Shown piece by piece: positions 1 through 46,093 of a stretch of DNA of 46,093 nucleotides. The stretch spans positions 1 to 46,093 of the forward strand of contig JAPJNB010000197.1 of assembly GCA_026461385.1 (NCBI GenBank), in the 5' to 3' direction. The translations under genes and the position numbers were made by a program. Origin of the DNA: Akkermansiaceae bacterium. GTDB lineage: Bacteria; Verrucomicrobiota; Verrucomicrobiia; Verrucomicrobiales; Akkermansiaceae. Every line of letters begins with the position of its first letter. The first letter of the stretch is position 1. The notes under the pieces were generated by a model. The model was given only the letters and a program-made list of their open reading frames with translations, was not told the DNA's origin and searched no databases.

Positions 1-303
1 CGAATAAATCGTGGTGCCCGAGCGCGCTTGGTCGATCCGGATCTTCAGCTCGTAGCTTTGGTCGATTTGGCTCGAAGTGACCGGCGTGCGGGCCATTTCT
101 TTGGTGCCCTTGAGCAGAACCACCTCGGCACCTTCGGCGGTGATCGTCTGGCCGACTTGGTCCCGCACGATCCCGAAAAGCGTGTAATACGGAGCTGGTG
201 GGAAGGCGTGCACCGAGGTCGTGAAGAAAAACCAACCGATTGCCAAAACACCCCAGAGCAATTGGCACTTAACCCGAGTGAAGCGCTTTAAAAATATCCG
301 CAT
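1..303 (-). CDS. Secreted protein of unknown function, partial (C-terminus beyond window edge)
   Basis: Open minus-strand frame from ATG at 303 running off the left edge: MRIFLKRFTRVKCQLLWGVLAIGWFFFTTSVHAFPPAPYYTLFGIVRDQVGQTI..., with an N-terminal hydrophobic signal-like segment. It is absent from the ORF track because no stop lies inside the window. Confidence 0.6.
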   Translation of the reverse strand, partial: MRIFLKRFTRVKCQLLWGVLAIGWFFFTTSVHAFPPAPYYTLFGIVRDQVGQTITAEGAEVVLLKGTKEMARTPVTSSQIDQSYELKIRIDQARSGTTIYS

Positions 304-449
304 GGGCGGAGATGGCCCCAAAAGCCATTCACTGGCAATGATCAAATGCGAAAAAATGCAATTCAATGTACGATTTCTGCAACAAACTCGCCCACGTCTC
401 CGCTTTAGCATCGCGATCTCGGACGCATCGCTGCGGATTCAGCCTCAGC

Positions 450-1988
450 TCACTTTTTCTCGAGCAAGCTAACACCCGTCATTTCCGTTGGTTTTGGAAG
501 TCCGAGCATTTCGAGCAGGGTTGGAGCTACATCAGCCAAAACGCCGTCCCTGACTTGGTAGCCCGAGGCATCCGCCGCGACATAAAATAAGTGCACGAGA
601 TTGGTCGTGTGGGCGGTGTTCGGCGAGCCGTCAGGATTGCGCATGTATTCGCAATTTCCATGGTCGGCCGTGATGAGAAGCTTGCCACCCAAGCGCAGCG
701 TCTCCTCAGCGACTGCTTGGACATCGGCATCGATCACCTCCACCGCTTTGATGGCAGCCTCCACGACTCCCGTGTGCCCCACCATGTCCGGATTGGCGAA
801 ATTTAAAATCACCAAGTCGTAGTCCTTGAGCTTCGAGACCACCGTCTCCGTCACTTGGCCGGCGCTCATTTCTGGCTTAAAATCATAGGTCGGCACATCC
901 TTCGGCGACGGGATGATCACCCGATCTTCCCCCGCATAGGCGGCTTCCTCGCCCCCGTTGAAGAAATAAGTCACGTGGGGGTATTTCTCGGTCTCCGCAA
1001 TTCGCATCTGGGTCAACCCGGCATTGGCCACGACCTTGCCAAGGACATTCTCCAAGGTCTGGGGCGGGAAAATCGCCTCACAGTCGAACTTCTCGTCGTA
1101 CTGAGTCAGCGTCACAAAGTGAACCTTCGGCGTCACCACTCGATCAAAGCCATCGAAGTTTGCATCGAGAAACACCTCGGAGAGTTCCCGGGCTCGATCC
1201 GACCGGAAGTTGAAAAACAAGACCACATCACCATCTCTCACGCGCTGCGTGTCGGCCTCCGTGAAAATCATCGGCGGCATGAATTCGTCGGTTTTATCCA
1301 AGCGGTAGTAGTCGGCGACCGCCTCACTGGCGAGAACGTCGCGCTTCTCGCCCTTGCCAAGCACGATCGCATCCCACGCGAGTTTTACCCGATCCCAGCG
1401 CTTGTCGCGATCCATCGCAAAGTAGCGCCCGACCACCGTTGCGATGCGAGCACCCGACTTCGCCGCCTCATCTTCCACCTTGGTGAGATAAGCTTCACCA
1501 CCGGTCGGCGAAGTGTCACGACCGTCGGTGATGGCGTGAATGAAAATGTCACTTACACCCGCTTGTTTCGCGAGGTTGACCATGGCGACGAGTTGATCCT
1601 GGTGGCTGTGGACGCCGCCATCAGAGACAAGCCCAATAAAATGCAGGCGCCCTGACTTGGCTTTTTCGAGTGCTCTCGCAAACACGGAGTTGGTAGCGAG
1701 AGTCCCTTCATCGATCGCCTTGTTGATCCGCGTGAGGTCTTGATAGACGATCCGGCCCGCGCCAAGATTGAGATGACCGACCTCCGAGTTGCCCATTTGG
1801 CCCGGCGGCAAGCCGACATCGAGTCCAGAGGCGCTGATGAAACCCTTTGGATATTTCGCAAACATCACCTCATGGAAAGGAGTCTTCGCCAATAAAGTCG
1901 CATTTCCGTCCTTCATCGCGGTTTCCTCACCACCGGGATTCACACCCCACCCATCGCGAATGATCAGTACAACTGGTTTCTTATCCAT
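450..1988 (-). CDS. gpmI: 2,3-bisphosphoglycerate-independent phosphoglycerate mutase
   Basis: MDKKPVVLIIRDGWGVNPGG..., GNSEVGHLNLGAGRIVYQDLTRI, ITDGRDTSP, TADHGNCEYM motifs; start taken at the internal Met (1988). Confidence 0.96.
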   Translation of the reverse strand: MDKKPVVLIIRDGWGVNPGGEETAMKDGNATLLAKTPFHEVMFAKYPKGFISASGLDVGLPPGQMGNSEVGHLNLGAGRIVYQDLTRINKAIDEGTLATNSVFARALEKAKSGRLHFIGLVSDGGVHSHQDQLVAMVNLAKQAGVSDIFIHAITDGRDTSPTGGEAYLTKVEDEAAKSGARIATVVGRYFAMDRDKRWDRVKLAWDAIVLGKGEKRDVLASEAVADYYRLDKTDEFMPPMIFTEADTQRVRDGDVVLFFNFRSDRARELSEVFLDANFDGFDRVVTPKVHFVTLTQYDEKFDCEAIFPPQTLENVLGKVVANAGLTQMRIAETEKYPHVTYFFNGGEEAAYAGEDRVIIPSPKDVPTYDFKPEMSAGQVTETVVSKLKDYDLVILNFANPDMVGHTGVVEAAIKAVEVIDADVQAVAEETLRLGGKLLITADHGNCEYMRNPDGSPNTAHTTNLVHLFYVAADASGYQVRDGVLADVAPTLLEMLGLPKPTEMTGVSLLEKK

Positions 1989-2134
1989 GCGGAAGGCGTT
2001 TAGCCGTTCAAAGCCCGTTTCGCAAGCCTTGAAAGCCCGCATCGGCGGTAAAATCTGGGCAAAACCCCGAAATTGCTAATTTCAGGAAACGGTTTGCACC
2101 CCCAGCCTGGCCTGCATAGAAACGGTCGCACGCC

Positions 2135-3769
2135 ATGTCCGACAAACCATTTTTCTATCAAGACCCCTTCCCGCTCGGTCCCGACACCACCGAGTACGAG
2201 TGCATCAGCACCGACCACATTTCGCTGTCTGAATTCGAGGGCAAGCCGATCTTAAAAATCGAACCCGAGGCGCTGACCTTGTTGGCCGCCGAGACGATCA
2301 AGAGCATCAATTTCACCCTCCGCGCCTCGCATTTGGAGCAAGTTGCGGCGATTCTCGATGACCCCGAGGCCTCGGAAAACGACCGCATGGTCGCGCTCAT
2401 GCTGCTGAAAAATGCAGAAATCGCAGCGCACGGGATTCTGCCATTTTGCCAGGACACCGGCACCGCCACGATCATCGGGAAAAAAGGCCAAACCGTCTGG
2501 ACCGGCTGCGATGATGCGGAATTTCTATCCAAAGGAATCTACCAAACCTACACGCGCGAGAACCTACGCTACTCGCAAACCGCACCACTCGCGATGTACG
2601 ATGAGGTCAACACCAAGACCAATCTTCCTGCGCAGATCGACCTCTACGCCACCTCGGGCGATGCCTACCAGTTTCTCTTCGTCAGCAAAGGCGGGGGGTC
2701 GGCAAACAAAACGTTTCTCTATCAGGAAACCAAGGCACTCCTCAACCCGAAGCGCCTCAAGGAGTTCTGCGTGGAAAAAATGGCCTCGCTCGGCACCGCC
2801 GCCTGCCCACCCTACCACCTCGCATTTGTGATCGGTGGCACCTCCGCAGAAAACTGTCTCAAGACGGTGAAGCTCGCCTCGACCCGCTACTACGATGCCC
2901 TCCCGACCTCGGGCAACGAGCACGGACAGGCATTCCGCGACACCGAACTCGAAAAAGAACTGCTCGCTCTCGCCCGCGAGGTCGGCATCGGCGCGCAGTT
3001 CGGCGGCAAGTACTTTGCGCTCGACGTCCGAGTCATTCGTTTGCCGCGCCACGGTGCATCTTGCCCCGTCGGCATCGGCGTCTCGTGTTCGGCGGATCGC
3101 CAAGCCAAAGCCAAAATCACCCGCGACGGGATCTTCATCGAGAAACTCGAAAAAAATCCCGGCCGCTTCATTCCCGAAAAATTCCGCGACTGGAAGTTCA
3201 AGGGGGTCCCAATCAATCTAGACCTCGGCATGGAGGAAACCCTCAAAACCCTCGCGAAATACCCCGTCACCACGGCGCTCTCCCTCACCGGGACGATCAT
3301 CGTCGCCCGCGACATCGCTCACGCCAAACTCAAAGAAATCCTCGATGACACCGGCGAACTTCCCGATTATTTCAAAAATTTCCCCGTTTACTATGCCGGT
3401 CCAGCAAAGACGCCCGCTGGCATGGCATCCGGCTCATTCGGCCCAACCACGGCTGGACGCATGGATGGCTACGTCGATCTCTTCCAAGCGCACGGCGGCT
3501 CCATGGTGATGCTTGCCAAAGGCAATCGCTCGAAACAAGTGACCGACGCCTGCCAAAAACACGGCGGCTTCTACCTCGGATCGGCTGGCGGACCCGCGGC
3601 GCTCCTCGCTCAAGACCACATCCGGTCGCAGGAGGTCATCGCATTCCCAGAGCTGGGCATGGAGGCCGTCTGGAAAATCACGGTGGAAAATTTCCCTGCG
3701 TTCATCCTCGTGGACAACAAGGGTCACGACTTTTTCACCTCACTCAACACCTGCCCCGTTTGCCACTGA
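2135..3769 (+). CDS. fumA: Class I (Fe-S) fumarate hydratase
   Basis: 544 aa; [56 protein letters not shown] motifs of iron-dependent class I fumarases. Confidence 0.94.
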
Positions 3770-3873
3770 GGTGGAAAAATCAAGCCGTTGGAAGATGGTG
3801 CTTTTTTCCCAAGTAAATGAATTGCAAGTGCGTCGAACAAGATTACGCTCCAAATACCAACAACACGAAAATT

Positions 3874-4086
3874 ATGGGACCTATTGGAATGCCAGAGATG
3901 ATGATGATTTTTATCGTAATCTTGTTGCTCTTCGGAGCCAAGAAGCTTCCCGAGCTCGCTCGCGGTGTCGGTAAAAGCATGGGGGAATTCAAAAAAGCAC
4001 GGGACGATTTTGAGCGTGAAATCACCCGCACCGAGGCAGAAACCCGAGTCAAGGAAGTCCCAGGTAAAGAACCACATGAGTCCTAG
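3874..4086 (+). CDS. tatA: Sec-independent protein translocase TatA/E
   Basis: MGPIGMPEMMMIFIVILLLFGAKKLPELARGVGKSMGEFKKA: one TM helix, FGxKKLPELARGxGK motif. Confidence 0.93.
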   Translation: MGPIGMPEMMMIFIVILLLFGAKKLPELARGVGKSMGEFKKARDDFEREITRTEAETRVKEVPGKEPHES

Positions 4087-5134
4087 GCGAATGGGATTTC
4101 ATCCATTTCTCGCAAGCCTGCCCAAGCGGACACTCGGCATCGCAGGGGCATCTCTAGCATCGCTTGCCCTATTCTCTGGCACGGCATCCGAGCTTCACGC
4201 CGCCACGCCCACTTGGGAAAAGCAGGCCGCTCAAGCCGCCCCACCCGCCGAGGTGCTAACGCCCGAGGCCACGGCGAAACCCGCCACCGAGGGCACCGCA
4301 CCCGCATCCACCGAGGCCGTCCGCTTCATCAGCTACAACGTCGAGAACTGGCTCACGATGGACCGCTTCGTGGATGGCAAATCTCTCAAGGGCGCACCCA
4401 AGCCAGATCCCGAAAAACAAGCGGTGACCGAAATCCTCGCGCGCCAAAAACCGGACATTCTCGGTCTGTGTGAAATTGGCCTAGCTTCGGATCTCGCCGA
4501 TGTTCAGCAACGCCTCAAGGCCGCCGGCCTCGACTTGCCAAACTCTTATTACACCGGTGGCTCCGACCCGGTCCGCCACCTTGGGATCCTTTCACGATTC
4601 CCAATCACCTCGACGTCCAATTCAGCGATCCTCGAGTACCAACTCGCCGGCAAAACCTTTCAAATCAATCGCGGCATCCTCGATGCCACCATCGAAGCTC
4701 ACGGGAAGCCCTACCACTTCATCGGTCTGCACCTCAAATCCAAACGTGACAGCGAACAAGGTGACCAAGAGACCATCCGCCTCAATGAGGCACGCCTCGT
4801 GCGCAACCACATCGAAAACCTCCTAAAAGCCAATCCCAACGAACGGATCATCGTCTATGGGGACTGCAACGACACCCGCGGCACACCCGCGATCAAACTG
4901 CTCGTCGGCAAATACAGCAGCCCGAACTATCTCACCGCGATCCCCATGAAGGACTCTCGCCAAATGGCATGGACTCACTACTGGGCGGCGCAAGACATCT
5001 ACTCTCGCATCGATTTCATCATGGTAAGTCAGAAGATGAAAATGGATGTGGATTTCCCCGCTTCACGGATCATCGATGACACCGAGTGGAACAAGGCCTC
5101 GGATCACCGACCCATCCTCGCAATCTTCAAGTAA
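4076..5134 (+). CDS. Endonuclease/exonuclease/phosphatase family protein, secreted
   Basis: FISYNVENWL, LGLCEIG, YGDCNDT, SDHRPILAIF motifs of the EEP superfamily; N-terminal hydrophobic segment. Overlaps the tatA end. Confidence 0.85.
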   Translation: MSPRRMGFHPFLASLPKRTLGIAGASLASLALFSGTASELHAATPTWEKQAAQAAPPAEVLTPEATAKPATEGTAPASTEAVRFISYNVENWLTMDRFVDGKSLKGAPKPDPEKQAVTEILARQKPDILGLCEIGLASDLADVQQRLKAAGLDLPNSYYTGGSDPVRHLGILSRFPITSTSNSAILEYQLAGKTFQINRGILDATIEAHGKPYHFIGLHLKSKRDSEQGDQETIRLNEARLVRNHIENLLKANPNERIIVYGDCNDTRGTPAIKLLVGKYSSPNYLTAIPMKDSRQMAWTHYWAAQDIYSRIDFIMVSQKMKMDVDFPASRIIDDTEWNKASDHRPILAIFK

Positions 5135-5243
5135 GTCTCGCGCCTCGCTTCCCGCACAGGCCTTGATGATCTCAAGAAACCGCCACTCGCCCTCAGCGAG
5201 TCTCAATCGGCTAACTCCCTTTGCCAACTGGCACGTTCCTTCC

Positions 5244-6125
5244 ATGATTTCCCACTTACTCGCCATCACGCTCCTCGGAATCCTTCCAACCTTGAGCGCA
5301 GAATTCAAGGTCGCTGTCCTCCACCCGCTCCTCGGCGATCTTGCAAAACAAGTCGGCGGCGACCTCGTGGAAGTCGTGGACCTCATCGGCCCAAATGGCG
5401 ACCCGCATCACTTCGAACCCAAGCCCTCCGACTTGCAACGCGCCCAAGGCGCATCGGTCTATCTGGTCGCGGGCATGGGACTCGAGAGCTACTTGCCAAA
5501 ACTCAAGGCAATCATCGCCACCGACGCCACGCTCATCGAAGTCGGCGCCACGCTTCCAGCAATCGAAGGCGCATGCGACCACGACGATGCCGACTCGAGC
5601 GAGCACCATCACAACCTCGACCCCCATTGGTGGCACTCGATCGACCGATTCCGCCGAGCAACCGGAATCGTCGCAGACGCCCTTGCCGCCGCCTCACCCA
5701 AAAACACGGCAGCCTTCCAGCAACGCGCCAGCGCCTACCGCCAGGAACTCGACGAACTCGAGCGCTGGGCAAGACGCGAGCTCTCGAAAGTGCCGCGAGA
5801 CAAGAGACACCTCGCCACCACCCACGCAGCATTCAACTATCTCTGCAACGATTTCGGTTTCACCCCGCATCCCGTCCAAGGGATGAACCGCGAACAAATG
5901 CCAAACCCTCAGGAACTCGCAACCTTGATCATCGATCTCAAAAATAACCACGTCGCGGCCATTTTCCCCGAAAAAGAATCCAATCCCAAGATCCTCAAAA
6001 CCCTCACCACCGACACCGGAATTGCACTCGGAGAACCTTTGATTGCCGACGGAACCGGCGGAACGAACTACCAACAAATGATGCGCCAAAACGTGCGCCA
6101 CATCGTAGAGGCGCTCACCCGCTGA
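5244..6125 (+). CDS. Metal (zinc-type) ABC transporter substrate-binding protein, ZnuA-like
   Basis: VAVLHPLLGDLAKQVGGDLVEVVDLIGPNGDPHHFEPKPSDL, His/Asp-rich loop CDHDDADSSEHHHNLDPHWWHS, THAAFNYLCNDFGF. Confidence 0.9.
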   Translation: MISHLLAITLLGILPTLSAEFKVAVLHPLLGDLAKQVGGDLVEVVDLIGPNGDPHHFEPKPSDLQRAQGASVYLVAGMGLESYLPKLKAIIATDATLIEVGATLPAIEGACDHDDADSSEHHHNLDPHWWHSIDRFRRATGIVADALAAASPKNTAAFQQRASAYRQELDELERWARRELSKVPRDKRHLATTHAAFNYLCNDFGFTPHPVQGMNREQMPNPQELATLIIDLKNNHVAAIFPEKESNPKILKTLTTDTGIALGEPLIADGTGGTNYQQMMRQNVRHIVEALTR

Positions 6126-6188
6126 GAAAATCCAAGTGCCGGCGCGCAGATTCTAACACACGCACCCGCACCTCTCGCAGATTTTCAA

Positions 6189-7358
6189 TTAGACTGATGC
6201 GCGCACCGGAGTCCAAGCAGCATTTGCTTTGGATGATGCAACCGCCGCCTCGATGAATGCCATGCCTTCGACGCCGTCGTCCACGGTCGGGAAATCGTAG
6301 CCCTCAGCACGCGGATAGGTTCCCGCGAGATGATCACGGATCGCCTCGGCGGCACCCAAGTAGACATTGGCAAAGGCTTCGAGGAAGGCCTCCGGGTGAC
6401 CGAAGGGCAAGCGGGTGTATTTCGATGCTTCAGGCCCGTTGTAGCTGTTGCCGCGACGCCAAATCTGGCGGGGTGCCTCGGCAAATTTCACGATCAATTC
6501 GTTCGGGTGCTCTTGATGCCACTCCAGCGAGGCCTCGGTTCCATACACACGGATGTTGAGGTTATTTTCTTCCCCCGCAGAAATTTGTGAGGCGAAAAGC
6601 ACTCCACGCGCGCCGCCTTCGTAGCGGACCAACATGCTACCGTCATCGTCCAACTTACCGTTCGGGATGAAGGTGTTCAGATCGGCAGCGACCTCTTCAA
6701 GCTCGAGTCCCGTGATGTAGCGGGCAAGGTTTTCGGCATGCGAGCCAATGTCGCCGATGCAGTTAGAAACTCCGGCCACACTTGGGTCAGCACGCCAGTT
6801 AGAAATGGCCCCATCCGCTTGCTGCTTGAGTCCACCAATCGCATAGCCCTGCGGATACTCGACCACAATTTTCAGAATGCGGCCCAACGTGCCACCCTTC
6901 ACCATCGCACGCGCCTCTTTCACCATCGGATAACCCGTGTAATTGTGCGTGAGCGCAAAAACCAAGCCCGAGGCATCCACCAATTTTTTCAATTCCTTCG
7001 CTTCCTCAAGCGAGAATGCCAGCGGCTTTTCACAAATGACGTGAATGCCCGCTTCCAAGAATGCCTTCGCCACAGGGAAATGCAGGTCATTTCTCGTCAC
7101 GATGCTCACAAAATCCATGCGCTCGCCCAAGGGCAACGCACCCTCGCACGCGGCCATCTCGGCATACGATGCGTAGACGCGTGATGGATCAAGGAAAAGG
7201 TCCTCCCCAGACCGCTTCGACTTCTCAGGGTTCGACGAAAAACATCCAGCAACCAACTCGATCTTCCCATCAAGATTTGCTGCCATCCGGTGCACTGCGC
7301 CAATGAATGCGCCACGACCACCGCCCACCATGCCCATACGAAGTTTACGACTCATCAT
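6189..7358 (-). CDS. Gfo/Idh/MocA family oxidoreductase
   Basis: MRMGMVGGGRGAFIGAVHR Rossmann start, HVICEKPLAFSLEEA motif. Confidence 0.93.
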   Translation of the reverse strand: MMSRKLRMGMVGGGRGAFIGAVHRMAANLDGKIELVAGCFSSNPEKSKRSGEDLFLDPSRVYASYAEMAACEGALPLGERMDFVSIVTRNDLHFPVAKAFLEAGIHVICEKPLAFSLEEAKELKKLVDASGLVFALTHNYTGYPMVKEARAMVKGGTLGRILKIVVEYPQGYAIGGLKQQADGAISNWRADPSVAGVSNCIGDIGSHAENLARYITGLELEEVAADLNTFIPNGKLDDDGSMLVRYEGGARGVLFASQISAGEENNLNIRVYGTEASLEWHQEHPNELIVKFAEAPRQIWRRGNSYNGPEASKYTRLPFGHPEAFLEAFANVYLGAAEAIRDHLAGTYPRAEGYDFPTVDDGVEGMAFIEAAVASSKANAAWTPVRASV

Positions 7359-7390
7359 GAATTGTATTAGATTATTGAATTTTTATTGGT

Positions 7391-8473
7391 TTAAAATGAA
7401 ACAGGTTTTCCGGTCGAAGCCGACTGATAGATCGCATCGATAATTGCCATCAGACGCAGCGCTTGGTCTGGTGTGTTGAGCGGCTCGGCGATTCCTTCGA
7501 TGGCGGCGATGAAGTTCTGAGCGGATTGGCTACGACCCATATCCTCGCAAGCAGGAGCCAAAATCTGACGATTCACGCTCACGCCATTTTCTTGGACATA
7601 CAATTCACAAGCATCGACAGCCGCTTGATCCATTCCATCGCTGCGGAACAACCGCTCGACCTTCCCTCCAGCCGCAGTGCCTTGGAAGACCACCGAGACC
7701 TCCTCGCACTTCACCATCTCAGCCCATGAAACTTGGATGGTCAGCACCTGTCCGGTCTTGAACGTCACGAAGCCATGGGCCGCAGCTTCCACATCGTTGG
7801 TCCCACCCGCTTGATCTGGAATCCCCCATGGTCCCTTGAAACCCGGATCGGTGCTGAACGTGTTGAAGGTCGTCGCCAACACATGCGCCGGTTCCGGATA
7901 CCCCATGAAATACAACGCAAGGTCGATCATGTGAAGCAGGTCCACCACCGGACCACCGCCCGAAAGCGCCTTCGTCGTGAACCATCCGCCAAAACCTGGA
8001 ATGCCCGTGCGACGAATCCATTTCGCCTGCGCCGAGTTGATCGTCCCAACGACGCCGCGGTCGATGTAGGCCTTGATCGCTTGCGAGTCGGGTCGTGCCC
8101 GGTTGTTGAAATTGAAAACCAATTTGCGATCGGCCCGCTGCACCGCGTCCATCATCTGCTGGACCTCAGCCGCGTTGAGCGCCGGTGGTTTTTCACAAAA
8201 AACATGCAGCCCCGCATCAAGGCATCGGATCGCGAGCGGCGCATGAAATTTATTAGGAACAATGATGCTCACCGCATCCAACTCCGTGCACTCGGCGATC
8301 ATGGCATCCACCGATTCAAAGGCCTTGCCGATGCCCCATTGAGCTGCCGCCTTGGACGCCGCACCCGGCACCACATCGGCGATGGCGACCACCTCCGCAC
8401 CCGCAATACGAAACCCCTCGACATGATATTTTAACATGCCGCCCGCACCGATAATTCCAACTTTCTTTGCCAT
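7391..8473 (-). CDS. Gfo/Idh/MocA family oxidoreductase
   Basis: KVGIIGAGGMLKYHVEGF, HVFCEKPPALNAAEV motif. Confidence 0.93.
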   Translation of the reverse strand: MAKKVGIIGAGGMLKYHVEGFRIAGAEVVAIADVVPGAASKAAAQWGIGKAFESVDAMIAECTELDAVSIIVPNKFHAPLAIRCLDAGLHVFCEKPPALNAAEVQQMMDAVQRADRKLVFNFNNRARPDSQAIKAYIDRGVVGTINSAQAKWIRRTGIPGFGGWFTTKALSGGGPVVDLLHMIDLALYFMGYPEPAHVLATTFNTFSTDPGFKGPWGIPDQAGGTNDVEAAAHGFVTFKTGQVLTIQVSWAEMVKCEEVSVVFQGTAAGGKVERLFRSDGMDQAAVDACELYVQENGVSVNRQILAPACEDMGRSQSAQNFIAAIEGIAEPLNTPDQALRLMAIIDAIYQSASTGKPVSF

Positions 8474-8521
8474 GATTTTCTATAGGTTTAAAATGAATTC
8501 CTCTTGAGTGTTCCGAACAAA

Positions 8522-9499
8522 TCAGCCTTCCGCGCTCGCGCCCTCAGCTTTCCCCTGCCAATCGCCAAATTCACGGAATTTGGCGTAGCGTTGGTCGAGT
8601 AACTGCTCCGTGCTCAACGCGAGCAACTGATCGAGTTGACCGAGAATCTTCTCGCGGAATGAATCCGCAGTGACCTGATGATCATGATGAGCCCCACCCG
8701 TCGGCTCAGGAACAACATCATCAATGAGCCCCAGCTTCAGGAGATCTGGCGCGACCAATTTCATCGCATCAGCAGCCTCAGGCGCGTGTTTGCGATGCTT
8801 CCAAAGGATCGCCGCACAACCTTCCGGACTGATGACCGAGTAATAAGCATTTTCCATCATGATGACGCGATCGGCCACACCGATCCCGAGCGCCCCACCC
8901 GAGCCACCCTCACCCAAAATGACCGCGATGACCGGCACCTTGAGCAACATCATTTCACGGAGGTTGTAACCGATCGCCTCAGCGATGTTTCGCTCCTCCG
9001 CACCGATCCCCGGAAAGGCACCCGGCGTATCGATCAAGGTGATGATCGGCAGGCCAAATTTCTCGGCGGTCTTCATCAACCGCATCGCCTTACGGTATCC
9101 TTCGGGATGCGCGCTACCGAAGTTTCGCTTGAGATTTTCCTTGGTGTCCCGGCCCTTCTGGTGGCCCACCACCACCACCCGGTGCGGACCAAGCCGCGCA
9201 AAACCGCCGGGCATCGAGGCATCATCCCCGATATGCCGGTCGCCATGGAGCTCACAAAAATCCGTGAACGCCAGAGAAACATAATCGAGCATGAACGGCC
9301 GATTCGTGTGACGAGCGATCTGAACACGCTGCCATGGCGTCAGGTTCCGATAAATCTCTGCCCGCGTCTCCGCCAGCTTCTTCTCCATCATGGAAATTTC
9401 TGCCGACATATCGATGTCTTGCGATGCGGACTTCGAGCGAAGCTTTTCAAGTTCGCGTTCCAGTTCTGCGGCTGGTTTTTCAAATTCGAGGAGCTGCAT
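8522..9499 (-). CDS. accA: Acetyl-CoA carboxylase carboxyltransferase subunit alpha
   Basis: MQLLEFEKPAAELERELEKLR, GHQKGRDTKENLKRNFGSAHPEGYRKAMRLM, GEGGSGGALGIGVADRV. Confidence 0.97.
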   Translation of the reverse strand: MQLLEFEKPAAELERELEKLRSKSASQDIDMSAEISMMEKKLAETRAEIYRNLTPWQRVQIARHTNRPFMLDYVSLAFTDFCELHGDRHIGDDASMPGGFARLGPHRVVVVGHQKGRDTKENLKRNFGSAHPEGYRKAMRLMKTAEKFGLPIITLIDTPGAFPGIGAEERNIAEAIGYNLREMMLLKVPVIAVILGEGGSGGALGIGVADRVIMMENAYYSVISPEGCAAILWKHRKHAPEAADAMKLVAPDLLKLGLIDDVVPEPTGGAHHDHQVTADSFREKILGQLDQLLALSTEQLLDQRYAKFREFGDWQGKAEGASAEG

Positions 9500-9852
9500 G
9501 GTCTGAGTTGCGGAGAATCTGGATTTTTAGCTCAAGATGCAAGACTAGAAATGGCGTTGAATTCACCTAGGCAGGCAGATTGGCTGGAAACTTCATCGTT
9601 GAGAATGGGTGAGAAAGGTGAGGTTGATGGCACAGGATGGGCATTGCGGGCCAGCGCGAGAATCTACCCAACACGCGACCGACGCTACGGCAGATTGATG
9701 CGCAGATTGCTGGATCGACAGAAACCAGCCACCTCGATCACAGGGCTCGTGGCGAGGAGCACATCGATGAAAAAATTCTCATGGCCGATGCAAATGTTGA
9801 ATGCCTGAAAGACCGTTGACAAATCGAGAAGAACTCAGTCGTACCATCGCCT

Positions 9853-12696
9853 ATGAAATGCTTCGGCTTGTTCTCCCCCATCATCCCGATCCTCCTCACC
9901 TCGTTCGCTCGCGGCGCGGAGCCTGTTGATTTCAATCACGAAATCCGCCCGATCCTCACCAAGCACTGCACCAGCTGCCACGGCGGAGTCAAAGAGGCAG
10001 GGCAAATCTCATTCATCTATCGGGAGAAGGCCGTCGCTCCAGGCAAATCAGGAAAAATCCCCATCGTCCCCGGAAAACCTGCCGAATCCGAGGTGATGCA
10101 CCGCCTCCGCAGCACCGACCCCGACGAGGTGATGCCAAAACCCAAACACGGCCCGCCCCTCCCCCAGACCGAAATTGCCCTCATCGAACGTTGGATCTCC
10201 GAAGGCGCACCATGGCAAGCCCACTGGGCATTCGTCGCCCCGAAAGAATCGGCGGTCACTGCCTTGTCAGACGAGAAATGGCCATCTTCTCCACTGGATC
10301 GATTCGTCCTCCAACGCCTCGATCAAGAAAAACTCAAGCCAGCCAGGGAAGCCGCCCCAGCAGAGTGGCTCCGCCGCGTCACCTTCGATCTGACAGGTCT
10401 TCCACCGTCTCCAGAGGAGCTCGCCGGGTTTCAAGAAGCCTTGGAAAAAGACGCTCCCACCGCCCGCACCGCAGTCGTTGACAGGCTACTCGCATCTCCG
10501 CATTTCGGGGAAAGGTGGGCGGCCGTCTGGCTCGATCTCGCCCGGTATTCGGATACCTACGGATTCGAAAAAGACCCGGCTCGCGACATTTGGCCATTCC
10601 GTGATTGGGTCATCCGCGCCTTCAATGCAGATATGCCATACGATCAATTTACGATCGAACAACTCGCCGGTGACCTCCTTCCAAACGCCACTGCGGACCA
10701 GCGCCTCGCAACCGCATTTCATCGCAATACCCAGAACAACACCGAAGACGGAACCGACGACGAGGAATACCGACTGGCCGCCGTCATCGATCGCTCCAAC
10801 ACCACGTGGACCACTTGGCAGGCCACCACTTTCGGCTGCGTGCAATGCCACTCCCATCCGTACGACCCCATCAGACACGAAGAATTTTATCAGTTTCTCG
10901 CCTTCTTTAACAACACCGCAGACTACGATCTCAATGACGATTTTCCTCGCATGAAGGTCGCCGCTGATCCTGCCCAAACGTCCGAAGCATCGGCCTTGGA
11001 AATTCAGCTCCGGATCCTTCGCGAGCAGCTCAATGCCGCAGGGGCTCCATTGGCAAAATCGACGACGGATTGGAAGAAATTCACGCCCGATGCGTTTGCA
11101 CCGTCTCACGGAAAACTTGCGATCGCACCAGACGGCACCATCCGCAGCGAGGGGACAACCCCCGTCGGAAACACCCATAAAGTATCCGGTCCCGCGCCAT
11201 CCTTCACGGCTCTTCGGCTCAACATCTTCCCGGAAAACGAGAACCCGAAAAAACTTCCAGAGCGCGGCTCGATTGCCAGCAAGTTCCAGGTCAACCTGAT
11301 CGAGCCAAACGGCAAATCCACACCCGTGCCGATGCAGGAAGTTTTTGCCGACCACCTCGGCGGTTTCTACGAACCAAACCCGAATGGAGCCGTTGGCGCT
11401 TATCCAAAACTCGAAGGCCCGCGTTGGTATGTGTTCGTCCCGGCCGCAGCGGTGACGCCCGCCGAAGGAGACCGCCTGGAAGTCGTGATGGTTCATCAAT
11501 ATCGGACTTCGGGAAACCAGTCCACGACGATCCGGCGATTCACCTTGGAAACCTCCGCCCGCCCTGACTGGACCAGCCTTGTGCATGATCCAAGCCGCTT
11601 GGAAACAAGCAAAACTCGCAATGAAATCTCCGCGAAATTCAATGCCATCAAAGGAACCATGGTCCCGGTGATGGTCGAGGGCCCCGGCCGGGAAACACGT
11701 GTCTTCGCCCGCGGAAACCGCCTTTCAAAAGAAAATATCGTTTCAACGGGCGTCCCCGCTTTACTGGCAAACAGCCACTCAAAAGCCGGCATGTCCCGCC
11801 TCGATATGGCACGTTGGATCGCGTCCCCCGAAAACCCCCTCACCGCACGCGTCATGGTGAATCGGCTCTGGGGCGAACTCTTAGGCACCGGCATCGTCGC
11901 AACCGCTGAGGACTTTGGAACCTCCGGCACGCCACCAAGCCACCCCGAACTCCTCGATCACCTTGCACTCCGATTTGAAAACAATTTCAAGTGGTCGATC
12001 AAATCTATGCTGCGCGAAATGGTTCTCTCATCGACCTATCGGCAAACATCCCGCGCGGCAAAATCCCTCGTCGAGCGCGATCCTAACAACCGCCTGCTCG
12101 CCCGTGGTCCGCACAACCGGCTCTCTGCGGAGATGATTCGGGATCAGGCGCTTGCTGTCGCTGGACTGCTATCACCCAAGATGTCCGGTCCACCCGTTTT
12201 CCCGCCTCAACCCAATGGAATCTGGAGCTCCGTTTACAACGGCAAAAACTGGGAGGAATCCAAAGGGGAAAATCGCTATCGCCGTGGAATTTATACCTAT
12301 TCCAAGCGCACCAGCGGCTTCCCCGGATTCCTAACATTCGATGCGCCGAGCCGCGATCTATGCAGTGCGCGCAGGATTGTTAGCAACACACCGCTGCAAG
12401 CGCTGGTGACTCTCAATGATCCCGCACACATCGAAGCAGCCCAAGGATTCGCGAAACGGATGGCCGCCCACGCTCCCGATCTCCGTGCTCAACTTGCCTT
12501 CGGAGTCGCTCTCGCAACTCAGCAGACAGCCACTCCGGCAATGATCGATGAGCTCGTTTCTCTCACAGCCGACACGACCCAATCTTACGGAAAGGATCCA
12601 GCACTTTCGCTGAAACTTGCCGATCGGCCCGCTGCCGCAGCCCTCGTGGTAACCGCCAACACCATTCTCAACCTGGACTCCGCCCTCACCCGTTAG
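9853..12696 (+). CDS. PSD1-type secreted protein with cytochrome c-like N-terminus and DUF1549/DUF1553 domains
   Basis: EIRPILTKHCTSCHGGVKEAG (PSCyt1), WLRRVTFDLTGLPPSPEE and GERWAAVWLDLARYSDTYGFE (DUF1549), MVNRLWGELLGTGIVATAEDFGTSGTPPSHPELLDHLA (DUF1553). Confidence 0.95.
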   Translation: MKCFGLFSPIIPILLTSFARGAEPVDFNHEIRPILTKHCTSCHGGVKEAGQISFIYREKAVAPGKSGKIPIVPGKPAESEVMHRLRSTDPDEVMPKPKHGPPLPQTEIALIERWISEGAPWQAHWAFVAPKESAVTALSDEKWPSSPLDRFVLQRLDQEKLKPAREAAPAEWLRRVTFDLTGLPPSPEELAGFQEALEKDAPTARTAVVDRLLASPHFGERWAAVWLDLARYSDTYGFEKDPARDIWPFRDWVIRAFNADMPYDQFTIEQLAGDLLPNATADQRLATAFHRNTQNNTEDGTDDEEYRLAAVIDRSNTTWTTWQATTFGCVQCHSHPYDPIRHEEFYQFLAFFNNTADYDLNDDFPRMKVAADPAQTSEASALEIQLRILREQLNAAGAPLAKSTTDWKKFTPDAFAPSHGKLAIAPDGTIRSEGTTPVGNTHKVSGPAPSFTALRLNIFPENENPKKLPERGSIASKFQVNLIEPNGKSTPVPMQEVFADHLGGFYEPNPNGAVGAYPKLEGPRWYVFVPAAAVTPAEGDRLEVVMVHQYRTSGNQSTTIRRFTLETSARPDWTSLVHDPSRLETSKTRNEISAKFNAIKGTMVPVMVEGPGRETRVFARGNRLSKENIVSTGVPALLANSHSKAGMSRLDMARWIASPENPLTARVMVNRLWGELLGTGIVATAEDFGTSGTPPSHPELLDHLALRFENNFKWSIKSMLREMVLSSTYRQTSRAAKSLVERDPNNRLLARGPHNRLSAEMIRDQALAVAGLLSPKMSGPPVFPPQPNGIWSSVYNGKNWEESKGENRYRRGIYTYSKRTSGFPGFLTFDAPSRDLCSARRIVSNTPLQALVTLNDPAHIEAAQGFAKRMAAHAPDLRAQLAFGVALATQQTATPAMIDELVSLTADTTQSYGKDPALSLKLADRPAAAALVVTANTILNLDSALTR

Positions 12697-12709
12697 ACCG
12701 ACGTCTCAA

Positions 12710-14200
12710 ATGAAACCAGACCATTTCGCCCAGCTTCAACATCAACAGCTTCAACACCTCACCCGTCGGCATTTCCTGTCAAAATGCTCGACTGGCCTCG
12801 GCGCTATGTGGCTTGCGGGCAGCACCGGCAGCACCTGGGGATCATCTAGCAGATCCCAAAAGGACTCGACCAACCCGTTGCTGCCGGACATGCCGCAGTT
12901 TCCAGCCAAGGCAAAACGCGTCATTTACCTTCACATGGCGGGAGCGCCATCGCAGCACGAGCTGTTCGATTACAAACCCGAATTGCTCAAACTGAATGGA
13001 AAGCAATGTCCCAAAGAATTTCTTGAGGGCAAACAGTTTGCTTTCATCCAAGGTGTTCCAAAAATGCTCGGTCCCCAATACGAGTTTAAGCAATACGGTC
13101 AATCCGGCGCTTGGCTTTCCGACCGCTTGCCACACTTCTCGACCGTCGTGGATGATGTTTGTTTCGTGAAATCCATGTACACGGACCAGTTCAATCACGG
13201 ACCCGCCCAGCTGCTTGTCCACACCGGCACTCAGAATCTCGGCGCACCGTCGATTGGCGCATGGGCGACTTACGGGCTCGGTTCGGAGAACCAAAACCTA
13301 CCCGGCTTCATCGTCCTAACATCGGGCGGGAAAAACCCGGACGCGGGAAAATCCGTCTGGGGTGCCGGCTATTTGCCATCCGTTTATCAAGGCGTGCAAT
13401 GCCGTTCACAAGGCGAGCCGGTCCTGTATCTCGGCGATCCGGCAGGCATCTCCCGCGACATCCGCCGCCGTTCTCTCGACACGCTCGATCGGCTCGATCA
13501 AAAGATCTTCGAAGAGGTGGGTGATCTGGAAACAGTCACCCGGATCGCTCAATACGAGATGGCCTATCGCATGCAAATGCACGCGACCGATGCCTTCGAT
13601 TTGAAACAGGAATCTGAAGCCACCCATCAAAGCTATGGCACACAACCCGGCAAAGAATCGTTTGCCAACAATTGCTTGTTAGCCCGCCGCCTCGCCGAAC
13701 GGGGCGTGCGCTACATCCAACTTTTCCACTGGGGTTGGGACTCACATGGTGTGGCTGATGGGGAAGCCCTGAACAGCGGATTCAAAGACCGGTGCAAAGA
13801 AGTGGACCAGCCGATGACGGCGCTTTTAAAAGACCTCAAACAGCGAGGCATGTTAGAGGATACCTTGGTCGTTTGGGGCGGTGAATTCGGCCGGACCCCG
13901 ATGCTGGAAAACCGCGGCGGCAACGATAACCCCCTGGTCGGACGCGATCACAATCCCGGAGGATTCACGATCTGGATGGCCGGCGGCGGCGTGAAGCCCG
14001 GCATCTCTTATGGCGAAACCGATCCGATCGGATATGAAGCGATCAAGGATAAGGTTTCGGTACACGACCTCCACGCAACGATGCTTCACCTCATGGGTTT
14101 CGACCACGAAAAGCTGACCTACGACTCGCAAGGCGCACCGCAGCGCCTCACCAACATCACCAAGCCCGGCACCGAAATCGTGCGCGGAATCTTGGCTTGA
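12710..14200 (+). CDS. DUF1501 domain-containing protein (sulfatase-like, Tat signal)
   Basis: TRRHFLSKCSTGLGAMWLA twin-Arg leader; KRVIYLHMAGAPSQHELFDYKPEL, VVWGGEFGRTPMLENRGGNDN, GRDHNPGGFTIWMAGGGVKPG. Paired with the upstream PSD1 gene. Confidence 0.95.
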   Translation: MKPDHFAQLQHQQLQHLTRRHFLSKCSTGLGAMWLAGSTGSTWGSSSRSQKDSTNPLLPDMPQFPAKAKRVIYLHMAGAPSQHELFDYKPELLKLNGKQCPKEFLEGKQFAFIQGVPKMLGPQYEFKQYGQSGAWLSDRLPHFSTVVDDVCFVKSMYTDQFNHGPAQLLVHTGTQNLGAPSIGAWATYGLGSENQNLPGFIVLTSGGKNPDAGKSVWGAGYLPSVYQGVQCRSQGEPVLYLGDPAGISRDIRRRSLDTLDRLDQKIFEEVGDLETVTRIAQYEMAYRMQMHATDAFDLKQESEATHQSYGTQPGKESFANNCLLARRLAERGVRYIQLFHWGWDSHGVADGEALNSGFKDRCKEVDQPMTALLKDLKQRGMLEDTLVVWGGEFGRTPMLENRGGNDNPLVGRDHNPGGFTIWMAGGGVKPGISYGETDPIGYEAIKDKVSVHDLHATMLHLMGFDHEKLTYDSQGAPQRLTNITKPGTEIVRGILA

Positions 14201-14705
14201 TTTGGCGCCGCGAAATACCGGCGACCGCGCGAGCAGCGCATCATGGATTTTTCCCAAAATCCCCGCAGCGCTTTGGATGAATGCCTGTTCACACAGTTGC
14301 ACTCAGACGTTGATCGTCTCAATGTCGCGAGGTCCACTTCCAACCCAAATTGGTATACCCTTTTTCCCTGCCGAATCAATGCTGCGACGACGCGGGCGAC
14401 AACCTACGGATCCAGATCAATCGTGGTCAGCAAGAATCGTCCTTCTACCCACAGAAAGCGCTCGTTAGAATTCTGCGGAGTTCCAGCTTCCGGGGCCGGG
14501 AAGTTCACCGACCTCTGGAATGCTCGGCAACTCTCTAAAAATTCAACGTTGCTCTTTTAGCTCATGATTCCGGAAATCGTCTGCATTCAGGTATCATTCG
14601 ACTTGGCTCAATGCGCTCCGAATTCCGAATTTAATTGCATGGGGCCACGAATGGCGGTATGTGTGATGCTACTTGTTTTCTCACCGCCCTCTATCCCCTC
14701 CCCCA

Positions 14706-15140
14706 ATGAACCTGGCGACTACCGATGTACGTCACCTTGCCGAGCGAATTCTCGCGTTCGAGAAGGCGATCATTGCCCCTAATGACCAGCCATCTTCCGC
14801 CTTTTTCATCTTCGAAAAAATCAGCCCGCATTTCATCACGATGATGGGAAGCTACGGGTACCAACAACTGCTCGAGCGGGCGCTGGTGCTGGCCAGCAAG
14901 GAGTTCCCATGGCTATCGAAAGCCAACATCAACAACGATGGACTGCTCGATGAAATGAGCGAAATCGATCTTAACATCACCCCTGAGGATTTTTCAGCAG
15001 GCAAGTTGGCACTCCTCACCCACCTGCTACGGCTGCTCAATGACATCATTGGCGAAGGGATGACTCTAAGGCTACTCAGGGACGTCTGGCCGGAGCTTGC
15101 GGACAAAACGATGAGCATAAACCAAGGTAAAACACCATGA
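14706..15140 (+). CDS. Uncharacterised 145-aa protein translationally coupled to a KaiC-like gene
   Basis: MNLATTDVRHLAERILAFEKAI...PHFITMMGSYGYQQLLERALVLASKEFPWL...; its stop overlaps the KaiC ATG (ATGA). Confidence 0.75.
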   Translation: MNLATTDVRHLAERILAFEKAIIAPNDQPSSAFFIFEKISPHFITMMGSYGYQQLLERALVLASKEFPWLSKANINNDGLLDEMSEIDLNITPEDFSAGKLALLTHLLRLLNDIIGEGMTLRLLRDVWPELADKTMSINQGKTP

Positions 15141-16708
15141 AACCAACACATCCAACCGGACCAACGTCTGCAAAAAACCCTCTCCCCCCAGAGGATTACC
15201 GACCGCATATCCGGAAAATATCATCGGGCGTTCGTGGCCTTGATGAAATCTTTGGAGGGGGCATTCCCGAGTACTCGTTCAATGTGATCGCAGGCACCCC
15301 AGGCTGTGGCAAGACCACCATGGCTCACCAAGTCGCATTCGCCAACGGAACGGAGGAAAAGCCAGCGCTCTATTTCACCGTGCTGGGTGAGCCTTCGATC
15401 AAAATGATCCGCTACCAACAGCAGTTCGGGTTTTTTGACATTCAGAAGATCGGGAAATCGGTCCGTTTCATCAATCTATCAGATTTTCTAATCAAACAAG
15501 GAATGCCCGCCGTCATCGATGAAATCTCAAAGCAGGTCAAGGCCGCTGACCCATCGATTGTCGTGGTGGACTCGTTCCGCTCGGTGGTTCGTACCCAATC
15601 CGGCAATGCTAGCGAGAAAGAAATGCAGCTTTTTGTTCAGCAACTCAGCCAATTTCTAACAGGTTGGCAGGCCACGACTTTTCTGGTCGGCGAATATGAC
15701 ATCACCGAGTTTCGTGACAATGCCCTGTTCACGGTCGCCGACGGAATCTTCTGGCTTTCTCAAGAAACCGAACGGAACTCGGTGGTCCGCAAACTTCAAG
15801 TCATCAAGATTCGTGGCCAGAAGTCGGTTCCTGGCCTACACACCATCCGCATCACCGACTTTGGCCTTGAAGCATTTTCACGCACCCTCGGCCTCGGCGA
15901 GAAAAAATCGACCGTGGTTGCCGGGAAACACCCACGCCGCCGAATCTCACTCGGCATCCCGGAGTTAGATACGATGCTCGATGGTGGGATTTTTGAAGGA
16001 GACAGCTTACTCGTGACCGGCCCATCGGGTTCCGGCAAATCGGCCTTAGCAACCCAATTCATCGCCGCGGGCATCCGCAATGGTGAACCAGGAATCATGG
16101 CGATCTTTGAAGAACGCCCCCAAGGTTACTCGGATCGCGCTCAAAGCTTCGGCCTCAATTTTGACCTGCCACAGGATCAAGAAAAACTGGAGATCCTCTA
16201 CCTCCGCCCCCTCGATCTCTCGGTCGACGAGACGATGCAAGCGATCCTCGAGGCCATCCAGAAAATTGGGGCCAAACGCCTCGTCATCGACTCTCTCGTC
16301 GGATTTGAGATGGCCTTGGCTCCCAGTTTCCGAGCCGATTTCCGCGAGTCACTCTATCGGATGATCGGAGCACTCACCGGAGCGGGCGTCACGATCCTGA
16401 GCACCGTCGAAGTCGAAGACACCTTCGGGTCGCTCCAATTGAGCCACTATGCGATTTCATTTCTAACCGACGACATCATTCGCTTGCGGTATGTCGAGAT
16501 CGACGGCCAACTCCGCAAGGTCCTCATTGTGATCAAGATGCGGGGTGGCAACCACAGCAAAGACATCCGCGAGTACATCATCACGGACAAAGGAATCGTG
16601 ATCATCGCACCACGCCGGACCGATTACATCGGCCTCACCTCAGGCCTTGCCCAGAAGAGCGGCCAGCGCCTTGAAATCGCTCCAGAACCGAAAATCCTCG
16701 GAGGATAG
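15137..16708 (+). CDS. KaiC-like dual RecA-domain ATPase
   Basis: Two RecA domains: Walker A GTPGCGKTT and GPSGSGKSA; repeated GLDEIFGGGIPEYS / ELDTMLDGGIFEGDS; KMRGGNHSKDIREYIITDKGI tail typical of KaiC CII. Confidence 0.95.
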   Translation: MKPTHPTGPTSAKNPLPPEDYRPHIRKISSGVRGLDEIFGGGIPEYSFNVIAGTPGCGKTTMAHQVAFANGTEEKPALYFTVLGEPSIKMIRYQQQFGFFDIQKIGKSVRFINLSDFLIKQGMPAVIDEISKQVKAADPSIVVVDSFRSVVRTQSGNASEKEMQLFVQQLSQFLTGWQATTFLVGEYDITEFRDNALFTVADGIFWLSQETERNSVVRKLQVIKIRGQKSVPGLHTIRITDFGLEAFSRTLGLGEKKSTVVAGKHPRRRISLGIPELDTMLDGGIFEGDSLLVTGPSGSGKSALATQFIAAGIRNGEPGIMAIFEERPQGYSDRAQSFGLNFDLPQDQEKLEILYLRPLDLSVDETMQAILEAIQKIGAKRLVIDSLVGFEMALAPSFRADFRESLYRMIGALTGAGVTILSTVEVEDTFGSLQLSHYAISFLTDDIIRLRYVEIDGQLRKVLIVIKMRGGNHSKDIREYIITDKGIVIIAPRRTDYIGLTSGLAQKSGQRLEIAPEPKILGG

Positions 16709-16760
16709 TGCCCCCCAATCTCTCACTCTAACATCTGCCGCAAAGGAATCTGCCACAACG

Positions 16761-17198
16761 TTACAGCCCACACATCTCTGCAAGAAACGCCCGAACCTTT
16801 GAGGGGTATCGCTTCAATTCAATTTGGCTCAGCTCCATGTTGAAAATTTCCTCAAAGCCCTCAGGAGCCCCACTCGCATCCAAATCCAGATTGCGGAACG
16901 CCATGGACCACTTTGAAAACTCACGTTCTCGAATCGGCTCTTCAAACAAGGTGGTTACGGTGCGGTGGAGCTGATCTTTTTGAATCTTCGCGTAAAGCCT
17001 CCGAATCGCCGCTTCCTCGCCCTCGATCACTTGCAGGAAATAGCCGTCATGATAAAACAAAGCGCCCGTGATTCCTGCCGAGTGATTGAAGGCCCGGAAT
17101 TTTTCCAACAAAGCCACAAGTACGGCCGGTGACATTGGCGCAACGGCATGGCTGATATAGATGATATGGAACACTGGGGGAAAAGTGCGAAATACCAT
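16761..17198 (-). CDS. BLUF-domain blue-light photoreceptor protein
   Basis: FHIIYISHAV...FNHSAGITGALFYHDGYFLQVIEGEEAAIRRLYAKIQKD...REFSKWSMAF; matches the BLUF consensus with the Tyr, Asn, Gln and Trp positions present. Start taken at an internal Met. Confidence 0.92.
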   Translation of the reverse strand: MVFRTFPPVFHIIYISHAVAPMSPAVLVALLEKFRAFNHSAGITGALFYHDGYFLQVIEGEEAAIRRLYAKIQKDQLHRTVTTLFEEPIREREFSKWSMAFRNLDLDASGAPEGFEEIFNMELSQIELKRYPSKVRAFLAEMCGL

Positions 17199-17385
17199 AT
17201 TTCGCTCTGGATTGTTAAAGATTTCACAAGACTGACGATATACAACACAAAAGGGTGAAGCTGTCGACAATGCGCAATGCTTCGGACTGGAAAGCCGGAT
17301 GCAGTCATGGCGGAATCTCTCAAGCAGTTGGGAACCCACTCAAATTTCTGCTAGATCAAAAGTCCCACAACCCAATGATAAACGA

Positions 17386-17460
17386 TGGAGCCGGCTGCGA
17401 GAGTCGAACTCGCGACCTACTGATTACAAATCAGTTGCTCTACCACTGAGCTAAGCCGGC
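17386..17460 (-). tRNA. tRNA-Thr (anticodon TGT), CCA encoded
   Basis: Reverse complement GCCGGCTTAGCTCAGTGGTAGAGCAACTGATTTGTAATCAGTAGGTCGCGAGTTCGACTCTCGCAGCCGGCTCCA folds as a cloverleaf: acceptor GCCGGCT/AGCCGGC, anticodon stem ACTGA/TCAGT, loop TTTGTAA, T-arm GTTCGACTC. Confidence 0.95.
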
Positions 17461-17621
17461 CAGCCAGAGCAAATCTTCTGGGAGACGCCCCGTGTGACGC
17501 AATTGATCGCGAGACACAGCGAGGACACGCGATTTGTAACACGCAGAGCATGCTTGGCAATTTCAATCTGGGAAATGAGTGTGAAAAAACCGCAAGCGCT
17601 TCCCGCTGGGCCTTTCACCAA

Positions 17622-18802
17622 TCAAGGCGCGCACTTCTTCAGCGCTGCGGCATAAAATCCGTCAAAACCCGTGGCCGCAGGGGAAACTGGATGCTCCTCC
17701 AACAAAGTGAAGCCCCCACCCTCCAGCAAGCGATCCATGGCTGCACGGTTCTCAGATGGCAAAATCGAGCAAGTGGCATAAACCAAACGCCCACCCGGTT
17801 TAAGCATTGCGGTGTAATTTTCTAACAGCTCCCTCTGAATTCCTCGGAGGCGTTCCAACTGAGCGGGCTTGAGCCGCCACTTCAAATCAGGCTGACGCTT
17901 CAAAGTGCCAAGACCGGAACACGGCGCATCGATCAGCAAGCGGTCGGCGACCTCGGCGAAGTCCACCGCCGTCGCTGCCGTGATTTCCTTGGCCTTCACG
18001 CAGCGATGAGCACCCGCGCGTTTGGCCCGACGTTCGAGTTCAACTAGCTTTTTCACATCGATGTCCATGCCGAAGACCCGCCCTTCGTTCTTCATGAGAG
18101 CCGCAAGATGCAGGGATTTTCCACCTGCGCCAGAGCACGCATCAATGATTCTCTCGCCCGGCAGCGGTGCAACCAACGGCGCAATCATCTGGGAGCCAGC
18201 ATCTTGGATTTCGACCCGGCCATCCAACCGCAACGCCTTCGGCAACGCCTTTCCGGCTGCGAGCACGAGGGCATCTGGCAGATTTGGAACCTCGCTTGCC
18301 ACCACATTGAAACTGGCAAGCCACGCGATGGCCTCAGGGCGTGTGGTGCGCAAGGTGTTCACTCGTAGAAAAACCGGAGCACGCTGATTGAGTGCCGCAA
18401 GTTCTGCGTCCCAAGCGCTGCCAAGTTCCAAAACACCAAGCTCATCGAGCCAATCTGGAATCGACTCTCTCACCGCTCGAGGTTGTTGGCTCAACTCCTC
18501 CTCACGTGCCTTGATTTCATCGGCGGATCGGCCGTGATAGACCCACCAGTCGGGGAGTTCGAAACCCATGCGAACCCACTGGGCTGCACACAGTGCGGTG
18601 GTCTCCTCGCTCTCCACAAGGAATCCAAGCGCACGCCGCCATCGCGCGACCTCAAACACCGTCTCCGCGATGAAGCTACGATCTCGTTTCCCCACTTCGG
18701 GTTTTCCTCAAAAGCGGCCGCCAATTCGTGATCCAGAACCTTGTGCTCACGAAAAACGGATTTGGCGATGTTAGAGGCTGCCTCTGCGAGGATGCGGTGC
18801 AT
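17622..18802 (-). CDS. RsmB/NOP family 16S rRNA cytosine-C5 methyltransferase, split by an apparent -1 frame change near 18690
   Basis: C-terminal part (17622..18695) has IDACSGAGGKSLHLAALM, LLIDAPCSGLGTLKRQPDLKWR, LVYATCSILPSEN. The N-terminal part (MHRILAEAASNIAKSVFREHKVLDHELAAAFEENPKWG) is in another frame ending in ORF 18491..18886. Confidence 0.88.
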
Positions 18803-18892
18803 TTTCATAAAACAACACCCTTCCCTAAACCAAGGGGGCTGGCAAACGAAACAAGCACAACGCGAGTGAAACCCATGTCCGCTCAAAAATTC

Positions 18893-19477
18893 TTAGCTGA
18901 ACCCAAGCGCGACATCGATCTCAAGCGCCTTGGCCAGCACGAGATGATATTCCTTCCGCGAAAGCTCATAGCCGCCAAATTGCTGCAGGTGCGGGGTCAT
19001 CCACTGCGTGTCCAACAAAACAAATCCTCGCTCCCGCAACCGATCGACTAAGGAAACCAACGCGATCTTTGAGGCATCCGTCTTCCTTGAAAACATACTC
19101 TCTCCAAAGAAAACTCCGCGCAGCGAGACCCCGTAAAGCCCACCCTGCAACCCATCCGCATCCCAACACTCGACGGAATGCGCGTAGCCGGCCTCGTGAA
19201 GCGTGCAGTAGCTTGTGAGGATCGCATCATCGATCCATGTCTCCTCCCGTGTGGCACAACCCAGCATGACCTCGCGAAATGCCGTATTCCAGCGGATCTC
19301 AAACGGCTTGCGTTTCAAGCTGCGAAGCAATCCATGCGGCACATGAAATCGCTCATCTAACGGAACCAGCCCGCGCCATTGGGGCGAAAACCAAAGGATC
19401 TCGCCGCCCTCCGCCATGGGAAAAATTCCCTGCGCGTAGGCGTCCAACAGAACTTCCGGCGGGATGGTCGAGTGCAA
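18893..19477 (-). CDS. aat: Leucyl/phenylalanyl-tRNA--protein transferase
   Basis: YAQGIFPMAEGGEILWFSPQWRGLVPLD, GLYGVSLRGVFFGESMFSRKTDASKIAL, LLDTQWMTPHLQQFGGYELSRKEY. Confidence 0.97.
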   Translation of the reverse strand: MHSTIPPEVLLDAYAQGIFPMAEGGEILWFSPQWRGLVPLDERFHVPHGLLRSLKRKPFEIRWNTAFREVMLGCATREETWIDDAILTSYCTLHEAGYAHSVECWDADGLQGGLYGVSLRGVFFGESMFSRKTDASKIALVSLVDRLRERGFVLLDTQWMTPHLQQFGGYELSRKEYHLVLAKALEIDVALGFS

Positions 19478-19488
19478 TCGGATGGGGG

Positions 19489-20304
19489 CTACTCGGCGGC
19501 GTGTCCGATGATCGTCGCAAATGCGTTGTGGTCATGAATGCTCTCATGGTTCACCGCCTTCACCGAAAATGAGGAAACCCGCCGGTCAGCACGCAGAAGC
19601 GCCGCCGCATTCCGAACCACATCTTCAACGAAGACCGGATTGTCATATGCCTGCATCGTCACGAAACGCTCGTCGGTGCGTTTCAACAACGCATAAAGCG
19701 GCGCAGAACCCGATTTCTCGGCGATCTCGATTAGATCCTCGATGAGGATCAACTCCCACCCACCCACGGTTGCCTTAGGCCGGACCTCCAAGGTCACATA
19801 CCCGCGCTGATTGTGCGCCCCATATTCACTGATCTCCTTACTGCATGGACAAAGCGTGGTCACTGGAACGGTCACACACAGAACGAAATCATCGACCTTG
19901 CCATTCGATTTCCCTCTAAATACACAATCGCATCCAACCTTCGCCGCAGCCCCAGAAACCGGTGCTTTCTTCGTTACGAAATAAGTGAAGGCCACCTCGA
20001 TATGCGCTTCTTCTGCATCTAACCGCTTCTTGAGATCATGCAGAATTTCTGGCAGCGTTCGCATCGTCACCTCGCCCTCGTGTTGACTGAGCACCTCAAG
20101 GAACCGACTCATGTGAGTGCCCTTGAAATGATGCGGCAGATGAACTGACATAGAAATTTTTGCAACCGTCGGGAATGGCCGACCTTCCTGATCCAGCACT
20201 TGGATCGGGTAGCGCAGGTCCGAGACCCCCACCTGGTCAATCGCGATCCCACGGGTGTCGGGAGTCGCTTGGATGTCCGGCAATAAAGAATTCTGGTTAG
20301 ACAT
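19489..20304 (-). CDS. folE2: GTP cyclohydrolase FolE2 (type IB)
   Basis: MSNQNSLLPDIQATPDTRGIAIDQVGVSDLRYPI, MSVHLPHHFKGTHMSRFLEVL, VPVTTLCPCSKEISEYGAHNQRGYV. Confidence 0.96.
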   Translation of the reverse strand: MSNQNSLLPDIQATPDTRGIAIDQVGVSDLRYPIQVLDQEGRPFPTVAKISMSVHLPHHFKGTHMSRFLEVLSQHEGEVTMRTLPEILHDLKKRLDAEEAHIEVAFTYFVTKKAPVSGAAAKVGCDCVFRGKSNGKVDDFVLCVTVPVTTLCPCSKEISEYGAHNQRGYVTLEVRPKATVGGWELILIEDLIEIAEKSGSAPLYALLKRTDERFVTMQAYDNPVFVEDVVRNAAALLRADRRVSSFSVKAVNHESIHDHNAFATIIGHAAE

Positions 20305-20307
20305 GAT

Positions 20308-20769
20308 TCAAAGAGAATGTTCGTATTCCGCCCATGAGGATGAAGTCTCCCAAACTCTGACACGGACGAGGCGGACTCCAGGAGCGAGTCGATAGGGAGC
20401 ATCGGCACGAGCCGCATACGCCACCAATGATTTTACCGTATGCTCAAAAATCGTGCGCGCCATCAGTTCGGTCGTCGGATCTTGTTGGTCAAATCCAATC
20501 ACACGATCCCCGTAACGCTCCTTGAAATCGGCGTAAGCGGGATCCGCAGTGTTCATGCACATCGCATGATCAAATGTTTCTAACCAATCACCGACCGCCT
20601 CTTTGATCATCTTGAAATCACAGACCATTTCGTTGCCGTCAAGTTCATCAGCCTCCAACACGAACTCGATCTTCCGCGTGTGCCCGTGTGGAAACTGGCA
20701 CTTGTCGGGATGCTTGCTGAGCATGTGGCCATTCTCAACCTCGAGCGATTTGCAGATTCGGTAGGGCAT
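20308..20769 (-). CDS. queD: 6-carboxy-5,6,7,8-tetrahydropterin synthase
   Basis: SLEVENGHMLSKHPDKCQFPHGHTRKIEFVLEADELDGNEMVCDFKMIKEAVGDWLETFDHAM. Confidence 0.92.
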   Translation of the reverse strand: MPYRICKSLEVENGHMLSKHPDKCQFPHGHTRKIEFVLEADELDGNEMVCDFKMIKEAVGDWLETFDHAMCMNTADPAYADFKERYGDRVIGFDQQDPTTELMARTIFEHTVKSLVAYAARADAPYRLAPGVRLVRVRVWETSSSWAEYEHSL

Positions 20770-20846
20770 GAAGGGTAAAGTAATGTTTCGAACGAGAGGC
20801 GAGACGATAAATGAAAACAAGATGGATTTGAACGCCTATTTGAACT

Positions 20847-21527
20847 TTATCGCAAAACGGGCAGATCCGGAGTTTGTTCGTAATGGGTCGGATCCTGCAA
20901 ACTCGCCAGCGCAAACGCCTCACGCCGCTCAACGCAGGTCCCGCACACCCCACAATGAATCTCCCCGCCTTTATAACACGACCACGTCTCTGAGAAATCC
21001 ACTCCAAGCTCAACCCCACGCTTGGCAATCCCAGCCTTGTCGGTGGCAATGAACGGCCGCAGCAATTGAATCCGCGCATAAGTTCCCTCGATCATGGCGG
21101 TGGCCATCGCCTGCATGAAGGGCTCACGACAATCTGGATAGATCGCATGATCGCCCGAATGCGCAGCAATCACCAACCCCTCCGCATCGATGCTCTCCGC
21201 ATACCCTGCAGCGATCGCCAACATGATGCCATTTCGAAACGGCACGACCGTTTGCTTCATCGACTCCTCCGCATAGTGGCCGTCAGGGATCTCACCGCCG
21301 GACTGCAGGAGATCGGACTTGAACAACCGATTCATAAAATCTAACGAAATCACTTGATGAGTCACTCCCGCACGATCCGCATGCAACTTCGCAAACGGAA
21401 TCTCCCGTGCGTTGTGCTTCGATCCGTAATCAAACGAGAGGCACGCCACCACATCATGCTCGCCGAGCACCTCATGCAAGGCAGCTACCGAATCCATGCC
21501 GCCACTCAGCAACACACAGACTTTCAT
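20847..21527 (-). CDS. queC: 7-cyano-7-deazaguanine synthase
   Basis: MKVCVLLSGGMDSVAALHEVL, SFDYGSKHNAREI, VPFRNGIMLAIAAGYAE, ETWSCYKGGEIHCGVCGTCVERREAF. Confidence 0.97.
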   Translation of the reverse strand: MKVCVLLSGGMDSVAALHEVLGEHDVVACLSFDYGSKHNAREIPFAKLHADRAGVTHQVISLDFMNRLFKSDLLQSGGEIPDGHYAEESMKQTVVPFRNGIMLAIAAGYAESIDAEGLVIAAHSGDHAIYPDCREPFMQAMATAMIEGTYARIQLLRPFIATDKAGIAKRGVELGVDFSETWSCYKGGEIHCGVCGTCVERREAFALASLQDPTHYEQTPDLPVLR

Positions 21528-21955
21528 GGCTGCGCCGAAATCGTGTCGGGATACGTGGCCTCCGTCGTCAATTGAATGCCACCCCGTGGCGCAAACTCAC
21601 CCCGCACCACCAACTCCGCTGGCGCCATCGCAGCCACTAGATCATCCAAAATCCGATTAACGATTTCCTCGTTGAACGCCGGTTGATTGCGGAACGAAGC
21701 GAGGTAGAACTTCAGACTCTTGGTTTCCACACAAACCTGATTCGGCACATAGCGGATCACGATCTTTGCGCTGTCAGGTTGGCCGGTGACTGGACACAAC
21801 GATGAGAATTCAGGGCAATTCAGTGTGATCCAATATCGACGACCTGGGCGTTGGTTTGGAAAAATTTCCAATTTCGCCTCATCGGGGCTCGCGGGAAGGC
21901 GGGTCTCCGCTTTCCCGAGCAGAGAGAGGTTCTTAAGATCTTCGCGATCGGACAT
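21524..21955 (-). CDS. queF: NADPH-dependent 7-cyano-7-deazaguanine reductase
   Basis: NCPEFSSLCPVTGQPDSAKIVIRYVPNQVCVETKSLKFYLASFRN (QueF ESKSLK-type motif); overlaps the queC start. Confidence 0.95.
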   Translation of the reverse strand: MSDREDLKNLSLLGKAETRLPASPDEAKLEIFPNQRPGRRYWITLNCPEFSSLCPVTGQPDSAKIVIRYVPNQVCVETKSLKFYLASFRNQPAFNEEIVNRILDDLVAAMAPAELVVRGEFAPRGGIQLTTEATYPDTISAQP

Positions 21956-22035
21956 GGCCGAATTCTGAAACCCTACGCGCAAAGGTCGATCCCTTTTTCG
22001 CCCCGACCCAACGAAACCTGCATGCTTCGATGGCG

Positions 22036-22353
22036 CTACTCGAAATCAAACGACTTGCTTCGAACGGGGCGTAAGCGAAAGCGCCCCCCATTTGCATGGC
22101 GCAACGGCTCGAAAACAGAATCCATCCCGACCGCTTTGATTTCACAAACTTGGGCCATCAACTCGCCCAATCGGCCTTTTGGGAAACCGCGTTCCTGAAA
22201 CCAACTCAAATACTCCGGCGGCAAATCCATGATCGGGACACCGCTCGGAGGATAAAACTTGATCCCAAATTTTCCGAACGGAATCCGCGTCTTACCAATC
22301 TCAATCAGAAGATTTCTGAAATCCTCACGATCGATCTCGGTGATATCTGCCAC
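22036..22353 (-). CDS. DUF3820 family protein
   Basis: IPFGKFGIKFYPPSGVPIMDLPPEYLSWFQERGFPKGRLGELMAQV matches the PFGKYKG...DLPxxYLxWF..GFP.G.LG pattern. Confidence 0.8.
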   Translation of the reverse strand: MADITEIDREDFRNLLIEIGKTRIPFGKFGIKFYPPSGVPIMDLPPEYLSWFQERGFPKGRLGELMAQVCEIKAVGMDSVFEPLRHANGGRFRLRPVRSKSFDFE

Positions 22354-22362
22354 GCAAAAAAT

Positions 22363-23157
22363 CTAGTTCTTTGCGGTCGCTGCAGGTGCTGGCTTCGGGC
22401 TGTTCGCCTTGAGCGCGGCATCGGTTTGTGAACTAAACCAAGTTCCGAACTGATCCTTCGGCAAAACCTCCATCGACCCAACCATGTTCCCATGGCCTTC
22501 ACCACAAAGCTGCGCGCAAACTACAAAAGTCTCCAAGGTCTTCACCGGGGTGAACCACATCGGGATTTCACGGCCTGGAATCGCGTCCTGCTGGATCCGC
22601 ATCGGAACGATGCAATAGTTATGAATCACATCCTTGGTGCCAATGTTGAGAACCACCGGCTTATTTACAGGCAACTTGAGAATTGGGCTCGTGAAGTCAT
22701 CGAGCGCATTCGGGTCGGTGTAGTCGATGCCAAGCTCATTGGAACCCGAGATCAACGCTGGGTCATGGCGACCAAACTTGTTGTCGGCACCTGGGTAATG
22801 GTAAGTCCATCCGAACTGCCAACCCACCACACGGACACGCAATGGATTCAAGTTCTGAACCGCTTTCCAGCTATCAACCCGCTCGGCCCAGAGTGGAAAT
22901 GCAAACCCAAGAAGCAAAACTGCCTCGATGATGATCACGCCAACTTCCAAGTGGCTCGAAAGATGGCTCCTCACCCCCTCATAGGATGCTTTTGGATGAT
23001 TCTTATGCCAGAAGCGAAAAATACAGTAGAAGAAAAATAAAGTCCACCCCACGAACAGCGCGATCATGAACCAATGAACCACGTCAATCATGTGATCAAC
23101 CTGACCACCGTGTGCTGAGAAATTTTCAGGAATGCCTAGGAATTTTGAGGGACTCAT
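22363..23157 (-). CDS. coxB: Cytochrome c oxidase subunit II (CuA-containing)
   Basis: Two N-terminal TM segments; VIHNYCIVPMRIQQDAIPGRE and VVCAQLCGEGHGNMVGSMEV (CxxxCxxxHxxM CuA motif). Confidence 0.93.
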   Translation of the reverse strand: MSPSKFLGIPENFSAHGGQVDHMIDVVHWFMIALFVGWTLFFFYCIFRFWHKNHPKASYEGVRSHLSSHLEVGVIIIEAVLLLGFAFPLWAERVDSWKAVQNLNPLRVRVVGWQFGWTYHYPGADNKFGRHDPALISGSNELGIDYTDPNALDDFTSPILKLPVNKPVVLNIGTKDVIHNYCIVPMRIQQDAIPGREIPMWFTPVKTLETFVVCAQLCGEGHGNMVGSMEVLPKDQFGTWFSSQTDAALKANSPKPAPAATAKN

Positions 23158-23199
23158 ATGGAAGAAATTCGAGTTTAAAAAATGCTTTTGAAATAACTC

Positions 23200-23421
23200 T
23201 CAGCGCGAAACGTTCGGATTTACGTAATCGTCAGAAAGTGTGGGGTCAAAGTGGGTCTTCTCCCGTCGGGCAAGGCGAATCATAAAAAATCCAACGCCTC
23301 CAATCATCGCCAAAATCACGATGAGCAAAAAGAAGATCGACCACCCCGCAGCATCGCCTCCACCATCGATCATGGTTACCCGGCAGGTGGAGCAGCTTAG
23401 AAATGTTTGAGTGAAGTTCAT
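23200..23421 (-). CDS. Small single-TM protein in oxidase cluster
   Basis: MNFTQTFLSCSTCRVTMIDGGGDAAGWSIFFLLIVILAMIGGVGFFMIRLARREKTHFDP; co-directional and tightly spaced with the cox genes. Confidence 0.6.
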   Translation of the reverse strand: MNFTQTFLSCSTCRVTMIDGGGDAAGWSIFFLLIVILAMIGGVGFFMIRLARREKTHFDPTLSDDYVNPNVSR

Positions 23422-23456
23422 GAATGTTGGAATCGGTTCAATGGCTCTCTAAATTT

Positions 23457-23657
23457 TCAAATGTGGGCCCGAGTGATTTTCCGATAAAAGCAAACCCCAT
23501 AAATCGGCATCAAAATGGCACCGGTCACTCCCACGAACCCGAGCGCCGTTGAGACAGCGGATGGCTCAGGTGCCAACACGAAAGCCCACAATGCCAAGAA
23601 TACACAGAGAAGCGTCGAAACCGATACAAATACGATGTGAAATCCTTTGAGTGACAT
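23457..23657 (-). CDS. Small two-TM protein in oxidase cluster
   Basis: MSLKGFHIVFVSVSTLLCVFLALWAFVLAPEPSAVSTALGFVGVTGAILMPIYGVCFYRKITRAHI. Confidence 0.65.
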   Translation of the reverse strand: MSLKGFHIVFVSVSTLLCVFLALWAFVLAPEPSAVSTALGFVGVTGAILMPIYGVCFYRKITRAHI

Positions 23658-23679
23658 GACAAGAGTTGGGTTGGAAATT

Positions 23680-24021
23680 TCAGTGGCCCGAGTAGAAGAA
23701 CTTATCGAATATCGGATCGCCAAGCGCAAGGGCCGTTAGACCGGCAAGACTGCAAACCATGCAAAGCCCAGAGGCAAAAAGCCAGTAAACCGCCTTCTTC
23801 TCGTGATTGAGGTGCATGAAGATGAAAGCAACCAGCGACGCTTTGAAGGTCGCAATCGTCAAACCGAGGATACAGTCCATGGCGTCAAACCCGTGGTGGC
23901 CGAAATCCAGCCAAGGCACCGTGGCCACCAAGACGGTGACGATGGTACCTACGAATAAAATGGCTCCAACGAACATGTAAGTTCGGACGGACTTCTTGAT
24001 TGCTTCTGGGGTATCAGCCAT
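23680..24021 (-). CDS. coxD: Cytochrome c oxidase subunit IV family protein
   Basis: 113 aa with three TM-like segments and LTIATFKASLVAFIFMHLNHEKKAVYWLFA, the prokaryotic COX4 signature. Confidence 0.88.
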   Translation of the reverse strand: MADTPEAIKKSVRTYMFVGAILFVGTIVTVLVATVPWLDFGHHGFDAMDCILGLTIATFKASLVAFIFMHLNHEKKAVYWLFASGLCMVCSLAGLTALALGDPIFDKFFYSGH

Positions 24022-24053
24022 GGGATCGAAAGGTTCTGAGTGGGTCGCGTAAG

Positions 24054-25667
24054 TTACATCAAATACAAAATCGGGAAAACGAAGATCCAGACAAGGTCAA
24101 CAAAGTGCCAGAACAACCCACCGATTTCGACACGATTGGCAAGCCACTCTGGATTCGAAAGATACATCTTCTTTCCGAAAAACAAGTAGTATGCAAGCAC
24201 CAGCGCACCACCAATCACGTGGAGACCATGCAGACCGGTAATGGTGAAATAAATGGCATAATAGGTATTCCAAGCAGGCGTGAACTTTGAAGCAAATCCG
24301 ACCTGCTCGCGCGGCACCGAGAACCCTGGGAACGTCTCATCGCCCCGAGCTTCATAATTGGGTCCGAAGAATTCTTCCTTCGCCGCGTCTACGCCCGAAA
24401 GCTTCGCACGACCATGATCCTCAGCCATTTTTGCCAAGTCCTTCCATCCGATCCGATAAAGCTCTTTGTGAGTCGGCACATAGCGAGGCTTTCCGTTCTT
24501 GCCGACACCATGCGCCTCAAGCAGCTCGGCACTCAATTTTTTAATCTCACCTTGGTGCCATGCCCACGCATCCCTGACGAAGGCGCTATTTTTCATGGGC
24601 CATGAATTCTCAATCGCGACCTCAGGATCGATCCCCTTCTCCTTGGCCTTCATGACCAAATGTTGGAAGTCGATCGCGTCAATGTGATGAAAGACCATGG
24701 GGCTCGCAAGAAGCTTTCCATCGACCACCGTGTCATCACGAAGCCTGGACTGTCCCTCGGCGGCCTTGATGTCCCGCGGGCGAAAATCAAGCTTTGCAGG
24801 TGGATCTACCGAAAACGAGACCGTCGAGATTTCACCAAGCAATGTTGGCGCCAACGCTGCCATGTCGATGTTGACACCAGAGGCAATTTGCCAGCCCTTT
24901 TTGCCCGGATTCGCAGCCTTTGCGGTCACCCACTCGGCACGAAGCGCTTCGGTACGATTGGCCGCATTGTGGCTCCGAGCCGCAAGATGCGCTGCTTGAA
25001 TGCGATTGAGAAGCTCGACGGAAAGCGGTTCACCTGCCTTGGCGATGACCTCGGCGGGCTGGCCCACTTTGGTAATCGCAGTGACATCCGCAGCCAAGGC
25101 TACCTTCGAATGATGGTGCTCAGCTTGAGCCGAGAGTTCCTCAACCCATGGCTTGTAGAACCGGACCGTGTCAAAAGTCAGCTTCGACGCCTCCACAAAA
25201 ATAAGATTCTCCTCGATCGTGCTTCCTTTGTGATCGAGCACCGGTTTTCCATCCTCCGACTCCACACCGAGGTGACCCTCAACCACCGAATAGTCCTTCA
25301 ACTTCAGGGCTTGGTGATGAAGCTTCACGTTGTATTCGACGCCCTTGAGCACCATGAAAATCATCGCGCAGCCCACGGTAATCCCCATGAACAACTGAAA
25401 CTTGCGCCACTCGCGCAGCTTCAACGACGCCCATGCGAAGACCACCGTGACCGAGGAACCGATGAGTACGAACGTATTGATCAAACCCGGAAGCACAGGC
25501 AGCGTCCGCTCAGGCCATGGATAATCTGCGCCGAGACGTAGGAACACGTATGCCGAGAAGAAACCGCCGAAGAGCATGACTTCAGAGGCAAGGAACAACC
25601 AGATGGCGATCTTCGAATTGAAGAGTCCGGTATCCTTTCGAGGAGTGACGACGTATGGAATTTCCAT
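24054..25667 (-). CDS. coxC: Cytochrome c oxidase subunit III with large central insertion
   Basis: N-term KIAIWLFLASEVMLFGGFFSAYVFLRLG...FMVLKGVEYNVKLHH and C-term YYAIYFTITGLHGLHVIGGALVLAYY...GGLFWHFVDLVWIFVFPILYLM are COX3; about 340 aa of unrelated hydrophilic sequence lie between. Confidence 0.92.
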   Translation of the reverse strand: MEIPYVVTPRKDTGLFNSKIAIWLFLASEVMLFGGFFSAYVFLRLGADYPWPERTLPVLPGLINTFVLIGSSVTVVFAWASLKLREWRKFQLFMGITVGCAMIFMVLKGVEYNVKLHHQALKLKDYSVVEGHLGVESEDGKPVLDHKGSTIEENLIFVEASKLTFDTVRFYKPWVEELSAQAEHHHSKVALAADVTAITKVGQPAEVIAKAGEPLSVELLNRIQAAHLAARSHNAANRTEALRAEWVTAKAANPGKKGWQIASGVNIDMAALAPTLLGEISTVSFSVDPPAKLDFRPRDIKAAEGQSRLRDDTVVDGKLLASPMVFHHIDAIDFQHLVMKAKEKGIDPEVAIENSWPMKNSAFVRDAWAWHQGEIKKLSAELLEAHGVGKNGKPRYVPTHKELYRIGWKDLAKMAEDHGRAKLSGVDAAKEEFFGPNYEARGDETFPGFSVPREQVGFASKFTPAWNTYYAIYFTITGLHGLHVIGGALVLAYYLFFGKKMYLSNPEWLANRVEIGGLFWHFVDLVWIFVFPILYLM

Positions 25668-25732
25668 TTGAAAATGTGTGGCTGGTGAGGTTTGGAACCG
25701 CTAAAAATTAGGTAAAGAATTGGTTTCGATGC

Positions 25733-27616
25733 TCAGTGACCGCCCGGTGGCTTCGCAGAGGAGCCGAGGTGCTTTGGCTCTGTCCACTGCGGCAGGAAGT
25801 CGCTATCGCAATCGGGACGGCTGTATTCATAGGGTCCACGGTAAGTGACCGGCTCTTTCAAGAAATTTCCGTGCCCCGGAGGTGTTGGTGTCGCCCACTC
25901 AAGGGTGGTTGCATTCCAGGGGTTGTCACCCTCAGCCTTTTTCCCAAACTTCCATGAGGTGAAGAGATTGATGATGAATGGAATTTGGAAAAGCGCCATC
26001 GTCCAAGCGCCCATGGACATGATGATGTTCATGTCAATGTGCTGCACCACTGTATTGCCGAAGATATTCACGCTATCGGCAGCCTTCGAAAGGTAGGCAT
26101 CTCCACCATTGTACCATCGGCGATGAAATCCCGCCATCCCCTGCACTAGCATTGGGAAGAAAATCAAATTCATGCAAATCAGGCTCGGCCAGAAATGGAG
26201 ATGATTGAGGGTCTTGCCCATGTAACGACCGGTGATCTTGGGATACCAGTGGTGGATCCCCGCAAAGAATCCAAACAAAATCCCCGGTGCCACCACATAG
26301 TGGAAGTGACCGATCACGTAGTAAGTGTCGTGAAGGTGGAGGTCAGCCAAATTGAATGCGAGCGGCAGGCCCGTGAGACCACCAATTCCAAACATCGGAA
26401 TAAACGCGCAGGCCCACATCATCGGAGTGGTGAAACGAATCGAACCACCCCATAGCGAGATCAACATCGCCGTGATGATCACCACCGAAGGCACAGAGAT
26501 CAAAACCGTGGTCGTTTGGAAGAAGGTCGAAACCGCAGCGCCCATGCCGGTCATGTACATGTGGTGAGCCCACACCACGAACGAGAGAAAACCGAGGAGG
26601 AGCACCGAGTAGACCATCGACTTGTAGCCCCAAAGTGGCTTGCGGCTATTCGCAGGAATGATTTCACTCACGCAAGCAAAAGCCGGCAGGAGAAGCACAT
26701 ACACCTCGGGGTGACCAAGAAACCAGAACAAGTGTTGGAACAAGAGCGGCGAACCACCACCCGAGAGATCCGCCAGCCCTTCACTCTTGGTGAACAGCCC
26801 GGAAGGCATGAAAAACGACGAGTGCACCACGCGGTCCATCAATTGCATGATGCCAGCGGCCTCAAGTGGCGGGAATGCGAGGAGCAGGAGGAATCCCGTC
26901 ACCAGCATCGCCCAGACAAAAAATGGCATCCGCATCCAAGTCATGCCACGCACCCGAAGGTTGATGATAGTTGTGATGAAATTGACCGAACCGAGAAGCG
27001 ATGAGGTGATCAGGCAAACAAGACCGATCAACCATTGGGTTTGGCCCGCCAACCACTGGTTCACCACTTGCCCATCGGCAAATCCAGCGAGTGGAGAATA
27101 GTTGGTCCAACCCGATTTGGCAGCACCAGACTCGAAGAAAAACGACGCACACATGATCAGACCACCCAAGAGATAAATCCAGTAGCTTGCCATGTTCAGA
27201 CGAGGAAATGCCATGTCGGGCGCACCGATCTGCAGTGGCGTCACGTAGTTACCAAACGCTCCGAAACCAAGTGGCACGATGCCAAGGAAAACCATAATCG
27301 TCCCGTGCATGGCACCGAACATGTTGTACGTTTGACCGGTCACCTTGCCGTCTTGCAGCCAGCGAGCCTTCCAACCATCGGTGAAGACCCAGCCCATCCA
27401 CTCCGGAAGCGGCTGATGCGGGTAAGCAATGCTCCAGCGCATCACCATCATTAAGTAAAACCCGAACGCTAGGAAACACAGTGCGGTAAGACCGTATTGC
27501 AAACCAATCATCTTATGGTCCGTGGAGAAAATCCATTTCTGGATGAATCCTGGATCGTGATGATGTTCGTCGTGATGGGCATCGTGCCCGGCAGGTGCTG
27601 TGGAGTGAGCGCTCAT
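25733..27616 (-). CDS. coxA: Cytochrome c oxidase subunit I (A-type)
   Basis: MFGAMHGTIMVF, FGNYVTPLQIGAPDMAFPRLN, WFLGHPEVYVLLLPAF, VVWAHHMYMTGM, HDTYYVIGHFHYVVAPG. Confidence 0.97.
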   Translation of the reverse strand: MSAHSTAPAGHDAHHDEHHHDPGFIQKWIFSTDHKMIGLQYGLTALCFLAFGFYLMMVMRWSIAYPHQPLPEWMGWVFTDGWKARWLQDGKVTGQTYNMFGAMHGTIMVFLGIVPLGFGAFGNYVTPLQIGAPDMAFPRLNMASYWIYLLGGLIMCASFFFESGAAKSGWTNYSPLAGFADGQVVNQWLAGQTQWLIGLVCLITSSLLGSVNFITTIINLRVRGMTWMRMPFFVWAMLVTGFLLLLAFPPLEAAGIMQLMDRVVHSSFFMPSGLFTKSEGLADLSGGGSPLLFQHLFWFLGHPEVYVLLLPAFACVSEIIPANSRKPLWGYKSMVYSVLLLGFLSFVVWAHHMYMTGMGAAVSTFFQTTTVLISVPSVVIITAMLISLWGGSIRFTTPMMWACAFIPMFGIGGLTGLPLAFNLADLHLHDTYYVIGHFHYVVAPGILFGFFAGIHHWYPKITGRYMGKTLNHLHFWPSLICMNLIFFPMLVQGMAGFHRRWYNGGDAYLSKAADSVNIFGNTVVQHIDMNIIMSMGAWTMALFQIPFIINLFTSWKFGKKAEGDNPWNATTLEWATPTPPGHGNFLKEPVTYRGPYEYSRPDCDSDFLPQWTEPKHLGSSAKPPGGH

Positions 27617-27688
27617 AATTCCGTCTTGCGGCTTTGTTGGAGTCTAGTGAAATTGGTTAAAATCGCGGAGTGGTCGTCGTTGCCAGAC

Positions 27689-28453
27689 TTAAGGAGCCTT
27701 TGCTGGAGCAAGGGTGATTGGATCGAGCAAAGTCTTTGGATCCATCATTGCGCCTGGCAGAGCCTTGACGTGGGCAGCGGTGAGCTCGACTGAAGTGACC
27801 GAATTGCCTGCATTCTTGCGAGCAGCGGAGATCTCGATGGCCGCCTTTGCCATCTCAGTGGTGATCACATCGCCCTTGGTGTTGCCAAAATTGTTGCGAA
27901 CGTAGGTCATGATTCCCGCGAGATCCTCGGGTGCCATCCCAATCCCCTGCGGCGGCATCACTCCGTACGTTTTTTCATCGCTCACCGGACCTTGCAAGCC
28001 GTTGAGAATGATCATCGAGAAGCGCTCGGTTTCCCCATTGGCCCAAGCCGAACCCACGAGCGATGGGAAGGTCGATCCATTGCCCTTCGCATCCGAACCG
28101 TGACAGCCATTGCACTTGGCGGAGTAAATCTTTGCTCCTTTCGCCATGTAAGCGGCGAGCGCTTCTTTCGGCACCGGCCCGCTGTCTGCCGCTCCCGGTG
28201 CTGGGGCACGGACGTAACCTTCACGGAAGGTCGCCTTGTATGAAAACAAATCGCCGCCACCCGCCAGAACACCACCCGCGATCAACAGAACGACACCACA
28301 AACGATCAAGGCCCAGATCGAGATCGGGCCGAGCCCATTGTCGACCACACGATTTTCACGGGCACAAGCGGCGGCCTCACGAACCGCCCGCTCATGAGCC
28401 TCACTCACATTGATCGAATCCTCTAGATCTGGATTTTGGTTAGGCAGAGACAT
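27689..28453 (-). CDS. Membrane-anchored mono-heme cytochrome c
   Basis: TM segment GPISIWALIVCGVVLLIAGGVLAGG, then AKIYSAKCNGCHGSDAKGNGSTFPSLVGSAW with a single CxxCH. Confidence 0.9.
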   Translation of the reverse strand: MSLPNQNPDLEDSINVSEAHERAVREAAACARENRVVDNGLGPISIWALIVCGVVLLIAGGVLAGGGDLFSYKATFREGYVRAPAPGAADSGPVPKEALAAYMAKGAKIYSAKCNGCHGSDAKGNGSTFPSLVGSAWANGETERFSMIILNGLQGPVSDEKTYGVMPPQGIGMAPEDLAGIMTYVRNNFGNTKGDVITTEMAKAAIEISAARKNAGNSVTSVELTAAHVKALPGAMMDPKTLLDPITLAPAKAP

Positions 28454-28482
28454 GATTTAAATAAGTTAGAAAATGATAATTC

Positions 28483-29190
28483 TCAACGGGCACCCTTGGC
28501 TTTCGGTGGCGCGAAATTGAGCACCGCAGGAACCACTTGGTCTTTCTTGAGCGATAATAGGTAGGATACGAGCGCGTTTGCTTCTGCGCAAGGCACCAAC
28601 TCTTCGCCAAGTTCCGCGCCGAAAGGCATAGCCTCGTCTGAGGGATTCCCCTTGATCTTGCGCTTCTCAAACAAGAACCGATGGGGTGGGCAAGTGGACT
28701 TCCAGCGATCCGCCTCAAGGCGAGGATTGTAAAGGTGACTGAGCAACCATTGCGACGCCTCAAGTGGGCTCGCATACTCGGACTCCACTCGGCGACCGAG
28801 GTTCGATAAATCAGGGCCCATGCGTGAAACCCCGACTTGCGCAAATTTCTCGCCGTAGAAGTCGTAGGCATTGGTCTCACGGCGAGTATCACCTCGGTCA
28901 GGATCCGCTTTCAAGCCACCCCAATCCGCGCGATAGAGGTCATTTCCCGCATAAGTGGGTCGCACGACCTGCGTGTGACAGAGATAGCAACCATTCTCAG
29001 CATAAACCTTCGCCCCGTCAGCGATACGCCCAGTGCGCTTCGGGAAAAAGATGCCAGTCGAACCATCATTCGCCTCCGAAAGCTGGATCGGCTCAAGGTT
29101 GCGCATCGTGATGAATGGCACGACGACGATCGCGAGCCAGGCGGCGCCAAAACTGGCGGATAAACCGAGGATGAATGTGCGGAAGCTCAT
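28483..29190 (-). CDS. CcoO-like cbb3-type oxidase subunit II (mono-heme cytochrome c)
   Basis: ENGCYLCHTQVVRPTYAGNDLYRADWGG, RMGPDLSNLGRRVES, HLYNPRLEADRWKSTCPPHRFLFEKRKI. Confidence 0.88.
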   Translation of the reverse strand: MSFRTFILGLSASFGAAWLAIVVVPFITMRNLEPIQLSEANDGSTGIFFPKRTGRIADGAKVYAENGCYLCHTQVVRPTYAGNDLYRADWGGLKADPDRGDTRRETNAYDFYGEKFAQVGVSRMGPDLSNLGRRVESEYASPLEASQWLLSHLYNPRLEADRWKSTCPPHRFLFEKRKIKGNPSDEAMPFGAELGEELVPCAEANALVSYLLSLKKDQVVPAVLNFAPPKAKGAR

Positions 29191-29228
29191 TAGGAAAATT
29201 GCTGAAATTCAAAATCTAACATTCCATA

Positions 29229-30734
29229 TCAATGTGCGGCAGCGTGACCTAGGCCAGCGTTGTCGATATCGCCCTCCTCACCGTGAGGACCGGGACCATG
29301 GTGAGCATCTGAAACCAACAGCGTCGGATGGAGACTGCGCCGTCCAAGACGCAGCCACATCAAAGCAAGGTGGATGAAGAAGAAAACATTGGAGAACAGG
29401 ATGAAGCACCATGCGATGGTGGTTGCAACGGCGTATGGGTAGGCCCGTGTGGCGGCCCCTTGCCAAGGCTGCTGCCATTCCTCTTGGCCGATCCCCTGCT
29501 GGAGCCCTCCGAAGAGAGCAACTGCGGCGACGGTGATGATTCCGTACACCGAAAACAAAAAGTGAATCTTGATCAGGCGACGGGAAAGCCACTCCCTGCC
29601 GGTGACTCGGGGCACAATGAAGTAAACCGCACCAAACATGACAAAACTGAAAAACCCGTAGATCGCAAGGATTTCAAACCCATAGCCAGAAAGCGAGAAC
29701 TGGGTGAGTGGCAGTGTCGACCCAGGAAGATTCAGCCAGACGGCTGCTAAGCCAAGAAGGACGAGGCCAGCAATGCCGGTGATCATGAAGCGAAGTGATG
29801 GACTGCTCGCGACGACTTCTGGAGAAGACAAGGTCGTGCGGAGAATGTTGATTGCCGCACAAACTGCTGGGACAAAAAACAGCACGGTGGCTGCAGCCCC
29901 CACATAGGGAAGGAAAAACGGGATGGGTACGCCCATTAACTTCTGCATTCCAGCCCAAGGGGCGATGATCGCAAGCGACCAAAATCCAAGTTTGGCAAGC
30001 GAGTAACTGAAGACCGGCCGCCCCGTCACCTTAGGAGCAAGATAATACGCGGCCGCCAAAGCGACTGGAGTAAAGAATAAGAAAATGAGTGCAGACCGAT
30101 ACCAAGCATTGATGCCTGCGGCCATGAGCGGATGACCAGGAATGCAATGAAGCAATGTGTTTGCAGTGACAAACACCCATGGGAACCAAACCATTGCGGC
30201 GAGAAGATACCACTGGGAAATGTAAACATGCCCCTCGGGCCGCACGCGAAACTGAATGAACGATCCGATGACGATGGCAGTGTACGCCACCAAAAACACG
30301 GGCCACACGAACGAAGGAAACTCCATCCAAGGCATCCCAGTGCCGTTGCCCGAGAGAATTCCGACAAGGCCAAGCGAGACACCAAGGTTCCAAATGTGCC
30401 CCGCAGTCAGGATGATACCAGCCGAGGTGCACTCTTTACGCGAAAGGCGCGCCATCAACCAAATGATCACCGCAAACGCCGCTTGAAAGCCCCAACCATA
30501 AATCAACGCGTTGATGTGGGAAGGAAATACCCGACCATAGTCAAGCCAAGCGCAGCCAGACATGAAGCTAGGGCTGTGCACCTTGGCCGATGCAATGATT
30601 CCCAAGACGATGGACACCGCGAGCCATGCGGCCCCGCTGGTCATAAAAAACATCACTGGGTGACGAAGCGAACGATCGATCCCCGCACGCAGCAAGGCGT
30701 CCTGATCACTGGAATTTTGGATGGCAGATGACAT
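29229..30734 (-). CDS. CcoN-like heme-copper oxidase subunit I homologue lacking canonical metal ligands
   Basis: DYGRVFPSHINALIYGWGFQAAFAVIIWLMARL, WYRSALIFLFFTPVALAAAYYLAPKVTGRPVFSYSLAKLGFWSLAIIAPWAGMQK, GAVYFIVPRVTGREW: a gapless resemblance to CcoN helices. Confidence 0.9.
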   Translation of the reverse strand: MSSAIQNSSDQDALLRAGIDRSLRHPVMFFMTSGAAWLAVSIVLGIIASAKVHSPSFMSGCAWLDYGRVFPSHINALIYGWGFQAAFAVIIWLMARLSRKECTSAGIILTAGHIWNLGVSLGLVGILSGNGTGMPWMEFPSFVWPVFLVAYTAIVIGSFIQFRVRPEGHVYISQWYLLAAMVWFPWVFVTANTLLHCIPGHPLMAAGINAWYRSALIFLFFTPVALAAAYYLAPKVTGRPVFSYSLAKLGFWSLAIIAPWAGMQKLMGVPIPFFLPYVGAAATVLFFVPAVCAAINILRTTLSSPEVVASSPSLRFMITGIAGLVLLGLAAVWLNLPGSTLPLTQFSLSGYGFEILAIYGFFSFVMFGAVYFIVPRVTGREWLSRRLIKIHFLFSVYGIITVAAVALFGGLQQGIGQEEWQQPWQGAATRAYPYAVATTIAWCFILFSNVFFFIHLALMWLRLGRRSLHPTLLVSDAHHGPGPHGEEGDIDNAGLGHAAAH

Positions 30735-30762
30735 CGGCTTGAAAGATGAAAGGAGAATCAAA

Positions 30763-31521
30763 TTAAGGATTTACGAGTTCCTCGGTGGGAAGTTGTGGCT
30801 TTCCGACTTCGCTGCGAAGCGCAGCCACTTGGGCAGCCGTCACTGCGGAGGCCTTATTTCCGAAGCTGTTGCGAACGTAAGTCAGAACCCCGGCGATTTG
30901 CTCGTCCGTCTGGTAGCTGAGTGCCGCCATCCCAACCACAAAGTTGTAGTCCTTGCCGGCGACCTTAAGCGGTCCCTTGAGACCACGCAGCTGGATGCGA
31001 ATGAGATTGGACACAGGTCCCTTCACCCACTCAGAACCCGCGAGCGGCGGCGCGATCGGCCCACCCTCACCGTTTTGACCGTGGCACGCACTGCAAACCA
31101 AAAAGGAAGCCTTGCCTGAAGCCATCACCGCAGGATCGATCGGCGCATCAGCACTCGCAGTGGCGGCATCGACCGCCTTGGTATCCACCGCTGGAGCGGC
31201 TGCAAGTTTCTTAGCCGTATCCGACCCAGGAACGACTTGGGCTGGGACGCTCACGGCAACTGGCTTTGAATCCGCGAGATGCTTGGCCACTGTCACAGCA
31301 GCCGCTTCGATCGACTCGGGAGAAAGATTCGCAGCCTGAGCAGCATCGATCTTGGCCTTGGTCGCGTAGCGCGGCTTAGCAGCAGCATCCTCCAGCGAGG
31401 CGGGCTCAGGACGGACAAAAAGCCAGATCGCCGCAAGCAATGCAGCAAAGATGAGGAAGGTGCCAATGCCCCACCAAAATGTGGTGAAACGGATCAGCGG
31501 ATTATCGCGGGATGGGTCCAT
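30763..31521 (-). CDS. Membrane-anchored mono-heme cytochrome c
   Basis: N-terminal TM FWWGIGTFLIFAALLAAIWLF, Ala-rich linker, FLVCSACHGQNGEGGPIAPPLAGSEWV. Confidence 0.9.
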   Translation of the reverse strand: MDPSRDNPLIRFTTFWWGIGTFLIFAALLAAIWLFVRPEPASLEDAAAKPRYATKAKIDAAQAANLSPESIEAAAVTVAKHLADSKPVAVSVPAQVVPGSDTAKKLAAAPAVDTKAVDAATASADAPIDPAVMASGKASFLVCSACHGQNGEGGPIAPPLAGSEWVKGPVSNLIRIQLRGLKGPLKVAGKDYNFVVGMAALSYQTDEQIAGVLTYVRNSFGNKASAVTAAQVAALRSEVGKPQLPTEELVNP

Positions 31522-31538
31522 GGGAAGAGAAGATAAAA

Positions 31539-32849
31539 TCAGTTAGAAACGTTCGCGGATTCCAGGATGCGCGGATCGCGGTTCGGATAGAGTGAATGCT
31601 GACCAAGCGCACGCAGCAGGAAGAAAATGAACGCCGCACCGATCGTCACAAAGGCGAGGATGTCGCCCCAAAACGCACCTGGGATCGACACTTGGATATC
31701 GCCGAACACCTCAGGCTTGATGTTACCCAACGAAACGCCGCGCTCAGGAATGGTGATCAAGTAGTGGTCGAGCGCGTGCATGCACAACGTGTAAACGGCG
31801 ACGATCGAAAGCAATTTCGGATTCTTCTTCAGCCAAGCTTGCAAAAGAACCACGAAGGGCACCACGAAATGGCCGAACACGAGGAAATACATCGCCACGT
31901 TCCAATTGCCGGTGTTGCGAATGGCAAAGTAGGAAGTTTCCTCCGTAATGTTTGCATACCAGATGAGGAAAAACTGCGAGAATGCGATATAGGCCCAGAA
32001 CGTCGTGAACGCGAACATTAGCTTACCCATGATGTGGAAATGCTCCGGTCCGGTGACATGCTTCAGGTGGCCCTGACTCTTCAACCAAGTGCAGACGAGC
32101 ACGATGACCGCCATCGAGTTGAGTGCGGTGCCTGCGAATAGATACACACCCCACATGGTCGAGAACCAGCGGTAGTCTAGGCCCATCAAGAAGTCGAATC
32201 CAGTGAACGTAATCGTCAACGCGAAAATGATGAGCGTGTAGGTCGAATGAAAACGTGCCTTCAACAACCGGCTCGTTCCCGGATTCGGATCGGTGTCTTG
32301 GGCGGTCGAAAGTTTGCGGAGCCCATAGATTACGGCGCTGAGACCAAGCGCATAAAATGCCACCCGGCCATACCAAAACGGCTGATTCATGAACCAATAC
32401 TTATTGTAGAGAAGATGGTCGTGGTGGTGAAGATACTCCTTTACGGCACCGGGTGCCTTGTTGTGGGTGTTCATCCACTCATAGAGGTAAACTTGCACTT
32501 TTGGAAATAGCAGCGGCGTGCCGAACAAGAACACCCAAGGGAACGTCGACCCCAAGTTTTCAAACGTGCGACGCACCGAAGTTCCCCACCCCGAGTTCGA
32601 CACATTGTGGAGCAAGGTCCAGAACACCCCACCGATCGAGAGAGTGAGGAAATAATAAAAAGCGAACAGCCAAGAATAAGCGAAGGGCCCGCGAAGTTTC
32701 TCCGGCGCGAAGAACAAGAGATAAATGCTGGCTGCGGTGCCGAGAACCGCAAGGGTCAAAGCGACGCTCTTCAACTTCGAGGTCTTCGAAGCATCCAGAT
32801 GGTCGCCGTGGATCGCGATGTCGGCGGAGGTGACGTGGTGATGGGCCAT
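31539..32849 (-). CDS. actF: Alternative complex III subunit ActF (integral membrane quinol oxidoreductase subunit)
   Basis: Multi-TM protein with GGVFWTLLHNVSNSGWGTSVRRTFENLG, FTGFDFLMGLDYRWFSTMWGVYLFAG; position in the actA-F order. Confidence 0.9.
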   Translation of the reverse strand: MAHHHVTSADIAIHGDHLDASKTSKLKSVALTLAVLGTAASIYLLFFAPEKLRGPFAYSWLFAFYYFLTLSIGGVFWTLLHNVSNSGWGTSVRRTFENLGSTFPWVFLFGTPLLFPKVQVYLYEWMNTHNKAPGAVKEYLHHHDHLLYNKYWFMNQPFWYGRVAFYALGLSAVIYGLRKLSTAQDTDPNPGTSRLLKARFHSTYTLIIFALTITFTGFDFLMGLDYRWFSTMWGVYLFAGTALNSMAVIVLVCTWLKSQGHLKHVTGPEHFHIMGKLMFAFTTFWAYIAFSQFFLIWYANITEETSYFAIRNTGNWNVAMYFLVFGHFVVPFVVLLQAWLKKNPKLLSIVAVYTLCMHALDHYLITIPERGVSLGNIKPEVFGDIQVSIPGAFWGDILAFVTIGAAFIFFLLRALGQHSLYPNRDPRILESANVSN

Positions 32850-32870
32850 TTCGATGGATTCAGGAAAAAG

Positions 32871-33521
32871 TTATTTAGCCTTGGCTTGAGCCTCTTTGGC
32901 GGTTTGCAAGGTGCGGACGTAGGCGATGATCGCCCAGCGGTCGTTGACCGGAATGTTGTAGCCGTATGCACCCATCATGCCCTTGCCGAGCGTGATGGTT
33001 TCAAAAATCCGACCGTCGGGATAGGAAGCAGGCTTGAAGGCATCCAAGTGGAAGTTCGCAATTCCGGGAACCCCATACTGCCCCGTCACCCCCTGACCGT
33101 CGCCCGATTTGCCGTGGCACACTGCGCAATAGATCCCAAAGCGTTCCTTGCCACGTTGGATCAGGGCACTCGCGCTTTCCTCGTTCAGCTTAAGCTCTTC
33201 TGGCATGCCAGAGCCGAAATAATCTCCCACGTGACCGGTGTAATAGTAGCCGGTTTGGCCGCCAAATTCGTACTCAGGAATTCCGCCAATCGACTTGGCA
33301 CCCGAATCATTGAATCCACGCGGTTGGGTTTCAGCGACGGGTCGGCGTGAGCCATGACCATCTGCGAAAAAGGGATCGGGCTTCTGCGCACGCAACTTGT
33401 CCTGCTCGTCCATGTCCGGGAAGATCCGAATCGGAGGCTTGGAAAACTTCTGGCCGCGGAACCCAAAAAGGCCAACGACTAGCAACGCAATCAGCGCGTA
33501 AGTGAGAAAAAAGTAACGCAT
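32871..33521 (-). CDS. actE: Alternative complex III mono-heme cytochrome c subunit ActE
   Basis: RGKERFGIYCAVCHGKSGDGQGVTGQYG, GKGMMGAYGYNIPVNDRWAIIAYVRTLQ. Confidence 0.92.
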   Translation of the reverse strand: MRYFFLTYALIALLVVGLFGFRGQKFSKPPIRIFPDMDEQDKLRAQKPDPFFADGHGSRRPVAETQPRGFNDSGAKSIGGIPEYEFGGQTGYYYTGHVGDYFGSGMPEELKLNEESASALIQRGKERFGIYCAVCHGKSGDGQGVTGQYGVPGIANFHLDAFKPASYPDGRIFETITLGKGMMGAYGYNIPVNDRWAIIAYVRTLQTAKEAQAKAK

Positions 33522-33564
33522 CTAAAGTGTGGAATTTAAGATTTACGATTTGAGATTTCCCCGA

Positions 33565-34119
33565 TCAGTCCTCCTCCTCGACCAGCTCGATGTTTGACCC
33601 ACCAACCTCGGCGAGCAAGTCATGCGTCCCTGTCGGACTGAACATTGGATCACGAGCCTCGATGGCGATGAAAAAACCGTCATCTGTTGCGCGGCTGAAC
33701 TGGTCGCTTGCAAACAACGGGTGGTTAAGGCGTGGCAACTGGATCAAGGCGAGAAGGCCAAACAAGACGGTGAAGCCTGAGAACAAAATCGTCAGCTCGA
33801 ACATGATTGGGAAAAAGGCAGGAACGGTGAAGATGTTCGCGGGCTTTGCCTGAACAATCGTCGGGTAAATGACCACCTGTGTGCTGTAGGCAAGCGTGAA
33901 GGCGGTCGCGGTGCCGGTCATCCCCCCGAAGAAAACGAACCAAGGCAGGATCGAGCGCTTCATGCCCATCGCCCCGTCCAAGCCGTGGATCGGATAGGGA
34001 GAATAGCAATCCCACTTCTTGAAGCCGGCGTCGCGGATTTTCTCCGCACCCTTGTAGAGAGCGGATGCGCTCTTGAACTCGGCTAGGTAGCCATAAACGC
34101 GTTTGCGGGTGGTGCTCAC
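33565..34119 (-). CDS. actD: Alternative complex III subunit ActD (DUF3341)
   Basis: YGYLAEFKSASALYKGAEKIRDAGFKKWDCYSPYPIHGLDGAMGMKRS, the DUF3341 signature. Confidence 0.94.
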   Translation of the reverse strand: MSTTRKRVYGYLAEFKSASALYKGAEKIRDAGFKKWDCYSPYPIHGLDGAMGMKRSILPWFVFFGGMTGTATAFTLAYSTQVVIYPTIVQAKPANIFTVPAFFPIMFELTILFSGFTVLFGLLALIQLPRLNHPLFASDQFSRATDDGFFIAIEARDPMFSPTGTHDLLAEVGGSNIELVEEED

Positions 34120-34149
34120 GGTGAAAAGTTGAAGGTGATTCGTTAGAAG

Positions 34150-35625
34150 TTATTTAGAGGAAACGAGCTCTTTTTGATAAGCAGCCTCGGTGACCACGCC
34201 ATGGTCAGGATGATCTTGGATATCGTCGAAGTGCGGATCGGACTCAAGCAAGGTCCACTTCACTTCTGCAATGTTGATGCAAGGCAAGAAGCGCAAAAAC
34301 ATAAGGAAAAGCGCCAGGAACAAGCCGATGGTACCCACGAAGGTCATCAACTCAACCCCACTGGGGGAATAAGTTTTCCAATCCCCCGGCAGCCACATGC
34401 GGGCCAAAGTGGTGCAAATGATCACAAAGCGCTCGAACCACATCCCGACGTTCACACACATCGCGACGATCATGATCACCCAAAGGTTTTCGCGGCACGC
34501 CTTGAACCAAAACACCTGTGGCGAAAGCACGTTGCAGCTCATCATCGCGGCGTAGGCCCACCAGTATGGACCAGCGATCCGGAACTTAAACGCATCCATT
34601 TCATAGATAGCACCCGAGTAGAACGCGACGAACAACTCCATCAAGTAGGCATAACCCACGATAGTTCCGGTCAGTAGAATGATCTTCGCCATGTTGTCGA
34701 TGTGCTTCATGGTGATCACATCCTGAAGTCCGTAGATGAAGCGGGCAGGAACCATGATCGTGAGCACCATCGCAAATCCACCGAAAATGGCACCGGCGAC
34801 GAAGTAGGGTGGGAAGATGGTCGTGTGCCAGCCCGGCACCACCGAGGTTGCAAAGTCGAACGAAACCACTGAGTGAACCGAGAGCACGAGCGGAGTGGAA
34901 AGAGCGGCGAGCAACAGATAGGCCATTTCGTAGTGACTCCACTGGCGATTGCCCCCACGCCAGCCGAGCGAGAAGATCCCATAGAGCACCTTGCGGATGC
35001 CTGGCTTGCAGCGGTCGCGGATGGTGGCAAGGTCAGGAACCATGCCGAGGTACCAGAAAATCAACGAGATGGTGAAATAAGTGGAAACCGCGAACACGTC
35101 CCAGAGGAGTGGTGACTTGAAGTTTTGCCAGATGGCATTCGCATTCGGAACGGGAGCGAGGAACCAAGCGAACCAAACCCGACCGACGTGGAAGGCAGGG
35201 AAAATTCCAGCGCAAATCACCGCAAAAATCGTCATGGCCTCCGCCGCACGATTGATCGAGGTCCGCCAATTTTGGCGAGTCAGGAACAACACCGCAGAAA
35301 TCAGTGTACCTGCGTGTCCGATCCCGATCCAGAACACGAAGTTCGTGATATCAAATCCCCAGAAAACTCGGTTTGACATCCCCCACACCCCCACACCCGT
35401 TGAGACCAGATAAGTGAGTCCACCGCCCACCCCGATCATCGCGATCAATGCGGAAGGAATGAACAGCAACCACCAGAGGAAGGGTTGACGGTTTTCAAGA
35501 ACGCCACAGATGCGCTCGGTGATCCAGTGATACGAACGACCGCTGAGGATGAGCTTTTCGCGCTCAAGCACCGGTAACTTGACCCCAGTGTGGGTCTCAG
35601 GTGCGGTTTGGGTGGTGGAAGCCAT
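34150..35625 (-). CDS. actC: Alternative complex III subunit ActC (NrfD/PsrC-like)
   Basis: About ten TM segments; [56 protein letters not shown]. Confidence 0.95.
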
Positions 35626-35660
35626 GGTTAGATGAAATTAAAAGCTCAGATTGAAATGGA

Positions 35661-38600
35661 TCAGACCATGTGAACGGTCGCCTTGCCGACGAACTTCGCG
35701 TCGGGCATTTTCGGATTCGGATTCTTAACACGCGCCAGATAGCTGGTGCGTGGGCGGGTGCCGATGTAGTTGAGTAGGTCGTAATTCCGCTCAATTTTCT
35801 TGCTGCGAACCAAGACGGATTTTTCTTCGTCGAGCAGATTGCCGAAGGTGATGGCTCCAGCAGGGCAAGCGTCTTGGCATGCGGTCTTCACCGAATCCAC
35901 CGGGATCCGGAGGGTGTGGAGATCGACTTTCATCTCGGTCGATGGCTTGCCAGCCACGAGCGCCTCTTGCTTTTGGCCGCGCTTCTGACGGATTACCGCA
36001 TCCTTGAGACGCTGCACGCAATAGGTACACTTTTCCATCACACCGCGCATGCGGACCGTGACGTTCGGGTTCTTCTGAAGGTGAGGTGCTTCGCCGGTTT
36101 GCTTCTCACCAAATGGTCCCTTGTAGAGGTTGTGAGAAATGAGCGGGTTGCGCTTGTTGTAATCGAAATAGTTGAATCGACGCGCCTTGTATGGGCAGTT
36201 GTTCGCACAATAGCGGGTTCCGATGCAACGGTTGTAGGCCATCGCATTGAGGCCGTCCTCCGTATGGATCGTCGCATTGACTGGGCAAACGGTTTCACAG
36301 GGGGCGGACTCGCACTGCACGCAAGCCACTGGTTGCGGGACCATCTCCGGATTGTCTTCGTCGAAGGTGTTGTCCTTCTGTGCCGCAAAATAACGATCCA
36401 TCCGGATCCAGTGCATTTCACGACCCATCCCAACCTGCTTTTTGCCGACGATTGGAATGTTGTTTTCCGATTGGCAAGCGACGAGGCAGGAATTGCAACC
36501 CATGCAGGAAGAAAGGTCGATCGACATTCCCCACTGATGCAGCGGGTCATTGATGAGCGGCTGGTCCTTGCGGTTGTTGGGCTTGTAGAGCGAAAGATTT
36601 GGCGGAGCGTGAGCGTCGTTGCCCTGCTTGGGCACATTGGCCAACTGAGCGGCGAACGATCCCTTTTCCTCGTCCACCATCGTGGAAACCTCACGAGCGA
36701 GTGCGCGACCATACATCGCGTGGTGCTCTTGCGTCAGCGAGACCGAGTAGCGTTTGCCCGTGGGCTTCGCGGTAGCACCCGTGGCAAAATACGAAGTGGC
36801 GGTGGTGCGCAACGGATAGGCATCAAACCCGCGGTTGACGCCGACAAGGCCAACATGGCACTCGTTTTTCGGTCCACGCTTCAACTCATCGTGCTCGTCG
36901 AATCCTTGACCGTAGCCGAGCGGGATCACGAGAGTATTTTCTGCTTGGCCGAAGGAAACCAACACCGGAATCTCAAGGGATTTCCCGTTCACCGTGACCA
37001 GAATCATCGGCGAGGTGCGGTTCTGCGCCTCATCGTCGGGCGAGCGAGAACCAAAAGGGGTTTCAAGCGCGATGATCTGATCGTAAACCCCAAGCTCCTT
37101 GGCGGTCTTCGGTGCGACGAGAGCAACGTTGTCCCATGTCAATTTGGAAACCGGATCCGGTGCCTCTTGCAACCAACCGTTGTCGATCCAGCGACCGTCG
37201 AAAATAGACGAATCCGTCGCAAAAATAACCTCGAGCGAAGTTTTGGTTGGGGCCGTGGCCACCAGCGGTGCAGAGGTATCCTCCCGAACGGCTGGGGTCA
37301 CGGATGCGTATGAAGCGCCGGCAAAGAACCCATCGCGGAGCAATTGCTTCCAAGCGGTTTCACCCTCGCCGCCAAATCCAGTGAACGTCTTCCGCACGGC
37401 AGTGTATGCAGGTGACGCAGCACCTTTTGCGCCCTCGCCGCTGAGCAGCTTGCCGTCGAGCGAAAGCAAGGCCAAGAGAAGCTCCAACTCCGACACGCAA
37501 TCGGGATAGAGCGGAAGGATCATCGGCTGCACCATCGTGTAGGTGCCACGCGCGCTTCGGGCATCACCCCATGACTCCAAGTAATGCGCGGCTGGGACGT
37601 GCCAGGTGGCCGCATGAGCCGTTGCATCAGTCCGCATTCCCAAATGAATACTGGTCTTCAGCTTGGCAAAGGATTCCGCAAATTTCAAATCTGCGGGTGC
37701 GTCGTGGAGCGGGTTCGAAGGAGTCATCACGACCAGCGTTTCAACCGCACCGGCATCGATGTCTGCCTTCAGGCTGGCAATGGAGCCGAGGCCTTTGGTC
37801 TCGGTTTGGAGTGCAACGAGTGGCTTGCCTTCGCCGATGTTGCCGAGCGCCACGTTGATCGCGTGAGCGAGCAAATGCACCGAGAGCGACTGACGCGAGC
37901 CCGCAAGCACCAATGACTTACCCGCATGCTCCTTGAGATCCTCGACAAGACCTGCAACCCAAGCGACTTGCTTCGCATCGGAGAGTTCCGGAGAAACGAT
38001 CGCCACCCCGGCCTTAACGCCAAGCCCGCGGGCAACCTGCGCCGCCACGGCATTCACTTGGCTCGGCGCAACCCGCAAACGGTGATCGGCCATGCCACCG
38101 GTAAGGGTGAACGCCGCTTCCACCGCATAGAGGCGGTTCATCTTCTTCGCGTCTGGCTTTTCCGAGTAAAATTTGCCTTCAGGCTTGCGGCGATCGAAGA
38201 ACGAGGTGACCGGCCCTTGGGAATCGGTCCCTGCGAAATCACAGTCCAACGAAAGAATCCGGTCTGCCTTCGCATAGTTGGCGACCAGTTTCACCCCGTC
38301 GCCCAGCGCCGTCGCAGCCGCATCACCCGTGAGAGCCTCGTATTGATAAAACTTCGCAGCAGAAAACTTTACCGCCAATTCTTTGGTGAGCCGTACCCGG
38401 GTCGGGCTGTCATCCGCACCGAACAAGAAGCCGATTTTTGCAGCCGGATCGGCAGCCAGCGAAGCGATGACCGCTTCAAAATCGCCGCGTTTCGCGACCT
38501 GAGCCTTCTTGAGGATCTTGCGCGAGCGCGACGGCGAGTAAAGATCCAAGACCGAAGCTTGGGCGAATGCATCCGTACCCTCGGCATCTGGATGCAGCTT

Positions 38601-38993
38601 ATTTGGCGCCAGCTTGGTTGGGCGACCCTCGAAGGTGGTCACCACCAGTGGCGTCGCCCCATGGGCCCGCGGCATGGATGACGCGTAGTAGGTTGCATTT
38701 CCGGGGATCACCCACTCCGGCGCCTTGGTGTAAGGGACAATATACCCCTCTGGGCGGCGACAGGCAGCCATGCCAAAACCCGCCAACGCCGGCGAGGCCC
38801 CCATCAATTTCAAAAAAGAGCGCCGGGAGTTCTCAGACTCCTCTCCATTCGCCAACTCCGCAGCACCCTGCGGGAACTCACGATCCAGCCACTGACGGAA
38901 TTCTGCCGTGTCCTCAAGTTGACCCGCACTGCGCCAAGCGACGGTGGTTTCGCCGGCGGGAACTTCGGGGTGGTGCCAAATACGCTTGCTCAT
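35661..38993 (-). CDS. actB: Alternative complex III Fe-S/molybdopterin-like subunit ActB
   Basis: [24 protein letters not shown] internal Tat-like motif; C-terminal [83 protein letters not shown] cluster motifs. Confidence 0.95.
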   Translation of the reverse strand: [1110 protein letters not shown]

Positions 38994-39039
38994 GTTAAAC
39001 TGCGGAAAATTTGAGAATTGGGAAAATCGGGATGGAAGA

Positions 39040-39738
39040 TCAATGGTGACAGGTGGCGCAAGTGACCTTGGGCTTCACCATGAACTGCTCTTTCAGCTTC
39101 AGGCCGAGATCCTGGGTGGTCTTAACTGATGCATCCTTGGTGTATTTCGACACATCGCTGTCGCTGTAGGCAAAGTTGTAAACCTCCTCTAGCGGGCGAA
39201 GATTTTTCTCCGGTGCACGGTGACACTCAAGACACCAGCCCATCGAGTGCGGCTCTGCTTGGTAAACCACTTCCATCTTGTTCACGTTGCCGTGGCAGCT
39301 CTGGCAGGAAATCCCCCGGTTCACGTGCGCCGAGTGGTTGAAGTAAACGTAGTCAGGAGCCTTGTGGACCCGGACCCATTCGATCGGCTTTCCATCGTAA
39401 CCCGGATAATTCACATCCATCGACCGGTGAAGAGGTGCCAGCTTCGGGCTGTCACGCTGAACGTGCTGGTGGCAATTCCAGCAAGTGCTGCCCGTCGGCA
39501 CATTCGAGTGCCCCGCCACATCCACAAACGAGTGGCAATACCGACAATCCAAACCGAGCTGATCGACATGAATCTTGTGAGAAAATGGAATCGGCTGCGA
39601 CGGTTGATAGCCCACCACCAGCGTCTTGGGAGTCGCGTAATACGCAAAGGCGAGCGCCACACCCGCACCTGCGGTCCCAGCGCAGAATGCGATCTTGAAT
39701 GGTAGGAAGTTGGACCAGCGTGGAAAGATATTTGCCAT
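39040..39738 (-). CDS. actA: Alternative complex III pentaheme cytochrome c subunit ActA
   Basis: Five CxxCH motifs: CRYCH, CWNCH, CQSCH, CLECH, CATCH; N-terminal membrane anchor. Confidence 0.95.
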   Translation of the reverse strand: MANIFPRWSNFLPFKIAFCAGTAGAGVALAFAYYATPKTLVVGYQPSQPIPFSHKIHVDQLGLDCRYCHSFVDVAGHSNVPTGSTCWNCHQHVQRDSPKLAPLHRSMDVNYPGYDGKPIEWVRVHKAPDYVYFNHSAHVNRGISCQSCHGNVNKMEVVYQAEPHSMGWCLECHRAPEKNLRPLEEVYNFAYSDSDVSKYTKDASVKTTQDLGLKLKEQFMVKPKVTCATCHH

Positions 39739-39772
39739 GAGAAGGGCGTTGCAGTGCTCGGAGATTGGACTT

Positions 39773-39788
39773 TGTGAAATTTTTCACA
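39773..39788. promoter_or_regulatory. Candidate CRP/FNR-superfamily operator TGTGA-N6-TCACA upstream of actA
   Basis: tgtgaaatttttcaca, inside the 8-bp inverted repeat ttgtgaaa-tt-tttcacaa (39772..39789), 35 bp upstream of the actA ATG. Confidence 0.65.
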
Positions 39789-39926
39789 AGCTCATTCGGA
39801 AAAAAATCAGAATCAGAAAATGTCGGCCGGAGGATGCAAGGGACCGGCCATGATGCAACCCGAAAAACACAAAATTTGGAGATTTATCAAGTTTGCTTGA
39901 AATTTCGGACCTCTTAAAGACCCGCC

Positions 39927-40235
39927 TCAGGAATTCGACCAGTTCATGCCATTTTCCTGCCTCCACTGACGGTAGGCGGCGAACTGCTCCTTCTTGCCCA
40001 GTTTCCTCCGACTGGGATCTTCACTGAGAAAGGCCTCAAAGGCTCCACCCGAGGAGGTTTCCGCCACCGAAGGCGCTGCCTGTGGCGTTCCACCACGAAC
40101 CCTTTCCTCGGACAAAAACTGCATGATCAATGCCAACCCGCGGGTGATCTGATAAAGAAAAACCGTCGCGAGGCCCAACAAACCCGCACAAGTCGCCAGT
40201 AGGATGGCGAGCGTCGAAACTTCGAAATTGCCCAT
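39927..40235 (-). CDS. Small membrane protein of unknown function
   Basis: MGNFEVSTLAILLATCAGLLGLATVFLYQITRGLALIMQFLSEERVRGG...; one clear TM segment. Confidence 0.6.
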   Translation of the reverse strand: MGNFEVSTLAILLATCAGLLGLATVFLYQITRGLALIMQFLSEERVRGGTPQAAPSVAETSSGGAFEAFLSEDPSRRKLGKKEQFAAYRQWRQENGMNWSNS

Positions 40236-40305
40236 GCCCCACCCTTGTCGACCGCTTTCGATTTGAGAAGCCCGAATTCTCAGAACTTGCACGCCGCCGA
40301 AACCC

Positions 40306-43300
40306 TCACCGCCCGAGCATTTCCTCGATGCGCTTTTCAGAGACCTTGCCCAAAACCGTAATGTCAGGCGCAAAAATCGAGATCCGGTATTCATCCAGCG
40401 CCCACCCCAGCGGCCAAAGCTTGGCATCGTCCGGACGCTCCATCCAACGCACAAACCATCCATCCCACAGCCGCCGCAGACGCTCCATTTTCTCGATGTC
40501 TTTGATCAACGGCAACGAGGAGAGGCGACCCATCCTCGACCGGATGGCCTGCAGCCGTCGCGGATATTCGCGAATCCCCGCAAAACCCGCACGCCAGACA
40601 AAGTCCTTGCGGAAAAGCCAGGCAAGCTGCTGCTCAAGATCCTCGGCGATCCCGCCCAAGTTGCGATCGTCTCGGTTCGCGGCGATCCATTGCCGGATGT
40701 CGGGCAAGATCACCAAAATCTCGTCTAACGCCTTGCCGATGGCCGCCGCCGCCTCAAACCAACGCCCCCTCGCCTTTTCACTCACCCCACGGAACTCATC
40801 AGGCGACCGCGGAAACACCCCACCCGCCGCACCCTCGGCAGCTAACAGAATCAACCGATCCAGCGATGTGCCCCCTACGCCCAACCGAGGCAACTCGACC
40901 TTTGCCATCAACCCTAACGGAAATTTTTTTCGCAAGTACGCGACCTGATCGCCATGCGCCAACCACAACAACCGAGCCCCCCCCGCACGATGGGCCTCCA
41001 TCGCCTCCGCAGCACAGGTGAACGCACGCACCGCAACCGCCGCCCCCTCATCGACCAACGCAGGAAATGCCGAGCCGCCCGGCGTTTCGACCCGCTCGGG
41101 TAAGCTCTCGCCATCCCAGGAACTCATTCCCTTGCGCTCAATCTCCGCATTGGCCGCCGCCTCGAACCGAACCCGCATCCGCCCCGCAAGTTGCAACTTC
41201 AACACCGCCACATCGTCGCCCATGGCCAGTTCTTCCCCCTCGTCATCACAAACCCAAATCTTGGTCACCAGCTCTAACGGGACCTTGGCGAGATCGTAGG
41301 CCGTCACCGGCACATAAGCCCCCGTGCGCTCGCGAGCATACTCGGACAACGCCTGCAAAATCGGCCGATCCTTCGGCGAAAACATCCAAAGATCTGCAAA
41401 TCCGTCGGCCATCGGAGCGATCGGCTGACACACACGCCGGTAGTCTTTTGGCAACGACCTCAACAATATCTCCGCTCGTTCGCGAAGACTCCCATCGACC
41501 CCCCACCCTGCCAACCAATCCGGAAATTTAGGCAATTGATCGACGTGCACGCCAATCGTCACGCCATCATCGCGCTCACCTTGCTTGGCATGATAATAAA
41601 CCGAATACTCCTCACCGAGATGGTGGATGGTATCAGGAAAACCCGCCAGACCGAGATCTGCTAGATCTTCATCTAACACATCAACCAATTCTAACATTAG
41701 GCAATCTTCATTCGTCTCTAACCACCGATAAAACGCCGCTGCGGCATGAATGGCGTCAGGAATGCGCTCTTCAAAAAACCGCAGCACGGCCTCATCGCTC
41801 CAAAGCCCGTTAGGTCGCCGCAATTTCTGCTCGATGCTCTGAATTTCACCGCGCATTTCGGTGAGGTGATCGAGAAAACGACAGCGATTTCGCATGCCGT
41901 TGCCAACAATCCCCTCCCGCAAGAAGATATGCCGCGCCGCTTTTGGATCGACCCGCCCATAATGCACACGCCGCCCAACGACAACAGGAAGCCCACCACA
42001 AATCACCGTCTCCTTGCCGTAAACCGCCCCTTGGTTGTCATCCCAGTACCCCTCCCCATATTTGCTTTTGCACAAGTGCGGCGCGACCTTCTCAACCCAC
42101 AGGGGATCAATCCGCGCGACACGCCTTGCCCAAAGCCGCGAAGTCTCGACCAACTCCATGCCCATCACCCACTCGAAGCGCTTCGGCAGTGAAAACAACC
42201 CAGACCCGGGAAACACCGCGAAAAAACCGCCGTTGGCGCTGCGGTACGATTTCGACTCGCGGTCCCACACGCCAAACTGCCGGGGCACTCCGGACAAAAG
42301 CGATCGATGAATGCTCGCATAGGCTGCAGCACCTGATAGATCATTGCCAATCTCGCCCACTCGCAACTTCCACTCAGATTCTAACCGATCAGCGAGTTCA
42401 TCTCTCACATTTGCCCACTCCATCACGCGCCGCGCATTGAGAAACGAACTCCCACAATATTTCCGCAGAGCATTCCGCTTCCAACGACCCCGCTCGTCGC
42501 GAAACTGCGCAAGATCTTTCCACAACCGCAGCAACGCAATGAAGTCGCTCTCGCCATCTTTCCACTTGGCGTGCACCGCATCCGCCTCCCGCGCTTTCTC
42601 GGCCGGACGCTCGCGCGGATCGTTCGATTCCAAGGCCGCGATGATCGGCAAGACCTCGGCGAGGCATTGTTCCTTGCGGGCTTCAATCAACATCCGTCCC
42701 AGCCGCGGATCAACGGGCAAGCGCGACATCTGTCGCCCATAGTCGGTTAGATTTTTCTGCTGATCTAAAGCACCAACTTCCCGCAGGGTGCGATACCCTT
42801 CCGAAACCGCCTTAGGCGATGGCGGATCGAGAAATGGAAACTCATCGATCTCTGGCAGGCTGAGCGCCTTCATCCGCAGAATCACCCCCGCCAATGAGCT
42901 GCGGCGGATCTCGGGGTCGGTGAACTCCGGCCGATCGGTTAGCTCGGACTCGTCATAAAGCCTCACGCAAACTCCGTCCCGCACGCGGCCGCATCGGCCT
43001 TTCCGCTGGCGTGCACTCGCTTGACTCACCGGCTCGACCTGCAAGCGCTGGACGCCCTTCCCTGGGCTCCAACGGCTAACCCGCGCACTGCCCGAATCGA
43101 TCACGCAAGCGATCCTCGGAATCGTCAACGACGTCTCCGCGACATTGGTCGCAAGGATCAGGCGGCGGCGATTGCCCGGCTGAAACACCCGCTGCTGGTC
43201 ACCCAAGCTCAACCGCGCAAACAACGGAAGGACCTCCGTGCTGCGATACTGGCGGCCCTCAAGCACATCGGCACACTCGCGGATTTCGCGCTCACCCGGC

Positions 43301-44004
43301 AGAAAAATCAGCACGTCCCCATGCGGCTCCACCTCACCAAGGTAGTCGACCGCGCGCGCCACGTGCTGGCCCAATTCTTCATCGTCGAAGGGCGGGAGAA
43401 AAAATTCCACCACTGGGAACATCCGCCCCGGAGCCTCGATCACGGGAGCGGGAACCCCGTCGCACGAGAAAAATTCCGCAAAGGATCCCGCATCGAGCGT
43501 GGCCGATGAAATCACCAATTTGAGATCCTTCCGCCGATCTAACAACCGCTTCACATAACCCAGCAAGAAGTCGATGTTGAGCGAGCGCTCATGCGCCTCG
43601 TCGAGAATCAATGCCTCATATTGCATCAAATCATGGTCACCCTGAGTCTCTGCTAACAGAATGCCATCGGTCATGAACTTGATCCGAGTCTCTCGCGACG
43701 TCAGATCTTCGAAGCGCACCTGATAGCCCACATAGTCGCCTAGTGGGACCTGCAGTTCTTCCGCAACCCGCTTGGAGACGCTGGCCGCAGCAAGCCGCCG
43801 GGGTTGGGTACAGCCAATCCTCCCACCGTCCACGCCGAGTGCCTCGGCAACCATCTTTGGCAACTGCGTGGTCTTGCCGGACCCCGTCTCGCTCACAATC
43901 ACCACCCCGGGATGCGCACGAATGGCCGCAAGGATCTCCTCCCGATGTTCGACCACCGGCAGTTCCTTGGGATAATTCCACCTCATTTCTCGCCCCACCG
44001 ACAT
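40306..44004 (-). CDS. hrpA: ATP-dependent RNA helicase HrpA
   Basis: VIVSETGSGKTTQLPKMVAEAL, TQPRRLAAASVSKRVAEEL, LILDEAHERSLNIDFLLGY, LVISSATLDAGSFAEFF, QRKGRCGRVRDGVCVRLY; about 1,230 aa. Confidence 0.95.
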   Translation of the reverse strand: MSVGREMRWNYPKELPVVEHREEILAAIRAHPGVVIVSETGSGKTTQLPKMVAEALGVDGGRIGCTQPRRLAAASVSKRVAEELQVPLGDYVGYQVRFEDLTSRETRIKFMTDGILLAETQGDHDLMQYEALILDEAHERSLNIDFLLGYVKRLLDRRKDLKLVISSATLDAGSFAEFFSCDGVPAPVIEAPGRMFPVVEFFLPPFDDEELGQHVARAVDYLGEVEPHGDVLIFLPGEREIRECADVLEGRQYRSTEVLPLFARLSLGDQQRVFQPGNRRRLILATNVAETSLTIPRIACVIDSGSARVSRWSPGKGVQRLQVEPVSQASARQRKGRCGRVRDGVCVRLYDESELTDRPEFTDPEIRRSSLAGVILRMKALSLPEIDEFPFLDPPSPKAVSEGYRTLREVGALDQQKNLTDYGRQMSRLPVDPRLGRMLIEARKEQCLAEVLPIIAALESNDPRERPAEKAREADAVHAKWKDGESDFIALLRLWKDLAQFRDERGRWKRNALRKYCGSSFLNARRVMEWANVRDELADRLESEWKLRVGEIGNDLSGAAAYASIHRSLLSGVPRQFGVWDRESKSYRSANGGFFAVFPGSGLFSLPKRFEWVMGMELVETSRLWARRVARIDPLWVEKVAPHLCKSKYGEGYWDDNQGAVYGKETVICGGLPVVVGRRVHYGRVDPKAARHIFLREGIVGNGMRNRCRFLDHLTEMRGEIQSIEQKLRRPNGLWSDEAVLRFFEERIPDAIHAAAAFYRWLETNEDCLMLELVDVLDEDLADLGLAGFPDTIHHLGEEYSVYYHAKQGERDDGVTIGVHVDQLPKFPDWLAGWGVDGSLRERAEILLRSLPKDYRRVCQPIAPMADGFADLWMFSPKDRPILQALSEYARERTGAYVPVTAYDLAKVPLELVTKIWVCDDEGEELAMGDDVAVLKLQLAGRMRVRFEAAANAEIERKGMSSWDGESLPERVETPGGSAFPALVDEGAAVAVRAFTCAAEAMEAHRAGGARLLWLAHGDQVAYLRKKFPLGLMAKVELPRLGVGGTSLDRLILLAAEGAAGGVFPRSPDEFRGVSEKARGRWFEAAAAIGKALDEILVILPDIRQWIAANRDDRNLGGIAEDLEQQLAWLFRKDFVWRAGFAGIREYPRRLQAIRSRMGRLSSLPLIKDIEKMERLRRLWDGWFVRWMERPDDAKLWPLGWALDEYRISIFAPDITVLGKVSEKRIEEMLGR

Positions 44005-44197
44005 GCGTTGTTCACTCGAATCTCCAAAAACCGGAGACGTTCCATTTCCAAGCAAGATTTGGTTCGGTTTGCCGCCGCAATCCATCACTTTTTTCGATCA
44101 CGTGCCGGCAATTCATGAAATTGGGGGGAATTCCCTCCACAGACACGCCAACCCGTGCTTGAAACTTCTTCGCCCACCACCGACAACTTCCCTCACC

Positions 44198-45334
44198 ATG
44201 CCATTCGATTTCGACTCGCCCATCATCCGCCGAGGCACCGGCTGCATCAAATACGACCGCCGACCCGAGTTGGATCCATTCTGGGTCGCTGACATGGACT
44301 TCGCCTCCGCACCGGCCATTCTTGATGCGCTGCATCGCCGGGTGGATCATGGGATTTTCGGATATGCCCAAGCGCATCAGGGACTCAACGAGGCACTGAC
44401 CACCTACCTTCAGGAACGCCGCCACGCGTCGATTCCGTTAGATCAAATCATCCACCTCGGCGGCCTCGTCCCAGCGCTATCCCTCGCCGCAAGAGCATTT
44501 TGCAAACCCGGTGACGCGGTGATGACCTGCACGCCGGTCTACCCGCCATTCATCGGCGTGCACCATGATGCGAATGTCTCGCTCATTGCGATCGATCACG
44601 TTCAAATCGATGGAACCTGGACTTTCGATTGGGACGCCATGGAGCAGGCAGTCACCCCACAGACCAAGGTCTTTCTTTTGTGCAATCCCCAAAATCCGTT
44701 AGGCAGAGTGTTTTCTGCCAAAGAAATCACTCAGCTCGCCGCATTTTGTCTGGCTCATGACCTAGTGCTCGTCTCGGACGAAATCCATTGTGACCTAATC
44801 TTTGATGAAACGGCGACGCCTCATTTCTCAGCACTTAACCTCCCGCCCGAGCTCGCAAAGCAGAGCATCACACTGCTGTCACCCAGCAAGACCTGGAACA
44901 TTGCAGGAATCGGCTACGCATTCGCCGTGATTCCAGACGACACGATCCGTCGCAAATTTGCCGCCGCTCGTGGCCACACGCTCACTGAAATCAGCGCCCT
45001 TTCCTATTACGCGGCCGAGTCCGCCTACCGCGATGGTGAACCTTGGCGGCAAGAACTCATCGCCTATCTGAAGTCTAACCGCGACACACTCGTCGATTTC
45101 ATCACCACGCGTTGCCCGGGGTTGTCCGTACAAGCAGGCGAAGCCACCTATCTCGCGTGGGTCGATGCCCGCCAGCTCGGCGTCGAAAACCCAGCCCAGT
45201 ACTTCGAGCAGAAAGCAGGACTCTTTTTATCCGATGGCGCCTTCTTTGGTTGGCCCGGATGGATCCGCTTCAACTTCGGCTGCCCGCGCGAGCGAATGCT
45301 CGAAGGCCTCGAAAAAATCGCCGCAGCCCTTTGA
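44198..45334 (+). CDS. patB: MalY/PatB family aminotransferase (cystathionine beta-lyase type)
   Basis: MPFDFDSPIIRRGTGCIKYDRRPELDPFWVADMDFASAPAILDAL, LCNPQNPLGRVFSAKEI, VLVSDEIHCDLIFD, LLSPSKTWNIAGIGYAF. Confidence 0.94.
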   Translation: MPFDFDSPIIRRGTGCIKYDRRPELDPFWVADMDFASAPAILDALHRRVDHGIFGYAQAHQGLNEALTTYLQERRHASIPLDQIIHLGGLVPALSLAARAFCKPGDAVMTCTPVYPPFIGVHHDANVSLIAIDHVQIDGTWTFDWDAMEQAVTPQTKVFLLCNPQNPLGRVFSAKEITQLAAFCLAHDLVLVSDEIHCDLIFDETATPHFSALNLPPELAKQSITLLSPSKTWNIAGIGYAFAVIPDDTIRRKFAAARGHTLTEISALSYYAAESAYRDGEPWRQELIAYLKSNRDTLVDFITTRCPGLSVQAGEATYLAWVDARQLGVENPAQYFEQKAGLFLSDGAFFGWPGWIRFNFGCPRERMLEGLEKIAAAL

Positions 45335-45519
45335 AACCAAAAAGGAAAATGGCGCATTGCGCCAAGTAGAACGACACCGGCGGGCCAGCAAAAAAGGAGC
45401 TGAAGAAGGTCGTTACGCCAGAAAGAATGACACCCAGATGCAAGCGATATCTGGAATCATGAGTCAAAAGAGCAAAACGGAATATTTAGAGAGTTGCCAA
45501 GCGCGGTATCCAAATAGAA

Positions 45520-45690
45520 GCCGCTATCGGTGAGCTGATGAACATCGCAGAGTGCCGCGATCGCACCAAGCTTCGAAACCAGATTCTCAAGCCCCTACTT
45601 GAGGCGGGTCTCGTGGAAATGACCCTTCCGAACTAACTCAACAACAGACTCCAGAAATACCGGATCACTCGTTCCGCGATCACCTTTTGA
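45520..45690 (+). pseudogene. Relic of the C-terminal region of an ATP-binding (AlbA/AAA_4, RecG-like C-terminal) protein
   Basis: Frame +: ...ELMNIAECRDRTKLRNQILKPLLEAGLVEMTLPN*LNNRLQKYRIT; resembles ...[37 protein letters not shown] but has an in-frame TAA (45634..45636) and no upstream ORF. Confidence 0.6.
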
Positions 45691-45770
45691 TTCGCGCTCC
45701 GCCGCATCCGCTTCGCGCGGAGTTTGAGAGTCTCGTGCAGATCCTCTGGAACATTTCGTATCGGTACCAT
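45633..45770 (-). CDS. FitA/VapB-like ribbon-helix-helix antitoxin fragment, no partner toxin
   Basis: MVPIRNVPEDLHETLKLRAKRMRRSANQKVIAERVIRYFWSLLLS; the IRNVPExLHxxLKxRAxxxxRS pattern is typical of FitA-like antitoxins. Confidence 0.55.
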   Translation of the reverse strand: MVPIRNVPEDLHETLKLRAKRMRRSANQKVIAERVIRYFWSLLLS

Positions 45771-46093
45771 CTCTATGCCTGCACTCACCCAGCACATCGC
45801 CATCGAATCGACGTTCATTTGACCGGTCCATGTCCCGAGGCATCAAACACCACACTTCTGGCAACTTCGCCTGCGAGGTTGAAATGCAATCACCCCTCCA
45901 GGACCGCACCAAGCCATGGATGCGTCGAGGGCGGGTCAGCACCCCAGCTCCAACCCCGGAGCAACTCATGAATGTTAGAATTTTCCTTGAGGCAGCTGCT
46001 CAAAAGTGAACGATCACGTGACACAGGGTTTGAAATTCTCTAAGAGTGAAACTTTTTTCAGATTTTTTGAGCGTATCCCCCTATTTGTCCCAC

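Follow-up and report, generated by a model that had tools for sequence, protein, structure and literature searches.

The ACIII gene cluster in the window (the whole stretch of 46,093 nucleotides that was analysed) encodes a CcoN-like protein, here called N, which keeps the fold of an oxidase subunit I and lacks nearly all of the residues that bind its metals. We consider it probable that N is a pseudo-oxidase retained as a membrane scaffold for the electron exit module of ACIII. ACIII-linked relatives of N with every ligand in place do exist, and the family therefore looks like a case of repeated loss from a working oxidase rather than of one ancient recruitment. The cluster runs in the order ActABCDEF-cytochrome c-N-O-cytochrome c and is followed by CoxI, III, IV and II of an aa3-type oxidase, with all genes closely spaced on the minus strand:

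39040..39738, minus strand: ActA, pentaheme cytochrome c (five CxxCH motifs in relatives)
35661..38993, minus strand: ActB, molybdoenzyme-like plus FeS subunit (synteny)
34150..35625, minus strand: ActC, quinol-site membrane subunit (order-wide search; used for the partner tree)
33565..34119, minus strand: ActD (synteny)
32871..33521, minus strand: ActE, monoheme cytochrome c of ACIII (CxxCH count)
31539..32849, minus strand: ActF, membrane subunit of ACIII (gene order and sequence; conserved neighbour of N in relatives)
30763..31521, minus strand: extra membrane-anchored monoheme cytochrome c in the gap between ActF and N (Cytochrom_C, 8.8e-9)
29229..30734, minus strand: N, ligand-less CcoN-like subunit and putative pseudo-oxidase, 501 aa
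28483..29190, minus strand: O, CcoO/FixO-like membrane-anchored monoheme cytochrome c (Pfam FixO, 4.7e-9; CxxCH kept)
27689..28453, minus strand: membrane-anchored monoheme cytochrome c with a CcoP-like domain (Cytochrome_CBB3, 1.6e-10; ccoP, 2.4e-11)
25733..27616, minus strand: CoxI of an aa3-type oxidase (Pfam COX1, 4.6e-130)
24054..25667, minus strand: CoxIII with a long insertion (Pfam COX3, 1.1e-17)
23680..24021, minus strand: CoxIV-like protein (Pfam COX4_pro, 2.9e-9)
22363..23157, minus strand: CoxII with a CuA motif (Pfam COX2, 8.9e-12)

The extra cytochrome c between ActF and N was not detected in all relatives. A search of this genome (94% complete) found two COX1-family genes, N and the aa3 CoxI, and no gene for cytochrome bd subunit I (cydA). 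CoxIII is 537 aa long and matches Pfam in two stretches, the better one at residues 460-536, with the insertion preceding the C-terminal COX3 part. Between CoxIV and CoxII (window 23200-23729) are two small open reading frames with hydrophobic stretches, 73 aa and at most 90 aa long, and the genes that adjoin the Cox genes at 19489-21982 are likely folE2, queD, queC and queF, as named from the sequence by eye.

The start codon of N is probably the ATG at 30734, because M1 is invariant in 28 aligned relatives; the start listed at 30761 is an upstream TTG. N matches Pfam COX1 (PF00115) above the cut-off (8.3e-39) and NCBIfam ccoN (TIGR00780) weakly, at 105.7 bits where the cut-off is 583.15, and an intact ACIII-linked relative also stays under that cut-off (224.5 bits). 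The solved structures closest to N are CcoN chains. An AlphaFold model built with the 28 relatives as input (pLDDT 83.5, pTM 0.87) matched the CcoN of cbb3 oxidase, 3mk7, in Foldseek with a TM score of 0.82 by query and 0.88 by target (E 6e-19), which bears out the view of the earlier note that the fold is intact. This CcoN shares the 12-helix subunit I fold with N and is its best match in both sequence and fold. As in cbb3 oxidases, genes for CcoO-like and CcoP-like cytochromes follow, the CcoO-like one with a heme c motif. N is thus a subunit I of the heme-copper oxidase superfamily, and its nearest kin is CcoN.

Unlike the CcoN of cbb3 oxidase, N does not have the ligand set for heme b, heme b3 and CuB and has no counterpart of Tyr251. 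Alignment to P. stutzeri CcoN, in which the reference residues H60, H207, Y251, H257, H258, H345 and H347 were checked, placed the following residues at the ligand sites:

H60 equivalent: H73, the sole ligand histidine kept in N
H207 equivalent: S214 (30095..30093)
Y251 equivalent: A258 (29963..29961)
H257 equivalent: Q264 (29945..29943)
H258 equivalent: K265 (29942..29940)
H345 equivalent: F353 (29678..29676)
H347 equivalent: I355 (29672..29670)

The earlier note had described N as CcoN-like with its ligands replaced and only the H60 equivalent left, and the alignment agrees with it residue by residue, coordinates included. Five of the six metal-ligand histidines and the cross-linked tyrosine are absent, and N has neither the full six histidines nor the tyrosine of a functional heme-copper O2 reductase; the same five absences set it apart from NorB-type nitric oxide reductases, which also require six, together with a non-heme Fe site. 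The note's judgement that O2 reduction by N looks impossible is supported by these absences, and from the residues present such activity appears not credible. N probably possesses neither a heme b3/CuB centre nor a bis-His low-spin heme site.

No substitute histidine was found at the metal sites. Only His73, His391 and His455 of the window protein are well conserved across the order; H391 is conserved in intact CcoN-like proteins too, and H455 was ruled out on topology, since it lies at the end of TM12 and H73 at the start of TM2, at opposite ends of the membrane. We considered whether H73 could still hold a single heme, either five-coordinate or completed by an unusual second ligand, with N acting as an intramembrane electron relay or a redox sensor. 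In 93% of Verrucomicrobiales N proteins this histidine is conserved, and the N of family f10, discussed below, suggests that a heme-only stage is real. However, the position of the second low-spin ligand is Ile, Leu, Val or Met in nearly the whole order, five sampled N proteins have Phe at the H60 position, most ligand-less families elsewhere are without H60, and no new conserved histidine appears on the same side of the membrane. We therefore regard a one-heme N as unlikely.

N was present in 232 of 288 Verrucomicrobiales genomes, with named relatives in Akkermansiaceae, Luteolibacter, Haloferula and Verrucomicrobiaceae records. It was missing mainly from genus group g2, where the ActC relative is at best a weaker one; outside g2, ActC was found in about 228 genomes of the order. 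The ligand pattern recurs in the Verrucomicrobiales relatives that were checked, and it is therefore the product of neither chance nor misassembly. The dN/dS of N was about 0.03-0.05, and 0.028-0.029 against its two closest relatives, similar to the values for ActB (0.04-0.05) and CoxI (0.036), indicating that N is under strong purifying selection. An assembly artefact or a decaying pseudogene, to which we give practically no credence, is ruled out by the same state in hundreds of genomes, by the open frames and by a dN/dS of about 0.03. The earlier note had set two things against its own reading, other histidines at the heme or CuB positions and a mis-assembled region, and neither was found. 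Intact members share 139 conserved positions, and many structural Gly, Pro and Trp residues are kept in ligand-less N; both ligand-less groups have lost the ligands, Tyr251, S240 and R57, along with several residues close to the active site. The O-like proteins each carry one CxxCH motif (91/91 in Verrucomicrobiales and 40/40 at other ligand-less loci), and nearly all ActE and ActA proteins keep theirs. Because the partner cytochromes keep their heme motifs, the loss of cofactors is confined to N.

In nearly every ACIII locus that was fetched, N directly follows ActF, with or without the extra cytochrome c gene. N is thus part of an ACIII-associated module by its conserved linkage to ActA-F, and the tight ACIII operon of the earlier note was found in the window and in relatives. 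The note's further proposal, that N was recruited as a structural or electron-transfer adaptor between ACIII, its cytochromes and the aa3 oxidase, is too narrow in its tie to aa3, since many ligand-less N-O-c modules lie in ACIII clusters without aa3 genes in the fetched flanks; these clusters also rule out a strict tie of N to an adjacent aa3 oxidase. In some f4 genomes (loci L094, L097 and L100; genomes G008, G013 and G080), the best ActC match lies at another place in the genome and ActE-ActF-N-O-c-aa3 stand together, a split that may point to an affiliation of N with ActE and ActF.

N could instead be an assembly or regulatory factor, for instance in the maturation of aa3 or of c cytochromes, and take no stoichiometric part in the electron path. 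The precedent is a "deranged" COX1-like protein of Acetobacter, which, according to the part of PMC10715153 available, lacks all metal ligands, as N does, is encoded beside CtaB and is presumed to have a structural role. That protein differs from N in its setting, as it belongs to a CtaB cluster and the passage in question mentions neither ACIII nor a CcoO-like or cytochrome c partner. N is conserved together with O-like, cytochrome c and ACIII genes, including in clusters without aa3, and its fold is strongly constrained, and so an assembly factor appears distinctly unlikely.

A search of the phylum with the family profile, together with the fetched loci, found ActABCDEF-N-O-c across the class Verrucomicrobiae, with N in one of two states, fully intact or ligand-less. 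Intact N, with all seven sites (HHYHHHH), occurs in families f7, f9, f14, f16, f17, f18, f21, f22, f24 and f25, and a fully intact ACIII-linked N-O-c module is plausibly a working ACIII-linked cbb3-like oxidase. The replacements at the ligand sites of the other state are specific to groups: AYGVQQQ and LNATYHW in f7, QQGRHQQ and ANTSRRW in f9, and SESSHFV and ADAAHQT in f8. Some ligand-less proteins have a lone histidine at a single site, and in most ligand-less families outside Verrucomicrobiales the H60 equivalent is lost too. The N of f10 (L124, L125) keeps the low-spin pair H60/H347 and has lost the b3/CuB ligands, and its residues suggest an intermediate, possibly a heme-only stage. Some f9 genomes (L147, L148, L149) have a second, ligand-intact oxidase type of 550-634 aa with the motifs QGYYMHQGVG and GTHHF, which adjoins a two-heme O-like gene. 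Intact relatives also occur outside ACIII clusters, in stand-alone N-O-cytochrome c clusters of proteobacteria: Aquariibacter, one Comamonadaceae genome and one Salinisphaerales genome (L061-L063). Their N proteins are 32-34% identical to that of the window and have all ligands intact (H60 is not covered in L063), and ACIII genes were not detected in the fetched flanks. All three have Gln at the position of Glu323 of CcoN, and the Aquariibacter cluster (L061:9956-13285) is followed by a SCO-like gene, named by eye.

The diversity of the replacements also bears on whether N has been re-used as a channel, a proton or ion conductor, or a quinol binder within ACIII. Such a role would suit a large conserved multi-helix protein, and the polar residues K265, Y351, Y397 and H455 are newly conserved in Verrucomicrobiales. 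However, the polar residues of the CcoN core, S240, Y251 and Y317, are mostly lost, and because the replacements differ by lineage there is no shared new site. We consider this re-use very improbable.

How often the ligands were lost was estimated from two trees. A tree of N built with the ligand columns removed requires three changes of state. It speaks against one ligand-less clade only at the margin of significance (p 0.044), and long branches come together in it. The second tree was built from ActC, a partner gene without obvious reason to speed up when the centre of N is lost. It requires eight state changes, five to six of them forced by strongly supported branches, though exchange of cassettes between ACIII clusters could inflate this count. 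The ActC tree rejects a single ligand-less clade with a lnL difference of 634 (AU p 1.8e-82), which answers in the negative the question of the earlier note whether ligand-less CcoN forms a clade. A single origin of ligand loss is thus excluded on the ActC tree and marginally on the N tree. Since the regain of seven exact residues is implausible, the changes are losses or cassette exchanges. At least two to three losses are a safe minimum, and up to about eight are likely.

We compared the other oxidases of genomes that are at least 90% complete and in which the state of N was determined. All 55 ligand-less genomes encode another COX1-family (heme-copper) oxidase, and 3 of the 31 intact genomes (G288, G418, G667) have no other heme-copper oxidase. 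The tally, made by hand, fits loss tolerated only beside a second oxidase; the three genomes belong to one genus and hence provide a single evolutionary contrast, not independent support.

Two known devices link ACIII to an A-type oxidase. The route proposed for Rhodothermus marinus takes electrons from ActE to CoxII, where a cytochrome c domain receives them; that for Flavobacterium johnsoniae uses an extra ActA domain instead (PMC5928083). As in the window, the ACIII cluster of these caa3/aa3 systems is followed by the A-type oxidase, and direct electron transfer has been proposed; a CcoN-like protein is not described in their supercomplexes (PMC5928083). Neither device is visible here. In Pfam the CoxII of the window matches the COX2 domain only, with no match to a cytochrome c domain, and the c hemes of N-O-c are encoded beside ActE/ActF, which leads us to propose the scaffold. 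The N-O-cytochrome c module would be a former ACIII-linked cbb3-like oxidase whose catalytic centre became dispensable in lineages with another oxidase. What may have kept N indispensable is its hold on the CcoO-like and cytochrome c subunits, which it would anchor next to ActE/ActF. From quinol, electrons would then pass through ActB/ActA/ActE to the hemes of the O-like protein and cytochrome c and on to the CuA of a separate aa3 oxidase, and N-O-c could represent a third bridge between ACIII and oxidase, in addition to the cytochrome domain of subunit IIc in Rhodothermus and the one added to ActA in Flavobacterium. A scaffold role does not fully explain the conservation of H73 or the clusters without a nearby aa3.

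ACIII with an adjacent C-type oxidase is already known from verrucomicrobial methanotrophs and Opitutaceae (Refojo 2010, cited in PMC8498564; PMC6688271), and a cbb3-type oxidase beside ACIII has been counted in the methanotrophs (PMC8498564, PMC6688271, PMC10205796). The clusters have the same ActABCDEF-N-O-c neighbourhood as the window. Where the earlier reports treat it as a cbb3 oxidase, we find the subunit ligand-less, including in genomes with particulate methane monooxygenase (pMMO) genes. The f8 genomes carry these genes and were placed in the methanotroph group by them. Ligand-less ACIII-linked N occurs in four pMMO-bearing genomes, at L142, L143, L153 and L198 (G323, G520, G349 and G334). 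In G323 the ACIII-linked N is the only protein that scores mainly as CcoN; the others score as aa3 type or as a more distant oxidase type, which we take to be ba3, and one 476-aa protein has no NCBIfam match. G520 also encodes a 534-aa COX1-family protein (L228:393-1994) with a weak ccoN score of 35 bits.

A ligand-less COX1-like protein is likewise known, from Acetobacter. The accessible literature yielded no account of an ACIII-linked CcoN that has lost its ligands; an earlier mention may exist elsewhere, for example in Muntyan 2015, which PMC5492636 cites for an "unknown group". As far as we found reported, ligand-less CcoN inside ACIII clusters, its intact sister lineages and the repeated loss are new.

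We see about an even chance that in Verrucomicrobiae an ACIII-linked cbb3-like oxidase has become a cofactor-free scaffold on several independent occasions, that ACIII-N-O-c is a distinct, extended quinol:cytochrome c complex in which the electron exit is carried by a dead oxidase, and that the "cbb3" of the methanotrophs is an example of this, unable to reduce oxygen. Near-total loss of the metal sites in a core subunit of a respiratory oxidase is unusual; if they were lost repeatedly from a gene that is nonetheless retained, this would be a clean case of pseudo-enzyme evolution in bioenergetics. With intact, heme-site-only and ligand-less proteins in one natural series, what subunit I does structurally can be told apart from its part in catalysis. 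For the biology of Verrucomicrobiota and their methanotrophs, calls of a "cbb3-type oxidase" beside ACIII, which have been read as evidence of high-affinity respiration, would be wrong for the ligand-less members.
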